A stretch of 64,000 bases of DNA from NCBI GenBank assembly GCA_022072165.1, contig JAJVIF010000002.1, forward strand, positions 124,001 to 188,000, written 5' to 3'. Below, piece by piece: positions 1 to 64,000 of this stretch. The stretch is from a bacterium. GTDB taxonomy: Bacteria; JAJVIF01. The position numbers and the translations under genes were made by a program. Every line of letters starts with the position of its first letter. The stretch's first letter is position 1. Below the pieces are notes generated by a model. The model was not told the DNA's origin and made no database searches. It saw nothing but the letters and a program-made list of their open reading frames with translations.

Positions 1-124
1 GCGGGCTGGCGGTCGGCAAGCCCAGCGGATTCGCACCATCGGCACCCGCACCCATCTGACAGCCACTCATGCTGATCAGCGGGAGGAGCAGGCAGGCGAG
101 GGCGATCCGCAGTGCGGGGCTCAT
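1..124 (-). CDS. Lipoprotein, N-terminal part only
   Basis: An ATG at 124 opens a frame that reads off the left edge of the window after about 41 codons without a stop. The product begins MSPALRIALACLLLPLIS, a short basic start and hydrophobic core. A lipobox-like MSGC follows, with the Cys at about residue 22, and then a Gly/Ala/Pro-rich linker. This is what a lipoprotein signal peptide looks like, so the mature protein is probably lipid-anchored at the cell envelope. It lies downstream of pilT on the same strand, 37 bases away, and may be co-transcribed with it. The function cannot be told from this fragment. Confidence 0.6.
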   Translation of the reverse strand, partial: MSPALRIALACLLLPLISMSGCQMGAGADGANPLGLPTASP

Positions 125-161
125 GCCGCCATTAGAACACGCTGGCAAAAGCGCCGTGGGA

Positions 162-1304
162 TTACTCGGCCTGGCGGAACTTGGCGACGTTGGTCATATC
201 CTGACCTCCGCCTTCCTCGCCACCACCACCAGGGGGGCCCGCCGCGATGAGTCGCTGCAGGTTCGAGGGGCTGGTCGCCACGGTCATGGCGGTTTCCATG
301 GTGATCTCGCGACGGAAATACATGTCGCGGAGGCTCTGGTCGAGGGTGATCATCCCCAGCTTGGAGTGGGTCATCATCGTGGAGTGAATCTGGAAGATCT
401 TCTTCTCACGGATGAGGTTCCGGATGGCCGGGATGTTGAGCATGACCTCAAACGCCGCGATACGTCCGGCACCATCGGCGCGGGGGAGGAGCAGCTGGGT
501 CATGACGCAGACCAGGGCGTTGGCCAGCTGGGCGCGAATCTGGTCCTGCTGCCCGAAGGGGAAGACGTCGATGATGCGGTCGATGGTGGCGGGGCAGGAG
601 TTGGTATGCAGGGTGGCAAACACCAGGTGGCCCGTCTCCGCCGCAGTGATTGCGGTGGAAATGGTTTCGAGGTCGCGCATTTCACCCACGAGGATGACGT
701 CCGGGTCCTGACGCAGGGCCTTCACCAGCGCGGTGTTGAACGAAAGAGTGTCGGTGTGGACTTCGCGCTGGTTGATGTTGGAGAGCTTGTGCTCATGCAC
801 GTACTCGATGGGGTCTTCCATCGTGATGATATGCAGGTCGCGGCTTTCATTGATGACATTGAGCATCGCCGCGAGCGACGTGGACTTACCAGAACCAGTC
901 GGTCCGGTCACCAGCACCAGACCGCGGGGCTCGATGATGACGTCCTTCAGAATCTCCGGAATCAACAGTTCTTCCATGGTCGGAATCCGCTCCGGGATGG
1001 AGCGCATGACGATGCCGATGGAGCCCTTCTGCCAGAAGCAGTTGACGCGGAACCGGCCAATCCCCCGCTGGGAGTAGCCGAAGTCGATTTCTTTGTCGCG
1101 CTCCAGGGTCTTGCGCTGATCTTCCCGCATGAGGGAGAAGGCGAGACCGCGGGTGTCTTCCGGCGTGAGGGGTTCGTAGTCCAGTCGGGTCATCCGCCCG
1201 TGCACCCGGAGGGTGGGGGGGACCCCAACGGTGATGTGGAGGTCGGACGCCTGTCGCTCGGCGAGTTCGACCAGAAGATCGACGATCGTGTAGTTCGCTG
1301 CCAT
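162..1304 (-). CDS. pilT: Type IV pilus retraction ATPase PilT
   Basis: This 380-residue secretion ATPase is expected to depolymerise type IV pili for twitching motility, acting at the cytoplasmic face of the inner membrane. It has an N-terminal PAS-like region with the family signature ASDLHI (about 19-24) and Walker A GPTGSGKS (134-141). The Walker B/Glu region is VILVGEMRD (203-211) and the His box is TGHLVFATLHTN (224-235). The motif AIRNLIRE (293-300) is diagnostic for PilT over PilB. The length matches the family. The tail after about 355 is a Gly/Glu-rich extension. pilB lies about 1.1 kb upstream on the same strand, separated by a toxin-antitoxin unit. Confidence 0.96.
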   Translation of the reverse strand: MAANYTIVDLLVELAERQASDLHITVGVPPTLRVHGRMTRLDYEPLTPEDTRGLAFSLMREDQRKTLERDKEIDFGYSQRGIGRFRVNCFWQKGSIGIVMRSIPERIPTMEELLIPEILKDVIIEPRGLVLVTGPTGSGKSTSLAAMLNVINESRDLHIITMEDPIEYVHEHKLSNINQREVHTDTLSFNTALVKALRQDPDVILVGEMRDLETISTAITAAETGHLVFATLHTNSCPATIDRIIDVFPFGQQDQIRAQLANALVCVMTQLLLPRADGAGRIAAFEVMLNIPAIRNLIREKKIFQIHSTMMTHSKLGMITLDQSLRDMYFRREITMETAMTVATSPSNLQRLIAAGPPGGGGEEGGGQDMTNVAKFRQAE

Positions 1305-1636
1305 GGGAACCCTTCAGGTCAGAGTGAACGCACCGGGCCGGTGCGACAGGTAGGGCGCATTATGCCGCATCAGGCGCGGGTCGTCACCGGCCAGCAGGGG
1401 AAAGCTCAGGCGGGACGAGGTTGCATGGGAGGCGCGGAGGCATCATCCGTGGGAGTTCCCACTGGATCGACCAGCGGCTGCCGTGTCAACAGCACCACGG
1501 CTGGCTCCCGCTCCGGGGATGTTGGCAGGGCATCGGCGCGATGTCCGACGGTCGGGGTGAGCGGGACCGGGGTCGGGACCTGAGCCAGAAAGGCGTGATA
1601 TCCGCGCATAGGGGAATGGTAACGCAGACGGCTCTT
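1305..1636 (-). other. Intergenic region upstream of pilT
   Basis: No gene can be firmly supported in these 332 bases. A minus-strand frame at 1406-1609 could encode 67 residues rich in Pro and Thr, but its ATG has no ribosome-binding site and the protein resembles nothing I know. The interval probably carries the pilT promoter. I could not pick out convincing -35/-10 elements. Confidence 0.4.
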
Positions 1637-2049
1637 TCAGTGACCTGCTTCCAGTTCATCGAGGGCTTCGGCTGGAGTGCAAATTCGAAATGGCACCTGT
1701 CCCTTCAGGACATCAAAATCCTGATCTCCAGTCACCAACAACTGAGCTCCAGCAGCCATGCAGCAGGCAAGCCACTTCAGGTCGGACCGGTCACGCAGCG
1801 GATTACAGGGAGCGGCTCCGGGTCCACCACCACAAATGCGGGCTCTATCAGCTGCCACAGCCGTTGTTGATCAGCCTGAAGAATGCGCAGTCGGGGCCTT
1901 GCGAACACTGCCCGATACTCCGCCACGATCTCGGCACTTACGAGCCAGGCAGGCGCTGGCTGTCGGACAATCGCCACCAGCACGCGATCTGAAGTTTGCC
2001 CCCCGAGCACGGCGGAAACCACCACATTGGTATCCACAACCAGTCTCAT
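1637..2049 (-). pseudogene. PIN-domain toxin gene, broken by a frameshift
   Basis: Two overlapping minus-strand frames together make one PIN-domain protein of about 138 residues, the usual size of VapC-type RNases. The first frame (from ATG at 2049) gives MRLVVDTNVVVSAVLGG, which carries the first metal-binding Asp. It reaches PLPVIRC and then runs into a stop at 1777. The continuation lies in another frame: RDRSDLKWLACCMAAGAQ, then LLVTGDQDF with the C-terminal PIN acids, ending at 1637. Adding one base after the TGC codon near 1795-1797 restores a continuous PIN protein. The gene start overlaps the upstream antitoxin-like gene by 4 bases. Either the toxin is inactivated or the assembly has a one-base error. 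Confidence 0.75.
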
Positions 2050-2294
2050 TCCTGGTTTTCGCGAACGTCCTTGAGAGCTGCATCCCCATCTTCTTCAGTA
2101 ACGCCGGCTGACTGGGCCTGATTCGCCAGCCGGTCCAGCAGCAACTCCAGTTCTGCAGCACGTTCAGCGGGAGCTTCATCGTCAGCTTCAACACTCACGC
2201 GAACATACTGCCCAACTTTCCAGTCTGGGTCGTGCAACTCAACCTGGACCACTCCCGGTTCCTGCACACGGATGAGCTTGATGCGAGCGTTCAC
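2046..2294 (-). CDS. Probable antitoxin of the PIN toxin
   Basis: This 82-residue protein starts at GTG 2294, preceded by AGGAGG at good spacing. It ends by overlapping the PIN toxin start by 4 bases (ATGA), the coupling typical of antitoxin-toxin pairs. The first half (KLIRVQEPGVVQVELHD) looks like a small beta-rich domain, and the second half is acidic and helical. I do not recognise a named antitoxin fold, so the role rests on position and size. It probably neutralises, and may autoregulate, the PIN protein. Since the toxin frame is broken, it may now be an orphan. Confidence 0.6.
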   Translation of the reverse strand: MNARIKLIRVQEPGVVQVELHDPDWKVGQYVRVSVEADDEAPAERAAELELLLDRLANQAQSAGVTEEDGDAALKDVRENQE

Positions 2295-2326
2295 GATGCT
2301 TGCCTCCTGTCGCTAGTTTACAGGGA

Positions 2327-2360
2327 GAAGCAAAACCGGCCTCCCACCAGGGGAGGCCGG
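2327..2360 (-). terminator. Intrinsic terminator of pilB
   Basis: A perfect 10-bp stem (2336-2345 with 2351-2360) with a 5-base loop is followed on the minus strand by TTTTGCTTCT. It sits 28 bases after the pilB stop, so pilB transcription should end before the antitoxin/PIN unit. Confidence 0.85.
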
Positions 2361-2387
2361 AACGGCTGTTGTTGGCCACAATCCGCC

Positions 2388-4196
2388 TTAGATGAAGCTG
2401 GCGGCGAGGTCTTCGGGGAGCTCCTGCAGCAGCGGCTTCGCCATCTTGCGGTCGTCGGTCCCCGGCATGGCGGTCCCGGAGTCCTCGTCTTCCTCGATGG
2501 ACGCCACCCGGAAGAGTTCTGAGACAGACGTCTGTCCCTTGAAGATCTTCTTGAGACCCGACTCAAAGAGGGTGTTCATCCCCTCATCGCGACCTTTGCG
2601 CTTGATGTCCTGGACCGGCTGGTTGGCCATGGCCATCTCGCGGATCGCCCGGCTCATCACCAGGATTTCGTAGATCGCCTGTCGTCCGGAGTAGCCCAGG
2701 TTATGGCAGACCTCGCAGCCCTTGGGGTTGTAGAGCTTGATCCGCTTGGGCGCGACACCATTCATCTGCGGGAGGTACGGCCGGATCATCGCCATCTCCT
2801 CCTCTTCAGGCTCATACGGTGCCTTGCAGTTACGGCAGAGGAGCCGGACCAGGCGCTGGGCCACCATCGCGAGCACCGAGGCCACGATCAGGAACCGCTC
2901 CACCCCCATGTTGTTGAGGCGGATGATCCCACCAGCGGCATCGTTGGTGTGCAGCGTGGAGAAAACCAGGTGGCCGGTGAGGGCGGCGTTAATCGCCAGT
3001 TCTGCGGTTTCCCGGTCGCGGGTCTCCCCCACCATGATGATGTCGGGGTCCTGTCGCAGAATGGTTCGCAGCGCCTGGGCGAAGGAGAAGTCAACCTTCG
3101 GATTCACCTGGACCTGATTAATAATCCCCAGCTGGTATTCCACCGGGTCCTCGACGGTCACGACGTTCACCTTTTCGTTGGCGACCGACGCGAGGGAGGC
3201 AATCAGGGTGGTGGACTTCCCGGAGCCGGTCGGTCCGGTGATGTAGATGATGCCGTGGGGCCGCTTGATCAGGGTCTGCCAGACATCAAGCTCGTCCTTC
3301 TCAAAGCCGAGCATGTCGAGGCTGAAGTTGATCTTGCTCTTGTCGAGCAACCGCATCACGACCTTTTCGCCGAAGATGGTCGGCAGGGTCGAGAACCGGA
3401 TGTCGAAACTGCGGTCGCGGACTTTGAGGTCGATACGACCGTCCTGCGGGCGACGGCGCTCAGAGGTGTCGAGCCCCGCCAGAATCTTCAGGCGGGCCAC
3501 CACAGCGCTCTGGGCATGGATCGGGATGTCCATCACCTTGTGCAACATGCCGTCAACGCGGTACCGGACCACCAGACGGTCCTCTTTGGGTTCCAGGTGG
3601 ATGTCCGACGAGCGCTGATCCACCGCCCCTTCCAGGATGGCCTCCACGAAGCGGACAATCGGCGCATCCTCGATCTCGCTGAGGGAGGCGGCCTGCTTCA
3701 GCATTTCTTTGAGGCTGTTCCCCTCCTTCATCTGGATCGCTTTCCACTCATCGATGTGCTTCTTCGCTTCGTGGGACACACCGAACATGTCCTGATAGAT
3801 CCGCTCGAGGGCCTGCTCGGAGCAGATGCGGGGCTGGACCTCATAGCCGGTGGCCAGTCGAATGTCGTCGATGGCCATCAGGTTCAGGGGGTCGACCATG
3901 GCGACGATGAGGTCGTTGCCATCCAGGCGGACCGGAATGGCCTTATGCCGCTGGATCAGCTCCGGATCGATCAGGGAGGCGACTTCCCGGTCGACCCCTT
4001 CTTCGAAGAGGTCAATCTTCGGCACGTCCAGTTGCTTGGAGAGGATGTCGAGGATCTGGTCAGCAACCAGTAGCTCCATGTCCTGCATGACTTCGCCCAG
4101 ACGTTTGCCTGTGGCGCGCTGCATCTTCAGCGCCTCATCGAGCTTTGAGAGGCTGATCAACCCCTCTTCGACCAGCATGTCGCCAAAACGCTTCAC
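2388..4196 (-). CDS. pilB: Type IV pilus assembly ATPase PilB (GspE family)
   Basis: This 602-residue ATPase should power pilus extension at the inner-membrane platform. I chose GTG 4196 (VKRFGDMLVEEGLIS) because GGAGG lies 8 bases upstream; the longer frame to 4358 has low-complexity sequence unlike the family. An N-terminal MshEN-like domain (FGDMLVEEGLI...KRLGEVM) comes first. The GspE core contains Walker A GPTGSGKST, an Asp box, Walker B IIMVGETRD and the His box TGHLVFSTLHTND. A tetracysteine zinc motif follows (CRNC ... CEVC), a hallmark of PilB/GspE and absent from PilT. A short Glu/Asp tail ends it. Toxin-antitoxin genes flank it on both sides. Confidence 0.95.
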   Translation of the reverse strand: MKRFGDMLVEEGLISLSKLDEALKMQRATGKRLGEVMQDMELLVADQILDILSKQLDVPKIDLFEEGVDREVASLIDPELIQRHKAIPVRLDGNDLIVAMVDPLNLMAIDDIRLATGYEVQPRICSEQALERIYQDMFGVSHEAKKHIDEWKAIQMKEGNSLKEMLKQAASLSEIEDAPIVRFVEAILEGAVDQRSSDIHLEPKEDRLVVRYRVDGMLHKVMDIPIHAQSAVVARLKILAGLDTSERRRPQDGRIDLKVRDRSFDIRFSTLPTIFGEKVVMRLLDKSKINFSLDMLGFEKDELDVWQTLIKRPHGIIYITGPTGSGKSTTLIASLASVANEKVNVVTVEDPVEYQLGIINQVQVNPKVDFSFAQALRTILRQDPDIIMVGETRDRETAELAINAALTGHLVFSTLHTNDAAGGIIRLNNMGVERFLIVASVLAMVAQRLVRLLCRNCKAPYEPEEEEMAMIRPYLPQMNGVAPKRIKLYNPKGCEVCHNLGYSGRQAIYEILVMSRAIREMAMANQPVQDIKRKGRDEGMNTLFESGLKKIFKGQTSVSELFRVASIEEDEDSGTAMPGTDDRKMAKPLLQELPEDLAASFI

Positions 4197-4423
4197 GCGA
4201 AGCACCTCCGGCCAGGGACCAGGGAATGAAAGCGATGAGGTGCCTGTCGGTCGACATCCTGCGGTCGGTGGGAGTGCAGGAGCGCAACTCAGTGATGGGG
4301 CGCGCCCTTGGCCAGGCGGGTCCGACAGACCAGCATCCCCGGCAAGCGCAGGGGACATTTCGCCTCAGTGTAGAGCGTGAGTCGCTAAAAATCTATGGAG
4401 TCGTGCGGGGTTGATCAGATTCC

Positions 4424-4765
4424 TCAGTCTCGCTGTACGGCTTCCGGATGTACGCCAGAAGGGCCAGGCACCAGGCGGAGCTGTACCTGCAGTCCCAATG
4501 CAGCCGCGATCCGCTGAAGCATAGTGAGCGAATGACCGCGATAGTCAGCATCTTCGAGACGCGAGATGACCGGTTGAGTCGTGCCGACCAGTCGGGCCAG
4601 TTCCTTCTGTGTCAATCCGCGAGCAGTCCGCAGATCATAGATGAGCTGGGCAACATCAAGCGCCTGACGCATCTCAATTTTCTCAGACTCCGGAAAGCGC
4701 TCCTCCCCAAGAATTGCACGCTCGAGGTCGACTGCTTGCCCTGGAAGATAGTGCTGACTGGTCAT
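4424..4765 (-). CDS. HigA-like antitoxin, XRE-family HTH
   Basis: This 113-residue protein has a clear Cro/C1-type helix-turn-helix in its second half: LRTARGLTQKELARLVGTTQ, then PVISRLEDADYRGHSLTMLQ. The antitoxin would bind the toxin and repress the shared promoter. Its start overlaps the toxin gene by 4 bases. Toxin-first gene order and an XRE antitoxin are the HigBA arrangement. Confidence 0.85.
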   Translation of the reverse strand: MTSQHYLPGQAVDLERAILGEERFPESEKIEMRQALDVAQLIYDLRTARGLTQKELARLVGTTQPVISRLEDADYRGHSLTMLQRIAAALGLQVQLRLVPGPSGVHPEAVQRD

Positions 4766-5151
4766 GATTCGTCCTCCTGGAGCAGGATCTGGATGGTGTG
4801 AAGCTCGCGATTGGATTCGACGAGACTCTGATGCTCCTTGGCCAGCCGCAGTGACTGTTTCGGAACGCGCCCTTCTTTCAGGATGCCGTGGGAAAGCACG
4901 ACCACGTCTCTTCCCATGAAGAAGTACAGGATTCGAAGCTGCTGGCGTCCTGAACGAACCCGGAGTTCGTAGATGCCGTCGTCCAGATAATCCCCCAGTG
5001 GGCGCCTTAGGAGATGTCCCTGCTGCCCCAATCGCTCAAGCGCTATCTGGAGGCGCTTGTAGGTGTGCAGGTTCGTAGCCCTGATGCTTCCCAGCCAGGT
5101 GAGGAGCGGGACATCACCTCGAACCCCACGATATGCGAGCAGTTTGGCCAT
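4762..5151 (-). CDS. HigB-like toxin (RelE/Gp49 superfamily)
   Basis: This 129-residue protein matches the phage-derived Gp49-like/HigB toxin family, mRNA interferases acting with the ribosome. The diagnostic core is the strand pair GIYELRVRSGRQQLRILYFF followed by VVLSHGILKEGRVPK and a helix with basic residues. Family members are usually 100-120 residues; the extra C-terminal helix (VESNRELHTIQILLQEDES) is mild elongation. It is the first gene of a two-gene unit with the XRE antitoxin. The stretch TACCATTTTTGGTA just upstream (about 5170-5183) is near-palindromic and could be an operator. Confidence 0.82.
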   Translation of the reverse strand: MAKLLAYRGVRGDVPLLTWLGSIRATNLHTYKRLQIALERLGQQGHLLRRPLGDYLDDGIYELRVRSGRQQLRILYFFMGRDVVVLSHGILKEGRVPKQSLRLAKEHQSLVESNRELHTIQILLQEDES

Positions 5152-5191
5152 CAGGCCCTCACGCCAGAGTATACCATTTTTGGTATCTCAG

Positions 5192-7189
5192 CTACCACAC
5201 ACTCTCGGCCTGGAAGATGTTGATACGGGTGCTCGGCTGGATGGTGCCCAGGATACGGATCGTCCCATCTACAGCTGCTACCCGGGTCTGAGCCGGCGTG
5301 AGCGAGGTCGACCGCACGACCACGCCTCGCTGCCAGTCGGTATCGAGCTCCGGCTGCGATGTGAGGGCCCTGACTACCTGTAGCTCATACAGACTCCCCG
5401 AAGCCACGGCCTCGTAGTAGCTCACCACCACCCGGTTATCGACCAGGGTCAGCCCGATCCCGATGCCGGTCCGCTGGGTGCTGTTGGCCACCATCGTGAT
5501 CCAGTCGCTTTCAGCTACAGGCTGGGCTTTCGTGCCACGCGCCACCAATAGCGTCGAGAAGGCTTCCCGATTGTCCGAACCCAGGGCAATCACCGGGAAA
5601 CCACCGCCATCGATGATGCGAGGAGCCTGGGCAGTTGCCAGCGTGGGAATGGGCGCATGGATAGTCCAGTCCGAGGCGTTGTCCGGCAGGGAATCGGTCG
5701 TCCGCAGATGGCGCAGCCCGCTCGCGCCGCCGAAGACGACCTGCAGCAGTCCATCGACTACGGCGATGTCCATTGGGTCATTGAAGGCGGCCGCCGCGAT
5801 GAAATGCGGCTTCCAGTCGCCACTGCTGCCGGGGGTCGTGGTATTGGCAGTCGCGACCTTGGGGCGCTGCAGGGGTCCGGTGTAACCGATGGCCGGGAAA
5901 CCGGAGGGGAGACCGACCAGTTTGGTCGCTCCCATCGGTTCCTGGACCACCAGACTGGTGACCCAACTCGATCCACTGGTGGGGCTGTCGACATTAGCCC
6001 GGCTGTACATGAGCGCGGGTTCATCCAGACTGCCAGCGCGCACCCGCACGTGGCTAATGGCGAGCCGTCCGTTGACGATCGCGATTGAGGGGTTGAAGCC
6101 CGCTTCGAAGCCGGTACCGGGATCGATTTCATAGACCTCCCAGTCGGTCTCCCGCAACGGCTTGGCGGTCTTGCCCCGGGCAATGGTGAGACCGCGATTG
6201 CTCGATTTTTTATAAGCGACCAGCGGCCTTCCGTCGAGCAGGAAGAGGTCATAACCTCCCTGGGCGCTGTTCTGGCTGCTGTCAACCTGATGCTGGCTCC
6301 AGATCGGCAGGGTGGGGAGATCGACGCTGTAGTCGAAGTTGAAGGCGCTCGAAGCCCCCAGTCCATTGGTCGCGACCACGGTGCCGGTGTAGCTGCCTGG
6401 TCGTTCCAGCTGGACAGTCGGCTGGAAGAGCGAAGAGGTGTTGGGGGTCGCGCCTCCGCCGAAGGTCCAGCTCCAGCCGGTCGGCCCCTGACTCGCGGTC
6501 CCGCGGAATGTGGCGCGGTCGCCACTTTCACCTGCGGTCCCGGAGGGCGTCACGCTGGTGACAGTCGGAGCGGCGGTCGGTTCATTCACGACGATGGTGA
6601 AGTCGAAGGCCACAGAACTCCCCGCGACATTGGTAGCTGTCACCGTGCCGCCATAGCTCCCCTGCGCCCCAAGGGTCACCACCGGCTTAGCGCTGGAGGA
6701 GGTGTTGGGTGTGCCAGCCCCGCCGAAGTTCCAGGACCAGCCCGACGGCGCGTTGCTGGCAACGGCGGTGAACTCCACCACTTCGCCGACGAAACCCTCG
6801 GTGGGCGTCACGGCAGAAATGACTGGCGGATCAGTCGGATCTGCCACCGTGAAGCTGAACGGGAAGGCAGGGGAACAACCATCGGGGTTACAGACCACCA
6901 GGCTCCCGTTGTAGCTGCCGCTACCCCCCAGAGTCACGTTCGGCGACACTGCCGAGGAGGCGTTTGGAGTCGCGCCTCCGCCGAAGGACCAGGTGTAGGT
7001 ACTCCCCGCCACGGTATTCCCGACCGTCGCCGTGAAAGTGGCACTGGTCCCGGTGATGCCTACCACCCCTGTCGGGGCGATGCCAGAAATCACGGGCCGG
7101 AGCGACGAATCGCCTCCACCGCCACAGGCAGGGATGATCAGAAGGGTCAGCAGCGCCAGGCGGCGAAGGGATGCCATCATGGGCTGCAT
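5192..7189 (-). CDS. Secreted lipoprotein with three PKD-like repeats
   Basis: This 665-residue protein opens with a hydrophobic signal (LRRLALLTLLIIPAC) and a Cys at 22 followed by GGGGDSS, so it is probably a lipoprotein. Three tandem immunoglobulin-like repeats of about 85 residues (about 30-292) each contain W-x-FGG-x-x-TPN-x-SS, a PKD/polycystin-type pattern. The remaining 370 residues form repeated beta-rich segments (for example VSYYEAVASGSLYELQVVRA) that look propeller-like, without a family I can name. It may bind or present something at the cell surface. Three ATGs (7189, 7180, 7177) are candidate starts and none has a good ribosome-binding site. Confidence 0.75.
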   Translation of the reverse strand: MQPMMASLRRLALLTLLIIPACGGGGDSSLRPVISGIAPTGVVGITGTSATFTATVGNTVAGSTYTWSFGGGATPNASSAVSPNVTLGGSGSYNGSLVVCNPDGCSPAFPFSFTVADPTDPPVISAVTPTEGFVGEVVEFTAVASNAPSGWSWNFGGAGTPNTSSSAKPVVTLGAQGSYGGTVTATNVAGSSVAFDFTIVVNEPTAAPTVTSVTPSGTAGESGDRATFRGTASQGPTGWSWTFGGGATPNTSSLFQPTVQLERPGSYTGTVVATNGLGASSAFNFDYSVDLPTLPIWSQHQVDSSQNSAQGGYDLFLLDGRPLVAYKKSSNRGLTIARGKTAKPLRETDWEVYEIDPGTGFEAGFNPSIAIVNGRLAISHVRVRAGSLDEPALMYSRANVDSPTSGSSWVTSLVVQEPMGATKLVGLPSGFPAIGYTGPLQRPKVATANTTTPGSSGDWKPHFIAAAAFNDPMDIAVVDGLLQVVFGGASGLRHLRTTDSLPDNASDWTIHAPIPTLATAQAPRIIDGGGFPVIALGSDNREAFSTLLVARGTKAQPVAESDWITMVANSTQRTGIGIGLTLVDNRVVVSYYEAVASGSLYELQVVRALTSQPELDTDWQRGVVVRSTSLTPAQTRVAAVDGTIRILGTIQPSTRINIFQAESVW

Positions 7190-7248
7190 TGTGCATGATT
7201 CAGCCTGATTGCGCCCCTGGCGAGCACGTCAGGCGAGGTAAACCGCAG

Positions 7249-7719
7249 CTAGCGAAGCTGCGCGAGGTCTGGTTCGATGAGGTCCAGCTCATCCTTCTTC
7301 AGGATCTGTGGCAGCAGCGCTTCAGCTTCCTTCAGGTACTCCGCACAAGCTACGGCGTCTCCCGAGACCTGTGCCGCTCTGGCCAGCGCTTCCCAGGCGT
7401 AGGCCTTGTAAAACGGCGCGAGATCATGCTCATAGGCGGTCTTGCGGCAGCACTCGCCCCAATAGGCGGCCATAGCGCCCTGTCCGGCCAGGGCATAGAC
7501 CCGACTCAGCTGCCAGTATCCAATGTTGAAGTTCTCCCCGGTCACGCCGGGAAACTGGCTCCAGTGCCAGAACGAGGCGTGAGCGCAATGCAGCATGGCT
7601 TCCGTTTCAGCGGGGGTTCTGGCGGCGTTATCGATGTAGCCCCAAGTCTTGTTAAACAGCTCGGCACCCAGCTTCCGTTCCTGGGCTACGGGATCGTGGG
7701 AGGGGGTGTCGTGCGGCAT
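7249..7719 (-). CDS. Uncharacterised helical protein
   Basis: This 156-residue soluble protein probably starts at ATG 7719 (MPHDTPSHDPVAQERKLG), since upstream codons to 7815 look non-coding. It resembles a widespread family without a known role, recognisable by ELFNKTW near the N-terminus, AMLHCAHASFWHW, then a helical repeat region with YWQLSRVYALAGQ. The pattern of paired helices suggests a TPR-like fold. No catalytic motif is evident. It stands alone between the PKD lipoprotein and a divergent lipoprotein gene. Confidence 0.75.
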   Translation of the reverse strand: MPHDTPSHDPVAQERKLGAELFNKTWGYIDNAARTPAETEAMLHCAHASFWHWSQFPGVTGENFNIGYWQLSRVYALAGQGAMAAYWGECCRKTAYEHDLAPFYKAYAWEALARAAQVSGDAVACAEYLKEAEALLPQILKKDELDLIEPDLAQLR

Positions 7720-7877
7720 AGTTGGAGGCTCCGGAAGAGAGGTGAACGGGAATGCGACAGCCAGTTTTACGATAGCATAGGGGTTGCATCGGCCCCACGA
7801 AGGCTGTATGCTCATGTAACTTTCCGCTACTACAACACGACTGGCTGCCAGGACCGGAGCAGCCTGAGGAGCGAGTC

Positions 7878-9212
7878 ATGACCGAGGTGCGACTGAACTG
7901 GTTGGTGGCAGGAGCGATGACCGCCCTGCTGCTGGCGGGGTGTGGGGGCGGATCGACCACGCCTGATCCGACGAACCGGCCACAGCTTGCAGGGGGTGGG
8001 CGTGGGGCGAGCAGTGATGCCCCCAAGGGTGGTGGCGAAAACTCCGGACCGCAATCGCCGGCCTTCGCCCCGGCTCCGGCCTTCATTCCGGTGTTTTACG
8101 CCGATCGCAACTGCTTCAGTGGTCCGTTTACTGAACTGCTGACCAATCAGACCGCCCTGCAGACCTGGTGGACTACGGCGATCAGTTGTCAGCCCCGCTA
8201 TGGTGCGAAGACTCCGCCCCCCACCAACAGCAGCGAACCTGGCAGCGGCAGCGGCTCCAGCGGTGGTGGAACCATCGAACCCGGCGATGACTATTACTGG
8301 GATCCCTTCCCTGCCGAAGCCCCCCAGATCGATTTCAGCAAGTACGCCGTTGCAGCCATCGGCATCGAGAATCTCCCGAGCTGGGGGCGTGGCATCTGGG
8401 TCACCAATGTCGTATCCACTGCCGATGGCACCACCATCACCTATGAAGTCTCGAGCCCCGGCGACGACTGCTACTTTCCGGCGGTGGAGATGGATCCGAC
8501 CGCCCCATCGATTGCGGTCATGGTCCCGGCCGACCTGACGACTCCCGTCACTTTCGAGCGGACGGATACCACCTGGAACTGTACGTGGGAGCCGGATCCG
8601 AGCGAGCCATGGACTGTCTACTACACCGATGCCGACTGCAATCTGGGGCCGAACGAGTCGTTGCTGACGACCAAAGCGGCCTGGGAGCAGTGGCTGGATG
8701 CCGCCTATGACTGCGATCTGGAGCGCTGGAACGACCCGGGCTGGATGGAGCCCAATGGGCCCAGCACGGGAGTCGGCGGGGGGTCTTCGCCTGGCAATCC
8801 CGGTCCTGACCAGGATTACGAGGACTACCCCAAGGAGAATCCGGTGACTGACCCGAATGTCGATCCCCGACCACCGTCACCGGAAAGCTGGGGCCTGGAT
8901 GTGAACTTCGACACTCACGCCATCCTGATCCTGCGGGCTGGCCCACAGATTCGATGGGGTGGCGGTATCTGGCTGAACGCTGTCACCGAGGGCAACAGCG
9001 GGACGAACATCGAATACACGGTGATGCAGCCTGCGGGGGATTGCCCCTCGGCCGACGGCTACACATTGCGCCCGACCGTGGCGATCCGCATCCCGAAACC
9101 GTCGGGAGCCGTGAGCTACACCCGACACATCGAACGACTCTCCTGCGATTGGGGAGAAGACGACGTGCTGCCGATGCCTGCTCCGGGCAACAGCGGCACA
9201 CGTCCCGGCTAG
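7878..9212 (+). CDS. Lipoprotein with duplicated PrcB-like domain
   Basis: This 444-residue protein starts at ATG 7878 after GAGGAG. A signal peptide ends in the lipobox LLAGC (Cys 22), followed by GGGSTT and a Gly/Pro-rich linker. Two copies of one module follow. Each has an aspartate/Cys-rich beginning (VFYADRNCFSGP and VYYTDADCNLGP), a TALQTWW or AAWEQWL helix, then a domain of the form DFSKYAVAAIGIENLPSWGR...GIWV ... AVMVP. The latter resembles PrcB C-terminal domains. A Gly/Ser/Pro linker interrupts each module. It ends with a strong terminator and is probably monocistronic. Confidence 0.75.
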   Translation: MTEVRLNWLVAGAMTALLLAGCGGGSTTPDPTNRPQLAGGGRGASSDAPKGGGENSGPQSPAFAPAPAFIPVFYADRNCFSGPFTELLTNQTALQTWWTTAISCQPRYGAKTPPPTNSSEPGSGSGSSGGGTIEPGDDYYWDPFPAEAPQIDFSKYAVAAIGIENLPSWGRGIWVTNVVSTADGTTITYEVSSPGDDCYFPAVEMDPTAPSIAVMVPADLTTPVTFERTDTTWNCTWEPDPSEPWTVYYTDADCNLGPNESLLTTKAAWEQWLDAAYDCDLERWNDPGWMEPNGPSTGVGGGSSPGNPGPDQDYEDYPKENPVTDPNVDPRPPSPESWGLDVNFDTHAILILRAGPQIRWGGGIWLNAVTEGNSGTNIEYTVMQPAGDCPSADGYTLRPTVAIRIPKPSGAVSYTRHIERLSCDWGEDDVLPMPAPGNSGTRPG

Positions 9213-9242
9213 GCGTTCCGGGCAGTCCCAAGTCATCCCTAC

Positions 9243-9273
9243 CGGGTCCCTGGCACCAGGGACCCGTTTTTTT
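9243..9273 (+). terminator. Intrinsic terminator
   Basis: A perfect 11-bp stem (9243-9253 with 9256-9266) is followed directly by seven T residues. It lies 31 bases after the lipoprotein stop codon and is the clearest factor-independent terminator in the window. Confidence 0.95.
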
Positions 9274-9324
9274 GGCAGCAACTGAGAAGGGAATCTGGAA
9301 GGCCGCCACGACCCTTGGTCATGG

Positions 9325-9933
9325 CTACGGGGGGAGTTGACGCACCGACACGACCTGCCAGCGGGTCCCCTTTTGCAGGCGGATCACGACATCCACGACT
9401 TCTTCATCCTCAGTGCGATAGCGCAAGGTCGCTTCCGCTGACTTCGCACTCCCCCGCACGGGTCCCTGACTGACAAAGGTGGCGCTGGAGCCCGATGTCA
9501 GCCAGGTCCGCAATTCATCGAGTTTCCCCTGTTCCAGCACACTCAGCAGATGCCAGGAAAACGTGCCTGCGGCGACTCGCTCGCGGATGGCGTCCTGCAC
9601 AAAGCGCTTGAGTCCATCCCGGATCTCGCCACGCTTTTTTGAGGCCATTGCCCGGACTCCCCCACCCCATTGCCCCGCCATCCCAGCCAGTTTTTCCATG
9701 GCTTCATCCAGGCGCCCTTCGCCCAGCACTACCACCTGTTCGGAGACGGCATCGAGATCGACCCAGGTCGCGAAAGCTTCCACGTCACGGTCTGCCTGGG
9801 CCTTGAGCATCTGCCCGACTGCGTACTGGGGGGTCTGCATCCAGAGGTACCACCCACCGCCCCCCACGGTGATGAGAAACGCCAGGGCGACGCCCAGAAG
9901 CATTGGCCACGGAATGCGGGCTTTGCCTGCCAT
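9325..9933 (-). CDS. Membrane-anchored DUF2939-like protein
   Basis: This 202-residue protein has one N-terminal transmembrane segment (about 11-33, LLGVALAFLITVGGGGWYLW) and an extracytoplasmic domain. The stretch TPQYAVGQMLKAQADRDVEA, then FATWVDLDAV, fits DUF2939, and the C-terminal half is beta-rich (LRYRTEDEEVVDVVIRL). I placed the start at ATG 9933 because GAGGAGG lies 13 bases upstream and residues before it are atypical. The function is unknown. It is divergent from guaB3. Confidence 0.65.
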   Translation of the reverse strand: MAGKARIPWPMLLGVALAFLITVGGGGWYLWMQTPQYAVGQMLKAQADRDVEAFATWVDLDAVSEQVVVLGEGRLDEAMEKLAGMAGQWGGGVRAMASKKRGEIRDGLKRFVQDAIRERVAAGTFSWHLLSVLEQGKLDELRTWLTSGSSATFVSQGPVRGSAKSAEATLRYRTEDEEVVDVVIRLQKGTRWQVVSVRQLPP

Positions 9934-10100
9934 TGATGCTATCGGACCTCCTCGTTGGGTCTGGCGTTCAGTGTACGCCGGGGGAATTGTGAGGGTGGCT
10001 GGCACCTGTTAGACTCCGGCACTTCAGGGCCTGCGCGCCTCTGGCTCCGGTGCGCGATGCCCGGTGATTCGCACGCGCCTGCTGCAGGGAGGGTCCCCCC

Positions 10101-11264
10101 ATGGAAGTCCGCCTCTCACCCTATAAGTCCGCCCATTACAGCTTCGGCTTCGATGATGTCGCCCTGGTGCCAGGACCAGTCACGGTTGACCCCCGGGATG
10201 TCACCCTCGATCTTCAGATCGGCCCGCATCGGCTCACTATCCCCATTCTGGCCAGTGCGATGGACAGTGCGGTCGATAGCCGGATGGCAATTGCCCTCGG
10301 ACAGGCTGGCGGACTCGGTGTCCTGAATCTCCAGGGGCTCAATACCCGCTACGACGACCCCTCCGCCGCGCTCAAACGCATTGCCGCAGCCGATGCTGCC
10401 TCCAGCGCCAGTGTCATCCAGGAGGCGTATCAGCCGCCGGTCCAGGAAGCCCTGGTGGCGCAGCGTATCCGGGAGATCAAGGAGGCAGGCGTCATCGCTG
10501 CCGGCTCTGTCACACCGGCATTTGGCGACACCCTGGGCAAGAAAGCGGTGGAGCTCGGCCTCGACATCCTTGTCATCCAGAGCACGGTCACCGCTATTGA
10601 CCATCAGTCGACCCACGCGCCGGGCCTCGATCTCGCCGGACTCTGCAGCAGCGTCTCCGTGCCGGTGATTGTCGGTAACTGCGTGACGTATGACGTCGCG
10701 ATGTCCCTCCTGCGGGCTGGGGCAGCCGGACTCCTGGTTGGCATCGGCCCTGGCGCGGCCTGTACTACCCGGGCGGTGGTGGGTGTCGGAGCAGGGCAAA
10801 TCAGCGCAACCGCCGAATGTGCCGCCGCCCGCGAGGATTACTTCCAGGAGTCGGGTCGGGAAACCGTGATGATCACGGATGGCGGGATGAGCAAAGGGGG
10901 CGACCTGATGAAAGCCTTTGCCGCCGGGGCTGATGGCGTGATGCTCGGCTCCCCCTTCACCCGGACCACGGAGTCGCCGGGGCAGGGCTTCCACTGGGGC
11001 ATGGCGACCGGTGATGCTGGCCTGCCCCGGGGGACCCGGGTCGAAACGACCCTCCTCGGGTCCCTGGAGCGGCTGCTGTTCGGTCCCGCCGGAGAGCGGA
11101 CCGACGGGGTCCTGAACCTCGTCGGGGCGCTGCGGAACGGCATGGGGCTCCTGGGCTGCCACACCATCGCGGACCTCCAGCAGGCCCGGATGGTGATCGC
11201 CCCGAGCTTTGGCAGTGAAGGGAAAGCACTGCAGAAGGCTCAGCGGGTCGGGATGGGAGCCTGA
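10101..11264 (+). CDS. GuaB3-family IMP dehydrogenase-like protein
   Basis: This 387-residue TIM-barrel protein belongs to the IMP dehydrogenase/GMP reductase superfamily. The phosphate-loop and active-site segment GIGPGAACTTR (214-224) contains the nucleophilic Cys221. DGGMSKGGDLMKAFAAGAD is the second phosphate-binding segment. It lacks the CBS-domain insertion of classical GuaB and matches the GuaB3 subgroup known from actinobacteria and others, whose reaction is less well defined. A role in guanine nucleotide metabolism is likely, but IMP dehydrogenase activity is inferred. GGGAGGG precedes the ATG. Confidence 0.88.
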   Translation: MEVRLSPYKSAHYSFGFDDVALVPGPVTVDPRDVTLDLQIGPHRLTIPILASAMDSAVDSRMAIALGQAGGLGVLNLQGLNTRYDDPSAALKRIAAADAASSASVIQEAYQPPVQEALVAQRIREIKEAGVIAAGSVTPAFGDTLGKKAVELGLDILVIQSTVTAIDHQSTHAPGLDLAGLCSSVSVPVIVGNCVTYDVAMSLLRAGAAGLLVGIGPGAACTTRAVVGVGAGQISATAECAAAREDYFQESGRETVMITDGGMSKGGDLMKAFAAGADGVMLGSPFTRTTESPGQGFHWGMATGDAGLPRGTRVETTLLGSLERLLFGPAGERTDGVLNLVGALRNGMGLLGCHTIADLQQARMVIAPSFGSEGKALQKAQRVGMGA

Positions 11265-11408
11265 CCTGGCCGCGGCGGGGAATCTGTCTCGGCACAAAGC
11301 AGCCAAAAATGCGGCTTGCAGGGAGTGCCCTCCCCACCCCATAATGTGTCTCCCATACGTTGGAGAGGCAGGTTCGGGAGACCCGACCCATGCCCGGAGG
11401 TATCGCTC

Positions 11409-12437
11409 ATGCGCCAGATCGGTATGCGCTTGCTGGGGACCGGACTCCTGGTGAGCACACTCACTGTTCAGCTACCCAAGGCCGCTTGGGCTGCGTTTAC
11501 CCCACCTGTCGGTGGTGGTCACGGAGCCACTGTCTCCGGCGTGGTGGTCGACCCGCCCCGCAACGACCCGCAGCAGAAGAAGGGGGAAGTGGTCTCCTCC
11601 ACGAACCCGAACTCGCTCTGGATTCTGGCGGGGGCTGGCATCGCGCTGGCGATCCTGGTGAATGGCTCAGCCTCGGATCCCACAACCCCCCTGGGCGACT
11701 GCGCGGATCTCTTCGACGACCTTTTCAATGACCGCAATGCCGCCGGAACCGCTGCAGGTGACTGTGCTGGTCGCCGGGGAGCTGCCATGCTGGGGACCAC
11801 CCTGGTGACAGCCGCCTTTACGCTGCCGGATCCCGGCGCAGAGATGCCGAGTCTGGAAGCCCGGCTGGCGCAGTCCCTGCTCCCCACCGCCACTCCGGAA
11901 TCGGCCGTAACCAACATGTACGAAACAGGGCAGGCGACCCTTGCGCGCCTCGGCCAGCCGGCTGGAAGTCGTGTGCAGGTCGACCTCGATGACTACCTGA
12001 TGCCGGGCAAGACCTATCAGACCCGGTTTACGGTCCAGTACACCCCTGGTATGGACCTGAGCCAGCCCCTGTACCTCGTGGCCGCCGACCTCGCGCAGGC
12101 CGGCACCTTCGGGGAAGAACTGGGACTCCCCTTCGCCGTCCCGGTGGACCGCGATGTCCTGAAGCAGCAGGGCTCCTGGACCTACACCACGCCCTACACC
12201 GCTGAGACCGGCGCGTACTTCATCGATGCCTATGTCTCGACGGAGCTCCCCCGGATGCTGAAGTCCGATCCGGTGGTGGTCCCGATGGTCATCGACCGGG
12301 TCGCTGCGAAGCTCCAGAAGGCGGAGAGGGCGCTGTCAGCCGCTTCGGCCAGGCAGCAGAACGCCCGCCAGGCGGAGCGCGATGCCCTGCAGGCGAAGTA
12401 CCTCTGGCTGCTCGAGTGGAGCCGGTCCGCGCAGTAA
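11409..12437 (+). CDS. Exported protein of unknown function
   Basis: This 342-residue protein starts at ATG 11409 (MRQIGMRLLGTGLLVSTL), with GGAGG 8 bases upstream; the longer frame from 11316 is less likely. A signal peptide ends near AAWA (residue about 28). A second hydrophobic stretch (SLWILAGAGIALAILVNG, about 53-70) may anchor it. The rest is an extracytoplasmic domain with beta-rich sequence (YQTRFTVQYTPGMDLSQPLY) and a charged C-terminal helix. I do not recognise the family. A hairpin separates it from the convergent wecG-like gene. Confidence 0.7.
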   Translation: MRQIGMRLLGTGLLVSTLTVQLPKAAWAAFTPPVGGGHGATVSGVVVDPPRNDPQQKKGEVVSSTNPNSLWILAGAGIALAILVNGSASDPTTPLGDCADLFDDLFNDRNAAGTAAGDCAGRRGAAMLGTTLVTAAFTLPDPGAEMPSLEARLAQSLLPTATPESAVTNMYETGQATLARLGQPAGSRVQVDLDDYLMPGKTYQTRFTVQYTPGMDLSQPLYLVAADLAQAGTFGEELGLPFAVPVDRDVLKQQGSWTYTTPYTAETGAYFIDAYVSTELPRMLKSDPVVVPMVIDRVAAKLQKAERALSAASARQQNARQAERDALQAKYLWLLEWSRSAQ

Positions 12438-12466
12438 GCGCACCGTCCGAAGACTGATCGTCAATC

Positions 12467-12493
12467 ACGCCCCCCGGTGCCGCCGGGGGGCGT
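12467..12493. terminator. Bidirectional hairpin between convergent genes
   Basis: A perfect 11-bp GC-rich stem (12467-12477 with 12483-12493), loop TGCCG, sits between two convergent genes and touches the stop codon of the minus-strand gene. Neither side has a T-run, so it may act as a pause or RNA-stability element more than a classical terminator. Confidence 0.55.
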
Positions 12494-13284
12494 CATGTTG
12501 TTGGCGTCGTCAGCACACGCCGCATATACGCCAATAGCAGTGGGAAGCGTCGGAAACGCGCCGGTTGTCGCAGCATCCGGAACAGCCATTCCAGATGCAG
12601 CTGCGCCATCCAGCGAGGAGCGCGCGGAAGGAGTCCGGCCCAGACATCAAAACTCCCCCCGACCCCGATCATGATCGTCCGGCTCAGTCGCGGCAATACG
12701 CGTTGGATAAAGGCTTCCTGCGCCGGCGATCCCATTCCCACCAGCAGGATGTCGGGCTGCAGGGCGATGAGCGTATTGATGACCCGGGTTTCATCCTTGG
12801 GATTCTCCGGCGTATCCCGGTGATACCCGTGATCCGTTCCAATGAGATTCAGCCCAGGCAATTGACTCTGTAAACGCTCCCCTGCGGTCTCCGCGACCCC
12901 CGGTGCCCCTCCAAGGAAGAAGACTTCCCAGCCCCTGGCGGTGCTCAGTTCCAGGAGGCGATACGCCAGATCGATGCCCGGGACAGTCGTCACCTGGCGA
13001 CCCGTGCGGCGACGAATCCCCCAGCGGATGCCTGCCCCGTCAGGGACGATGAGATCCGCCTGGCGGATCAGCGCCATGACCTCTGCCTCGTGGCACGCTC
13101 GCTCCATGATCTCAGGGTTCAGCGTTACTAAATGGAGCGGGGCATCGGCTTCTTCCAGCCACGCGATGAGCGCTTCCGCCAGCGTTTCGAGGGGGATCGT
13201 ATCCACCAGGACGCCCAACAGGTCGGCGGAAGGGTGGGTCGCCCGGAGAGTCGCCAGGAACGTATCGCGGTGCGGGGTCGGCAT
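12493..13284 (-). CDS. WecG/TagA/CpsF-family glycosyltransferase
   Basis: This 263-residue member of GT family 26 transfers N-acetylmannosaminuronate or a related sugar to polyprenyl-linked intermediates in surface-polysaccharide synthesis. The signature parts are visible: VTLNPEIMERA, LIVPDGAGIRWGIR, VPGIDL, VFFLGGAPGVAE, PDILLVGMGSPAQEAFI and IGVGGSFDVWAG. The basic tail (RMLRQPARFRRFPLLL) is typical of the family's membrane-association region. It is isolated from the other polysaccharide genes at 48-62 kb but may serve the same glycan. Confidence 0.93.
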   Translation of the reverse strand: MPTPHRDTFLATLRATHPSADLLGVLVDTIPLETLAEALIAWLEEADAPLHLVTLNPEIMERACHEAEVMALIRQADLIVPDGAGIRWGIRRRTGRQVTTVPGIDLAYRLLELSTARGWEVFFLGGAPGVAETAGERLQSQLPGLNLIGTDHGYHRDTPENPKDETRVINTLIALQPDILLVGMGSPAQEAFIQRVLPRLSRTIMIGVGGSFDVWAGLLPRAPRWMAQLHLEWLFRMLRQPARFRRFPLLLAYMRRVLTTPTT

Positions 13285-13349
13285 AGCCGGAGCGATTGTA
13301 CGGGTCTGGTCTGGTTGCCGACTGGCGACGCCCGTGGTTCCATGCGGTT

Positions 13350-14150
13350 ATGCAACTCTTCCTCGGGACTTCGGGCTGGGACTATCCCGACTGGGTGGGT
13401 CCGTTCTATCCCGACAAGCTCCCCAAGACGCAGTGGTTGCCCTATGTGGCCACCAGGATGCGGACCGTGGAGATTGACTCCACGTTCTATGGGGCACCTC
13501 GCGAGACCACGGTCGCGAAATGGATCGGCCAGACTCCACGCGGATTCGCTTTCAGTCCCAAGCTTCCCAAGGCGATCACCCATGAGGCCAAGCTGGTGGA
13601 CTGCCGTCCGTTGCTGGAGGCCTTCTGTGCCGTGATGCGGCAGTTTGGCGACCGCCTGGGCGTGATCTGCATTCAGCTGCCACCGTGGTTTCGGCAGAGC
13701 CAGCAACCGACCCTGGAGCGCTTCCTCGGCTGGCTGCCGGAGGACCTCCCCTTTGGGGTCGAGTTTCGCCACCCCAGCTGGATGGAGCCAGCGGTGCATG
13801 ACCTGCTGGCGGCGTACCGTGTCGCCTGGGTGAACAGCGATCAGCAGCGGGAAGTGGTGCTGACCGCACCGTTTACTTATGTCCGGCTGCTGGGCGAACG
13901 GGAACTGATTTCGCAATTTCATGCCGTGCAGATTGATCGCAGCGACGAGCTGGAGCGGTGGGCTGCCATGCTGGCCCGTATCAGCAACCGGGTCGAACGG
14001 GTCTATGCCTACGTCAACAATCATTTCGAGGGGCACTCCCCGGCGACCCTGGAGCGGCTGCGGGAGCGTCTGGCAGCGCATGGGGTCGTTGAGGAAACGA
14101 TGCCCCCCGCTTCGGCGGGAGAAGAGAGTCTCTATACTCCGCCCCCGTGA
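13350..14150 (+). CDS. DUF72 (YecE-like) protein
   Basis: This 266-residue TIM-barrel-like protein is from DUF72, a common family of unknown function. Recognisable parts are FLGTSGWDYPDWVGPFYP, EIDSTFYGAPR, FSPKLPKAITHEAKL, IQLPPWF, FGVEFRHPSW and VYAYVNNHFEGHSPA. I chose ATG 13350 because this puts the family's conserved start (QLFLGTSGW) at the N-terminus; the longer frame adds an unrelated 18 residues. Its stop overlaps the GTG of the transporter gene (GTGA), so the two are translationally coupled. Confidence 0.9.
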   Translation: MQLFLGTSGWDYPDWVGPFYPDKLPKTQWLPYVATRMRTVEIDSTFYGAPRETTVAKWIGQTPRGFAFSPKLPKAITHEAKLVDCRPLLEAFCAVMRQFGDRLGVICIQLPPWFRQSQQPTLERFLGWLPEDLPFGVEFRHPSWMEPAVHDLLAAYRVAWVNSDQQREVVLTAPFTYVRLLGERELISQFHAVQIDRSDELERWAAMLARISNRVERVYAYVNNHFEGHSPATLERLRERLAAHGVVEETMPPASAGEESLYTPPP

Positions 14151-15076
14151 CCACCCCTGAGAATCCGTCGGTGCGACGGGTCGCGGCTCCCCTGCTCTGG
14201 CTCATCATTGGTGGTCACCTCTGCATCACCTCGTTCAACTACATCATCGTTCGCCCCGGACTCGCGGAGTTCGGTGTCCTGCCCTTCGCCATCTGGCGCT
14301 TCATTCTTGCAAGTCTCGCCCTCTGGACGGTGACCCGGACAAGAGGGTACCGGCCGGTGGCTCCCGCGGACCGGCCCGCCTTCATCCGGCTGGCGATCCT
14401 GGCGATCCCTCTGAATCAGTACCCCTATCTGCTGGGCATCGGGCTGGTGCCGCCGGAGCATGGCGCGCTCCTCTATGCCACCACGCCAGTCTGGGTCCTC
14501 ATCGCGGCCCGTCTCATCCTTAACGAAGCGATCACTCCACTGAAGCTGGTCGGGATTCCACTCGCTTTTGCGGGTGTCGCACTGGTGATCTTCGAGCGGG
14601 GGATTTCCTTCAACGACACCCTCAAGGGCGACATGATTCTGCTGGTGGGGGTCTGGGCCTGGGCGCTCTACTCGGTGTACGGCAAACCCCTCTCGGAGAA
14701 GTACGGTGCGATCCAGACCACCACCCTTGCCATCTCTCTAGGGACCCTCTTTTTTGTCCCCTGGATGCCGACCGAGCTGAGTCGCCTGGACTACGCCAGC
14801 CTGTCGCTCCTCGCCTGGGGATCGCTGGCCTACATGGTCTTTCTCACCAGCGTGATTGCTTACACCCTCTGGTACTGGCTAATGCTGCAAATGGACACGA
14901 GCAAGGTCGCCGTGCTGCAGAATGCTCAACCGATTTTTGTGATGGGCTGGACCACACTGCTGGTGTCAGCCGGCCTCGGCCCCCTGTTCAACATCACGGA
15001 GCATGCGCTGACGCCCCTCTTTCTGGTTGGCGCAGCGATGACTCTCGTGGGTGTCGCGATTACCCAGCGGGGCTGA
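14147..15076 (+). CDS. EamA/DMT-family transporter
   Basis: This 309-residue inner-membrane protein has about ten hydrophobic segments arranged as two EamA repeats, the drug/metabolite transporter fold. It begins at GTG 14147, inside the stop of the DUF72 gene. Typical elements are the first helix region LLWLIIGGHLCITSFNYI and the second-half entry GDMILLVGVWAWALYSVYGK. The substrate cannot be told. Members usually export amino acids, sugars or metabolites. Confidence 0.9.
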   Translation: MTTPENPSVRRVAAPLLWLIIGGHLCITSFNYIIVRPGLAEFGVLPFAIWRFILASLALWTVTRTRGYRPVAPADRPAFIRLAILAIPLNQYPYLLGIGLVPPEHGALLYATTPVWVLIAARLILNEAITPLKLVGIPLAFAGVALVIFERGISFNDTLKGDMILLVGVWAWALYSVYGKPLSEKYGAIQTTTLAISLGTLFFVPWMPTELSRLDYASLSLLAWGSLAYMVFLTSVIAYTLWYWLMLQMDTSKVAVLQNAQPIFVMGWTTLLVSAGLGPLFNITEHALTPLFLVGAAMTLVGVAITQRG

Positions 15077-15083
15077 TCGGGCG

Positions 15084-16052
15084 TCAGGCCAGCGACAGAT
15101 GGGTGTCCTCGTGAGCCCAGGCGAGTCCGGCGGAATGAATGCGGACAAGCGCTTCGCCGGGCAGGGGCCCCCGGCTAATGGCATGGACAGCAGCCTGCAC
15201 CTGCTCGGGGGTCTTCAGGCCCGGAATGACCGAGGTCACCCCTTCGTGGCTGATACAGAAGCGGAGGGCGAGTTCGGTCATGTTCGCTGCGAGGCCGTCA
15301 TCGATCAGGGACTGGAAAGTCGCGGCCCGGTGGAGATAGCGACTCACTTCCGCGCTACTCCGCCGCGCCCGGTGATCCAGCCGTCCGAACGCGTGTCCAG
15401 TCTGGTACTTGCCGGTCAGGAAGCCGTAGGCGAGCGGCACCCGGGCGATGATGCCGACTCCGTGGCTTCGGGCCTGCGTGAGAATACCCAGGGCCTGGGG
15501 ACGCTGGTCGATGAGGTTGTAGATGATCTGGATGGCTCCATAGCCTGGAGTCTGCAACACCGCGAAGGCATCTTCCGCCCGACTCACGGACACCGCCGGC
15601 ACCCGGATTTTCCCTTCGTGTTGCAGATCGATGAGCGTCTGCAGCACTTCGGGATTCCGAATCACCGACGGGGGTGGGTTGTGCAGCTGATAGACATCGA
15701 TGTAGTGCGTCTGTAGCCGGGCCAGCGACTTGTGGCAGCAGGAGCGGATGTACTCCGGGTCGAATGTCGGCCGGCCGGTGCCGTCATAGAAGTTAAAGCC
15801 GACCTTCGAGGCGATCGTGATGGCTTCCCGGAATCGCCCAAGGGTCTGCCCAATCAGGAGTTCGGAGTGGCCATTCCCATAGACATCAGCGGTGTCGAAG
15901 AAGCTGATACCCCGCTCGAAAGCATCGCGCAAGGCGGCCCGGGAGACCTCGTCGTCCGTGGGACCGTAGGCGGTCCCGCCGATGCCCCAGGCACCAAAGC
16001 CGAGATTGGAAAGCTCCGTCGCGGAGTAGCCGAGGTTGTTCAGGTGCAGCAT
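15084..16052 (-). CDS. Aldo/keto reductase
   Basis: This 322-residue NADPH-dependent oxidoreductase has the AKR TIM barrel with the full catalytic tetrad D53, Y58, K83 and H124. It also has GFGAWGIGG near the start and the cofactor-binding end VTSVIPGLKTPEQVQAAV. The substrate is unknown; the sequence is closest to the general aldo/keto reductase group that includes YdjG/YajO-type enzymes. It stands alone, convergent with the transporter gene (7-base gap). Confidence 0.93.
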   Translation of the reverse strand: MLHLNNLGYSATELSNLGFGAWGIGGTAYGPTDDEVSRAALRDAFERGISFFDTADVYGNGHSELLIGQTLGRFREAITIASKVGFNFYDGTGRPTFDPEYIRSCCHKSLARLQTHYIDVYQLHNPPPSVIRNPEVLQTLIDLQHEGKIRVPAVSVSRAEDAFAVLQTPGYGAIQIIYNLIDQRPQALGILTQARSHGVGIIARVPLAYGFLTGKYQTGHAFGRLDHRARRSSAEVSRYLHRAATFQSLIDDGLAANMTELALRFCISHEGVTSVIPGLKTPEQVQAAVHAISRGPLPGEALVRIHSAGLAWAHEDTHLSLA

Positions 16053-16115
16053 AGGGGCATTGTAGTCCCCCGTTCACACTCAATCAGGCGACGCGTCGCA
16101 CATTGCCCCGCGTTT

Positions 16116-17306
16116 CTACTTGCCGCTGCTCCAGACAAACTGGCCATTGAGGTAGAGCCCCGCGAACGTAAAGACCGTGTTGGGGATCCAGGCGAGAACA
16201 ATCGGCGGGATCGTGCCGGTAACAGCCGCATTCACCGCGATGGTAGTGAGCAGGTAGTAGACAAAGACGAGGATCATGGAGAGTCCAAACCCGACGCTGC
16301 TGGTGGAGCGCAGGGGGTTCATCCCCAGGGGAGCTGCCAGGAGCACGAAGATCATGCAGGAAAAGGGGGTCGCGATTTTCAGCTGGTATTTCGTCCGATT
16401 TTTCAGCATCGCATTGCGCTGACGCTGCACGTCATCCGCCAGCGCCTGGCGTACGGTCTCTTCCGCTGATGGATCCGCCTGGAGTCGAACCAGTTCGGTC
16501 TCGGCGGTCTCCAGTTCCTGCGCCTTCTGCTGAAGGAAGACGCCAAGCTCCGCCAGCGACATTTCTTCTGGATTCCGGCTGGCGCGCAGGATTTCTCCGG
16601 GGGTCTTGTTCAGGTCGATCTGGAGCTCGCCGGATTCGACGGTGTAGGGCGCCACCGGCTCCGGCGCATCAGGTGCCCAGCGGAGATACCGCACTTCACG
16701 GAGAGTCCAGAACTCCTCCCCCCACTCCGCTTTCCGCGCAAAGTAGATGAGAATCTCGTCGGGGCTGAACTCGATGAGCTTGAAGTCGTTGAAGGCATTG
16801 CCGACACTCGTGTTCGCCCCGAGGAGATACCCCTTCCCCTGCTCCTTGTCGAAGAAGTAGTAAGAAATTTCCTTATTGGAAAGGGTGAGTCCCATCTTCA
16901 GAGCCGCGTCTTTGATGAGCTGCTGCGCCTGGAGGGTAAGTTGTGGCGCCACCCGCTCATTGAAGCCGAAGGCCAGACAGGCGATGCAGTAGCCGGCGAA
17001 CAGGACCGGGGCGGCGATCCGCAGGAAGTTCACGCCTCCTGCTCGCATCGCCGTGATTTCTCCCGACGACGACAGGCGTCCGAAAGCGAGCAGTGCCCCC
17101 AGCAACACCGCCATCGGCAGCGTGTACGCCACCACCTGGGCCAGCCCGAGGAGGAACCCGCGGATCACGATGTCGAGGGGAATCCCCCGGGAGGCATAGT
17201 CCACCGCCTCCTTCAACACAGTGAAGGACGCGATCAGAACTGAGAAGGTGAGGATGCCGATGCCAAAGAGGGGCAGGAACTCCCGGAGGAGCAACCGGTC
17301 CAGCAT
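16116..17306 (-). CDS. LptF/LptG-family permease
   Basis: This 396-residue YjgP/YjgQ-family protein should be part of the LptB2FG-type ABC exporter that extracts LPS from the inner membrane. It has three N-terminal transmembrane helices (starting LLREFLPLFGIGILTFSVLI), a large extracytoplasmic beta-rich domain with an inserted coiled segment (ELETAETELVRLQADPSAEE), and three C-terminal helices. I prefer ATG 17306 with GGAG 10 bases upstream; GTG 17327 is the alternative. Only one of the two usual permease genes is in the window. It follows secA on the same strand. Confidence 0.88.
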   Translation of the reverse strand: MLDRLLLREFLPLFGIGILTFSVLIASFTVLKEAVDYASRGIPLDIVIRGFLLGLAQVVAYTLPMAVLLGALLAFGRLSSSGEITAMRAGGVNFLRIAAPVLFAGYCIACLAFGFNERVAPQLTLQAQQLIKDAALKMGLTLSNKEISYYFFDKEQGKGYLLGANTSVGNAFNDFKLIEFSPDEILIYFARKAEWGEEFWTLREVRYLRWAPDAPEPVAPYTVESGELQIDLNKTPGEILRASRNPEEMSLAELGVFLQQKAQELETAETELVRLQADPSAEETVRQALADDVQRQRNAMLKNRTKYQLKIATPFSCMIFVLLAAPLGMNPLRSTSSVGFGLSMILVFVYYLLTTIAVNAAVTGTIPPIVLAWIPNTVFTFAGLYLNGQFVWSSGK

Positions 17307-17366
17307 CCGCAGGGGGCTCCAGGTCACCGGAGCATGATACGGGGTTTCCGTCGGGTCGCCTGCAGA

Positions 17367-20264
17367 CTAACTGACCGGCACCTGCGGATAGTGGCACGCC
17401 TTGTACTTCTTGCCGGACCCACACCAGCAGGGGTCATTGCGACCGGGGGCGTTGGAGGCCCGATGGGTCTCCCGGACCTCCGGTGATTCTTCCGCGTCAT
17501 CGGCAGCATCATCGGCAGCGACTGGCTGTGTGGGAGTTGGCGCGGACTTCGCCTGCGCCCGGGCGCGATATGACGCTCCACCAGTGAAGACCTGCTGCCG
17601 GACCGGGCTCGCACCGTTGCCGCTCTTGCCGGCCACCGCGCCTGCGCCGGTCGGCCCTCCATCGACCGGACCGCTGACTGTCCGCACCTTGTAGCTCGAC
17701 TGCTGATGCTCGAGGTCCGGGACGCCGGCCTCTGCGGCAATGGGTGCACTCAAGCGCTGCTGGCGCAGTGCCTGAGGCTGCTGCGGCAACTGGAAGTGTG
17801 TGGCGAAGATGGACCGGAGGATGTCCGCGCGCATGGAGTCGCGCATCACCTGGAACTGGACATAGGACTCCCGGGTGTACTCCACCAGGGGATCGCGCTG
17901 GCCGTAGCCCTGCAGGCCGATGCCATCCCGGAGGGAGTCCAGCGCATACAAGTGGCGGATCCAGTGCCGGTCGATCATCCGGAGGGTCCAATACCGCTCG
18001 ATCTGTCGCATGAGATTTTGCGGATGCTCCGGTCCCATGAGGGCGGCGGCTTCTTCGTCGGAGAGCCCTTCGGCTTCTGCCCGGACTGTGGCCGCTTCCA
18101 GGATTTGTGCTTCCTTCGCAGCATAGGCTTCTTTGGCCAGCTGGAGCAGACGGGCTTTGACCTGTGCTCGCTTGGGGAATTCCAGGTCCTTCGCAGTCAG
18201 TTCCTGCGGGATGGGCAGGACCGCCTTCACCGACTCCAGGAGCGTCTCCAGTTCCCATTCGACCGGCTTGGTGCCCTCAATGGCATACCGGTCCATCCGG
18301 GCGTCGATGATGAGCTCGAGCATGTCCTCAATCATGTCGGTGATGACATCGCCCCGGAGAATGCGGTCGCGCTCGTTGTAGATAACGTTGCGCTGCTTCT
18401 CCATGATGTCGTCGTACTTGAGGACGTGCTTGCGAATCTCGAAGTTGTGGGCCTCGACCTTTTTTTGCGCGTTCTCGATAGCTTTGGTGAGCATGGAGTG
18501 CTCGAGGGGGGCTTCATCGCTCATGCCCATGCTGGTCATGAGGCTCTTGACGCGCTCGGATCCGAAGATGCGCATCAGATCATCTTCCAGGCTGATGAAG
18601 AAGCGACTCTCTCCCGGATCGCCCTGTCGTCCGGAACGACCCCGCAACTGGTTGTCGATGCGCCGGGACTCGTGGCGCTCGGAGCCGAGAATCACCAGTC
18701 CCCCCAGGGCCTTCACTTCAGGCGTGAGTTTGATGTCGGTCCCGCGGCCCGCCATGTTGGTCGCAACCGTCACCGCGCCCTTTTCACCGGCGTGCTGGAT
18801 GATCTCGGCTTCCCGCTCGTGGTGCTTGGCGTTCAGCACGTTGTGCGGGACATTCTTTTTGCTCAGCAGTTCTGCGATGAGTTCTGATACCGCCACAGAA
18901 ACTGTTCCGATCAGGACCGGCTGGCCACGCTTGTGACATTCGGCGGTCTCTTCCACGATGGCGCGGTACTTCCCCATCTGGGTGGCGTACACGAGGTCCG
19001 GATGATCCTTGCGGGTCACCGGCACGTTGGTCGGGATTTCCACCACCGAGAGGCCGTAGATCTGAACAAACTCTTCCTCTTCAGTTTTGGCGGTCCCGGT
19101 CATCCCGGCGAGCTTCTGATAGAGGCGGTAGTAGTTCTGGATCGTGATGGTGGCGAGGGTCTGGTTTTCGTTCTTGACCCGGACTTTTTCCTTGGCCTCA
19201 ATCGCCTGATGGAGTCCATCGGAGTACCGTCGGCCGAACATTTTGCGCCCGGTGAACTCGTCGACGATGATGACTTCATCGCCTTCCACCACATACTCCC
19301 GGTCCCGCAGGAAGAGGACATGCGACCGGAGCGCCTGATTGACGTGGTGTAACAGGATGGAGTTCTCGGGGTCGTACATGTGCGGCGAAACCAGGAGTCC
19401 CCGGTTCCGGAGGATGACCTCGACTTTTTCGACCCCCTCCTCCGTGAGCATCACATGCTTCTCTTTTTCGTCCTTCTCGTAGTGGACGCCTTCCGCGAGC
19501 CCCGGAATGATCTCGTTGATCTGCTCATACAGCGCATTGGAGTGCTCACCCGCACCGGAAATGATGAGGGGGGTCCGGGCCTCGTCCACCAGGATGGAGT
19601 CGACCTCGTCGACGATGGCAAACCAGCGTTCCCGCTGGACTCGCTCCCGGGCACTGATGACCATGTTGTCGCGCAGGTAGTCGAAGCCAAACTCGGAGTT
19701 CGTCCCGTAGCAAATATCTTTGAGATAGAGGTCGCGCCGGATCTGACCAAACTGCATGTTTTGCAGCGCACCGACCGTCAGTCCCAGCTTGTCATAGACC
19801 ACACCCATCCATTCGGAGTCGCGCCGGGCCAGGTAATCGTTAACCGTCACGACGTGGACGCCATTGCCCGTGAGCGCGTTGAGCGCCACCGGGAGAGTTG
19901 CGACGAGGGTCTTGCCCTCGCCGGTTTTCATCTCCGCGATGCGTCCCTGATGCAGGACGATGCCGCCGATGAGCTGGACATCGTAGTGGCGCTCCCCGAG
20001 GGTCCGCTCCGCTGCGGTGCGCACCGCCGCGAAGACATCGGGCAGCAGCTCGTCCATCTTGTCCTGGAGCTTTTGCGGGGTGTAGTCGGGGGAGGCTTTG
20101 AGGTCCGCGAAGGCCTGTCGCCAGTTACCTGCCCGTTCGAGGAGCGCGCTGTCAGAAAGGGGCTTGTAGTCCTTTTCCTTCGCGTTGATGGCATCGACCA
20201 GGGCGCGGAACTTGACCAGTTCCCGCTTCGGGTCGCGGAAGATCTTGGCGAAAAGCTCTTTCAT
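17367..20264 (-). CDS. secA: Preprotein translocase motor ATPase SecA
   Basis: This 965-residue protein drives Sec-dependent export at SecYEG. Walker A is MKTGEGKT (112-119). The DEAD region is VDEVDSILVDEARTP, followed by the preprotein-binding domain. The second nucleotide-binding fold contains VATNMAGRGTDIKL and QLRGRSGRQGDPGESRFF. It ends in the SEC-C zinc motif PCWCGSGKKYKACHYPQ. The linker before this motif (about 850-940) is long and Ala/Gly/Pro-rich. Length is near the upper end for the family. GGGGAGG precedes the ATG. Confidence 0.97.
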   Translation of the reverse strand: MKELFAKIFRDPKRELVKFRALVDAINAKEKDYKPLSDSALLERAGNWRQAFADLKASPDYTPQKLQDKMDELLPDVFAAVRTAAERTLGERHYDVQLIGGIVLHQGRIAEMKTGEGKTLVATLPVALNALTGNGVHVVTVNDYLARRDSEWMGVVYDKLGLTVGALQNMQFGQIRRDLYLKDICYGTNSEFGFDYLRDNMVISARERVQRERWFAIVDEVDSILVDEARTPLIISGAGEHSNALYEQINEIIPGLAEGVHYEKDEKEKHVMLTEEGVEKVEVILRNRGLLVSPHMYDPENSILLHHVNQALRSHVLFLRDREYVVEGDEVIIVDEFTGRKMFGRRYSDGLHQAIEAKEKVRVKNENQTLATITIQNYYRLYQKLAGMTGTAKTEEEEFVQIYGLSVVEIPTNVPVTRKDHPDLVYATQMGKYRAIVEETAECHKRGQPVLIGTVSVAVSELIAELLSKKNVPHNVLNAKHHEREAEIIQHAGEKGAVTVATNMAGRGTDIKLTPEVKALGGLVILGSERHESRRIDNQLRGRSGRQGDPGESRFFISLEDDLMRIFGSERVKSLMTSMGMSDEAPLEHSMLTKAIENAQKKVEAHNFEIRKHVLKYDDIMEKQRNVIYNERDRILRGDVITDMIEDMLELIIDARMDRYAIEGTKPVEWELETLLESVKAVLPIPQELTAKDLEFPKRAQVKARLLQLAKEAYAAKEAQILEAATVRAEAEGLSDEEAAALMGPEHPQNLMRQIERYWTLRMIDRHWIRHLYALDSLRDGIGLQGYGQRDPLVEYTRESYVQFQVMRDSMRADILRSIFATHFQLPQQPQALRQQRLSAPIAAEAGVPDLEHQQSSYKVRTVSGPVDGGPTGAGAVAGKSGNGASPVRQQVFTGGASYRARAQAKSAPTPTQPVAADDAADDAEESPEVRETHRASNAPGRNDPCWCGSGKKYKACHYPQVPVS

Positions 20265-20327
20265 GGCGCGTAGCGCCTCCCCACGGTGCGGACGACGTTA
20301 ACCGACTGAGTGTATCAGACCGCTTCC

Positions 20328-20352
20328 GGGCCGCACGGGTTGCGTGCGGCCC
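20328..20352 (-). terminator. GC-rich hairpin after giant lipoprotein gene
   Basis: A perfect 10-bp stem (20328-20337 with 20343-20352), loop of five, lies 2 bases after the stop at 20355. No T-run follows, so termination efficiency is uncertain. Confidence 0.5.
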
Positions 20353-20354
20353 CG

Positions 20355-23201
20355 TTACCAAGAGAGGTCTTTGTCCAGCTGCATGAAGTAGGCGTCGGTC
20401 CGCCCGACAGCGACCAGATTTTTCCGGTTCCCTGGTCCCAGCGTCGGGTCGATATCGATGTTGAGATTCGCCGCCCCGCAAACCAGGAGCGCCCCACCGG
20501 GTCGCTGGTACATGTCGGTCAGGTACCCCCCAGCAAGACCCGCCATCTGCTTCAGGAAGTGCAGTTCGCCCGCTGAGGTATACGACACGATGTATGTGTT
20601 CAGGATCGCCTCTGGCGGCATGGTGGCTTCGCCGGGTCCCGGGTCGTAGTCAATGGCCGAATTGCCGTGGAATCCGGTCATGATGAGGTTGCCGTCGGCA
20701 TTGATCAAAAATGGACCCTCAGGCACGTTGAACGGGTCGGAATTCCGGTGAATAAAGGCCCAGCGATAGTCCCCCCCGCTGTTCACACTGTAAACCCAGG
20801 TGGCCGCCTGACGGAACCCATCGCCCTCGATGATCACTTCCCCCGGACCGGGATCAAAGTCGCCGCCCCCGTCCATGGTCCCTGCCAGGTAAATGTGGCC
20901 GGTACTGTCGACCGCGACCTTGGCGGCATAGCCCGAGCCATCAGTTTCGAGCGGTCCAATCGCCTGGTGAAGCCAGCTGGAGCCTCCCTGGTAGGAGCCA
21001 TCAGCAGCGACTTTGGCATAAAACGGAGCCCCCGCCGAATGACTGCGCTGCAGGTCCTCCCCGGCCGTCGGATCGAGGTCCACCGTGCCGGTGCCATCCG
21101 CGTTCGCCAGCGCCAGTTGCCCGGCAGCCACCACTCCACCTCCCGGCAGACGTGCCAGCGCCAGAATACGGTCGGTGCCATCGGCGGCATCGCCCCAGGT
21201 GCGGACCCAGGCAAATGACCCACTTGAGGTGAGGCGAAGCAGACAGGCATCGGAGTTGTTGCCGCCATTAGCCGAGGTGCGCTCTTCGACTCCGGGTCCG
21301 GGATCAAAGTCGGCGGTCCCCTCAAAGTACCCGCCAAAGAGGAGGGCATCATCCGTGGCGAGTTCCATGGCTGGCCAGTAGCTGTTGTTTTCCCCAGTGA
21401 CCGTTCCCTGTGGCAGCCGATACGCCCAGGCCAGCGTGCCATCGAGGTTGTATTTCGCGATGATCTGCACGTCCTGCCCCGTCCCTAAATCCAGGACCGG
21501 CGCCTGGAGATCGACATCGAAGCTTGGTGAATTCGTCCGGTACAGGACAATGAAACTGCCGCTGCTGTCATACCGCATTTCGTCGCACCAGTCGTTGCCA
21601 GTCCCGCCGACAGTAAACGCGCCCAGGTAGTCTCCGGTGGGATCAAAGCGGCTGAAGGCGATGTCCCATCCCCCGCGATGCGTGGTCTGAACATGGAAAT
21701 CGCCAGGCACCGCGTCAAATGCAACATGGTTGTACTGGCTCGCGACAGTGATGAATCCGGACGGCTCCACGGCAATCTGTCGCGCGACCTCGTCCCTGAT
21801 GTCGCCCCAGCTCATCGCCCAGCCCGTGGCGTCATATGCAGTCGTGACCCGGATGGGGACGACGGTCTGCGGCTCCAGACGTCGGGTGGCATCGGCAACC
21901 AGGGTCTCCGCGTCAACGCCGAAGTGATAGCTCCCCCGATCGACCGCTGAGAACTCCGGGTCAGTCACGATAATCAGCCCTTCCACAACGCCTGGCACCC
22001 GGATCTGATTTTGATCCACCAGGTTGGTCCGGTAGATAAGCCAGTCTGCTCCCTTTCCCGAGCCACTGATATAGGGCACATCCTGGAGTCCCGAATAGAG
22101 GGGTTCCAGCAAGAACTGAACGGTCGGCAATCCGGGTGCACCCGGCTGGACTTTTGAGACATCGGGTTCATCCGAGAGATTTGCATCAGACGAAGCGGTC
22201 GCCTGGGCATCCCAGTCCCGGACAAAAATGGCCATCACCGTTGGCTGATCAGTATCCGGACGGAGCTGCCAGTCGCCTCGCGTCAGGACCTGCGAGACAT
22301 CGAGGGCCGCATAGGGGAGCCGGTAGGCAAACTCCATGACATCTGGTGGGTCGAGGGGGAAACGTCGCGAAGGACCACCCTGACCCCGTGGGTCGGTGTA
22401 CTGGATCACCACTGCCAGCCGGATCTGCCAGCCTGTCGCATCCAGCGCAGCACGGCGCAGGACAAATCGGGGGAGGGAGGCCTGCCCGCCATGCAGGTAG
22501 TCATACCCGGTCCAGCCGTTGCCTTGGGGGCCGGCATTGGCCTGCTGCCAGCCACCGATAGCGGGGTCATAGTTTCCCGTCCCCTGCCCGCCATTCGAAA
22601 TGCCCTCGCGGTTGTTGATGGCTTCATCGACCAGCAGAACATAGGGATAGTGCGTCGCATTTAGTCCGGTGGAGTCCCGCAGGAGATCACCGGGCGACGC
22701 CCAGCCATGCGGTGCTCTGACGAGCGAGCGATCCAGCACGATCCCGGAACCTACGGGCTGGGCCTGTTGATCGCTCAGGATGAAGAGTCGGCCCGTATAC
22801 CCCAGGTCCGCACGATTCTTCGCCGTGATGCCAGCGGTGAAGTCCGGGGCCGGGAAAGGATGCCGGTGTCGCATCGTCACCACAACATCTTCGAAGCCGT
22901 CGAGGCGGATGCCGGCGACCTGCAGCGTGTCTGGCGTGAGGAACTTTTCGATGTCCAGGTCGAAACGCAGGGCCTGGGGTGGCTGCGCCACCACACTCCT
23001 GACAGGGACCACCTGTCCGGCCAGGGTCAGAGGGTCGATGTAGAGGTCGAAAAGTGCCACAGTCGGTGGGAGAGCGATGCTTGCAGCCAGCTCGGGGCTC
23101 AACCCAGCGGACTCAAGATGGTCAACGCCTTCGCTGCGGCTGCATGCTGTTGTGCACGCCATCAGTGAGACGAAAGTCAAGGCAACCATCGCACGAAGCA
23201 T
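20355..23201 (-). CDS. Giant lipoprotein: shared surface module plus DFDPGPG repeats
   Basis: This 948-residue protein starts at ATG 23201 (MLRAMVALTFVSLMACTTAC), with GGGAG upstream. The signal peptide carries a lipobox Cys. Residues about 45-430 form a module shared with the lipoprotein at 36167-38530 (landmarks HPFPAP, NRADLGYTG, FPYVLLVDEAINN, GISNGG, GWTGYDYLHGGQ, VRDWDAQAT). Residues about 520-948 hold about six repeats of SBBP type, each with D-(F/Y/V/L/I)-DP-x-x-G, a Ser/Thr strand and a closing FAWVRTWG-like strand, which probably make a beta-propeller. It is a surface or secreted protein of unknown ligand. Confidence 0.8.
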   Translation of the reverse strand: MLRAMVALTFVSLMACTTACSRSEGVDHLESAGLSPELAASIALPPTVALFDLYIDPLTLAGQVVPVRSVVAQPPQALRFDLDIEKFLTPDTLQVAGIRLDGFEDVVVTMRHRHPFPAPDFTAGITAKNRADLGYTGRLFILSDQQAQPVGSGIVLDRSLVRAPHGWASPGDLLRDSTGLNATHYPYVLLVDEAINNREGISNGGQGTGNYDPAIGGWQQANAGPQGNGWTGYDYLHGGQASLPRFVLRRAALDATGWQIRLAVVIQYTDPRGQGGPSRRFPLDPPDVMEFAYRLPYAALDVSQVLTRGDWQLRPDTDQPTVMAIFVRDWDAQATASSDANLSDEPDVSKVQPGAPGLPTVQFLLEPLYSGLQDVPYISGSGKGADWLIYRTNLVDQNQIRVPGVVEGLIIVTDPEFSAVDRGSYHFGVDAETLVADATRRLEPQTVVPIRVTTAYDATGWAMSWGDIRDEVARQIAVEPSGFITVASQYNHVAFDAVPGDFHVQTTHRGGWDIAFSRFDPTGDYLGAFTVGGTGNDWCDEMRYDSSGSFIVLYRTNSPSFDVDLQAPVLDLGTGQDVQIIAKYNLDGTLAWAYRLPQGTVTGENNSYWPAMELATDDALLFGGYFEGTADFDPGPGVEERTSANGGNNSDACLLRLTSSGSFAWVRTWGDAADGTDRILALARLPGGGVVAAGQLALANADGTGTVDLDPTAGEDLQRSHSAGAPFYAKVAADGSYQGGSSWLHQAIGPLETDGSGYAAKVAVDSTGHIYLAGTMDGGGDFDPGPGEVIIEGDGFRQAATWVYSVNSGGDYRWAFIHRNSDPFNVPEGPFLINADGNLIMTGFHGNSAIDYDPGPGEATMPPEAILNTYIVSYTSAGELHFLKQMAGLAGGYLTDMYQRPGGALLVCGAANLNIDIDPTLGPGNRKNLVAVGRTDAYFMQLDKDLSW

Positions 23202-23320
23202 GCTGGCGATCTCCCGGTGCGGTACTGGAATCTGAGACAAATCAAAGTACTGACCCAGCCGGTCAGAATCAAGTAGCACGACGACAACTTTCCTCGGAAG
23301 ACTTCATTTGTGTAAGCACT

Positions 23321-23356
23321 AAAACAAATCGCCTCTGGCCAAACAACCAGAGGCGA
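23321..23356 (-). terminator. Intrinsic terminator of the rpsP-rplS operon
   Basis: A perfect 10-bp stem (23329-23338 with 23347-23356), 8-base loop, is followed on the minus strand by TTTGTTTT. It lies 27 bases after the rplS stop. Confidence 0.92.
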
Positions 23357-23383
23357 CAGTCTGCTCTTGAACAGCCGCGGGGA

Positions 23384-24034
23384 CTAATCCCGACGTTCGC
23401 GGATGCGGGCGGCCTTCCCGCGGAGCTTCCGCAGGTAGTAGATCTTCGCGCGCCGGACCACACCGCGGCGGACCAGCTCGACCTTGTCGAGGCGTCGCGA
23501 ATGCAGATAGAAGGTCCGCTCGACCCCGACATTCGCGGCGGAAATCTTCCGCACGGTGAAGGTCTCCCGCACCCCGCCATGCTTGCGTGAGATGCAGACC
23601 CCTTCGAACGCCTGAATACGCTCTTTTTCACCTTCGCGAATCTTCACGCTGACTTTGACAGTATCTCCGGGTCGAAAGACCGGGATGTCGCTGCGCAGCA
23701 TTTTCTCTTCGAAGAGCCGGACCAGATTCAGCTTCGGGGGCTTCGGCTCGCCCTTCGACTTGCCGCGTCCGCGGCGTCGGCGACGTCCGCCTTCTTTGTC
23801 TGCTGCCGGTGCTGTCGCGACCGGAGCCGGCGCGGCCTCCGGCTCTGCCGGTACTTCAGCCGCCACTTCTTCAGCGGGAGCGGCAGCCTCGGTCACCGCT
23901 TCCTCAGCGGGATCTGAGGCTTCGGGAGCCGCCTCTTCAGCGGGAGCTGCCGCTTCGGCAGGCGCAGCAGCCTCTTCGGCAGGTGCGGAATCAGACGGCT
24001 CCGTGGTGCCGTCCTGCATAGTTTCGTCGGTCAT
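23384..24034 (-). CDS. rplS: Ribosomal protein L19 with long acidic N-terminal extension
   Basis: The last 110 residues are a normal L19 ([59 protein letters not shown]), which sits at the 30S-50S interface. In front is about 105 extra residues: an Ala/Glu/Pro-rich acidic stretch (about 12-85) ending in a basic patch [14 protein letters not shown]. Normal L19 is about 115 residues. The start at ATG 24034 has AAGGGG upstream; an upstream ATG at 24064 is also possible. The extension is in frame with no stop. It is the last gene of the operon. Confidence 0.93.
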
Positions 24035-24163
24035 TGCTGGTACCCCTTGGGTCAGCCCGGACACAGGTCAGGCCTGGCGGTCCGCGTCGTTACCGGTCAG
24101 AGGCCGGCGCACGCCAGGGCGGGGTGGCGTGACGGCAGGCTCACCGGAAGAGCCTGGCAGTGT

Positions 24164-24970
24164 TCAGGAACGCGCTCTGCGGGACTTCCGGGGCGTCGGC
24201 AAAATCGCGGACTCCGCGACTGCGATCCCCTGGTCCCGTAACCACTCCGCTTCCCGTGCAGTGACCTGCAGGGTGGCGAAGAGGTCCGGCCGCTGGCGCG
24301 CGGTTTTTAGGAGCGCCTGCTCCCGACGCCACTGGGCGATCTGCCCATGGTGTCCGGAGAGGAGCACCTCCGGCACTGCCAGACCGCGATAGTCCGCGGG
24401 TCTGGAGTAAACCGGATAGTCAAGAAGGCCGTCCTGAAACGACTCTTCCCGGAGAGACTCGGGGTTTCCGAGGACCTCCGGCAATAGTCGTACGACCGCA
24501 TCCAGGACCACCAGTGCGGCGGATTCGCCGCCCGTGAGGACATAATCCCCGATGGAGACCTCTTCGATAGGGAAGAGGTCGAGGAGTCGCTCATCGACTC
24601 CTTCGTAGTGCCCGCAGATCAGCACGAGCTGTCGACAGCGGGCGAAGGCTTCCGCCTGGGCTTGCCTAAACGGCTGGCCACTGGCCGAGAGCAGGATGAT
24701 TTTGCGATCCGGCGTCCGACGCTTCGGGAACGCCCGGCACCCCAGCTTTTCCAGACTCTTCGCCACTGGATCCAGCAGCATCACCATCCCCGGTCCGCCA
24801 CCGTAAGGCGCATCATCGGCCTGACGATGAATCCCGGGAGGTGCCTGTTCCCGAATGTCGTGAACCCCGACCCGCCACGCTTGCTGATCGGACGCTCGTC
24901 GGAAGAAGCTGGTAGCGAGGGGGGAGTTGAAGAAGTCCGGGAAGAGGGTAAGGATATCGACCTGGAGCAT
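24164..24970 (-). CDS. trmD: tRNA (guanine37-N1)-methyltransferase TrmD
   Basis: This 268-residue SPOUT-family enzyme makes m1G37 in tRNAs and so prevents frameshifting. Knot and SAM-binding elements are clear: VDILTLFPDFFNSPL, APYGGGPGMVM, LICGHYEGVDERLLDLF, then SIGDYVLTGGESAALVV and the C-terminal PVYSRPADYRGLAVPEVLLS with GHHGQIAQWR. Slightly longer than average at the C-terminus. It begins 3 bases after rimM ends. Confidence 0.97.
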   Translation of the reverse strand: MLQVDILTLFPDFFNSPLATSFFRRASDQQAWRVGVHDIREQAPPGIHRQADDAPYGGGPGMVMLLDPVAKSLEKLGCRAFPKRRTPDRKIILLSASGQPFRQAQAEAFARCRQLVLICGHYEGVDERLLDLFPIEEVSIGDYVLTGGESAALVVLDAVVRLLPEVLGNPESLREESFQDGLLDYPVYSRPADYRGLAVPEVLLSGHHGQIAQWRREQALLKTARQRPDLFATLQVTAREAEWLRDQGIAVAESAILPTPRKSRRARS

Positions 24971-24973
24971 GGC

Positions 24974-25492
24974 TTAGTCCAGCAGCCCCGGCAGCGGCGT
25001 AATCCGCATCGTGCGGGCGGTCAAATCGACGTCACCAATGACTTCCCTTGTGGCGGGGATGTAGTAGTTCCGCCCGGTCCCCTGAACTTCGTAGACATCA
25101 TTCGCACCGGTCTCGATGACTTCCCGCAGGGTCCCCAGGATGGTGTCATCGGGCAGTAGCACCAGCAGGCCGATGAGATCACTGACGTAGAACTCATCCG
25201 GCCCCAGAGGCTGACGCTCGCTCTTGGGTATGTGAAGGTTCCGTCGGAGCAACGGCTCAGCCTGCTCCGGGGAGTCGATGCCGGTGAAGGTCACCAGCGC
25301 GACTCCTTTGTGAATCCGGACCCGCTCGATGGTCCGGGGCTCCAGGGCCCCCGTCAGCTGCTCGATCCAGACATGCCGGATGGGAAGAAAGCGCTCCGGG
25401 GAGTCAGAGAAGACCTGGACTTTACATTCGCCTTTGATGCCAAAGACCCCTGTGGTCCGGCCGATCACGATGGTTTCCGGAAGGGCCGCCAT
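24974..25492 (-). CDS. rimM: 16S rRNA processing protein RimM
   Basis: This 172-residue 30S maturation factor has the N-terminal RimM barrel (IVIGRTTGVFGIKGECKVQ) and a C-terminal PRC barrel (DEFYVSDLIGLLVLL, then DVYEVQGTGRNYYIPATREV). Its ATG overlaps the khpA stop by one base (TGATG on the minus strand), and it lies 3 bases before trmD. Confidence 0.95.
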   Translation of the reverse strand: MAALPETIVIGRTTGVFGIKGECKVQVFSDSPERFLPIRHVWIEQLTGALEPRTIERVRIHKGVALVTFTGIDSPEQAEPLLRRNLHIPKSERQPLGPDEFYVSDLIGLLVLLPDDTILGTLREVIETGANDVYEVQGTGRNYYIPATREVIGDVDLTARTMRITPLPGLLD

Positions 25493-25785
25493 CAGGGTCG
25501 ACGGCGGGGGCCTCCCCGCCCGGGCCCCCCGAAGCGGGGCCGCGGCTCTTCGCCGGGAACGTTTAGATTCAGGAAGACTTTAGCCTGATCCCGGGTGCCA
25601 GCGGCCTTAGCGATGGTCCGCAGGGCGTTGATCACCCGCCCCTGCTTCCCGATGATCCTGGCGGTGTCGTTGGCGTGAACCTGCAACTCGATGATGGTCC
25701 CCCGGGGCGAGCGGCGAGTCTGAATCGCCACGTCATCGGGAAACTCCACGAGCTCGGTAATGATGGCGCGCAACAGGGTTTCCAT
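25492..25785 (-). CDS. khpA: KH-domain RNA-binding protein KhpA
   Basis: This 97-residue protein is a single KH domain with the GxxG loop in IIGKQGRVINALRTIAKA, followed by a Gly/Arg/Pro-rich tail (FGGPGRGGPRRRP). KhpA (YlqC) binds RNA and often lies between rpsP and rimM, as here. The Arg/Gly tail is longer than in the best-known members. Translation is coupled to rimM. Confidence 0.93.
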   Translation of the reverse strand: METLLRAIITELVEFPDDVAIQTRRSPRGTIIELQVHANDTARIIGKQGRVINALRTIAKAAGTRDQAKVFLNLNVPGEEPRPRFGGPGRGGPRRRP

Positions 25786-25871
25786 GGGATGCAGGTCATC
25801 CTTGTCCAGAGATCAGACCGTGTCTGTAACCAGGACTGGCCATCGCTGCTGCCCCATCGGGGGCAGGCAAG

Positions 25872-26117
25872 TTACGCCGGGGTCCGGAGCTTTTTGATCA
25901 GCCGCTCGACCGTCTCGGTCGGCTTCGCACCTTTGCTCATCCAGCTGTCCACCGCTTCCAGATCAATGCTGAGCGGCTTATCGGCCCGATACGGCGTGTA
26001 GTGACCGACCTCGGCGATGGGGCGACCATCCCGGGTCTGGGACGACTCCATGATCACGACCCGATAACTGGGCTGCTTCTTCATACCGACGCGCTTCAGA
26101 CGAATGCGCAGAGCCAC
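25872..26117 (-). CDS. rpsP: 30S ribosomal protein S16
   Basis: This 81-residue ribosomal protein starts with VALRIRLKRVGMKKQPSYR at GTG 26117, preceded by GAGGAG, and keeps the family body (RDGRPIAEVGHYTPYRADK). Length is normal. It is the first gene of a classic rpsP-khpA-rimM-trmD-rplS operon running leftward. Confidence 0.97.
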   Translation of the reverse strand: MALRIRLKRVGMKKQPSYRVVIMESSQTRDGRPIAEVGHYTPYRADKPLSIDLEAVDSWMSKGAKPTETVERLIKKLRTPA

Positions 26118-26183
26118 AGGCCTGCTCCTCTTGCCTCCCCGACCACCGGGCAGGGGGGGACGTTCCCTTGGCGGGCAACAAAG

Positions 26184-26204
26184 GCTCGCCCAGTCCGGGC
26201 GAGC
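26184..26204 (-). promoter_or_regulatory. Hairpin in the rpsP leader
   Basis: A perfect 8-bp stem (26184-26191 with 26197-26204) with 5-base loop lies 67-87 bases upstream of the rpsP GTG. On the minus strand it is followed by CTTTGTT. It could be a leader attenuator for the ribosomal-protein operon, or the end of an unseen upstream transcript. The interval 26118-26319 must also hold the divergent promoters for rpsP and the Nudix gene. Confidence 0.35.
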
Positions 26205-26319
26205 GAGAGTTGAGAGATTATCAGCTTTTGGGCCTCTATGCCAGTCCCAGTGTCAGATTTCCCACGCCCCGCTCCTCCCAGTACACTACTCCCCAGTCCC
26301 TGCGCCTGGGAGCCCCGTT

Positions 26320-26763
26320 ATGGAGCCCGATTCCCCCCGCATCGTTGTCGCCTGCGGCATCATCACCGATGGGTCGCGCCTGCTAATTGCTCGTCGCGGG
26401 GCCGATGTCAGCTTTCCTGGCTGCTGGGAGTTCCCGGGCGGGAAGCCGGAGCCAGGGGAAACCCTGGAAGAAGCCCTGATCCGGGAGTGTGCGGAAGAGG
26501 TCGCCCTGGAAGTTGAAGTTCTTCGACAGGTGGCGCGTGTCAATTTTCCGCACAATGTGGGACATCTGACGCTCGAAGTCTTTCTCTGTCGGGTGGACCC
26601 GGCTCAGGAACCGCAATGCCTGGAGGTGGCGGAGGTCCGCTGGATTTTCCCCCATGAACTGCCACAGTTCGAATTCCCACCAGCGAATACTCGTCTGGTA
26701 GTCCAGCTGGCTGCCCTCGACTGGCGCGACTGGGTCGAGCGGGGCTCGCAACTCTGGATCTGA
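26320..26763 (+). CDS. Nudix hydrolase (MutT/NudG-like)
   Basis: This 147-residue enzyme carries a Nudix box at 41-63, GKPEPGETLEEALIRECAEE, then VAL. The usual Gly near the end of the box is Ala. The order RRGADVSFPGCWEFPGGKPE matches the MutT/CTP-pyrophosphohydrolase subgroup, which hydrolyses oxidised or modified nucleoside triphosphates. I start at ATG 26320 because the upstream part of the longer frame (from 26104) overlaps the rpsP leader and looks non-coding. Confidence 0.9.
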   Translation: MEPDSPRIVVACGIITDGSRLLIARRGADVSFPGCWEFPGGKPEPGETLEEALIRECAEEVALEVEVLRQVARVNFPHNVGHLTLEVFLCRVDPAQEPQCLEVAEVRWIFPHELPQFEFPPANTRLVVQLAALDWRDWVERGSQLWI

Positions 26764-26815
26764 CTCCGAAGGGGCAGGCATCGGTAGTGCTTCGGGTGAC
26801 CGTATCATCCGGCTG

Positions 26816-27478
26816 ATGACCACCCGACCCCGACTGGCGATCTTTCTCTCCGGACGCGGCTCCAACGCGGAGGCGATTCTCCGGGCGATCGATGACGGCA
26901 CCATCGCTGCGGAAGTTGGGTTAGTGGTCAGCAATACCGCGAAGGCCGGGGGGTTGGCGCTCGCGCAGCGACGGGGGATTCCCGCCCTGCCGCTGAATCC
27001 GAATCGCTACCCTACGCCAGCACTGTATGCGGCTGATCTGCTCCGCTGGTTGCGTCATTACCGCATCGATGCCCTGGTCCTCGCCGGGTATCTGAAGCAG
27101 ATTCCACCAGCGGTGATCGCGGCCTACGCTGGTCGGATTCTGAACATCCATCCTGCGCTGTTACCCAAGCATGGCGGGCCGGGCATGTACGGATTACGGG
27201 TTCACGCTGCAGTACTAAATGCTGGAGAGACAGAAAGCGGCGCGACGGTCCACCTGGTAACAGAGGAGTACGACGAAGGCCCCGTTCTGGCGCGGGCCCG
27301 GGTGCCGGTGCTGGAGGGCGACACACCAGAGTCGCTGGCGCATCGGGTCCTTGCGGCCGAACATCAGCTCTACCCGCTTGTGATTGCAGCCTGCGTCAAC
27401 GCCCTGCGGGCAGGAACTCCTTTCCCTCAACTGGGAACGGTGGTCCTGCCCGCAGGGTCAGCTCACGATGTGAGCTAA
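26816..27478 (+). CDS. purN: Phosphoribosylglycinamide formyltransferase
   Basis: This 220-residue folate-dependent enzyme adds the formyl group to GAR in purine synthesis. The N-terminal nucleotide loop is FLSGRGSNAEAIL, and the catalytic triad is N110, H112 (NIHPALLPKHGG) and D153 (EYDEGPVLAR). The C-terminus is about 15 residues longer than in E. coli. No other pur gene is adjacent. Confidence 0.94.
   Translation: MTTRPRLAIFLSGRGSNAEAILRAIDDGTIAAEVGLVVSNTAKAGGLALAQRRGIPALPLNPNRYPTPALYAADLLRWLRHYRIDALVLAGYLKQIPPAVIAAYAGRILNIHPALLPKHGGPGMYGLRVHAAVLNAGETESGATVHLVTEEYDEGPVLARARVPVLEGDTPESLAHRVLAAEHQLYPLVIAACVNALRAGTPFPQLGTVVLPAGSAHDVS
27460..27476. terminator. Hairpin over the purN stop codon
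   Basis: AGCTCAC-GAT-GTGAGCT is a perfect 7-bp inverted repeat ending 2 bases before the purN stop codon is complete. It lies between convergent genes. There is no T-run, so a role in termination is only possible. Confidence 0.3.
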
Positions 27479-27496
27479 TCAGGTTGTACGGTCCCG

Positions 27497-28168
27497 TTAT
27501 GAAGAGGACACCGGGATGTTCGCGATGATGGCATCCACGAGGTTGTGCCAGACATTCGGCACCGGTGACAGCAGCACCTGTCCGGTCCCCTGGAAGACAC
27601 TGACGATCCCCTCGCCGGAAGCGGCGCTGGCCAGGAAGCCTTTGGACGCCCGCTGCAGGGAGTACTCCAGCGCACCGGTCCGGGCCACCGCAAAGCTCCC
27701 ATCGACCACGAGCTTGTCATTCACGAGGTTGATCGCCTCCAGCGGTCCGCTGGACTTGATCATGACGCGTCCATGCCCCTTTACCAGGGTCTGCCAAAAA
27801 CCCTCGCCACCGAAGAGGCCGGTCAGGGCTTTGTTGCGCCAGACCCCCACCTCGATGCCGATGTCAGAACAGACGTACGCGCCGCGGTCGAGGATGTACT
27901 CATGACCGGCGAGTTCGAGCATGGTGTACTCGCCGAAGATGGGGGGGCCGAAAAAGACCTGGCCCGTCCCGGTGTAGGTCGGGCGCACGATGGACTCCCC
28001 CGTGGCCATCGCTTTGAGAATGCCACCGGCCGACGGAGCCGCGACATCCATCTGAATCGGGCCTTGCATGTAGTGCAGTGCGCCAGCTTCCGCGCGGATG
28101 ACCTCATTGTTGAGGGTTGCGCGGATCATTTTCAGACCCTGCTTTTCGATGACTTCAAAGACTGCCAT
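27497..28168 (-). CDS. AIM24-family protein, copy 1
   Basis: This 223-residue protein is a beta-rich AIM24/TIGR00266-type protein. Landmarks are AGALHYMQGPIQMDV, GPPIFGEYTMLELAGHEYIL, RGAYVCSD and GFLASAASGEGIVSVFQGTG. Family members are of unknown function in bacteria; the yeast relative is a mitochondrial inner-membrane protein. A good ribosome-binding site (AGGGAGG) lies 5 bases before the ATG. It is the downstream copy of a tandem pair with the gene at 28249. Confidence 0.92.
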   Translation of the reverse strand: MAVFEVIEKQGLKMIRATLNNEVIRAEAGALHYMQGPIQMDVAAPSAGGILKAMATGESIVRPTYTGTGQVFFGPPIFGEYTMLELAGHEYILDRGAYVCSDIGIEVGVWRNKALTGLFGGEGFWQTLVKGHGRVMIKSSGPLEAINLVNDKLVVDGSFAVARTGALEYSLQRASKGFLASAASGEGIVSVFQGTGQVLLSPVPNVWHNLVDAIIANIPVSSS

Positions 28169-28248
28169 GGTGCCTCCCTGCGAGCGTGACGTCGTGCCGA
28201 TAGTGCGAACAGCCGCATGGTGTCATACGGTTCTCACTTTTGCGAGTG

Positions 28249-28920
28249 TCAGTCACTGCTCGTGGGGATAGCGGCGACCACGGCCTCGACCAGGTTATGC
28301 CAGGCATTGGGGACCGGACTTAAGAGGACCCGGCCGGACCCCTCAATGACATTCACGAAGCCTTCCCCCGACGCCGCACTGGCCAGAAACCCTTTCGTGG
28401 CTTTTTGATAGGTCAGAGTCAGGTCGCCGGTGCGGGCGACGGCGAAGCTGCCATCCACGACCAGCCGGTCGCTGTGGAGATCCAGGACTTCCAGCGGACC
28501 TGACGACTGGATGACTACGCGCCCAGTGCCACTGACTGTGGTCTGCCAGAGTCCCTCTGTCCCGAAAATACCCGTGAGTGTCTTGTTGCGCCAGACTCCG
28601 ACATCGATGCCGGCATCAGAGCAGACATAGGCACCGCGGTCGAGAATCCACTGGTGATTCGCCAGATCGAGCAAGGTGTACTCGCCAAAGATCGGTGGGC
28701 CGAAGTAGACCTCGCCGGTCCCGCGATAAGTCGGGCGGACCACCGACTCACCAGCAGCCATCGCCTTCAGGAATCCGGCGGCAGATGGGGCCGCGACATC
28801 CATCTGAATCGGCCCACGCATGTAATGCAGTGCGCCGGCCTCGCTGCGAATCAGTTCATCCTGTATGGTGGCCCGAATCATCTTCAGGCCCTGTTTCTCG
28901 ACGATCTCGAAGGTCGCCAT
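28249..28920 (-). CDS. AIM24-family protein, copy 2
   Basis: This 223-residue AIM24 protein is nearly collinear with the neighbouring copy: the same length, the same landmarks (AGALHYMRGPIQMDV, GPPIFGEYTLLDLANHQWIL, GFLASAASGEGFVNVIEGSG) and the same closing LLSPVPNAWHNLVEAVVAAI. It is 80 bases upstream of copy 1 on the same strand, so the pair arose by tandem duplication and probably forms an operon, perhaps a hetero-oligomer. Confidence 0.92.
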   Translation of the reverse strand: MATFEIVEKQGLKMIRATIQDELIRSEAGALHYMRGPIQMDVAAPSAAGFLKAMAAGESVVRPTYRGTGEVYFGPPIFGEYTLLDLANHQWILDRGAYVCSDAGIDVGVWRNKTLTGIFGTEGLWQTTVSGTGRVVIQSSGPLEVLDLHSDRLVVDGSFAVARTGDLTLTYQKATKGFLASAASGEGFVNVIEGSGRVLLSPVPNAWHNLVEAVVAAIPTSSD

Positions 28921-28972
28921 AACTGTGGGTCTCCCCGTGCCGTAGTGGGTACGGCCGGGGATGGTCGCACAG

Positions 28973-29434
28973 TTACTCGTCTGTTGGCATGCTGGCTGCG
29001 ATCTGCTCCAGCAGGGAGGCGTAGTCCCGGCCTGGCTCCGGGGTCTGGCTGACCGGCAGGCCGGACTGGGCCCAGCCTGTCACGGCGACTCCGCCGTTCA
29101 GATCCCGCTGTCCCATGAGTCCCCCCTCCAGATTGGCGATGTCGGCATAGCCCGCCTGCTTGAGCAGGACCCCAGCCTGAAAGGAGCGCGCTCCGGACCG
29201 GCAACTGGCGATGATGGGAGTCGTTGAGGGAAAGAGCGTACTCACCTGTTCTACAAAGTCGGTGTTGGGGATCAGTGCCCCGTTGGTCGGGTCCTGGTCC
29301 AGCAGCGGGATGTTGTAAGCGCCTGCCGGATGTCCAGCAGCAAACTCGGCAGTCGAACGCACATCAAGGAGGATGGTACGCGGGTTGTCGCGAAGGCGTG
29401 CATACGCCTCCTGCGGAGAAAGTCGGACAGGCAT
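28973..29434 (-). CDS. Rhodanese-domain protein
   Basis: This 153-residue single-domain sulfurtransferase has the active-site loop IIASCRSGARS with catalytic Cys78 and the preceding LDVRSTAEFAAGHPAGAYNI. The C-terminal 30 residues are an extra tail (LPVSQTPEPGRDYASLLEQI). I start at ATG 29434 because GAGAAG is 6 bases upstream. It is divergent from the DndD-like gene beginning at 29623. A sulfur-handling protein next to a Dnd-type gene is worth noting, but a rhodanese is not the cysteine desulfurase DndA. Confidence 0.88.
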   Translation of the reverse strand: MPVRLSPQEAYARLRDNPRTILLDVRSTAEFAAGHPAGAYNIPLLDQDPTNGALIPNTDFVEQVSTLFPSTTPIIASCRSGARSFQAGVLLKQAGYADIANLEGGLMGQRDLNGGVAVTGWAQSGLPVSQTPEPGRDYASLLEQIAASMPTDE

Positions 29435-29555
29435 GCTACTTCTCTGCCTTTCGTCTGATGTGTGAGCAGGGATGAGCGAGGATCCCATGGCAGATTGTAG
29501 GCCATCTCACGGTCCTGTAGCTGACGAGGGGGCCGGGCCGTGCGGGGGACTGGAG

Positions 29556-29561
29556 TATGAT
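29556..29561 (+). promoter_or_regulatory. Possible -10 element of the dndD-like operon
   Basis: TATGAT at 29556-29561 resembles a -10 box, 62 bases before the first start codon. No good -35 hexamer is visible at 17 bases upstream. The divergent rhodanese promoter must share the interval 29435-29622. Confidence 0.25.
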
Positions 29562-29622
29562 CTGCGGCCAGTACAGTGATCTGAATGACGCGCATGGGGG
29601 CGTCGGCTGAGGAATCAGACCA

Positions 29623-31827
29623 ATGAGTCTGGGCTACGGGAAGTTTCTGACCCCGGCACTGGAACAGGAACTCGCCACACTGGCGCAGAAGTACGGGTAC
29701 ACGCCGGGGCACTTCCATGTCGCCTTTTCGCTGGCGCAGTCCTTTTCTGGCCGCCGCAAGCAACAACTGCGCGAGAACCTGGAATATCTGATCCAGAATC
29801 CCGGGATCAATCAGGATGCTCTGGAAAAGTGGCTGCAGACCCAGCTGGCGGAGAGTAAAGATGCAAAGCGTTATGACACCTTCCGACTGAAGCGGCTGGA
29901 AGTACAAAACTTTGGCCCCTTTCCTGAATTGCAGATGGAGTTTGCGACCAGCAAAGAGCAACCAATCACGCTGTTAGGGGCCCACAACGGACGCGGAAAG
30001 ACCTCACTTTTTCGGGCGATCCGCGCGGCACTCTATGGCATGGAGCCGGACAACTTCAAGGAGCGAAGTCCGCTGTACAACGACGGCGCGAACGGCTCCA
30101 CAATGCGATTCACGCTCCTGCTTGAAGACGGCGAATCTCAGGTGTCGACCCTCACCCGGGAGTACCACTACCGTCTCAGCAGTGCCAGGCCAGTGCAGAC
30201 TCACGAAACAGTTTCATTGAAACGGGGTACCTGGGTCCTGCGAGATGATCAGGTCCGTGAAGAGATCGAGCAATTCCTGCCCAGTGCGCTTTCTGGGTAC
30301 TTTTTCTTTGATGCTGACGACCAGATTCAACAGTTCCTCAACAACCAGGAGGGCACACTGCGGGCAGGCATCGAGCGTATTCTGGGCATCGAGCAGCTCA
30401 ACGAACTGGAAAAGCAGATCGAGGCACTCCGCTCACAGAGTAGCAAGAAGTACAAGCAGGTCACCGAGGCCAAAGGCAGCGTCACGCAGAAGCAGATTCA
30501 GGAACAGCTGGATGAACTGGAGGCCGAGCAGGCCAAACTTGGTGTTGCCCGAGAACAAGCCCTACAGCGACTGAAACAGTCGGAAGCTGATCTGGCAACC
30601 ATCAATGCGGACATCGACAAGCTCCTCACCGTATTCGATCCGCAACTCCATCAGGAATATGATCAGGCGACGCAACGACTGGGAGCCTTGGTGGGGGAGT
30701 ACGGGCAGATCGAGGAAGAGCTTGAGAAGCTCGCGCGGGAATCGCTCCCACTCTTCCTGATCATGGCTGAGGTCGAGGATCTTCTCGGCCAGGCGCAAAG
30801 CCAACGTCTGCAGAGCAGCGGTTCAGGTGTGGCAGAAGCCATCAGCGAATTGCACACCCGGGCGAGTCAGATCTTCCGACGATACAGCTATGACGAAGAG
30901 CATCTGGAGCAGATCTTTCGCCCGTATCAGTCGCTGCTGCAGGAAACCACCGCAGAGTTCGGTGCCCTGGAGTACACCCAGCAGCAGGTACGAGCCCTCG
31001 AAGAGCTGTTGCAGCAGCGGGCTGGGAGTCGTCGCTTTGCCGAAGTTCTCTCTCAACGGGGAACGCTGCTTGAGTCCATGGAGTCGCTCAATCGCAGGAA
31101 AAATGCCCTGATTCCGCCCAAAACTGAGATGGCAGAACGCCACAAAATCCTGCAGGCTGATCGCGACCGGCTGTTGCGGGAGGCCGATGCCCTGCGCATT
31201 GAGCTGCGGCAGCAGGAAGAGCAGCAACGCGATTTAGCCAAGCAGCAGGCATCGCTCAGAGAGCGGGCAGGGAAGGATGAGGACTTTTCATCTGATCTCA
31301 ATGCACTCAGTCGGCTCATCGAACAGATCGACGCCTTTCGCAGCTTCATCAACGACGCGGGAAAAGCCTTCCGGGCCAGCCGTGTCAGCGCACTGGAAGA
31401 GGCGGCGACTCACGCCTACGCCCTGATCACCAACAAGCCTGATATGGATCGCCGGATCGTCATCGATCCGGAGACCTTCGCAGCCAGCCTCCACCTGGAG
31501 AGGAAAGTCCTGTCGATGTACAGCCACTCGGCCGGTGAGCAGCAGATTATTGCCATGGCCCTGGTAGCTGGGCTTGCACGAACTGCAGAACGCGGAGTGC
31601 CAATGATCATCGATACTCCGCTGGCCCGGCTCGATCAACTCCATCGGGAAAATCTCTGCAGTCACTTCTTTCCCAAGGTGGCAGAGCAGGTGGTGATCCT
31701 CTCGACGGACTCTGAAATCATCGGACCACTCCATCAGCTTCTGAAACCGGCTGTCGGCCTGGAGTATCTGATCGATCGTCATGCAGGTGGCAAGGAACAT
31801 TCGTATTTGCGGGAGGGCTACTTCTAA
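29623..31827 (+). CDS. DndD-like SMC-type ATPase with extra N-terminal domain
   Basis: This 734-residue protein has an ABC/SMC-type ATPase split by long coiled coils (about 250-600). Walker A is GAHNGRGKTS (119-128). FFFDADDQIQ (227-236) matches the FFFDGE element of DndD-like ATPases. The signature SAGEQ is at 636-640 and the Walker B region IIDTPLARLD is at 662-671, followed by QLHRENL, a strong DndD hallmark. DndD is the ATPase of the DndBCDE/DndCDE phosphorothioation complex that inserts sulfur into DNA. Unlike typical DndD, about 85 extra helical residues precede the ATPase. Its last base is the first base of the next gene's ATG (TAATG). GAGGAA precedes the start. G+C is visibly lower than in neighbours. 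Confidence 0.85.
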   Translation: MSLGYGKFLTPALEQELATLAQKYGYTPGHFHVAFSLAQSFSGRRKQQLRENLEYLIQNPGINQDALEKWLQTQLAESKDAKRYDTFRLKRLEVQNFGPFPELQMEFATSKEQPITLLGAHNGRGKTSLFRAIRAALYGMEPDNFKERSPLYNDGANGSTMRFTLLLEDGESQVSTLTREYHYRLSSARPVQTHETVSLKRGTWVLRDDQVREEIEQFLPSALSGYFFFDADDQIQQFLNNQEGTLRAGIERILGIEQLNELEKQIEALRSQSSKKYKQVTEAKGSVTQKQIQEQLDELEAEQAKLGVAREQALQRLKQSEADLATINADIDKLLTVFDPQLHQEYDQATQRLGALVGEYGQIEEELEKLARESLPLFLIMAEVEDLLGQAQSQRLQSSGSGVAEAISELHTRASQIFRRYSYDEEHLEQIFRPYQSLLQETTAEFGALEYTQQQVRALEELLQQRAGSRRFAEVLSQRGTLLESMESLNRRKNALIPPKTEMAERHKILQADRDRLLREADALRIELRQQEEQQRDLAKQQASLRERAGKDEDFSSDLNALSRLIEQIDAFRSFINDAGKAFRASRVSALEEAATHAYALITNKPDMDRRIVIDPETFAASLHLERKVLSMYSHSAGEQQIIAMALVAGLARTAERGVPMIIDTPLARLDQLHRENLCSHFFPKVAEQVVILSTDSEIIGPLHQLLKPAVGLEYLIDRHAGGKEHSYLREGYF

Positions 31828-33374
31828 TGTCCCAGTACATCGCTTACTCCACCGACACCCTGGCAAGGCTCAAAATCCTCGCCGATGGCCTGAATTGGGA
31901 GCAGAACGCCGTCGCACGGCTGGCAGTGGCTGCCGGGTTCCGGCTGTATTCGCATCAGGAGGTCGCCAATCATGTTCCAGGCAAGCTGAGCGGAAGCTAT
32001 CTTCACGATTCGCAGCTCGATTCTGAGCAGAACCAAATCCGTATCTTCAAGCTACTGGTCGAGCACCGAGAGGGCCGCCGCCTGGATCAGGTCGATGCCA
32101 ATGACTGGCTCATTAAGTACCTCGATCTGGGTGCAAGCCGTCTCCACGAAGCCTGGGAAGGACGCGATGAGGACAAGTACAAATTCTTCGCCTTCCTGCG
32201 CGACCTCCTGACGACCACGTCTGTCCCCGATACCCTGTCAGCGCTTGTCTCCAGTGCACCTCAAATCCTGCTCGGAACGGATCAACAGGGGAAACCGATC
32301 CGGTTCTGCCCCAATCAGGAAGGGGGGCTTCGCAACGCAGCGCACCTGGCGATCGCTGGCACCACTGGGGTGGGCAAGACCCAGGTGTCCCTGGCGCTGA
32401 TCGACCAGACGCTGCGGCAATCACCCCAGACAGGCTGTCTGATTCTGGATTACAAGGGAGACATCTCGAAGTCTCAAGGGACACTGCTCAAAGAACTCGG
32501 TTTCGTGGTCTACGAGGCTGGAAGGCAAGCACTACCACTCAATCCGCTCTTTCTGCCACCTGGCATCCATCCTGGCATCGCTGCTCAGAGCCTCACCCAG
32601 CGACTGTCCGACATCCAACGCCTTGGCCCTGTACAAATGCACCTGATACGGGAGTCCGCTCACGAGCTTTTCGAGGAGCGTGAAGCGCAGGTCCCGACCC
32701 TCGCAGCCTTCCGGGAAATGCTGCTCGCGAAGTATGAGGCGTCCGGAAAGGGGGGCAGGCCCGACACTGCCATCGGGCTGCTCAGCGACATCGCTGAGTT
32801 CAACCTCTTTCAGGGTGAAACCGGCCTGGACCCCACCACGTTTCTCTCAAAAAGGATCGTCATTGACTTCTCCGGCACCGAAGCCTTTCGCGATCTGGTC
32901 GCCTTCTTTCTCCTCAATTACATCAACAACGGCATGAAGCTGCTGGGCGATGCACCAGTCCATCAGGGACCGGATGGCACCCGTTACCGCGAGATGCGAA
33001 CCCTGATCTTCATCGATGAAGCGCATCACTATCTGAGTGCGAAGGCAAGCCCGGTTTATGACATCGTGCGGGAAGCCCGGTCCTTCGGGGTCGCACTCTG
33101 GCTTTCGACCCAGTCACTGACAGACTTCCAGTCAGATAACGACGAGCTCACCACCAACCTGTCTACCTGGCTGCTGTTCAAGCCAGGCAGTAACCCAACA
33201 CCTGCGAACAAGCTGCAGGGCTATCTGAGTCTCGACAAAAAGGGGGCGGAAGCCATCGCAAACGATCTGCCACGCCTTAGCAACGGGGAGTGCTACGCCA
33301 ACGTGGACGGCACACCCAAGCGGGTGAAAGCCGTTCAGCTCTACAACAAAGCGACCTGGCAGAACCTCGGCTGA
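31827..33374 (+). CDS. DndE domain fused to HerA/FtsK-like ATPase
   Basis: Residues 1-115 of this 515-residue protein resemble DndE: a first helix-rich segment ARLKILADGLNWEQNAVARL and a closing WLIKYLDLGASRLHEAW. DndE is the small tetrameric DNA-binding subunit of Dnd complexes. From about 145 on it is a HerA/DUF87/VirB4-like ATPase: Walker A GTTGVGKTQ (178-186), CLILDYKGD (204-212), Walker B IFIDEAHHYL (394-403) and the sensor region LWLSTQSLTDF. Such ATPases form hexameric DNA pumps. Fusion implies a DNA translocase recruited through the DndE part. It is translationally coupled to the DndD-like gene. Confidence 0.82.
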   Translation: MSQYIAYSTDTLARLKILADGLNWEQNAVARLAVAAGFRLYSHQEVANHVPGKLSGSYLHDSQLDSEQNQIRIFKLLVEHREGRRLDQVDANDWLIKYLDLGASRLHEAWEGRDEDKYKFFAFLRDLLTTTSVPDTLSALVSSAPQILLGTDQQGKPIRFCPNQEGGLRNAAHLAIAGTTGVGKTQVSLALIDQTLRQSPQTGCLILDYKGDISKSQGTLLKELGFVVYEAGRQALPLNPLFLPPGIHPGIAAQSLTQRLSDIQRLGPVQMHLIRESAHELFEEREAQVPTLAAFREMLLAKYEASGKGGRPDTAIGLLSDIAEFNLFQGETGLDPTTFLSKRIVIDFSGTEAFRDLVAFFLLNYINNGMKLLGDAPVHQGPDGTRYREMRTLIFIDEAHHYLSAKASPVYDIVREARSFGVALWLSTQSLTDFQSDNDELTTNLSTWLLFKPGSNPTPANKLQGYLSLDKKGAEAIANDLPRLSNGECYANVDGTPKRVKAVQLYNKATWQNLG

Positions 33375-33392
33375 CCCCGGGGCCTCTGCGTC

Positions 33393-33842
33393 CTAGCCCG
33401 AGGTCGGCATCAGGAGCAACGGGAGAGTCGCCAGCGCACAGACCAGCAGCAGCGTGTGGATGATCCGCATCACCTTTTTCGACTCCGGATTGCGCCAGAC
33501 CATGACGACTGTCCAGAGCTGACCCGCCGCGAGAATCCCCATCGGCACCCCAAGGAGCCCCATCTGCTGCCCACTCCGCAGCAGGCCCGTAAAGACCAGC
33601 AGGATGACGATCAGAAAGACCAGCGACAGCACAAAGCTCCAGTAGCGGCTGAAAGAGACCGCCACCGTCGGCTTCGGGGTCCCCGCCGGCGGCTTCCGGC
33701 TCAGGTCCATCGCCCCCCGCAGAACCGCCATGAGGAAGAAGAGGGCGGCGAATCCGAGAAACGCCTGATACGCCGGGTGGAGCGCGACCGTCCCCTTCGA
33801 GACCAGTCCCGCGCCGCCCTGTGCAATGAACGTGAGGAGCAT
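33393..33842 (-). CDS. Four-helix membrane protein of unknown function
   Basis: This 149-residue protein has about four transmembrane segments (AYQAFLGFAALFFLMAVL, SFVLSLVFLIVILLVFTGLL, GVPMGILAAGQLWTVVMVW, IIHTLLLVCALATLPLLLM) with a Pro/Lys-rich loop between the first two. I do not recognise a family. It is convergent with the dndE-herA gene (18-base gap) and follows thrS on the same strand, so it more likely belongs with thrS than with the Dnd-like pair. Confidence 0.7.
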   Translation of the reverse strand: MLLTFIAQGGAGLVSKGTVALHPAYQAFLGFAALFFLMAVLRGAMDLSRKPPAGTPKPTVAVSFSRYWSFVLSLVFLIVILLVFTGLLRSGQQMGLLGVPMGILAAGQLWTVVMVWRNPESKKVMRIIHTLLLVCALATLPLLLMPTSG

Positions 33843-33896
33843 GAGCGCATTGTGCCCCTTCGCTGCCTCAATTGCTATCGCCCGTTACCCGGAGAC

Positions 33897-33920
33897 CGTG
33901 CCCCAGCCTAACGGGGCACG
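33897..33920 (-). terminator. Hairpin over the thrS stop codon
   Basis: CGTGCCCC (33897-33904) pairs with GGGGCACG (33913-33920), a perfect 8-bp stem with an 8-base loop that covers the last codons of thrS. No T-run follows on the minus strand, so it may be a pause or a weak terminator. Confidence 0.4.
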
Positions 33921-35974
33921 GGCGCTGCGATTTTCGGGGGCGCGAATTCCGCGCCGTGGCGCGCGAGGAACTCCGCGATCGGGATCGCCCCCAGGTCGCC
34001 TTCATGGCGACGTCGCACTGCCACCTGTCCGCTCTCTTTTTCTTTGCCACCGACGATCAGCAGATACGGCACCTTTTGGATTTCGCCCTCGCGAATCTTG
34101 AAGCCGATCTTTTCGTTCCGGATGTCGGCATGGGCCCGTATCCCGGCGGCGAAGAGTTCCGCCGCCACCGCCTGGGCGTAGTCGGCCTGGGCATCGGTGA
34201 TGTTCATCACCCGGACCTGCTCCGGCGCGAGCCAGGCCGGAAAGTTCCCCGCCACATGCTCGATGTAGACCCCCAGGAACCGTTCGATAGTTCCGAGGAT
34301 CGCCCGATGGACCATGATCGGCTGGTGCTTGCTGTTGTCGGAGCCGATGTACTGCAGCCCGAAGCGTTGCGGCAAGTTGAAGTCGCACTGGATGGTCGCA
34401 CCCTGCCAGGTCCTGCCGATGGCATCGCGCATGAAGAAGTCGATCTTCGGCCCATAGAAGGCGCCCCCCCCCGGATCCAGGCCGTAGTCCATGCCCCGGG
34501 CTTCCAGCGCCTCGATGAGTTTGCCGGTCGCCAGGTCCCAGATCTCATCGCTCCCCACCGACTTCGCCGGCTTGGTGGCCAGCTTCGCGGTATAGGGGAA
34601 GTCCATGGTGGTGTAGAGGAAGTCGACAAAGTCGATGACCCCCACCAGTTCGTCCACCAGCTGATCGGGGGTACAGAAAATGTGGGAGTCGTCCTGGGTC
34701 AGGGCCCGGACCCGCATCAGTCCGTGGAGGACACCACTCCGTTCATAGCGGTAGACCGTCCCGAATTCGAAGAAGCGTCGGGGGAGCGACCGGTAGCTGT
34801 GCTGCTCATCGCGGAAGATCACGATGTGTCCGGGGCAGTTCATCGGCTTGAGGCCGTACTGCGCCCCATCGTGATGCTCGAAGACATACATGTTTTCCCC
34901 GTAGTTCTCCAGATGCCCGGAAGTCTGCCACAGGGTGGACTTGAAGAGGTGCGGGGTCGCGACGATCTCATAACCGCGGGCCAGATGGTTCTGGAGCCAC
35001 CAGTCCATCAGGACCTGCCGCAGCAGCGCCCCTTTCGGCTTATAGAGCGGCATCCCGGACCCGACAATCTCCGGGAACATGAAGAGTTCCATCTCCTGCC
35101 CGAGCTTCCGGTGATCCCGCTTTTTGGCTTCCTCGAGCATGGTCAGGTAGTCATCGAGGTCCTGCTTCTTGAAGAAGACGGTGCCGTAGATGCGCTGAAG
35201 CATCGGGTTCTTTTCCGAGCCCTTCCAGTACGCCCCGGACGTTGCGAGGAGCCGGACATGCTTCAGTTCGCCGGTGGACTGGACATGCGGTCCCCGGCAG
35301 AGATCCCAGAAGCGATCCTGTTTGTAGATGGTGATGGTGAGGTCGGCGGCTGGCGTCGCTGGCGCATCGACAGCATTGGCCGCTGCCCCGAGTTCGCCCC
35401 CTGCGAGTCGGGGTGCGACCGCCAGTTCCGCATCGTCTTCCGCATCGAACGCCACGTCACCGCCGCTTGCCAGAGCCTTTTCCAGTAATGACCTCAGATG
35501 CTCCGCCTTCAGTTGTTCGCCCTGTGCTTCCAGCCGGGCGATGGCGACATCGAAGGTTAATTCCTCTCGCTCGATAGGCAGGTCCTCTTTCGCGAGCCGT
35601 CGCATTTCCGCTTCGATCCTCGCGAGGTCTTCTTCGGTGAAGGGGCGCTCCACCTGGAAGTCATAGAAGAAGCCGTCTGCAGTGGCTGGCCCAAACCCCA
35701 GTTTGGCGCTGGGGAAGAGATTCTGGACCGCATTCGCCAGCAGGTGGGCTGCACTGTGGCGGAGCACATCGAGACCTTCCGGGTCGCGGCTGGTGACGAT
35801 GGTGAGAGCCAGATCCTCGGTCAGGGGAGTGCGCAAATCGTAGAAGGTGCCATTGCTGCGAGCCCCGAGGGCCATTCGGGCGAGGTTGGGACTGATGCTG
35901 GCAGCGACTGTCAGTGGGGTGACCGGACCATCAAACTCTTTGAGGCTGCCATCGGGCAGAGTGATGCGGATCAT
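33908..35974 (-). CDS. thrS: Threonyl-tRNA synthetase
   Basis: This 688-residue class II synthetase charges tRNA-Thr. An N-terminal TGS domain (MIRITLPDGSLKEFDGPVT) is followed by the second additional domain with its HxxxH (HSAAHLLANAVQ), which edits Ser-tRNA. The catalytic core contains the zinc Cys in KPMNCPGHIVIF, motif 2 (EFGTVYRYERSGVLHGLMRV), and motif 3. The anticodon-binding domain is C-terminal (PEQVRVMNITDAQADYAQAV). An insert between the editing domain and core (ELAVAPRLAGGELGAAANAV) is Ala-rich. GGGAG lies 6 bases before the ATG. Confidence 0.97.
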   Translation of the reverse strand: MIRITLPDGSLKEFDGPVTPLTVAASISPNLARMALGARSNGTFYDLRTPLTEDLALTIVTSRDPEGLDVLRHSAAHLLANAVQNLFPSAKLGFGPATADGFFYDFQVERPFTEEDLARIEAEMRRLAKEDLPIEREELTFDVAIARLEAQGEQLKAEHLRSLLEKALASGGDVAFDAEDDAELAVAPRLAGGELGAAANAVDAPATPAADLTITIYKQDRFWDLCRGPHVQSTGELKHVRLLATSGAYWKGSEKNPMLQRIYGTVFFKKQDLDDYLTMLEEAKKRDHRKLGQEMELFMFPEIVGSGMPLYKPKGALLRQVLMDWWLQNHLARGYEIVATPHLFKSTLWQTSGHLENYGENMYVFEHHDGAQYGLKPMNCPGHIVIFRDEQHSYRSLPRRFFEFGTVYRYERSGVLHGLMRVRALTQDDSHIFCTPDQLVDELVGVIDFVDFLYTTMDFPYTAKLATKPAKSVGSDEIWDLATGKLIEALEARGMDYGLDPGGGAFYGPKIDFFMRDAIGRTWQGATIQCDFNLPQRFGLQYIGSDNSKHQPIMVHRAILGTIERFLGVYIEHVAGNFPAWLAPEQVRVMNITDAQADYAQAVAAELFAAGIRAHADIRNEKIGFKIREGEIQKVPYLLIVGGKEKESGQVAVRRRHEGDLGAIPIAEFLARHGAEFAPPKIAAPVPR

Positions 35975-36104
35975 GGGAACTCCCGTGATGCGCCCGCGAT
36001 ACGAGGGCGGAGTCGCGTAAAGGGGACCGCCCCGAAAGAGCAGTCAGGAGGGTCACTATACCTGACTGTACTGGTCGGATAGCAGTCCCTTCCCATTGCA
36101 TGGG

Positions 36105-36134
36105 AAAGCAAAAGGGGCGCCCGGTGGGCACCCC
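36105..36134 (-). terminator. Intrinsic terminator of the 36167-38530 gene
   Basis: A 9-bp stem (36114-36122 with 36126-36134, one G-U pair) with a 3-base loop is followed on the minus strand by TTTTGCTTT. It lies 33 bases after the stop codon, and separates the lipoprotein from thrS. Confidence 0.9.
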
Positions 36135-36166
36135 GTAGTAGCTGTGTCATGCCAGTCAGCCGGAGC

Positions 36167-38530
36167 CTACGGGCAGGTGAAGACCTCGACGTTGTCGATG
36201 GACCAACCGCAAATCGGGTTGGCGTAGCCAAAGTTGGTTGGATCAGTGATCGAGAAGCGCAGGATCGCGTTGCCACCGACTTTGGAATCAATGTTCACGA
36301 CCGGTGTTTCAACGACGCCAGCTGCCGAACCAGTCGCGGTATAGACTGGAGTGCCCCAGCTTGTGCCACCATCGGTCGAGACGTAGATCGCCCAGGTTGC
36401 AGAGCTCACATCGACGTTGCGGAAGGAGTTGAAGCGCAAGCGTGCAGCGGTCTTCCCTGCGAGGTTGATGGCCGGGCTCACGACGTTGTTATTCAGGCCA
36501 GCGGCGTAGTCGTTGTTGTATGACCCACAAAACCCGCTGTCCGGCCCCGTATGCCACTTGAACCCGGATTGCCCGGTGATAACGGTGCTACAACGGGCGA
36601 AAGCCGACCAACCATAGCCGTCCGTGTTGGGGAGGCCGAAACCGCCAGCAACCCAGGCGTTGTTACCCGTCAGGGATTCGAAGTCCGCATTGAAGACCTG
36701 CGTCCCTTCGGTGATGGGGTTGGTGCACGGGGGAATCGGATCAACCGTCAGCACGGCACCACCGACGTTGGTCGCCAGATTGGTCGCCGCAGAAGCGCCA
36801 TCGACCAGCCGGACAGCCAGCGTTCGGGTCTCGCCGACCAACGGGTTGGACAGGTTGTACACCGGGGAGGCGTAGGGGCCGAACGGACCCGCGCCAGGGG
36901 CAAGGCCGCTGGCGACAGTCACGAAGCCACCACCGTTATCCCAGTCGACCTGGATGTTGAAGGTCGGGCTGTCGGAATCAACGACCGTGCTGACGGTGAC
37001 GCTGGTCGAACCACCATTCATGATGGTCGTCGGCGCCATGCTCCAGTTACCGGTAGGCAGGATGTTGCCAGGAAGCTGGTTGACGGTGAAAGCCTGGTAG
37101 GTCACCGGCACCGGCGGGTTGGACGCCGGGGCCAGGTTGCCATCGAGGACCAGCCAGAGGGGGCTGGAGGCTTCGACATCCGTCGCGCGCACCATGCCGG
37201 TGATATCACCGAAGGACTGGCCGGAACCAGCAGCCTTGGTGACAGCCTTTTCATAGAAGAGGCCATCGCCAGGAGCACCGCTGTCCTGAGCGGCATCGCC
37301 ACCATAGGCGCTGTCGTCGTCCAGCACAGTGGTGCCGGGATCCCAGGAGTCGATCGCGGTCGCATCACCGAGGACACCCGGAATACAAACAGCCAGGGCG
37401 GGCAGGCCGCTTTCGCCCTGCGCGACGTTGGTGAAGGAGGCATCCAGTGACAGATCACTCTCGGTGGTTTCCGTGGCCCGGGCATCCCAGTCCTCAACCC
37501 GGAAGCTCAGAGTCGAGGCCGAGATGTTGTCAGCCATAAAGCCGCCGGACTCCGCCAGAAACTCGATGCGGGAAACGTCGAGGGCGCCGTGGGGCATGCG
37601 ATACGCGAAGAGGCTCGCATCCGGGCTCGCCGGAGGCAGGCGATTGGCGCGTCGCTGCGCGCCATTGGTGCCACCGCGCGGATCGTTGTACTTGGCGAGG
37701 ACCGCGATGTCGAGGCTGAAGCCGCCGCTCAGGGCGTTTGTGTCCAGCGACACGGTATTGGCGCTGATCTGCCCCTGATTCAGGACCCCATAGCCAGTCC
37801 AGCCGGTGTTCCCCGCGCCATACTCGCTGCGGGTCCAGCCATCGCTGCCGAAATTCCCGGTCGGGGTGCCGCCATTGGAGACACCAACCCGGGAACCGTT
37901 GCCGGACTCATCGACCAGCTGGCGGTACGGGAAGGTGTTCGCAGTCAGCCCACTCAGGGAGATCATGCCGCCCGGGCTGAAATACGCATCAGCATTGGCG
38001 ACGAGTTCCGTATTGGCGACCCGGTCGGTGAAGTAGGTGTTGCCGGTCGCTGACGGGACATCGGCCAGGAAGAGGACCATGCCCGCCACACCCAGGTCAG
38101 ACCGGTTGGTCGAGCCATTGGGGGCTCCCGTGGGGTTGTTCGGCGCCGGGAACGGATGCGCGATGGTGTAGTCCAGATCGATGGTGGTCGCGGTCGCGGC
38201 AACTCCCGTCACACGGAAGGAATTCGCGCGGAAGAAGCCATCGATGGGCAGCAGGTACAGATCATCATTCGCCTGTGCCGCACGGACCGCTTTCAGCTCG
38301 CTGGTTGCCGACAGTGTGGCGGCGTCCACATGGACCGTATAGAGGGCCACGGCGGCCTGAACGATGTCGCCGTGCTGATAGATGGAGCCGAGTTCGCCGG
38401 AAGCCATGGCTACCGGGGTCGGGTCGAGAGCAGGGGTGTCGGTGGGGGTCGCGACGGGGGTCGTGCCATTGCTACAGCCGAGAGCGCTGAGCGCGAGCAG
38501 ACTGGCGATCCACCAGGACGTGTTGCGCAT
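36167..38530 (-). CDS. Giant lipoprotein: shared surface module plus jelly-roll domain
   Basis: This 787-residue protein starts at ATG 38530 (MRNTSWWIASLLALSALGC), with AGGAG 8 bases upstream and a lipobox Cys at 19. Residues about 60-430 are homologous to the lipoprotein at 20355-23201 (HPFPAP, NRSDLGVAG, FPYRQLVDESGN, GVSNGG, NTGWTGYGVLNQGQ, AKYNDPRGG, FAYRMPHGALDVS, VEDWDARAT). A PKD-like Ig segment lies in the middle. The last 190 residues resemble a MAM or immune-inhibitor-type jelly-roll (IYVSTDGGTSWGTPVY, ICGWSIDNVEVFTCP). It is surface exposed; the ligand is unknown. Confidence 0.8.
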   Translation of the reverse strand: MRNTSWWIASLLALSALGCSNGTTPVATPTDTPALDPTPVAMASGELGSIYQHGDIVQAAVALYTVHVDAATLSATSELKAVRAAQANDDLYLLPIDGFFRANSFRVTGVAATATTIDLDYTIAHPFPAPNNPTGAPNGSTNRSDLGVAGMVLFLADVPSATGNTYFTDRVANTELVANADAYFSPGGMISLSGLTANTFPYRQLVDESGNGSRVGVSNGGTPTGNFGSDGWTRSEYGAGNTGWTGYGVLNQGQISANTVSLDTNALSGGFSLDIAVLAKYNDPRGGTNGAQRRANRLPPASPDASLFAYRMPHGALDVSRIEFLAESGGFMADNISASTLSFRVEDWDARATETTESDLSLDASFTNVAQGESGLPALAVCIPGVLGDATAIDSWDPGTTVLDDDSAYGGDAAQDSGAPGDGLFYEKAVTKAAGSGQSFGDITGMVRATDVEASSPLWLVLDGNLAPASNPPVPVTYQAFTVNQLPGNILPTGNWSMAPTTIMNGGSTSVTVSTVVDSDSPTFNIQVDWDNGGGFVTVASGLAPGAGPFGPYASPVYNLSNPLVGETRTLAVRLVDGASAATNLATNVGGAVLTVDPIPPCTNPITEGTQVFNADFESLTGNNAWVAGGFGLPNTDGYGWSAFARCSTVITGQSGFKWHTGPDSGFCGSYNNDYAAGLNNNVVSPAINLAGKTAARLRFNSFRNVDVSSATWAIYVSTDGGTSWGTPVYTATGSAAGVVETPVVNIDSKVGGNAILRFSITDPTNFGYANPICGWSIDNVEVFTCP

Positions 38531-38826
38531 AGTGCCAACTCCTGTGAGGTGTCGAGAGTCAGAAAAGTTCCTGAAGCCAAACTCTGCCAGTCTGCTGGAA
38601 GCGTTGCAGCGCACTCCCCTGGCCATTCATGTTGGCAGTTAGCTTCGGACTGGCGGAGAGCCTGGCTGCCATCGCACATTCCATACTGCTGGTGCGACTG
38701 CAGGGCCGGTTTTACCAACCGGCACGAAGTCAAGCTCGGGGGTTGCTTCAGGACATGGAGACTCTACCAGATGTCGAACCGGCTTGTAAAGGAAGATGTA
38801 CTGGTTCGGAGCGACTTTTGTGCGGG

Positions 38827-40239
38827 ATGTGCTTTACTACGAAGGTGACCCGCTCTTCCTCCACTCCGGACCCGGTTGCGATCGATGGGCTGCCCTGCTG
38901 GCAGGACATCGGGATCGTCGACCTGAACGCGCAGGGCGAGGGTGTCGGACGGCATGAAGGGCAGGTCGTGTTCGTCCCTTTCACGATCCCCGGAGAGATT
39001 GTCGATGTCCAGCTCACCAGCCGGCGTCCAACCTTCGCACGAGGTGAGGCACAAACCCTGAGGCTGCCCGCCCCGACCCGCGCCAAAGCGCGCTGCGAAG
39101 TCTTCGGCAAGTGTGGCGGCTGCCAGTATCAGCACATGGCGTATCCGGCTCAGCCCGATATCGCCGCCGCCAGTGTCCTGGGCAACATCCGCAAGATGCT
39201 GCGGAACTGGGATCTGCCTGAACCGGAGCTGATCAGTTGCCCGGAGCCTTACGGCTATCGCACACAAACCCGACTGCAGTTTCAGCGGATTGAGGGCACT
39301 CCCCGACTCCCGGGGTATGTCGACCTGGACGGGGCGGTCCTGCCGGTCAGCGCTTGCCCGGTGCTGCATCCGGTACTTCAACAGCTATTGGCCGCACTGC
39401 AGCAGCCTCTTGCTCAGGAGGCCATGCAGCAACAACTCCTCGCGCTGGATATGCGGTTTGTCACGATGCAGAGCAACCGGGATGGCAGCGAGTGCGCCCT
39501 CCTCTTCCACACCTTCGAACTGCTCAATGTGAAAAAGAACTGGGATCGGGAGTTGTGGGGCGAGTGCTGGCTGGCCCTGCAGGAGCAGGTTCCCGCCCTG
39601 GTCGGCCTGGTGATCGATAATGGCCAGACCGATGTCGGCTTCGGGCAAAACTTTACCAGCGAACGAGGCAGCCTCGCACCGCTGATCCCCCTGGGAGCGT
39701 TTAAGCAGAACAACGCGTTCATTGAAGATGCCGTCTACGAGCTGGTATTGCGCTGGCTTGATCCGCAGGCTGGCGAGACGGGCATCGATGCCTATTGCGG
39801 GCGTGGCGAGTTAACGGCCCGACTGGCGGATGCCACACCGGGCGGGCAGATTGTCGGTATCGAGTCCGCACCGGTCTGGTTCGATCAGGGACATCACATC
39901 AATCAGGACGATTTGCCAGGGACCCTGGCGCAGCGTATCCGGTTCGTACAGCACACGGTCGAACAGTGGCTCCCCGGGCAGCCCACGCCGTCATGGATAG
40001 TCTGCAATCCGCCCCGTAAAGGCATGGAACCGCCGGTGCTGGACTGGCTCAAAGCCAGCGGTCCGGAACGGTGGATCTACATCTCCTGCAATCCCGCGAC
40101 CTTCGCCCGGGACTGCACTCCGCTGGCAGACCACTACCGGGTGACCCGACTCGCCTGCCTCGACATGTTTCCCCAGACTTCCAAGATGGAACTGGTAGCA
40201 CTCTTCGAGCGTTGTCCGGCACCTGCGGCGGCAGGTTAG
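38827..40239 (+). CDS. 23S rRNA (uracil-5-)-methyltransferase, RlmD/RumA type
   Basis: This is a 470-residue SAM-dependent RNA m5U methyltransferase. A TRAM domain (IGIVDLNAQGEGVGRHEGQV) precedes a [4Fe-4S] cluster motif CEVFGKCGGCQY with a likely fourth Cys in LPVSACPVL. The catalytic domain has GIDAYCGRGELTARLADAT and the nucleophile in YISCNPATFARD (about C421). RlmD, RlmC and TrmA cannot be told apart here; the cluster favours the RlmCD group. The start at ATG 38827 is the nearest to the TRAM domain, but its ribosome-binding site is weak, and ATG 38755 or 38629 are alternatives. Confidence 0.88.
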   Translation: MCFTTKVTRSSSTPDPVAIDGLPCWQDIGIVDLNAQGEGVGRHEGQVVFVPFTIPGEIVDVQLTSRRPTFARGEAQTLRLPAPTRAKARCEVFGKCGGCQYQHMAYPAQPDIAAASVLGNIRKMLRNWDLPEPELISCPEPYGYRTQTRLQFQRIEGTPRLPGYVDLDGAVLPVSACPVLHPVLQQLLAALQQPLAQEAMQQQLLALDMRFVTMQSNRDGSECALLFHTFELLNVKKNWDRELWGECWLALQEQVPALVGLVIDNGQTDVGFGQNFTSERGSLAPLIPLGAFKQNNAFIEDAVYELVLRWLDPQAGETGIDAYCGRGELTARLADATPGGQIVGIESAPVWFDQGHHINQDDLPGTLAQRIRFVQHTVEQWLPGQPTPSWIVCNPPRKGMEPPVLDWLKASGPERWIYISCNPATFARDCTPLADHYRVTRLACLDMFPQTSKMELVALFERCPAPAAAG

Positions 40240-40269
40240 TTGCCGCACTCCCTGTGGGTGTGGTACGTT
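40240..40269 (+). promoter_or_regulatory. Possible promoter of tRNA-Trp
   Basis: TTGCCG (40240-40245) and TACGTT (40264-40269) are 18 bases apart and end 30 bases before the tRNA, a sigma-70-like layout. The match to consensus is partial. Confidence 0.25.
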
Positions 40270-40299
40270 GCCCGTTGCGTCTGAAAAGGCGGCGAGCAC

Positions 40300-40372
40300 A
40301 GGTCCGTGGCTCAATTGGTAGAGCATCGGTCTCCAAAACCGAGGGTTGGGGGTTCGAGTCCCTCCGGGCCTA
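40300..40372 (+). tRNA. tRNA-Trp (anticodon CCA)
   Basis: The full cloverleaf is visible: acceptor AGGTCCG with CGGGCCT, anticodon stem TCGGT/ACCGA with loop CTCCAAA (anticodon CCA), a 5-base variable loop, a TTCGAGT T-loop and discriminator A. The 3' CCA is not encoded, so it is added after transcription. Confidence 0.97.
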
Positions 40373-40381
40373 AAGGTTCCG

Positions 40382-40413
40382 GGCCACCATCACCCGATGG
40401 TGGCCTTCGCTTT
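40382..40413 (+). terminator. Intrinsic terminator of tRNA-Trp
   Basis: A perfect 10-bp stem (40382-40391 with 40396-40405), 4-base loop, is followed by TTCGCTTT. It lies 9 bases after the tRNA. Confidence 0.85.
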
Positions 40414-40515
40414 CCCCGGCGGAATTCCTTTGATGCTTCCCGAGCCCTGGCAAAACAGAAACATGCACCCACCAGAGCAGGTGCATGTCGGTACTGAGTC
40501 CGAATTTCGGGCGGG

Positions 40516-43500
40516 TTACGCGGGAGCGACCAGTACGTCGAAGTACCGGTTAATCCGACCGCCAGATTCATCCTGCGCCTGCACTGTGACCGTGTAACGC
40601 CCCGGTGCAGCATAGATGTGCGCCGGATTCGTCCCCTCCACAACTTCAGAGCCGTCTCCAAAGTCCGTACTGAAGGTGACCGCTTCATCCTCCACGTCAA
40701 TGGTGCCGCTCAGATCGAGCGTGAAGCCGGTCAGCGCAGAAAAGACCAGAGTGCCACCGACTGGCACAATGTCGATGAGAGGTGCGACGTTGTCGGCGAA
40801 CGGCCCGACTGCTACCAGGATATTGGACTGGCTGGAAGCTCCGAGGGTGTCGGTCACGACCAGGGTCACTTCGTAGAAGCCAGGGTCGGCATATGTGTGC
40901 GATGGTGCAGTCCCGATGTCGGCATTCCCATCACCGAAGTCCCATGCAAAGGATTCCTCCGAGAGCGTGCCATCGGGATCAATCGCGAAGTCTGCCGCGA
41001 AGTTGACTGTGAGCGGGGCATCGCCGACATACGCGTCCACGCCGGCCAGTGCCACCGGCGGAATGTTCGGCGGGGCTTCCACTACCCGGACCAGCAACTG
41101 GGCCGAGACAAAGCGCTGCGGGTCGGGCTCCGGCAACAACTCGGAAGCGATCATCGTGACCTGATACAGCCCGGGCAGAGCGTAGATGTGCATTGGGTTG
41201 GCATCGCCAGACACCTGGCCATCACCAAAGTCCCAGCCGATGATCTGAATCGCCTCGCCTTCCGGGTCGTGCGTGCCGGTGGAGAAGAACTGCATACTCA
41301 CGCCGGTCGGCGACTGAATCGGGAGGGCGGTCGCGCGGGCGACCACGCGTGCTCCGAGACCAAAGGGCGGCCCCAGGGACACGAAGATCGGGATGGCGGT
41401 CGCGCCCGTCCGGCCATCTTCGTCCGTCACTGTCAGGATGACCGAGTGGTTCCCCAGCGTCGAGAAGGTTTTGGTCACGACCGCACCCGTGTCGGTGCTT
41501 CCATCATCCGTGAACTGCCAGTCGTAGCTGCTGATGGCGCGTCCGATGGGGCTGAAGGAGGCGCTGGCATCGAGTTCCACGGTCACCGAGTTCTCGGCAA
41601 ACGTAGGACCCTGCGGCTCGATGATGGCAAAGGGCTGCTCTTCGTCGAACTCCGCAATCACCTGGATCTGCGCTTCTGCAAAGCCCGTCCGTGGCGGGGT
41701 GCCGTCATCAGTGATCTGGAGCGTGACGAAATAGAAGCCTTCTTCGGGGGGTGTCGTATAGGTGTGGGTGGGATTCGGCAGAGCGCTGGTGTTGCCATCC
41801 CCGAAATCCCAGAAGTAGTTCGCCAGGTTGTTCCCATCGGGGTCGTTGGAACCGAGGGATGAGAACTGCACGGGCTGATTGACTTCTGCCACGGGCGGTG
41901 CCGTGATGAAGACTTCCGGTGCCAGGTTGCTCGCCGCATTTACCTTAATGACCACGGTGTCACTGGACCGGTCATTGGGCGCTCCGAGACCGGAGTTGTC
42001 GATGACCTGCAGGGTCGCGGTGTAGCCCTCGCCGGTCAGGTCGGGTTGCACGTAGGTGTACTGCGGGTTCGGCAGGATGCTGACGCCCCCACCGCTGACC
42101 GCCGGGTCACCGAAGTTCCAGAGGTAGCTGGTGATGGTGCCATCCGGGTCGTTAGAACCGGCGGAGCTGAAGGAGACCGTCAACGGAGCTTCGCCTTCGG
42201 TCGGCTCCGCACCAGCGACTGCGATCGGCAGCTGATTATCCGGGCGGGCCTCGGCGATGATCTTCACCGTAAAGGTGTCTGTTCCGCCATCGACGTCCTT
42301 GAGGGTCGCGACGAAGTTGTACTCGCCAGGATTCACGTACGGCTTCTTGACCGTCGTGTAGTTGGCGAAGGGCTCGTTGTTGAGCTGCGGCCCATCACCG
42401 AAGACGATGGTGATGCGACCGGTGGCGAAGATATCGCTGTCAGCGTCGCTGGAGCAGAGGAACTTGAACTCGGGGCTGAACGGCACCTGGCCCCGGACTT
42501 CGCCCCCTTCGATGGCCGGAATCGCTTCCGAAACGCAGAGGTCGGGATTCGCATTCGCCACCGCGGTCACCTGGACCTGAGCGGTGGCCTGGCCGGTGGG
42601 GTCGCCATCATCCGTCGCTGTCAGCCGGATCGTGTAAGTCCCAGGGGCCGTGTAGGTGTGATTGACCGCCTGGCTGACATCAATCGGAGAGCCCGGCAGC
42701 AACGTCTCAGGTGTGCTATCTCCCCAGTTGATGGCGACTGATGCGAGATTGCCATCCGGGTCGGACGTGCCACTGGCAGACACGATGACACCCAGCTGGC
42801 CATTGGAAATGCGGCCTGATCCCGAGGCAGGATCAAGCAGGGTGATTTTTGCTTTGGGGGGCAGGTTTGTGATGGCGCCATTCGGACCCACCACAGAGAG
42901 GACATTCGACTGCACACAGACCGAGCAGCCGCTCCCCAGCTGATTTTGTGGATAGGTGGTCGGATCACCGAAGTAGTCGGGAATGAAGTAGTCGGCCCGG
43001 AGGTTGCGCTGCAGTTCATCGACCGCTGTCAGCGCCAGGGGATTACCGGGGCGAGACAGGGCATCGCCAGGGCGGAAGGGGGTCATGGTCAGGGCGACCC
43101 GGCTGGAGATGCCTTCGCTGGCAGTCGGATTCGGGCTCAGGGCGATCGTGGAACCGGCGGTGTAGTCCGCTACAGCGAGAAGACCCTTGGACTGGTCGAC
43201 CTGGAAGATCGGAGTGCCATCAGCGCCGGAAAGGCTCAGGCTGCGGGGGGCGACCGGAATCGCCACCAGCACATTCTGGTTGTCGCCAGTGTAGCCGGCA
43301 TCCGCTGCTGTCGGGCGGACTTTCACCAGCAGATAACGCTGGCCGCTACGAAGATTGGCAGGCACCGGGCCGTTGCCGAAAACATCGTCGAAAGCGGCAC
43401 GGATCGCGGTTTTTGTTGCGCTGCCCGCCACCGCCAGTTGCTGCTGGAAGTAGGTATTCTGCGTGCCACCGGCGGAGAGCCGGTCGAGAAATTTGCGGTA

Positions 43501-44358
43501 TGTGGGGTCATTCGGATCGCTTTCCAGGGCAGCTCCAAGCTGCCAGTTCCCCACGAGTCCCCCTTCTTCAACCAGTGCTGCCAAATAGAGGTAGCCACCA
43601 CCGGTGTCGAGGGCATCCGCAACAGCATTCCCCAACTGCGCCTGGTTGAAGACCCCTTCGAAGGAGGCAAACGCCTCAAAGGCCAGGAGGCGGTTCAGCA
43701 GGTCGTTGTCGATGAAGTAGCGATTGTTGATCCCGATGCCGGTTGACGCGGACAGCACCGCATCGGCTTCCAGATTGAGCCGGACAATGATCGTGTTGCC
43801 TTCCACCGCGATATTCAGCGCGCTGGAAACCGGTGTCCCGAATTCATCGGTAAGAATCGCCGCTTCCCGCTCTTCTTCGCCGGATCCATCCGCCGTGATG
43901 ACTCGATCCGGAATCTTCTGGGAGAAGAAGAAGCGCGGTGCCCGGTTGGCCTGTCGGGGCACAATCGCGCCGACAAACTCGTTGCCCTTACGGATGTTCA
44001 CGATGAACACGCCAGGGAGCGGCGTCCCGGATTCATCTGCAATCTGGAACCGGACCGCCTTGCCCGCCCGGGAGCTGCTGTCGGCCTTGGCGAACGCCGG
44101 CAGCGTCACCACCCCCGTGTCGTCCGTCGCGCCGGAGCGGACATCGGCATCGGTCGTGGGAATCCCCCCGCCACCGCCGGAGCCTCCGCCACCTGGGCCG
44201 TCAGGAGTCGGACCGGGCAGGCCGCCGCTGGTGTCCGGGTCCGGACCACCCGGATCCGGCAGAGTGGGCGTATTGCTACCACCGCCTCCGCATCCCAGAA
44301 TCAGGATGATCAGCCACATAACCAGGCTGAGCGTCAGGCGTAAAGGGGACGTCCGCAT
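40516..44358 (-). CDS. Surface lipoprotein with eight PKD domains
   Basis: This 1280-residue protein starts at ATG 44358 (MRTSPLRLTLSLVMWLIILI), with AGGAGG upstream, and has lipobox LILGC followed by GGGG and a long Gly/Pro/Asp-rich linker. Residues about 75-480 form a large non-repetitive domain of unknown kind. From about 490 to the end are eight PKD domains of 80-100 residues. Most have the pattern D-P-D-G ... W-x-FGDG ... H-x-Y-x-x-P-G-x-Y. PKD domains usually mediate adhesion or protein-protein contacts outside the cell. The second is degenerate (IVFGDGPQLN). Linkers are Pro-rich. It is the largest gene here. Confidence 0.87.
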   Translation of the reverse strand: MRTSPLRLTLSLVMWLIILILGCGGGGSNTPTLPDPGGPDPDTSGGLPGPTPDGPGGGGSGGGGGIPTTDADVRSGATDDTGVVTLPAFAKADSSSRAGKAVRFQIADESGTPLPGVFIVNIRKGNEFVGAIVPRQANRAPRFFFSQKIPDRVITADGSGEEEREAAILTDEFGTPVSSALNIAVEGNTIIVRLNLEADAVLSASTGIGINNRYFIDNDLLNRLLAFEAFASFEGVFNQAQLGNAVADALDTGGGYLYLAALVEEGGLVGNWQLGAALESDPNDPTYRKFLDRLSAGGTQNTYFQQQLAVAGSATKTAIRAAFDDVFGNGPVPANLRSGQRYLLVKVRPTAADAGYTGDNQNVLVAIPVAPRSLSLSGADGTPIFQVDQSKGLLAVADYTAGSTIALSPNPTASEGISSRVALTMTPFRPGDALSRPGNPLALTAVDELQRNLRADYFIPDYFGDPTTYPQNQLGSGCSVCVQSNVLSVVGPNGAITNLPPKAKITLLDPASGSGRISNGQLGVIVSASGTSDPDGNLASVAINWGDSTPETLLPGSPIDVSQAVNHTYTAPGTYTIRLTATDDGDPTGQATAQVQVTAVANANPDLCVSEAIPAIEGGEVRGQVPFSPEFKFLCSSDADSDIFATGRITIVFGDGPQLNNEPFANYTTVKKPYVNPGEYNFVATLKDVDGGTDTFTVKIIAEARPDNQLPIAVAGAEPTEGEAPLTVSFSSAGSNDPDGTITSYLWNFGDPAVSGGGVSILPNPQYTYVQPDLTGEGYTATLQVIDNSGLGAPNDRSSDTVVIKVNAASNLAPEVFITAPPVAEVNQPVQFSSLGSNDPDGNNLANYFWDFGDGNTSALPNPTHTYTTPPEEGFYFVTLQITDDGTPPRTGFAEAQIQVIAEFDEEQPFAIIEPQGPTFAENSVTVELDASASFSPIGRAISSYDWQFTDDGSTDTGAVVTKTFSTLGNHSVILTVTDEDGRTGATAIPIFVSLGPPFGLGARVVARATALPIQSPTGVSMQFFSTGTHDPEGEAIQIIGWDFGDGQVSGDANPMHIYALPGLYQVTMIASELLPEPDPQRFVSAQLLVRVVEAPPNIPPVALAGVDAYVGDAPLTVNFAADFAIDPDGTLSEESFAWDFGDGNADIGTAPSHTYADPGFYEVTLVVTDTLGASSQSNILVAVGPFADNVAPLIDIVPVGGTLVFSALTGFTLDLSGTIDVEDEAVTFSTDFGDGSEVVEGTNPAHIYAAPGRYTVTVQAQDESGGRINRYFDVLVAPA

Positions 44359-44411
44359 TGTGAAGCGGCCTCCTGGACGACGTTCTGTTGGGGGCAAGCG
44401 GACTGACCGTT

Positions 44412-44426
44412 GTTACGACCTGTAAC
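44412..44426. repeat. Short inverted repeat, possible operator
   Basis: GTTAC-GACCT-GTAAC is a perfect 5-bp palindrome with a 5-base spacer, 54 bases upstream of the PKD lipoprotein start and between it and the regulator gene that follows on the same strand. A binding site is only a guess. Confidence 0.2.
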
Positions 44427-44557
44427 GATCGGTGCGCTTTACATGAAGAATCCTAACACAGCCCATGCCACGCGAAGCAGCCTTTGCGCTTCCTAAAGTG
44501 CCTGTTCCCTGCTGGTCGACGCCAGTGCCGGATTGCGACCAGGTCGATTATGTCGAC

Positions 44558-45916
44558 TCACTTCGATAGCGTAGATCCTTCATCGGCATATTGCTTCATC
44601 TTATTGATCAGAGTACTCCGCGCGACTCCCAAAAGCCGAGCCGCCCGGGTCTGGTTCCCCTGGCAGAGGTCCAGTACCCGGGTGATGTGTTGTTGCTCGA
44701 CTTCGGCCAGCGTCGGGATCTGCCCGGTCAGCGGGGCCCGCTGGCTGTTCCGCAGAAACTCTGCTGGCAACTCCTTGCGGAGCAGCCGCGCAGATTCCAC
44801 TTTGGGCCAGATACGGCTGAGTACCAGCCGGAGTTCGCCGACATTCCCTTCCCAGGGGTAATTCATCAGGGCCACGACCGCCGCCGGCTCGATGCCCCGC
44901 ACCGAGCGCCCGTATTCCTCGTTGAGTTCCTGCGTCAGTTCCAGCAAGAGCTGCATGAAGTCTTGCTGACGATCCCGCAATGGCGGCAGGAGGATGTGGC
45001 GTCCGAGTAACTGCTGCCGGAGTTCTGGGGCGATCCGGAGGTCCCCCACCCCGACAGACTCAAGACTGGGACCACCCGTCAGGATCAGGCGTCCCGGGAA
45101 AGAGGTGATCACCCCACCCAGAGGCTGAAACGTTCTGTTGTCCAGGAGCTGGTTGAGCACGGACTGGAACGCCGCTGGGAGAGCCTGGACTTCGCGAATC
45201 ACGACCGTGCCGCGACCAGCCTCCGCCAGCACCCCACGCATCCGGGGACTGCCCGCCTTGAGCTGGCCAGGCTCCGCCCCGACCAGTTGCGCCAGATGCT
45301 CGATCTGACGTTCCGGGTCCTGCGAAGCGCTCCACGAGAAAAACCCATCGTTGGCACGATTAGAAGCCTGATGAATCAGGCGCGCCAGACGATGCCGGCC
45401 GGTACCCGGCTCACCCAGAATGCAGACTGGCTGATCGGTTTGCGCGGCTTCCCGCGCCAGACGGACCGCGGTGCGGAGCAGGGGCTGCTGGGGAGTCCAG
45501 CCCGCCAGGGAGGCCTCGGAAGGGTCAGGCTGAGTCGCCCGCTCCAGCCGCTTCAGTTTCTCGAAGCGCGATGCTTTCGCTACCAGATCGTCCAGGATCA
45601 GGGGCTTGACCAGATAGTCCCAGGCCCCCTCCTGCAACGCCTGTACGGCTGATTTCGCATCCGCCCGGGCCGTGATGATGATGACGGCCGCTGGATGCGA
45701 GGGGTGCTTTGTAAAGGAGGCGATCAGGTCGATGCCTTTAGCATCTGGCAACAGATGATCAAGGAGCACGAGGTCGGGCTCCAGCTCTTCACTCAGGGCG
45801 AGGCCCGCTTTCGCCGTTTCAGCGCGACGCACATCGTGGCCGTGGGCTTTCAGGGCTTCCTGGACCGTATGCCCCACCAGTTGTTCATCATCGATGACGA
45901 GAATCCGGAGACTCAT
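44558..45916 (-). CDS. NtrC-like response regulator with degenerate AAA domain
   Basis: This 452-residue regulator has a receiver domain (phospho-acceptor D53, T82, K104), a sigma-54-activator-like AAA domain and a Fis-type HTH (ARLLGVARSTLINKMKQY). Every key feature of the AAA part is altered: the Walker A Lys is replaced (GEPGTGRH, 168-175), the GAFTGA loop reads GAEPGQ (213-218), and the DE of Walker B is RE (GTVVIREV, 236-243). LPPLRDR is kept. It is therefore unlikely to hydrolyse ATP or engage sigma-54 in the usual way and may act as a phosphorylation-switched DNA-binding protein. It lies 35 bases after the small DHp-like gene. Confidence 0.9.
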   Translation of the reverse strand: MSLRILVIDDEQLVGHTVQEALKAHGHDVRRAETAKAGLALSEELEPDLVLLDHLLPDAKGIDLIASFTKHPSHPAAVIIITARADAKSAVQALQEGAWDYLVKPLILDDLVAKASRFEKLKRLERATQPDPSEASLAGWTPQQPLLRTAVRLAREAAQTDQPVCILGEPGTGRHRLARLIHQASNRANDGFFSWSASQDPERQIEHLAQLVGAEPGQLKAGSPRMRGVLAEAGRGTVVIREVQALPAAFQSVLNQLLDNRTFQPLGGVITSFPGRLILTGGPSLESVGVGDLRIAPELRQQLLGRHILLPPLRDRQQDFMQLLLELTQELNEEYGRSVRGIEPAAVVALMNYPWEGNVGELRLVLSRIWPKVESARLLRKELPAEFLRNSQRAPLTGQIPTLAEVEQQHITRVLDLCQGNQTRAARLLGVARSTLINKMKQYADEGSTLSK

Positions 45917-45951
45917 GCTCTGCTCCTTTCCAGCGCTCGAAGATCAGCCTG

Positions 45952-46224
45952 TTAGTCGATCTTCAGCCGATACTCGTCGGGGTAGTGCAGATGCTGTTGC
46001 ACTCGCTCGGTGGTCGCGAGACACTGCTCGATACTCTCTTTGGCGAGGCAGAACGTTTCCTGGCTGACCGCCCCGGTGGCCATCTGTTCCGAGAGCAACT
46101 GACACGCCTGGTGCACGCCCGCCAGTCCGTTGGCAATCTGGTGCAAGGCCAGCCGGAGCCCCTCGATGTCCACCGCGACATCAACGTCCGGGTCGGTGGT
46201 GGGCAATTGCTCCTGCTCGGTCAT
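45952..46224 (-). CDS. Small helical protein resembling a lone histidine-kinase DHp domain
   Basis: This 90-residue acidic protein contains ALHQIANGLAGVHQACQLLS (about 27-46). H28, N32, L34 and V37 reproduce the H-x3-N-x-L-x2-(I/V) pattern of the histidine-kinase dimerisation/phosphotransfer helix. A second helix follows (FCLAKESIEQCLATTERVQQ), giving the two-helix hairpin expected. There is no ATPase domain, so it could be a phosphotransfer protein for the response regulator directly downstream (35-base gap, same operon). The similarity is weak and the role is inferred. Confidence 0.55.
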   Translation of the reverse strand: MTEQEQLPTTDPDVDVAVDIEGLRLALHQIANGLAGVHQACQLLSEQMATGAVSQETFCLAKESIEQCLATTERVQQHLHYPDEYRLKID

Positions 46225-46378
46225 GTGCTCACCGTGTTCCGAACCTGAAGCTGGCCGACGGCCACTACTGTCAGAGCGCCTGGAAGAGTCAACTGAAGTA
46301 TATCGCGACAGTTACATGAAGGTGAGTCGGTCCATTCGCCCGGTATCCTGTGTGGAATCGCGACGCTGGGACTTGACC

Positions 46379-46990
46379 TCAGAGCTGCAATCGAACCAAT
46401 GGCCGCGAATGACTGCTGCGTTGGATAACCGCAAACCCGAGGGACTCAAAGAGCGACAGGGGCCCGGTGAAAGCGAAGGTCGCCGGCAGACGTTCACCAC
46501 TTTTGGTGAGGGGGACGGGATACGCCTCGGCCCAGGAGGCTCCCTGACGCCGCATCTCGTCGATCGCAGTCTGCAGAAGGGCGCGTGCCACGCCCTGGCC
46601 GCGATACGTCCGATGGACGAAAAAACAGGGGATCGACCAGACCCCTTCCAGGTCGGTTCGGGCATAGACCCGGGAACGCCCCAGCCGGGGGAAATCCGTG
46701 CGAGGACCGAACGTACACCACCCCACCGGTGTCTCTCCCGCCAGAGCCAGGATGCCCTGTGCTTCTCCGTCAAGAACCAGTTGCTGCATCGCGGCTTTGT
46801 TCGGTGCGCCGTTTTGCGCCTTGTACAGAGCACCGGTGAGCGGGCTGCGCCACCACATGCACCAGCAGCCGCCGCAGGCACCATTTGCGCCGAAGAGCTG
46901 TTCGAGGAGGGAGAAATCGTCCGGTGTCAGCGGACGGCACTGGACCGCAGCTTCCGGTGACGAAGTGAGCGCAGCAGATCGCCGGGGCAT
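46379..46990 (-). CDS. GNAT-family N-acetyltransferase
   Basis: This 203-residue protein has the GNAT fold with an acetyl-CoA loop HRTYRGQGVARALL and a preceding beta strand SIPCFFV. Residues about 37-47 (GACGGCWCMWW) are a Cys/Trp-rich segment present in one GNAT subfamily of unknown substrate. FAFTGPLSLFESLGFAVI is the usual C-terminal strand-helix. ATG 46990 has GGGGAG 9 bases upstream. It is not obviously linked to its neighbours. Confidence 0.88.
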   Translation of the reverse strand: MPRRSAALTSSPEAAVQCRPLTPDDFSLLEQLFGANGACGGCWCMWWRSPLTGALYKAQNGAPNKAAMQQLVLDGEAQGILALAGETPVGWCTFGPRTDFPRLGRSRVYARTDLEGVWSIPCFFVHRTYRGQGVARALLQTAIDEMRRQGASWAEAYPVPLTKSGERLPATFAFTGPLSLFESLGFAVIQRSSHSRPLVRLQL

Positions 46991-47032
46991 AGTTCAGGCT
47001 CCCCTGTTGGCCTGGAGGTCGGCGGACGTAAG

Positions 47033-47251
47033 TCAGCGATTGGGAATTCCGATGAAGTGGTCGAACAGTTCAATCCCGGTAAGTGCCAGGAGGAGCAGCA
47101 GCAGAATGATCCACGCCCGTTCCCGTTTGCGCAGCGGCTTGGCCCCGGAACTCCCAGGCGCGGGGGTTGCGGACCTGGCGTCGACGGCGATGCGCTCCGG
47201 GGACGAGGAGTCCGCGGAATCGTCGGGGTGAGGCGACAGAGCGGTGCTCAC
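47033..47251 (-). CDS. Small single-pass membrane protein
   Basis: This 72-residue protein starts at GTG 47251 with AGGAG upstream. The first 45 residues are Ser/Pro/Asp-rich and disordered, then KPLRKRERAW, a transmembrane segment (IILLLLLLALTGIELF) and a short tail, so the basic residues predict the N-terminus inside. I do not recognise it. Confidence 0.45.
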   Translation of the reverse strand: MSTALSPHPDDSADSSSPERIAVDARSATPAPGSSGAKPLRKRERAWIILLLLLLALTGIELFDHFIGIPNR

Positions 47252-47413
47252 GGGTGGTGCGCTCCTGCGGAGGCGATGAGGTCATGGGAGGGACCCTCCA
47301 GTGCGAGTGACTGAGTCGTCGATACTAGCGCTCAGTACCGCAATCGTGCCAAAGTTCGGGCGCAGTGCAAGTGGCGGAGTGCAAATTTCGTCCGGATCGG
47401 ACATCCTGCAGGC

Positions 47414-47857
47414 ATGACCGCCTCACTTCCCAATGACTGCCCACTCTGTCAGCGCATCCACCGATTACGCGAGGGGAGCGATCCGGCACTCATACATGAG
47501 TTTCCCCACAGCTACTGGCTGGTCGGGGAGCATCAATTTTTCCACGGCTACACCTTGCTATTGCATAAAGCACATGTCCGGGAACTGCATGACCTCTCAC
47601 CAGAGGTGTCGCAGGCGTTCTATAACGAACTGATGATCGCCTCCCGGGCGGTCGTGGCCGTGTGCAGCCCGTGGAAGATGAACTACAGTAGTTTTGGGAA
47701 TCAGGTGCCGCATCTCCACTGGCATCTCATGCCTCGCTACGCCGATGAGCCGGACCGGCTCCGGCCTCCCTGGGATTTCAGCAGCCAGTTCGCCGCTCAT
47801 TTGACGTTGCCAGAGGAGGCAGCAGCGCTGGCGTCGCGACTGCGCGCCGCGCTCTGA
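47414..47857 (+). CDS. HIT-family protein
   Basis: This 147-residue nucleotide-binding hydrolase has the HIT triad HLHWHLM (H100, H102, H104) and an N-terminal CPLC (9-12) that, in many members, helps bind zinc. HIT proteins hydrolyse nucleoside phosphoramidates or dinucleoside polyphosphates; the exact substrate is not evident. It is followed by the nucleotide-sugar dehydrogenase gene. Confidence 0.93.
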   Translation: MTASLPNDCPLCQRIHRLREGSDPALIHEFPHSYWLVGEHQFFHGYTLLLHKAHVRELHDLSPEVSQAFYNELMIASRAVVAVCSPWKMNYSSFGNQVPHLHWHLMPRYADEPDRLRPPWDFSSQFAAHLTLPEEAAALASRLRAAL

Positions 47858-47953
47858 GCCAGCGCTGCGCGTTACAATCACTGTCGCGTTACGCGAATCT
47901 GAGTCGCGTGATGGGCAGCGCAGGCTGCTTCCAGGAAAGGACCTTGTAGCTCT

Positions 47954-49327
47954 ATGGAGCCTGCCGCCACCGTGGCACTTCCCCACACGCTTGCTGAACG
48001 TCTGGCCACCCGAACTGCCACCATCACGATTGTGGGTGTCGGCTATGTCGGCCTGCCCCTGGCGATGGCCCTGAGCGCGGCCGGGTTCCGGGTCTTCGGC
48101 CTGGATAATTCCGCCGCCCGAGTCGCGGAACTGGCAGCGGGGTCCTCGCCGATCACGGATGTCCCTTCGGCCGAGCTCGCAGAGCAGCTGGCCACGGGGC
48201 GCTTTACGCCGACCCAGGATCCGGCGGTCCTGAAGGAATCCGATGTCGCCATCATTTGTGTCCCGACTCCCCTGACGCCCCATAAGCATCCGGACACCCG
48301 ATTTATCGAGTCGGCGGCGCAAACCATTGCGAGCGCCCTGCGACCGGGGATGCTGGTGATCCTGGAGTCGACGACTTATCCGGGGACCACCACCGAACTG
48401 ATCCGGCCCCTGCTGGAGAAGTCAGGGCTGGTCGCCGGACACGATTTCCATCTGGTCTTTTCCCCCGAGCGAGTGGATCCCGGCAACACGCAGTACAGCG
48501 TCGCCAACACACCCAAAGTTCTGGGCGGCCTGACACCAGCCTGCACCGAACTTGCCGCGCAGATGTATGCCTCGATCTCCGGACCAGAATTCGTGGTGCG
48601 GGTCTCTTCGCCCACCGAAGCGGAGTTCGTCAAGCTGCTGGAGAACACGTTTCGAAGTGTCAACATTGCGCTGGTGAATGAATTGTCGCAATTGGCGCAC
48701 CGGATGGGTGTCAACATCTGGGAAGTGATCGATGCGGCGGCCACGAAGCCCTACGGCTTTATGCCGTTCTATCCCGGCCCCGGAGTTGGGGGGCACTGCA
48801 TTCCCGTGGACCCGTACTACCTGCTCTGGAAAGCCCGGGAGTACCACTTCCACACGAAGTTCATCGAGCTGTCGGCAGAAACTAACGCCAACATGCCGGC
48901 CTATGTACTGAACCAGGTCTTCCGGATCCTGAATCGCGCCGGCAAGAGTCTGCTGGGCGCCCGTATCCTCGCGCTTGGAGTTACGTTCAAGCCGAACATC
49001 AACGACAACCGGAACTCCCCGGCGATGAGTGTCCTGGAGTTGCTGGCGGACAAAGGCGCGAACCTGCGCTACCACGACCCACATGTCCCCTCCCTCACGC
49101 TGGGGGAATCACATTCAGACTTCACCAGTATGCTGCCCGACCTGGTGTCGCTCCGATCGGTGGAACTGACGGCTGAGGAACTCGAAGCCGCTGATCTGGT
49201 GCTGTTGCTGGTGCATCACGCCAGCTTCGACATCCCCTTTATCGTCGAACACAGCCCGCTGCTGTACGACACACGCAACGCGACCCGGGTCGTCTCGCCG
49301 CGACCAGCGCATGTGTTCGTCCTCTAG
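47954..49327 (+). CDS. Nucleotide-sugar dehydrogenase (UGDH/WbpA-like)
   Basis: This 457-residue enzyme oxidises a nucleotide sugar, such as UDP-GlcNAc or UDP-Glc, to its uronic acid. A Rossmann loop GVGYVGLPLAMAL begins it. Next comes the catalytic segment GPGVGGHCIPVDPYY (Cys282). The C-terminal binding domain then appears (LLGARILALGVTFKPNINDN). The overall family is UDP-glucose/GDP-mannose dehydrogenase, and the catalytic loop fits the WbpA/WbpO branch. It probably supplies sugar acids for the surface glycan made by the downstream genes. AGGAAAGGA lies upstream. Confidence 0.93.
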   Translation: MEPAATVALPHTLAERLATRTATITIVGVGYVGLPLAMALSAAGFRVFGLDNSAARVAELAAGSSPITDVPSAELAEQLATGRFTPTQDPAVLKESDVAIICVPTPLTPHKHPDTRFIESAAQTIASALRPGMLVILESTTYPGTTTELIRPLLEKSGLVAGHDFHLVFSPERVDPGNTQYSVANTPKVLGGLTPACTELAAQMYASISGPEFVVRVSSPTEAEFVKLLENTFRSVNIALVNELSQLAHRMGVNIWEVIDAAATKPYGFMPFYPGPGVGGHCIPVDPYYLLWKAREYHFHTKFIELSAETNANMPAYVLNQVFRILNRAGKSLLGARILALGVTFKPNINDNRNSPAMSVLELLADKGANLRYHDPHVPSLTLGESHSDFTSMLPDLVSLRSVELTAEELEAADLVLLLVHHASFDIPFIVEHSPLLYDTRNATRVVSPRPAHVFVL

Positions 49328-49366
49328 CCCCAGACGTCCGCCCTATCGGTCACAGACACGACGAGC

Positions 49367-49395
49367 GCCGCTGGGATCAGCGGCACTTTCGGTTT
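49367..49395 (+). terminator. Probable terminator of the dehydrogenase gene
   Basis: A 7-bp stem (49367-49373 with 49378-49384), loop GGAT, is followed by ACTTTCGGTTTT. It lies between this gene and the convergent dps gene. Confidence 0.55.
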
Positions 49396-49424
49396 TGTGA
49401 TGCGGGTCTGACAGCAAACCAGGT

Positions 49425-49892
49425 TTAAGCGAGAAGGCTCCGAAGCATCCACGCGGTCTTTTCATGGACCTGCAATCGCTGGGTCAGCAGATCGCAGGAG
49501 ACCTGGTCGGACGCGCTTTCAGCGAGGGCAAAAGCTTCCCGGGCGGTCCGGGCGACCGTCTCGTGAGCCTCCACCAGATGCGCGACCATCTGGGTCGCTT
49601 CGGGGATTGAGGCATCCTCGCCGATCGCGGAGAGCTGGCTGAACTGGGCGTAGGTACCGGGGGCATAGACTCCCAGTGCCCGGATCCGCTCAGCGATGAG
49701 GTCCACCGCCAGCGCCAGTTCGTTGTACTGCGTCTCGAACATCAGATGCAGGGTCTGGAACATGGGACCCGTGACATTCCAGTGGTAGTTGTGTGTCTTG
49801 AGGTAGAGGGTGTATGTGTCCGCGAGAACACGGGACAGCCCCTGTGCGATTTCCTCGCGTTGCGCCGGGGCGATGCCGATGTTGATGTCCAT
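49425..49892 (-). CDS. dps: Dps-family ferritin-like protein
   Basis: This 155-residue protein should form a DNA-protecting, iron-sequestering dodecamer. The ferroxidase residues are in the expected places: [11 protein letters not shown] (H37), [13 protein letters not shown] (H49, E53), AVDLIAERI (D64, E68). I start at ATG 49892, preceded by AGGAGG at 8 bases; the long upstream frame to 50210 crosses the divergent promoter region. Single-gene unit. Confidence 0.95.
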
Positions 49893-50091
49893 TGTGGGAA
49901 CCTCCTGGTGCGATGGATGCGCTCTGCATCCTACTCTGCCGCATGGCGGGCGGTGTGTATTCGGTAGTGGTCTTCGGGATACTTGCCCTTTGGCGGAAAG
50001 CGTGCTGACATAAGGGACCGACCCCCTTGCGGGATCCGCAGCCAGGCAGTATATACCTCGCAAGTCAAGGCATCTCGACCGAGTCGTACCC

Positions 50092-51174
50092 ATGCCCGAC
50101 CTCCTCCTCAAGCCCGCCGCCTGGTTCTGGATCGCCCTGTTGGTGTCACTGGCCGGGACGCCAGTGGCGCGGCTGATTGCCATCCGTTTCGACATCCTGG
50201 ACCACCCCAAGTCCGGGAATCACAAGACGCATAACGAGCCGACCCCCTACCTGGGCGGACTCTTTTTGACTCTGGCAGTCCTGGTCACGTTTCTGGTGGT
50301 GGGCTATCAGCTCCCCTATGCAAACGGGGCACTCATGGGCGCCAGCAGCGCGGGATTTGACCGGGAGGTCCATGTCCCTCTGGCCTGCCTGGCCATCGTC
50401 TACATCTTTCTGCTGGGGCTGTATGACGACATCAATGGGTCCGGACAGGGATACAAGATGACCCATATCGGACTCGCCGCTACCCTGCTTTACTTGTCGG
50501 GCATCCATGTGGAGTGGACCCCCTGGCATGCCGTGAACTATCCCCTCACGATTTTCTGGCTCCTGGGGATCACGAATGCCGCCAATCTGATGGACAACAT
50601 GAACGGGCTCTCGTCGGGCACCGGAGCGATCGTGGCCTTTGGCTACGCCCTGCTGGCGACATTGCGGAATGACCCAGTCAGTGCGGCGCTGGCCCTGGCC
50701 CTGAGTGGTGGGCTCCTCGGTTTCTGGGTCTACAACTTTCCCAAAGCCCGTATTTTCCTCGGCGATTCCGGGGCCATGACCATGGGATTTGTCCTCGCGA
50801 TGCTGGGGCTTATGACTGGGCGTCCGAGCGCGAATCTCGGACCAGACCCCACGATTCCGCAGGTCCTGGCGGCGATTTACATGACCGGTATCTTTATGGC
50901 CGACACCTTCTTCGTCGCGTTCTCCCGGGGTGCCCGCAAAATCCACTTCTGGGATGGCGGCAAGGACCACACGTCGCATCGCTTTGTGAATCTTGGTCTG
51001 AGCGCGGTCCAGGCGGTGCTGGCGGTCTACAGTCTGGCGGCGCTCATGGCCTTTGGCGCCGCGACCATGTACTTCTTACCTTCGGTCCAGCAGAGCGGAC
51101 TCCTTGCGGGGCTGATTCTGGCGGGTAGTATTGCTTTCTGGCGACGTCTGGATCAGGTGCCGGTGAAGTCCTGA
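50092..51174 (+). CDS. WecA/MraY-like polyprenyl-phosphate sugar-1-phosphate transferase
   Basis: This 360-residue integral membrane enzyme of the WecA/MraY superfamily transfers a sugar phosphate onto a polyprenyl phosphate. The family elements are [30 protein letters not shown] (D-N-x-N in place of the usual D-x-x-D) and [15 protein letters not shown]. It has about ten hydrophobic helices. [13 protein letters not shown] is the family's terminal loop. The neighbouring transferase at 53402 keeps the standard Asp, so these two differ in specificity or activity. A weak ribosome-binding site precedes the ATG. Confidence 0.9.
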
Positions 51175-51232
51175 CAGGACGGCCGCTCCCCGCAACCACG
51201 CAGACATCGTCGGGAAGGACATCCCACGCCTG

Positions 51233-51874
51233 ATGCTTCAGACACTCCCCCTCTGGCTCATTCTGTTCGCTATCTCCGGCAGCATCCATGAGTTTGCCCA
51301 CGCCTGGACCGCCCGGAAGCTGGGGGATCCGACCGCCGAACGCGAGGGGCGGCTGACGATCAATCCGCTGGTGCATGTCGATCCGATGGGGTTGCTGGTC
51401 CTGGGCATCTCGGCCCTGGCGGGCTTCGGTTTTGGCTGGATGAAACCGGTGCCGGTGGGGACCTGGAATCTGGCGCATCCGAAGCGGGACCTGATGCTGA
51501 TCTCGCTGGCGGGTCCGGTCTCGAACATCCTGCAGGCAATTTTCTGGCTGGTGCTGGCGACCCTCCTCGGAGTACGTCCCGGCATGGGAACCGGGTTGCC
51601 GGTGTTCTTCTCGATCGCGATCGGGCTCAATCTGATTCTGGCGGCGTTCAATCTGATTCCCCTGCGACCGCTGGATGGCTTCGCGGTGCTGGTCGGGCTG
51701 CTCCCCCAACGGGCCTCGCTCTGGTACGAGCAGTGGGCCGGTAAGTGGGGTCCCCTGGTGCTGGTGGGGCTGTTTGTCATTCCGGGGGCCTCGATGTTCG
51801 TCCTCGGCCCGATCTATCTGGCCGTGAACAGCGTGGTCTATGCAGCGGCGGGCTTCCTGACCGGAGGCCGCTAA
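51233..51874 (+). CDS. Site-2-protease-type M50 peptidase
   Basis: This 213-residue membrane protein has the zinc motif HEFAH (H19, E20, H23) in a first helix and the third-ligand region FNLIPLRPLDGFAVL in a later one, as in membrane-embedded M50 metalloproteases. About five transmembrane segments. Such proteins cut membrane-bound regulators or remnant signal peptides; the substrate is unknown. It is short, with no PDZ domain. Confidence 0.9.
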   Translation: MLQTLPLWLILFAISGSIHEFAHAWTARKLGDPTAEREGRLTINPLVHVDPMGLLVLGISALAGFGFGWMKPVPVGTWNLAHPKRDLMLISLAGPVSNILQAIFWLVLATLLGVRPGMGTGLPVFFSIAIGLNLILAAFNLIPLRPLDGFAVLVGLLPQRASLWYEQWAGKWGPLVLVGLFVIPGASMFVLGPIYLAVNSVVYAAAGFLTGGR

Positions 51875-52016
51875 CGCTGAGCCCCGTCTGGCACCCGTGA
51901 TTTGCCAGCGCACTGGCGCGCCCCCTTGAGGGACTCTCCACCTTGCGATACGATAGGAGCCCCTGCTACGGCAGGCCCTGTCACCCCGACAGGAGTCCGG
52001 TGCCGCCGGACTGTTC

Positions 52017-52107
52017 CCATGCGTGGGGCACTAGCTCATCTGGTAGAGCGCTACAATCGCACTGTAGAGGTGAGGGGTTCGACTCCCCTGTGCTCCACCA
52101 CGCATGG
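52017..52107. repeat. Inverted repeat flanking tRNA-Ala
   Basis: CCATGCGTGG (52017-52026) and CCACGCATGG (52098-52107) are perfectly complementary and enclose the tRNA; the right copy includes the CCA end. TTTTG follows the right copy. This may form an extended helix in the precursor RNA or a terminator-like element. Confidence 0.5.
52025..52100 (+). tRNA. tRNA-Ala (anticodon CGC)
   Basis: Acceptor GGGGCAC with GTGCTCC, D-arm GCTC...GAGC, anticodon stem CTACA/TGTAG with loop ATCGCAC (anticodon CGC, reading GCG), a 5-base variable loop, T-stem AGGGG/CCCCT and discriminator A. Unlike tRNA-Trp here, the CCA end is encoded (52098-52100). The tRNA lies inside a 10-bp inverted repeat. Confidence 0.96.
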
Positions 52108-52246
52108 TTTTGCACCTGTCTTGTTGCATCTCTTACCTGCCACCAGCCTGTTCAGCGCTCCCTCTCAAGTCCCGACAGCGTGTAGGATGCTTTGGCGCGT
52201 CAGCCCCGCAGGACGGGGCGAGTCTGGACGCCCGGAGTGTCGCCTG

Positions 52247-53260
52247 ATGACCGCAATCTTCCCTGCTCCCCCTGCCCGCATCCTCGTCACTGGCGGCGCT
52301 GGGTTCCTGGGGCATCAGCTGGTGAAGCGACTCCTCGACCTCGGCCATGAGGTCGTGGTGCTGGATGATCTCTCGACCGGAAAGCGGACCAACCTCCCCT
52401 CGGATCCCCGACTGACGTTTGTGGAAGGCTCGATTCTGAATCCAGCCGACTGCGAGACCGCTGCCGCGGGATGCGCCGCGACCTTCCATCTCGCTGCGAT
52501 TGTCGGGATGCGCCTCGCCGCCGCCTATCAGGAGGCGTCGTACAACATCGCCGATGCCGGGACCCGGCATGTTCTCGACGCGACTGGCGACACCCCAATC
52601 GTGCTCTTTTCGTCGTCGGCGGTCTATGGTCTGACCACCCAGGCGGCGGTCGCAGAGCATGAGACAGTCGGGGAGGCGAACTGCCTGGCGTATGACGGCG
52701 GCAAGCGGGGCTACGCCTCGGGGAAGTGGCGCCTTGAGGAACTGGGGCAGGAGGCGATGCAAGCCGGTCGCCAAGTGCTGATCGTCCGGCCCTTCAACGC
52801 CGTCGGCGAAGGGCAGGTCGGGACCTACGGCATGGTGGTCCCGAGCTTCATTCAGCAGGCCCTGAGCAACGCTGACATCACGATCTACGATGATGGCCTG
52901 CAGTCCCGAACCTTCTCTGAAGTGAAGTGTTTCGTGTCGGTCCTGGACCGGCTGGTGCATACCCCAGCGGCCTGGGACGCACCACGCAATGTTGTGAATG
53001 TCGGGACGCAGGAATCGACCACGATTCGCGGACTCGCCGAGCTGGTCCTGGAGACGACCGGCAGCAGTTCCACACTCAGTTTCCGACCCTACAGCGATGT
53101 CTTTCCCGGGAAGTCCGATGTCCGGGCCCGAGTGCCGAACACCGGCCGCCTGGAATCGCTGATTGGTCCGGTGCAGTGGCCCAGCTTGGCAGAAATCGTG
53201 CAGGAGCTGGTGCGTCAGGCACGCAACGGGCAGGAAGCCCCGGCGGTCACTGCCTCGTAA
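52247..53260 (+). CDS. NAD-dependent sugar epimerase/dehydratase
   Basis: This 337-residue short-chain dehydrogenase has the cofactor loop ILVTGGAGFLGHQLV, then LVVLDDLSTGKRTNL-type contacts (VVVLDDLSTGKRTNL), SSSAVYG, and the catalytic YASGK. Downstream VVPSFIQQALSNADITIYDD fits nucleotide-sugar epimerases. Substrate not certain; the GalE/UDP-GlcNAc epimerase group is likely. Start at ATG 52247 with GGAG 8 bases upstream; a longer frame starts inside the tRNA region and must be rejected. Confidence 0.92.
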   Translation: MTAIFPAPPARILVTGGAGFLGHQLVKRLLDLGHEVVVLDDLSTGKRTNLPSDPRLTFVEGSILNPADCETAAAGCAATFHLAAIVGMRLAAAYQEASYNIADAGTRHVLDATGDTPIVLFSSSAVYGLTTQAAVAEHETVGEANCLAYDGGKRGYASGKWRLEELGQEAMQAGRQVLIVRPFNAVGEGQVGTYGMVVPSFIQQALSNADITIYDDGLQSRTFSEVKCFVSVLDRLVHTPAAWDAPRNVVNVGTQESTTIRGLAELVLETTGSSSTLSFRPYSDVFPGKSDVRARVPNTGRLESLIGPVQWPSLAEIVQELVRQARNGQEAPAVTAS

Positions 53261-53401
53261 AGCGACTCCTACAAGCTGTCGTAAATCAGTGGTACGCTAC
53301 CGCTGCCTGATTTCAGGCCGACACTCGCGCCCCATTATGTGGTTGGGCGCTGCCTGCGTGACTGGCCCGCGCAAGGTCCGTGAAGGAGCACACCAGCACC
53401 C

Positions 53402-54418
53402 ATGATGGAACTGCTCGTTCTCGTAGCGGCGATCCTGGGAGGCATCGGGGCGACCCGGCTTGCCATCTATGTCGCGTATCGCTTCGGCTTCATGGACGCC
53501 CCCAATCCCATCGTGCCTGACCATCGACGCCCGGTCGCTTATGGCGGCGGGGTCGGCATCCTCATCGGTGCATACTTCGCGATGGGCCTCTACCGGTTGA
53601 TTGCCGGCGAAGGGGCGCTGCTGGATCAGTCCCGCGGTGCGTTCCCGCTCTCGATGATGCTCGGCGGGATCCTCTTCTTGCTGGTCGGCCTCTGGGATGA
53701 CATCCGGGAGCTGAGCCCCCGGACCAAGACCCTCCTCCACCTTGCGGCCCTGAGCATCGCCATGAGCCAGGGGGGACTGGTCCGCGAGGTCAGCGGCAAC
53801 TATTTCTTCGACATCTTCTTCTCCGGGCTCTGGATTCTCGCGATCGTCAATGCCTTCAACTTCATCGATGTCTGCGATGGCCTCGCCGGGAGTGTCGCGG
53901 TCCTGACGTTCGGTCTCTTTGCGGCGACCTTCGGATTCTCGCCGTTACTGAACATCGCGCTGGCGGGTGCCTGCCTCGGGTTCCTCTGGTTCAATCGTCC
54001 GCCGGCCCGGGTCTTCATGGGCGACGCTGGTTCAAACTTCCTCGGCTTCATGCTGGGGGCCTTCACGCTCACCGAAACGAGCGGGGTCACCTGGTGGCCG
54101 TACATTGCCATGATGACCCTCATGGCCGGGGTCCCCTTCTTTGATCTCCTCTTCCAGGCGGGAGTCCGCTGGGCCCAGGGACGCTCCCCATTGAAGGGTG
54201 GTCCTGACAGTTTCGCCCTGCGCCTGCAGCGGGCGGGGATGTCGAAGTGGCAGGTCGACCTGGTGGCGATGGGCGTCGCGTCGTTTTTCTTCACTTCCGC
54301 AATCACCCTCCCCTTCATGAATCTGTGGGGGCAACTGGCGATCATCGTCCTCGTGAATGTCTTTATCGTGAGCGCCTGGCGCTGGTTGCTGCAATACGAG
54401 GTTCGTACGGATGCCTGA
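53402..54418 (+). CDS. WecA/MraY-like polyprenyl-phosphate sugar-1-phosphate transferase, second copy
   Basis: This 338-residue membrane enzyme carries the complete family set: GLWDDIRELSPRTKTL, NAFNFIDVCDGLAGSVAVLT, ARVFMGDAGSNFLGF and the loop RSPLKGGPDSFALRLQRAG. About ten transmembrane segments. It begins 141 bases after the epimerase gene and ends by overlapping the glycosyltransferase start by 8 bases, so these three probably form an operon. It would initiate a lipid-linked glycan for the surface. Confidence 0.92.
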   Translation: MMELLVLVAAILGGIGATRLAIYVAYRFGFMDAPNPIVPDHRRPVAYGGGVGILIGAYFAMGLYRLIAGEGALLDQSRGAFPLSMMLGGILFLLVGLWDDIRELSPRTKTLLHLAALSIAMSQGGLVREVSGNYFFDIFFSGLWILAIVNAFNFIDVCDGLAGSVAVLTFGLFAATFGFSPLLNIALAGACLGFLWFNRPPARVFMGDAGSNFLGFMLGAFTLTETSGVTWWPYIAMMTLMAGVPFFDLLFQAGVRWAQGRSPLKGGPDSFALRLQRAGMSKWQVDLVAMGVASFFFTSAITLPFMNLWGQLAIIVLVNVFIVSAWRWLLQYEVRTDA

Positions 54419-55889
54419 GTCCCCGGATGCGGGACGTCGGCTCCTCTGGATTCATCAGAATTTCGTCAGCGCCCGTCAGACCGGAATCAGCCGCGCAGTC
54501 TACTTTCTCTCGGCTCTGCTCGATGCGGGCTGGACGGTAGATGTAGTCTGTTCGCGGACCGGATATCTGGATGAAGCCCTGGATGCCGACCTCAGCGACA
54601 CAGTAGTTGAGCAGGACGGGGGGCTCACCCTCCATCGACTTGGGCATCCCCCAGGCATCGCGACCCAGGATCCGAGGCACCGGGGCAAGTCCTACTTTTC
54701 GTTTAACCAGCGGGCATTGCGGTATGTCCGTCAGACGTTGCCCCGCCCAGATATGATCTGGTCATCCTCGCCTCCCGCGACCATCACGCTGCCGGCGCTG
54801 GCGCTGGCGATTCCGCAGGGGATCCCGATGCTGTTGGAGGTCCGGGATGTCTGGCCGGAGGTCCTCATTCAGGGGGGGCTGGTCCGAAACCCGCTGGTAA
54901 TTGCGGTGATGGAGTGGTTTGAAGTCTTCACGCTGCAGTTCGCCGATCACATCATCCCGGTGGCCCCTGGCTTTCAGGCGCTCTACGAACGGATGGGCAT
55001 CGCACCATCACGGATGACGACCAATCCGACGGGCGGGGACCCCTACTTTCTGGGAGCGACGGCGGAGTCCGGTGCCGCGTGGCGTCGGGAGCAGGGACTG
55101 GAAGGGCAGTTTCTGGCCCTGTTTTCGGGATCCATGAACGAAACCAGCAATGTCGACCTCCTCGCCGAGGCTGCACTCAAGGCTGCCGGAGAATTGCCGC
55201 AGGTGACCTGGCTCTTTGCCGGAAGCGGACGCCTCGTGGATGCGGTCAGAGCCGCTGCGCAGACCCACGACACTATCCGGTATCTGGGGGCTTTGCCACG
55301 GGATGCCATGCGTCCCATTTTTGCCGCCGCGGATGTCGGCATCATCTCCCGCGCCCCGATTCCGGTGGAGCAGCTGGTCTATCCGGGGAAGCTCTTCGAC
55401 TACCTGGCGTCGGGACTCCCGGTCCTGACCAACCACATCGGACAGCCCTCAGTGGTGGTGGATGAAGCCGACTGCGGGGTGGTGCTCCGGGGTCCCCGGA
55501 CCGCAGCATCCTTTGTGCAGGGCATTCGCCAGTTGCTGGAACTGCCATCCGAAGAACGGGTCGCGATGGGAGCCCGGGGACAAAACTGGCTGTTGCGCGA
55601 AATGAACGCCTTTCAGATGGGTGAAGAACTTGCCGCACTGGTGAACCGGGGCTGGCCACGACGGTCCTTCGCGGCACAACTCGTTCGCGCCGTGCGGGCC
55701 GGAGCGATCGCCACCTGCTGGACCCTCGCCGGACGCCAACGCCATGCCAGAGCGCCCTTCTCCGGGACCGATGCCGAAGCCCTGATCCGGGCAGCACATC
55801 ACACCTGGCAGGCGCGGACCGCAATCAGCCCGGCCCGTCAGCCGGACTTCCAGTTGCCAGTCCCTTCGATTCTGTCTGCCCGTGAGTAG
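54411..55889 (+). CDS. Glycosyltransferase, family 4 type
   Basis: This 492-residue GT-B-fold enzyme has an acceptor half with LLWIHQNFVSARQTGISRA and a donor half with SRAPIPVEQLVYPGKLFDYL (the E-x7-E-like sugar-nucleotide region) and SGLPVLTNHIGQPSVVVDEA. It resembles WbuB-type transferases of O-antigen/capsule clusters. The last 80 residues are an extra Arg/Ala-rich tail. Its start overlaps the transferase gene by 8 bases, with GAGG about 10 bases upstream. Confidence 0.9.
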   Translation: MPESPDAGRRLLWIHQNFVSARQTGISRAVYFLSALLDAGWTVDVVCSRTGYLDEALDADLSDTVVEQDGGLTLHRLGHPPGIATQDPRHRGKSYFSFNQRALRYVRQTLPRPDMIWSSSPPATITLPALALAIPQGIPMLLEVRDVWPEVLIQGGLVRNPLVIAVMEWFEVFTLQFADHIIPVAPGFQALYERMGIAPSRMTTNPTGGDPYFLGATAESGAAWRREQGLEGQFLALFSGSMNETSNVDLLAEAALKAAGELPQVTWLFAGSGRLVDAVRAAAQTHDTIRYLGALPRDAMRPIFAAADVGIISRAPIPVEQLVYPGKLFDYLASGLPVLTNHIGQPSVVVDEADCGVVLRGPRTAASFVQGIRQLLELPSEERVAMGARGQNWLLREMNAFQMGEELAALVNRGWPRRSFAAQLVRAVRAGAIATCWTLAGRQRHARAPFSGTDAEALIRAAHHTWQARTAISPARQPDFQLPVPSILSARE

Positions 55890-55938
55890 TCCCTGCTGGC
55901 AGATGGGGAGGTCGCGGCTCCGGTCTACAATCGACTCC

Positions 55939-57408
55939 ATGCGTCATGCAGCTCTGCGACTCCTCTTCGTGATCCTCGGTGTCCATTTATGGAGCGCTGC
56001 CCCGGCATGGGCGGGCGAGCGCGTCCTGATGCTGACGCTCGATGATCGTCCCTGCAACACCATCCTGGTACAGCAACTGGCGGCCATCGCGGGGGTCGAA
56101 CTCGAACTCACGACACGTCCAGATCGGGCGGGCGAGGCGGAGCTGGTGAGCCTGAACGCTGCGCTCTTTGGGTCGCTGGTGGCGTCCCGGAGCGGCGATC
56201 CTTCCAGGCTGACTGTCCCACGGCTGCGCCACGACGCCCTGGTTCACTTCGCGGTCCCACGGGTGCAACCGTTCGTGAAAGATGACGCCACGATGAAGGC
56301 GTACACCGCCGCCCTGGAGTCGCTGAAGCAACCTGCGATCCAGGAGCAGGTCCGGGCCGCGATCGCCGGCGAGGGTCCGATGCCTGCCGATCCGCCGCTG
56401 GCCGATTACGCCCAGCGAATGCGGGGCTGGCTGGATCTGCTCGCGGGGGCTTCCATCCCGCCGGACCGACTGCTGGTGACCCTCGATGACAATCGTCCCG
56501 GTCCGCTGGCCGCCTGGCTGAAAACCCGCCTGCGGCGCTACACCCCGCATGTGCAGGATGGTACCGACGAAGGGATGATGCTGCTCCTTGCCCGTTGGTG
56601 CCGGGAGCGTCAGGCCGAGGTCCTGCCACCCGAGGCGGGCATTGTCTTCACGAGCCCCTCGGATGCCGTCACGTTGCAGGCGTTTGAGTCCGGGATGCCG
56701 CTGGAGAATGTGCTGCGGATGGCGGACTGGCTGCATTTTCGGATGACCCCTTCGTTGAAGACACTGCCATCGTGGCGGTCGGTCCTCTGGCTGCATGGTT
56801 CCCCGATTACGCCGGAGCGGGCGACAGCGCTGGCGCAGGAACTCGATCAGCACTTTGTCGTGGTGGGCGACATCGCCAAACTGAATGCGGGTGATCCGGG
56901 GCTCTTTAAGGCCTGGAGTAACGGCGCGATGCCAGCAAAACTGATGGGCTATGCCGGCTGGAACACAGCGAGCAACACCCTGGGGACCGTAATGGCGCTG
57001 ATGTCGGCCATCGACTACGGCTACTCCGAGCGGTCGGACCCCGAATCGGTGCAGGGAGCAGTGGAACTCTTCCTCTGGTCCCGGATGCTGGATGACTGGC
57101 TTTACATGGGGGTGGTGCGTCCGGACTATCAAAGCGCCCGGACCGCGGCGGGCCTGCCCAACGCGAACCTGAGTCCGGAGCAGGTGGCCGCGGCGATCGA
57201 GCAGCTGCAATTCCGTCTGCTGGAGCAGTGGGGCACCCTCGGCAGTGATCTTTTCGCGCCATTCCGGTTCGTCGATCCCGGTGGCACAACAGGCGCAGAA
57301 GTAACCATCCCCTGGGCACGACTCTTTGAAATCGGCGTGCTGCCGGTGGACCCCCGGGGCTTTTTGCCGACGATTCGACCATCGTTGATCGACCCGGCAC
57401 CACGCTAA
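55939..57408 (+). CDS. DUF4127 protein, secreted
   Basis: This 489-residue protein has a signal peptide (LRLLFVILGVHLWSAAPAWA) and the DUF4127 core, recognised by LDDRPCNTILVQQLAA, YTAALESLKQ and MGYAGWNTASNTLGTVMAL. The family's biochemical role is unknown; some regions resemble amidohydrolase or polysaccharide-related proteins. ATG 55939 begins 49 bases after the glycosyltransferase and might be in the same operon. I place the start after the earlier in-frame Met because the latter gives no signal. Confidence 0.88.
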   Translation: MRHAALRLLFVILGVHLWSAAPAWAGERVLMLTLDDRPCNTILVQQLAAIAGVELELTTRPDRAGEAELVSLNAALFGSLVASRSGDPSRLTVPRLRHDALVHFAVPRVQPFVKDDATMKAYTAALESLKQPAIQEQVRAAIAGEGPMPADPPLADYAQRMRGWLDLLAGASIPPDRLLVTLDDNRPGPLAAWLKTRLRRYTPHVQDGTDEGMMLLLARWCRERQAEVLPPEAGIVFTSPSDAVTLQAFESGMPLENVLRMADWLHFRMTPSLKTLPSWRSVLWLHGSPITPERATALAQELDQHFVVVGDIAKLNAGDPGLFKAWSNGAMPAKLMGYAGWNTASNTLGTVMALMSAIDYGYSERSDPESVQGAVELFLWSRMLDDWLYMGVVRPDYQSARTAAGLPNANLSPEQVAAAIEQLQFRLLEQWGTLGSDLFAPFRFVDPGGTTGAEVTIPWARLFEIGVLPVDPRGFLPTIRPSLIDPAPR

Positions 57409-57437
57409 CTTGCGGGACTGCTGTACCCTCAGGCGTG

Positions 57438-57962
57438 ATGAGCACGACCCCTCCCGCTCCCGCCCGGACACCGCAGGAACAACTGCGGATGCTGGATCGT
57501 CTGATCCTGATTTTTCCGATCATCCTGGTGCTCGCGATCTGCGTCATGATCTGGGCGCTGCAGGGAGTCTCCGATCAGTTTGCGCCGCATCCTTCGGCGG
57601 GTCAGTTCGAGAGCGGGACCCTGGTGACGCAAAACGGCATCGTCGGTACGGTCATCGTGACCACGGAACCCCAGCCGATGGGGAATCGCTGGTTCGTGCG
57701 GCTGCAGATTGCTGATGAGCATGGGCATCCGGTGAGCCGGGCGACGGTCTTCGCTCACGGCGTAGAAGGGACCCGGTACCTGGATCCGTACCCGCTGCCG
57801 CCGGGAAAAGAACCGGGGGTGTGGGAAGGCACCCTGCTGCTACTGGAGGGGGCCACGACGGTGATGGTTCACGCGGATCTTCCGGGGGGACGTCCGGAAG
57901 AATGGGTTTCCGAGTGGTATCCGGTCGGTGCGCAACCGCCTGCGGCGGCTACGACGCAGTAA
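57438..57962 (+). CDS. Single-pass membrane protein with extracytoplasmic beta domain
   Basis: This 174-residue protein has one transmembrane segment (LILIFPIILVLAICVMIWAL, about 22-42) and an outer domain with a beta-sandwich look (RWFVRLQIADEHGHPVSRAT, then VWEGTLLLLEGATTVMV). This resembles YtkA/FixH-like domains, but only loosely. GTG 57435 is one codon upstream of the chosen ATG. It is 29 bases from the DUF4127 gene and likely co-transcribed. Confidence 0.7.
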   Translation: MSTTPPAPARTPQEQLRMLDRLILIFPIILVLAICVMIWALQGVSDQFAPHPSAGQFESGTLVTQNGIVGTVIVTTEPQPMGNRWFVRLQIADEHGHPVSRATVFAHGVEGTRYLDPYPLPPGKEPGVWEGTLLLLEGATTVMVHADLPGGRPEEWVSEWYPVGAQPPAAATTQ

Positions 57963-57983
57963 CCGGGTAGACTCCCCCCTGCG

Positions 57984-59876
57984 ATGTCGCTGACTGTCAA
58001 GAACCTCGCCAAGCGCTTCGGTCCCCGGGTCCTCTTCTCGGGGGTGACGTTTGGGCTGGGCAAGGGCGAGCGGGTTGCGCTGATCGGCCCCAACGGCGCG
58101 GGCAAAACGACACTGATGAAGATCATTGCAGGGCAGGAGGAAGCCGAGGAAGGCCTCATCGAAAAGCCCAAGACGGGGTCAGCACTGGGGTATCTCGCAC
58201 AGTCGCTCCAATTTGAGGCCGGACGCACCCTGTTCGAAGAGGCTCTGGAGGCGTCGCCGGACATCCTGCACCTGCGTCAGGAAAAGCTGGCCCTGGAAGA
58301 GGCAATGGGCAAAGAGAGCGACGCCGCAGTGATCCATGACCTTGCCGACCGTTACAGCGCCCTGCTCCAGAGGTACGACGCCCTCGGGGGGTACGCCTAC
58401 GAGGGGCGGGTGGCGCGGGTCCTCAAGGGGATGGGATTTGCTGAGAGTCGCTGGGAACAGCCGGTGGAAACGCTCTCCGGCGGAGAGGGGAGTCAGCTGG
58501 AACTTTGCAAGCTCCTGGTCGAGGAGCCGCCGCTGTTGCTGCTCGATGAGCCGACCAACCATCTCGACATCGAGGCCGTGGAGTGGCTGGAGGAGTACCT
58601 TCAGAGCTACCCCGGCGCCATTCTGCTGGTGAGCCATGATCGCTACTTTCTCGAGCGGGTCTGCACCCGGGTCCTCGAGCTCGCTCATGGACGGATCGAC
58701 AGCTACACCGGCGGCTATGAGAAGTACCTGGAACAAAAGGCCGAGCGGCTGACCCTGCAGCAGAAGACCTATGAGAGGCAGCAGGCGGAAATCGCAAAGC
58801 TGACCCGCTTCATCAATCGCTGGCGGGCCGACTCCAAGAAAGCGACACAGGCGAAGAGTCGGGAAAAGGCCCGGGCGAAAATTGAGGTCACCGAAGTCGA
58901 TCGTCCGGACCTCCGGGACCTCGCGCTGGTCTTCCAACAAGGTCAGCCGAGCTGGCATGAAGTGCTGACGGTCGAAAATCTCGCGGCGCAGATTCCAGGG
59001 CGGACGCTCTTCGAGGGGGTCAGCTTCCGGGTCGACCGGGGGGAACGGCTGGTCATCATCGGACGCAACGGCGCGGGCAAGTCGACATTGCTGAAGATGC
59101 TGATCCAGGGGTCGGGGCAATCCGCTGGAAACATGCACTGGGGCGGACAGACCGAGCTGGGGTACTTCGCGCAGGTCCGGGAGGAGTTTCCGCCGGACGC
59201 ATCGGTTTTCGAGAGTCTGGGCGCGGCCCATCCGCATCTCACGAAGCAGCAGGTGGCATCGTTGCTGGGAGCGGTGGGCTTTACTGGCGCTGAGTGGGAG
59301 CGTCCGGTGGGACAGTGCAGCGGCGGTGAGCAGAGCCGACTGGCGCTGGCGATCCTCCTGGCATCGAAAGCGAATGTGCTCCTCCTCGACGAGCCGACCA
59401 ATCATCTCGACCTCATCGCCCGGGAGTCGCTGGAAGAAGCGCTGGAAGCCTTCCCCGGCACGGTCATCTGCATTTCCCACGACCGACGCTTCATCGATCG
59501 CATGGCCGACAAGCTCCTGCTGGTTGATGGGGCGAAAACCCGGCTGATCCATGGGAACTACTCCCACTGGGTTTGGCAACGCGCCCAGGAAGCCCTGGCG
59601 AACCAGCCGCAGTCGGCGGCGACACGCCCTGCCCGTCCCGCGAGTCGGCCCGCCGGGAGCGCTGGCAGCAGCAAGAATGGCCAAAAGTCGGGTCCCAACC
59701 TGGAGACCGTGATTGAGGAGATTGATCGCCTGGAGCGGGAGATCGCGGCATGTCACGAAGCACTTGGGGACCCTGAGTTATACAAAAATCACCTGGATGC
59801 ACAGGAAGTTCAGCAAAAGTTAAAGGTATTAGAGGAAGACCTCGCTACCTGGATGGTCAGGCTTGACACGTTCTAA
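57984..59876 (+). CDS. ABC-F ATPase (Uup-like)
   Basis: This 630-residue protein has two ABC domains without transmembrane segments. The first has Walker A GPNGAGKTT and signature LSGGEGSQ, the second GRNGAGKST and CSGGEQSRL. Between them is a charged linker (EKYLEQKAERLTLQQKTYER), and the C-terminal coiled coil (LEREIAACHEALGDPELYKN) matches the Uup/ABC-F type. ABC-F proteins bind the ribosome or DNA; the exact role cannot be set. The linker before the coiled coil is Ala/Pro/Ser-rich. A 22-base gap follows the upstream gene. Confidence 0.94.
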   Translation: MSLTVKNLAKRFGPRVLFSGVTFGLGKGERVALIGPNGAGKTTLMKIIAGQEEAEEGLIEKPKTGSALGYLAQSLQFEAGRTLFEEALEASPDILHLRQEKLALEEAMGKESDAAVIHDLADRYSALLQRYDALGGYAYEGRVARVLKGMGFAESRWEQPVETLSGGEGSQLELCKLLVEEPPLLLLDEPTNHLDIEAVEWLEEYLQSYPGAILLVSHDRYFLERVCTRVLELAHGRIDSYTGGYEKYLEQKAERLTLQQKTYERQQAEIAKLTRFINRWRADSKKATQAKSREKARAKIEVTEVDRPDLRDLALVFQQGQPSWHEVLTVENLAAQIPGRTLFEGVSFRVDRGERLVIIGRNGAGKSTLLKMLIQGSGQSAGNMHWGGQTELGYFAQVREEFPPDASVFESLGAAHPHLTKQQVASLLGAVGFTGAEWERPVGQCSGGEQSRLALAILLASKANVLLLDEPTNHLDLIARESLEEALEAFPGTVICISHDRRFIDRMADKLLLVDGAKTRLIHGNYSHWVWQRAQEALANQPQSAATRPARPASRPAGSAGSSKNGQKSGPNLETVIEEIDRLEREIAACHEALGDPELYKNHLDAQEVQQKLKVLEEDLATWMVRLDTF

Positions 59877-60206
59877 AGGCTGACATTGCGCCGGAGCAAT
59901 CTTTCCGGATTCCGGACACCCCCCCTTGCGGATTCGCGATCTGCCTTCTAGACTCCCCCGAGTCATGAACTTCGCCATGCGCTATCCCATGCCGCGTCGC
60001 AGCTGGCACCCCCGTCGGGGTGGAGCCGGACGCGTGGGTGGGCAAGGCGACTGACGACTCAGCCTTACTCTCACTGACACGCTTCTGACGCCCACCCGAC
60101 GATGACAGGGTGGGTTTGCTGTTTGCTCCCCCCCTGTTGCGCGCCCTGCCGCGATGTCGGACCGGTTCCGGAAGTAGTCAGATCCTACGAAGGATGGATC
60201 AACCCC
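59877..60206 (+). other. Intergenic region before the small-gene pair
   Basis: No firm gene lies in these 330 bases. An ATG at 59965 opens a 29-codon frame ending at 60054 (MNFAMRYPMPRRSWHPRRGG, rich in Arg/Gly) with no clear ribosome-binding site. It precedes a terminator-like hairpin by 37 bases, so a leader-peptide/attenuator arrangement is conceivable. The start of the small orphan gene at 60207 is also here. Confidence 0.3.
60091..60116 (+). terminator. Terminator-like hairpin
   Basis: CCCACCC (60091-60097) pairs with GGGTGGG (60108-60114), 10-base loop, followed by TTT and TTTG a little later. It could end the ABC-F transcript or attenuate the next unit. Confidence 0.45.
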
Positions 60207-60446
60207 ATGTCCTGTCCGCTGAACCCGATGCCGCAGTCTTTACCGGCGGCGGTCCACACCCCGCGACGTCTCCGCGCGATGCAGGAGGCACGTCAGCGCC
60301 CCATGAATCCCCGGGCCTGGTCCTGGCGCGGGAGCACCACCCCTGACACGACCACGACGGCGACGGTCCCGGCGGGGACCCGGGCGGCGCAGGCGGGCCT
60401 CCCGGTCCGGCTGGCATCCAGTACATCCGCGGAGGAGTCGCAATGA
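60207..60446 (+). CDS. Small orphan gene 1 of a coupled pair
   Basis: A 79-residue protein starting MSCPLNPMPQSLPAAVHTPR has GAAGGA about 12 bases upstream. It is basic and Pro/Thr/Ala-rich, with a Thr run (PDTTTTATVPAGT), and looks disordered. Its stop overlaps the next ATG by 4 bases (ATGA), which is strong evidence that both frames are translated. I recognise no homology. Confidence 0.5.
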   Translation: MSCPLNPMPQSLPAAVHTPRRLRAMQEARQRPMNPRAWSWRGSTTPDTTTTATVPAGTRAAQAGLPVRLASSTSAEESQ

Positions 60447-60733
60447 CACCCGATCTCCTCCGCGACCACTCCGCCCTCGAGGGCTGGCTGGAGTGCGGAC
60501 TCACGCTCTCCGATGACTGGTCCGGTCAGACCTGCACCGGTGTGCCGGCTCCGCCCAGGGTCCGGATTCTGAAGCCCCTGGCGATCCCACGGGCACCCTC
60601 GCACCGGAAGCGGGTCCGGGCGCTGGCCTGGCTGCTGATCCCGCTCCTGGCAGCCCGGAGCGACATCGAGCCGCAGGAACTGCCAGTCCCTGGCGCGGCA
60701 CCGGGCTACGCCCAGTGCGGCTTCGCGGTCTGA
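60443..60733 (+). CDS. Small orphan gene 2 of a coupled pair
   Basis: This 96-residue protein begins at ATG 60443 with GGAGGAG ideally placed 6 bases upstream inside the preceding gene. The first part is acidic (LLRDHSALEGWLECGLTLSD), then a basic stretch (RAPSHRKRVRALAWLLIPLL) that includes a short hydrophobic segment. It could be weakly membrane-associated. No family recognised. A hairpin lies at 60743-60780. Confidence 0.55.
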   Translation: MTPDLLRDHSALEGWLECGLTLSDDWSGQTCTGVPAPPRVRILKPLAIPRAPSHRKRVRALAWLLIPLLAARSDIEPQELPVPGAAPGYAQCGFAV

Positions 60734-60742
60734 TCACTGATG

Positions 60743-60780
60743 CAGCCCCCGGCGAGCAGATGCTGCTTGTCCGGGGGCTG
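60743..60780 (+). terminator. Long GC-rich hairpin after the small-gene pair
   Basis: CAGCCCCCGG (60743-60752) pairs perfectly with CCGGGGGCTG (60771-60780); the 18-base interior can add a GCAG/CTGC stem. No T-run follows. It lies 10 bases after the stop and just before the CapA-like gene. Confidence 0.5.
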
Positions 60781-60801
60781 GACTCACCGATAATCGCGCC
60801 C

Positions 60802-61857
60802 ATGCGACCTGTGCGGCTGCCATCGTTGCTCTGCTGCGCGCTGCTGAGCCTGGCGGTCACAACCGTTGGCGATGCCGCGCCGGGCAAGGCCACAAGCGGT
60901 CCGCTACGACTTTTGTTCGGCGGCGATGTCCTGCTCGGGGGTCGCATGACCGCACAGTTGCAGCGTCATGGTGCAGCCTACCCTTCTGCGAAAGTGCAGC
61001 CGATCCTGGCGGGGGCCGATCTGATCTTCGGCAACCTGGAGTGCCCCCTCACGCGCGCCACAGACGTCACGCTCGGCAAGGACCCCGAGAAGCTCGCCAC
61101 GGGACTCGACTTTGTGTTCAAAGCCGATCCACAGCTGGGCGGAGCCGCGCTGCAGGCGGCAGGATTCACCGTGATGTCGGTCGCAAACAACCACGCGATG
61201 GACTTCAGGGCGGCCGGCCTGCTGGAGACGCTGAAAACGCTGGAGCAGCGGAACATCGTGGCAGCAGGCGGCGGTGCGACCTGGCAGGCGGCGGTCGCTC
61301 CCCGGATCCTCACGATTCGAGGTCAGCGCATCGGGGTGCTCGCCTGTTCGATGATCAATCCGGTCTACAGCGGTGCGGGAGAGACAACGCCCGGCATCTA
61401 TGCGGTCGGGAAGCACTGGAATCCGTTCCTGCAGGAGCAGGTCGAGACTCTCCGCCGCAAGTGCGACCTGCTCATTTTCTCGGTCCATTGGGGGGTGGAG
61501 TCGACACCGCTGACAGAGCCCTACCAGGAGGCAGTCGCGACCGCCGCGCTGGCCGCCGGTGCAGACCTGGTGATTGGCCACCATCCCCATGTCCTCCAGC
61601 CCTTCGAGCGTCGCGGGGAGCAGCTCATCGCCTACTCGCTTGGTAATTTCATCTTTCCAGGCAAGTCCCCGGTGCTCCCCTCGGCTTTACTGGAAGTCTC
61701 CTGGGATCCGGCAGCACACACCATCGAGCCGCTGCTGCATCCACTGGTGCTGAGGGATGGCGTGCCGGAGCCGACCGCCGATGCCACGATTCGCCGGGCC
61801 ATCGCGACTCTCGCGCCGGGGCTGCCGCTTGCCCCAATACCCGTACAATCCCCCTGA
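60802..61857 (+). CDS. CapA-like metallophosphatase-type protein
   Basis: This 351-residue protein has a signal peptide (LPSLLCCALLSLAVTTVGDA) and the PGA_cap domain, a calcineurin-like metal-binding fold: LLFGGDVLLGGR, FGNLECPLT, SVANNHAMDF, LIFSVHWGVES, LVIGHHPHVLQPFE and AYSLGNFIFPG. CapA proteins are linked to poly-gamma-glutamate or capsule attachment. In this polysaccharide setting it may finish or modify a capsule. The start at ATG 60802 is chosen for the signal peptide. The stop overlaps the next ATG by one base. Confidence 0.92.
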   Translation: MRPVRLPSLLCCALLSLAVTTVGDAAPGKATSGPLRLLFGGDVLLGGRMTAQLQRHGAAYPSAKVQPILAGADLIFGNLECPLTRATDVTLGKDPEKLATGLDFVFKADPQLGGAALQAAGFTVMSVANNHAMDFRAAGLLETLKTLEQRNIVAAGGGATWQAAVAPRILTIRGQRIGVLACSMINPVYSGAGETTPGIYAVGKHWNPFLQEQVETLRRKCDLLIFSVHWGVESTPLTEPYQEAVATAALAAGADLVIGHHPHVLQPFERRGEQLIAYSLGNFIFPGKSPVLPSALLEVSWDPAAHTIEPLLHPLVLRDGVPEPTADATIRRAIATLAPGLPLAPIPVQSP

Positions 61858-62225
61858 TGCTCGCCAGCCACCCTGCCCAGGATCCGCCCTCCGGGACTAG
61901 TGTCCGTGAGCATTACCCCCTCCCGACCTGGGTGACCGGCGCGGACTATCTGCTGACGCTGGTGTTCCTCATCATTGGCCCCTTTTTCTATTACAGCGAA
62001 GCGGTCTTCCGCACGGGCTACTCCGCCCTCGGAGAGGCCATCATGCTGACCGGGCAGCTGGGACTCCATTTCATGGTGGCGTACTACTTCCTCACGAACC
62101 ACTTCATGGAGCCGATGACCCGTGAGGTGCGGCTGATTCTGATGGCCTGGCGGGTTCTGATGACCGCCTGGGTCGCCCTGCTGATCTATGGCTTCCAGCA
62201 GTACCGCCATCCCTGGCAGGGATAG
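61857..62225 (+). CDS. Small membrane protein, three helices
   Basis: This 122-residue protein has about three transmembrane segments (YLLTLVFLIIGPFFYYSE, LTGQLGLHFMVAYYFLT, ILMAWRVLMTAWVALLIYG). Its ATG shares a base with the capA-like stop (TGATG), so it is translationally coupled. No family recognised. The link to capA suggests an accessory role. Confidence 0.65.
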   Translation: MLASHPAQDPPSGTSVREHYPLPTWVTGADYLLTLVFLIIGPFFYYSEAVFRTGYSALGEAIMLTGQLGLHFMVAYYFLTNHFMEPMTREVRLILMAWRVLMTAWVALLIYGFQQYRHPWQG

Positions 62226-62258
62226 GCCCGACAGGTCGCTTCCCGCTAGAATGCGGCT

Positions 62259-63680
62259 ATGAGTACCCGCGTCCGCTTCGCCCCCTCCCCGACCGGTTCC
62301 CTGCACATCGGGTCGGCCCGTACCGCCCTCTTCAACTTTCTCTACGCCCGTGCAACTGGCGGGACCTTCATCCTCCGGATCGAGGACACCGATGAGCAGC
62401 GGAGCACCGACGCGTCGCTGATCACCATCATCGAAGGCCTCCGCTGGCTTGGCATCCATTGGGATGAGGGACCAGGGGCTGATGCCACTGCCGGCGCGCT
62501 GACCTCCGTGGGGGAGTACGGCCCTTACTACCAGTCGCAGCGCAAGGATCGTCATGAGCACTACGCCGCGCAACTGGTGGCCTCAGGTGCGGCGCACTGG
62601 GTCGATGCGGAGTATGTCTCGCATGGCAGTGACAAGCAGGAGGGGGATGCCCTCGCCTTCCGGGTGCCAAACGAAGGCGAGACGGTGGTCTACGACAAGA
62701 TCAAGGGAGAGGTCCGGTTTAAGAATGAGGACCTCCAGGACTTTGTGATCGTGAAGGCCAACGGCACCGCGCTCTACAACTTCGCGGTCGTGTGCGACGA
62801 CCTCGATATGGCGATTTCACTGGTCCTGCGCGGGGATGATCACCTCTCGAACACACCAAAGCAGATTCTGCTCTATCAGGCGCTGGGCATGAAGCCGCCT
62901 GCTTTTGGTCACATCCCGCTCATCCACGACGAAGAGGGGGGAAAGATTTCCAAGCGGAAGCAGTACCAGTGGGCGACACACACCGCGTGGTACCAGGAGC
63001 AGGGGTTCCTGCCCGAGGCATTCGTCAATTACCTCGCCCGCCTCTGCTGGTCCGATGGCACGGATAACGAGTTCTGGACCCTGTCGCAGCTGGAGAAAAA
63101 GTTCGGCCTCAAGGGGATCGCGTCCACCCCGGCGCGTTTCGACTTCACCAAGCTGAAGTGGTTCAACGGCAAGTACATCCGGGAGCTTTTCAAAGAGGAC
63201 CCCGCACGGTACTGGTCTCTGCTGCGTCCTCTTTTCGTGCAGGCCGGGTTCCTGGTGGAGTCCGGGGGATCAGCTGAGGAGGAGGCGCGGGCGGAGGCGA
63301 TCGGTGCACTCTTCTACGATCGCCTGGAGTACTTCGCACAGATCGCGGAACTGGCGCATTACTTCTATCATGCTCCAGCGACGTACCCCGCTGACGAGGT
63401 CGCTAAGGCGAAAGTGACCGAGGCTTCACTGACGCTGCTCGGCCATCTGGTGCCTGTGCTGGAGGGAGTCACCGACTGGAGTCACGACGCCCTGGATGCC
63501 ACGCTGCGGGAGTACACCACCGCACAGGGGGTGAAGTTTGGCGAACTGGTGCATCCCCTGCGACTGGCGCTGACTGGCAGCACCGCGAGTCCGGGGATTT
63601 TCGATGTCCTGCTGCTCCTCGGACGCGAAGAAACTCAGCGCCGGATCCAGGCGCTCTGTGCCGCTGATGTGATGAGCTGA
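62259..63680 (+). CDS. gltX: Glutamyl-tRNA synthetase
   Basis: This 473-residue class I synthetase has the HIGH-type motif SPTGSLHIGSARTALF and the KMSKS-type motif KISKRKQ. ARATGGTFILRIEDTDEQRS is the glutamate-pocket segment. It is likely the discriminating or non-discriminating GluRS; this cannot be told here. Length is normal. It begins 33 bases after the membrane-protein gene. Good start at ATG 62259. Confidence 0.97.
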   Translation: MSTRVRFAPSPTGSLHIGSARTALFNFLYARATGGTFILRIEDTDEQRSTDASLITIIEGLRWLGIHWDEGPGADATAGALTSVGEYGPYYQSQRKDRHEHYAAQLVASGAAHWVDAEYVSHGSDKQEGDALAFRVPNEGETVVYDKIKGEVRFKNEDLQDFVIVKANGTALYNFAVVCDDLDMAISLVLRGDDHLSNTPKQILLYQALGMKPPAFGHIPLIHDEEGGKISKRKQYQWATHTAWYQEQGFLPEAFVNYLARLCWSDGTDNEFWTLSQLEKKFGLKGIASTPARFDFTKLKWFNGKYIRELFKEDPARYWSLLRPLFVQAGFLVESGGSAEEEARAEAIGALFYDRLEYFAQIAELAHYFYHAPATYPADEVAKAKVTEASLTLLGHLVPVLEGVTDWSHDALDATLREYTTAQGVKFGELVHPLRLALTGSTASPGIFDVLLLLGREETQRRIQALCAADVMS

Positions 63681-63693
63681 CGGCGCGCTGGCG

Positions 63694-64000
63694 TTAGTTG
63701 TCCGACGGTGTCACCGACGCCGGGATCACCGCTGAGGGGCTGATGCTTTCGCTCATCCCGACCAGCCCAACCCGCGGGGAAGCCTGGCGATACAGCATCA
63801 GTCGGCCCCGCAAGTTCATTTGGGTTGCCTCGCCGTCCTCTTCACCGTTCTCGAACAGCGTCTGGATGCTCCAGTCTGAGCTCAGGATCGGATGATTGCC
63901 TGCTGTACGACGTGAGGTTGCAATACGCCAGTGCCGGGGCTCCTGATCCGGCTGCTGGGCCAGGTAATCCTCGTATTTGAATCCATAGGCCAGGAAGAGT
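63694..64000 (-). CDS. Unidentified protein, C-terminal part only
   Basis: An open minus-strand frame runs from the right window edge to TAA at 63694-63696, giving 101 residues with no internal stop. It reads LFLAYGFKYEDYLAQQPDQE at its visible start, then HWRIATSRRTAGNHPILSSD, and ends in a Ser/Pro-rich tail (SISPSAVIPASVTPSDN). The regular mix of polar and aromatic residues and alternating strands suggests a real secreted or surface protein. It is convergent with gltX. No family is recognised. Confidence 0.55.
   Translation of the reverse strand, partial: LFLAYGFKYEDYLAQQPDQEPRHWRIATSRRTAGNHPILSSDWSIQTLFENGEEDGEATQMNLRGRLMLYRQASPRVGLVGMSESISPSAVIPASVTPSDN

Follow-up and report, generated by a model that had tools for sequence, protein, structure and literature searches.

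A coupled DndD and DndE-HerA gene pair in a bacterial genome without detectable phosphorothioation enzymes

Two genes are encoded on the forward strand of the analyzed window, a stretch of 64,000 nucleotides of bacterial DNA. Both open reading frames were found at the positions given in the initial annotation, and they are coupled as it had stated, with one base common to both (TAATG, 31825-31829). The genes and their parts are the following.

29623-31827, + strand: gene 1, open reading frame of 734 aa, DndD
29623..29886, + strand: N-terminal extension of DndD, 88 residues (the region before residue 89), possible fused DndC docking tail
29887..31827, + strand: DndD proper, ABC/Rad50-like ATPase with a coiled coil and no CxC hook (TIGR03185, motifs)
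31827-33374, + strand: gene 2, open reading frame of 515 aa, DndE-like domain plus DndH-type HerA ATPase (DndEi)
31827..32162, + strand: DndE-like domain with two ribbon-helix-helix units (family profile, AlphaFold model)
32232..33374, + strand: HerA/FtsK-type ATPase domain closest to the DndH C-domain (PADLOC, fold search, motifs)

The unit consists of two genes, with no third member in the window neighborhood. It is flanked by a rhodanese-like gene on the minus strand on one side and by a small membrane-protein-like gene followed by thrS on the minus strand on the other (names assigned by eye), and no recognizable defense genes adjoin it in the 64-kb window. Upstream of the rhodanese-like gene, two genes of 223 residues each, closely similar and AIM24-like by eye, lie in tandem (27497-28168 and 28249-28920). 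The G+C contents of the two genes, 57.1% and 58.4% compared to 62.5% for the window, agree with the transfer proposed earlier, but their GC3 values of 0.67 and 0.70 are inside the spread of the neighboring open reading frames (mean 0.73, SD 0.06), so that composition is weak support for transfer.

By profile match and motifs, gene 1 is DndD. Residues 89-734 matched the NCBIfam DndD model TIGR03185 at 270.1 bits against a cut-off of 245.85, and the PADLOC DndD model was matched at 2.6e-84; both models begin at residue 89. The ABC motifs Walker A GAHNGRGKT (119), signature SAGE (636), and Walker B IIDTP (662) are intact. The sole cysteine, residue 679, is located outside the coiled coil, and thus there is no CxC zinc hook. 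In the genome search no second DndD was detected besides the window copy.

The N-terminal domain of gene 2, searched alone against DndE models, gave no match. PF08870 DndE was matched by 11 of the 12 aligned members of its family, and the family profile matched the solved DndE chains 7x4e, 5wtu, and 4lrv with E-values of 1.4e-8, 1.3e-6, and 1.3e-5, respectively. When compared to the profile of the other 11 members, the window domain aligned over its full length with 11.8 bits, the best of 2000 shuffles reaching 7.6. The AlphaFold model of the region contains two strand-helix-helix units, the last helix being long (E4-8, H9-22, H26-40 and E54-60, H70-82, H88-111), the architecture typical of all DndE (Rakesh et al. 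2024, PMC10853773). On the family profile and the model, not on a direct match to a DndE model, the domain is classified as a DndE-like double ribbon-helix-helix, and the N-terminal 115 residues are DndE-like as initially read.

In the remainder of gene 2, residues 145-452 matched PADLOC DndH (2.2e-35). Among solved structures, the DndH C-domain (PDB 7es4) was the closest (Z 38.4, 350 residues, rmsd 2.2), followed by VirB4 (Z 28.7); the fold search was dominated by the ATPase domain and is therefore uninformative on the DndE part. The HerA motifs Walker A GTTGVGKT (178) and Walker B LIFIDEAHH (393) are intact, and gene 2 as a query found only itself in the genome. The match to the mad8 (MADS) model, 3.5e-18, was weaker than that to DndH, and the neighboring genes for an eight-gene mad cluster are missing. 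The assignments of DndD to gene 1 and of DndE-like plus HerA domains to gene 2, first made from the sequence alone, are borne out by these matches. Pfam, NCBIfam, and PADLOC detected no nuclease domain in the two proteins, which makes direct cutting unlikely. A DNA-sensing and translocating or degrading machine had been suggested; sensing and translocation are a fair inference, whereas degradation is unsupported.

The genome (3.26 Mb, 4 contigs, 99.1% complete) was searched for the sulfur chemistry of the Dnd and Ssp systems. The PAPS-reductase domain PF01507 was found in 0 proteins of the whole genome, the same search being positive in 14 of 14 control genomes, and no match was obtained for DndC (TIGR03183) or DndB (TIGR03187). 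SspD, the PAPS-reductase-like enzyme of Ssp, was likewise not found, there being no PF01507 match in the genome. The PAPS-reductase-like group includes both DndC and SspD (review PMC12707154), so the established ways of making phosphorothioate seem to be closed to this genome. The absence of DndC and DndB noted earlier within 29 kb of the pair thus extends to the genome, DndA/IscS being immaterial where DndC is missing, and a dndABC cluster elsewhere was not found.

DndD-DndEi loci from several phyla were recovered by scanning GTDB contigs and by targeted searches of genomes, so that the two-gene neighborhood which the initial annotation had proposed to look for in other genomes does recur. 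The damaged loci L013, L028, and L093 were excluded from the counts; L023 is the same contig as L085, and L011 the same as L026. Among the 18 other usable DndD-DndEi loci listed, four encode a full DndC (L022, L024, L065, and L084) and 14 carry a DndC-tail open reading frame in its place (L010, L011, L012, L015, L016, L019, L020, L021, L023, L025, L027, L064, L066, and L067), a split that describes the pattern-based sample and should not be read as a frequency. The pair's reading frames are interrupted in L025 and L027. Where DndD adjoined a stand-alone DndE in a sample of other genomes, DndC was present (L086, L088, L090, L091, and L093).

The tail open reading frame is 60-80 residues long, is homologous only to the DndC C-terminus, and is located upstream of DndD, either directly or with one to three small genes between them. 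Eight of the tails were detected by the NCBI DndC model (TIGR03183) below its cut-off, at model positions 384-447, with one more in the damaged L013. This segment is homologous to E. coli DndC 435-484. In E. coli B7A, DndC 433-482 binds the DndD globular domain, as modeled and tested in 2025, and L458D/E462A/R471A abolishes the contact (PMC12193691); L458, E462, and R471 are present at those numbers in the E. coli DndC sequence used here. The tail is the DndD-binding segment of DndC by this homology, so tail-type operons keep the DndD-docking plug and lack the sulfur enzyme. A full DndC is encoded elsewhere in two tail-type genomes (G104 with L019 and G111 with L027), and a DndC missing from the locus is therefore not always missing from the genome. 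In L011, the tail, DndD, and DndEi stand alone. The DndD coiled coil of this locus (L011:9766-11865) contains a CYLC motif resembling a Rad50-type zinc hook, though its partner is a DndE-HerA fusion. The tail is also present in L013 of Desulfoferrobacter (L013:9271-11026), where an apparent internal deletion joins the start of DndD to the HerA part of DndEi.

A degenerate remnant of a DndC-DndD-DndEi phosphorothioation locus, nonfunctional and in decay after the loss of dndC and dndB, would fit the DndC-containing relatives and the decayed copies elsewhere (the internal deletion in L013, and L028 and L093). Such an origin of the window pair is nevertheless improbable, because its open reading frames are full length and coupled, with Walker and signature motifs intact, and because the tail replaces DndC in the 14 other listed loci, from several phyla and mostly intact, which makes life without the sulfur enzyme a recurrent state.

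At the window pair, no separate DndC-tail open reading frame was found upstream of DndD; the 88-residue extension of gene 1 occupies the position where the tail would be. Its start codon ATG is preceded by GAGGA, with an in-frame stop 5 codons upstream, and four helices are predicted with low confidence (11-24, 28-38, 44-57, and 64-79). In hhalign, the extension scored 17.45 against the DndC-tail profile, a value that one of 700 shuffles attained, but none of 82 coiled-coil pieces and none of 64 other pieces; with a wider tail profile its score was reached by 0 of 600 shuffles and 0 of 82 control pieces. The hhalign probability was 5-8%, and the global alignment set the first helices of the extension on the tail and brought an RR pair into register. 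As a tail homologue the extension gave a nonsignificant 1.2 bits in HMMER, and pairwise global (BLOSUM) tests were negative. Its assignment as a certain DndC tail was dropped, as HMMER, pairwise BLOSUM, and coiled-coil controls lend it no support and only hhalign does so, weakly. A fused DndC docking tail is a possible, suggestive reading of the extension. In L093, a damaged canonical dnd locus, the DndC tail and DndD share one open frame.

Proteins similar to HsdM and HsdS are encoded upstream in 7 of the 14 listed tail-type operons (L012, L016, L020, L021, L023, L027, and L064; phmmer). In L012, the Pfam matches were N6_Mtase with HSDR_N_2, and Methylase_S, and the PADLOC matches were MTase_I at 8e-153 and Specificity_I at 5e-29. 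The gene order in L012:1892-10318, and also in the other six, is HsdM, HsdS, small protein, DndC tail, DndD, and DndEi. One to three proteins of about 210 residues are encoded in the HsdM/HsdS loci and in L010, L015, L019, and L025. Several of those scanned matched RAMA or Mrr_N, some Mrr_N scores being just below the cut-off, and the one from L023 had no Pfam match, yet is related to the others. This gene content suggests that in HsdM/HsdS-type operons N6-methyladenine may be the self mark and the proteins of about 210 residues its readers. Toxin-antitoxin-like genes are often interposed, by eye a zeta toxin in L023, a macro domain in L020, and a RhuM-like gene in L025. In two Bacteroidota loci (L066:7750-9954 and L067:7688-9688), a shared protein of about 700 residues with a sigma-70 region 4-like match is encoded directly upstream of tail, DndD, and DndEi, in place of the HsdM/HsdS-type partners.

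Both HsdM/HsdS and the small RAMA- or Mrr_N-like proteins are missing at the window pair. The pair might instead rely on a DNA mark introduced by an enzyme encoded at another site in the genome, such as one of the N6-adenine methylase-like proteins of contig C1, as the HsdM/HsdS genes in the same operon in seven relatives and three N6_Mtase-like matches in the window's genome would allow. This is unlikely, since all three are on C1, a different contig from that of the pair, are solitary or type IIG-like by eye, and have no HsdS-like or RAMA gene beside them, and since no RAMA domain was found in the genome; they were rejected as dedicated partners of the pair for lack of such neighbors. A 923-residue protein of the same genome (G000:C1:39126-41897, L038:8126-10897) resembles a type IIG restriction-methylase, MmeI-like by eye.

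The pair was absent from 3 of 3 genomes of the same class that were searched. The thrS flanks in the same-class genomes were not syntenic with the window, so the empty-site comparison is uninformative. Viral carriage was considered and rejected, as no relative was found in IMG/VR and the phage and plasmid hits consisted of DndH proteins or HerA-like matches. End resection likewise involves Rad50- and HerA-like ATPases (Rad50/HerA-NurA), and the pair is chromosomal, between housekeeping genes (rhodanese-like, thrS), but a role in chromosome repair or segregation rather than defense is the least probable of the alternatives, given the absence from the same-class genomes, the patchy distribution across the domain, and the restriction-modification and toxin-antitoxin-like genes adjoining the relatives. 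The patchy distribution and these neighbors make defense the likeliest role.

The architecture itself is not new. Clade-3 DndE-HerA fusions beside a DndD-related ABC ATPase, with the two-gene arrangement and DndH-like HerA domain of the window, and DndDE dyads without phosphorothioation genes have been described (Rakesh, Aravind and Krishnan 2024, PMC10853773). PbeABCD, or CxC-DndE (PMC6459918, reinterpreted in PMC10853773), likewise combines an ABC ATPase with a DndE-type protein, sometimes without phosphorothioation genes; the window DndD differs in having no CxC hook and the window DndE in its fusion to HerA, and PbeA, the HKD nuclease/SF2 helicase protein, was not found beside the pair. 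PbeABCD was reported to halt viral replication without cleavage (PMC6459918), which Rakesh et al. disputed (PMC10853773). The HerA domain of gene 2 is closest to the C-domain of DndH from DndFGH, but the remainder of DndH is missing and a DndE domain is in its place. In phosphorothioation systems containing DndEi, DndE is also fused to a helicase/ATPase domain and encoded with dnd genes, and DndEi was essential for the modification in another species according to Zheng et al. (2016, JBC, as cited in PMC7464106); in the window's genome, in contrast, DndC, DndB, and the PAPS-reductase domain were not found. Going by that citation, and by the four loci that keep DndC, the family is not sulfur-free everywhere. 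What stands out at the window pair is the missing sulfur chemistry, not the fusion. Among open-licence papers, none was found to describe a DndC docking tail standing alone or DndD-DndEi operons that include HsdM/HsdS, and priority is not thereby established.

The reading preferred here, with a probability of roughly 0.6, is that the window pair is a minimal Dnd core independent of sulfur, whose Rad50-like DndD clamp and ribbon-helix-helix/HerA subunit scan and pump DNA, probably against invaders. DndD heads have been modeled as Rad50-like and dimerizing, with DndE docking on DndD coiled coil-2 (PMC12193691). In the minimal core, a DndD dimer would form the Rad50-like DNA clamp, and the DndE part would bind DNA through its two ribbon-helix-helix units and dock on the coiled coil of DndD. 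DNA would be pumped by the DndH-type HerA motor, which its fusion to DndE would place on the clamp. In canonical systems, a DndC segment of about 50 residues plugs into the DndD head; most DndD-DndEi operons keep only this plug, as a micro-protein, and in the window's genome it would either have become the 88-residue extension of DndD or have disappeared. Incoming DNA is most likely scanned by the complex, which, with no cutting of its own, would block it or pass it to host nucleases. Complex formation, DNA pumping, the defense role, and sparing of self DNA are what we infer from the genes and their relatives.

It is tentatively proposed, at somewhat less than even odds, that DndD-DndEi forms a sulfur-free DNA-surveillance family, in which DndC has shrunk to a docking plug and either type I-like adenine methylation or no mark at all has taken the place of sulfur. 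The window pair, its plug fused to DndD, would be the family's extreme case of reduction.

Sulfur in the DNA backbone is the defining feature of Dnd. If a mostly intact, recurrent family holds only the scanner, the motor, and the plug, the scanner would be the portable part of the system and the mark interchangeable. The role of DndD and DndE would then be directly accessible without phosphorothioation, in a system whose mere two genes make reconstitution feasible. The 60-residue plug open reading frame, a subthreshold fragment for the NCBI DndC model that is easily overlooked in annotation, would offer a practical handle.
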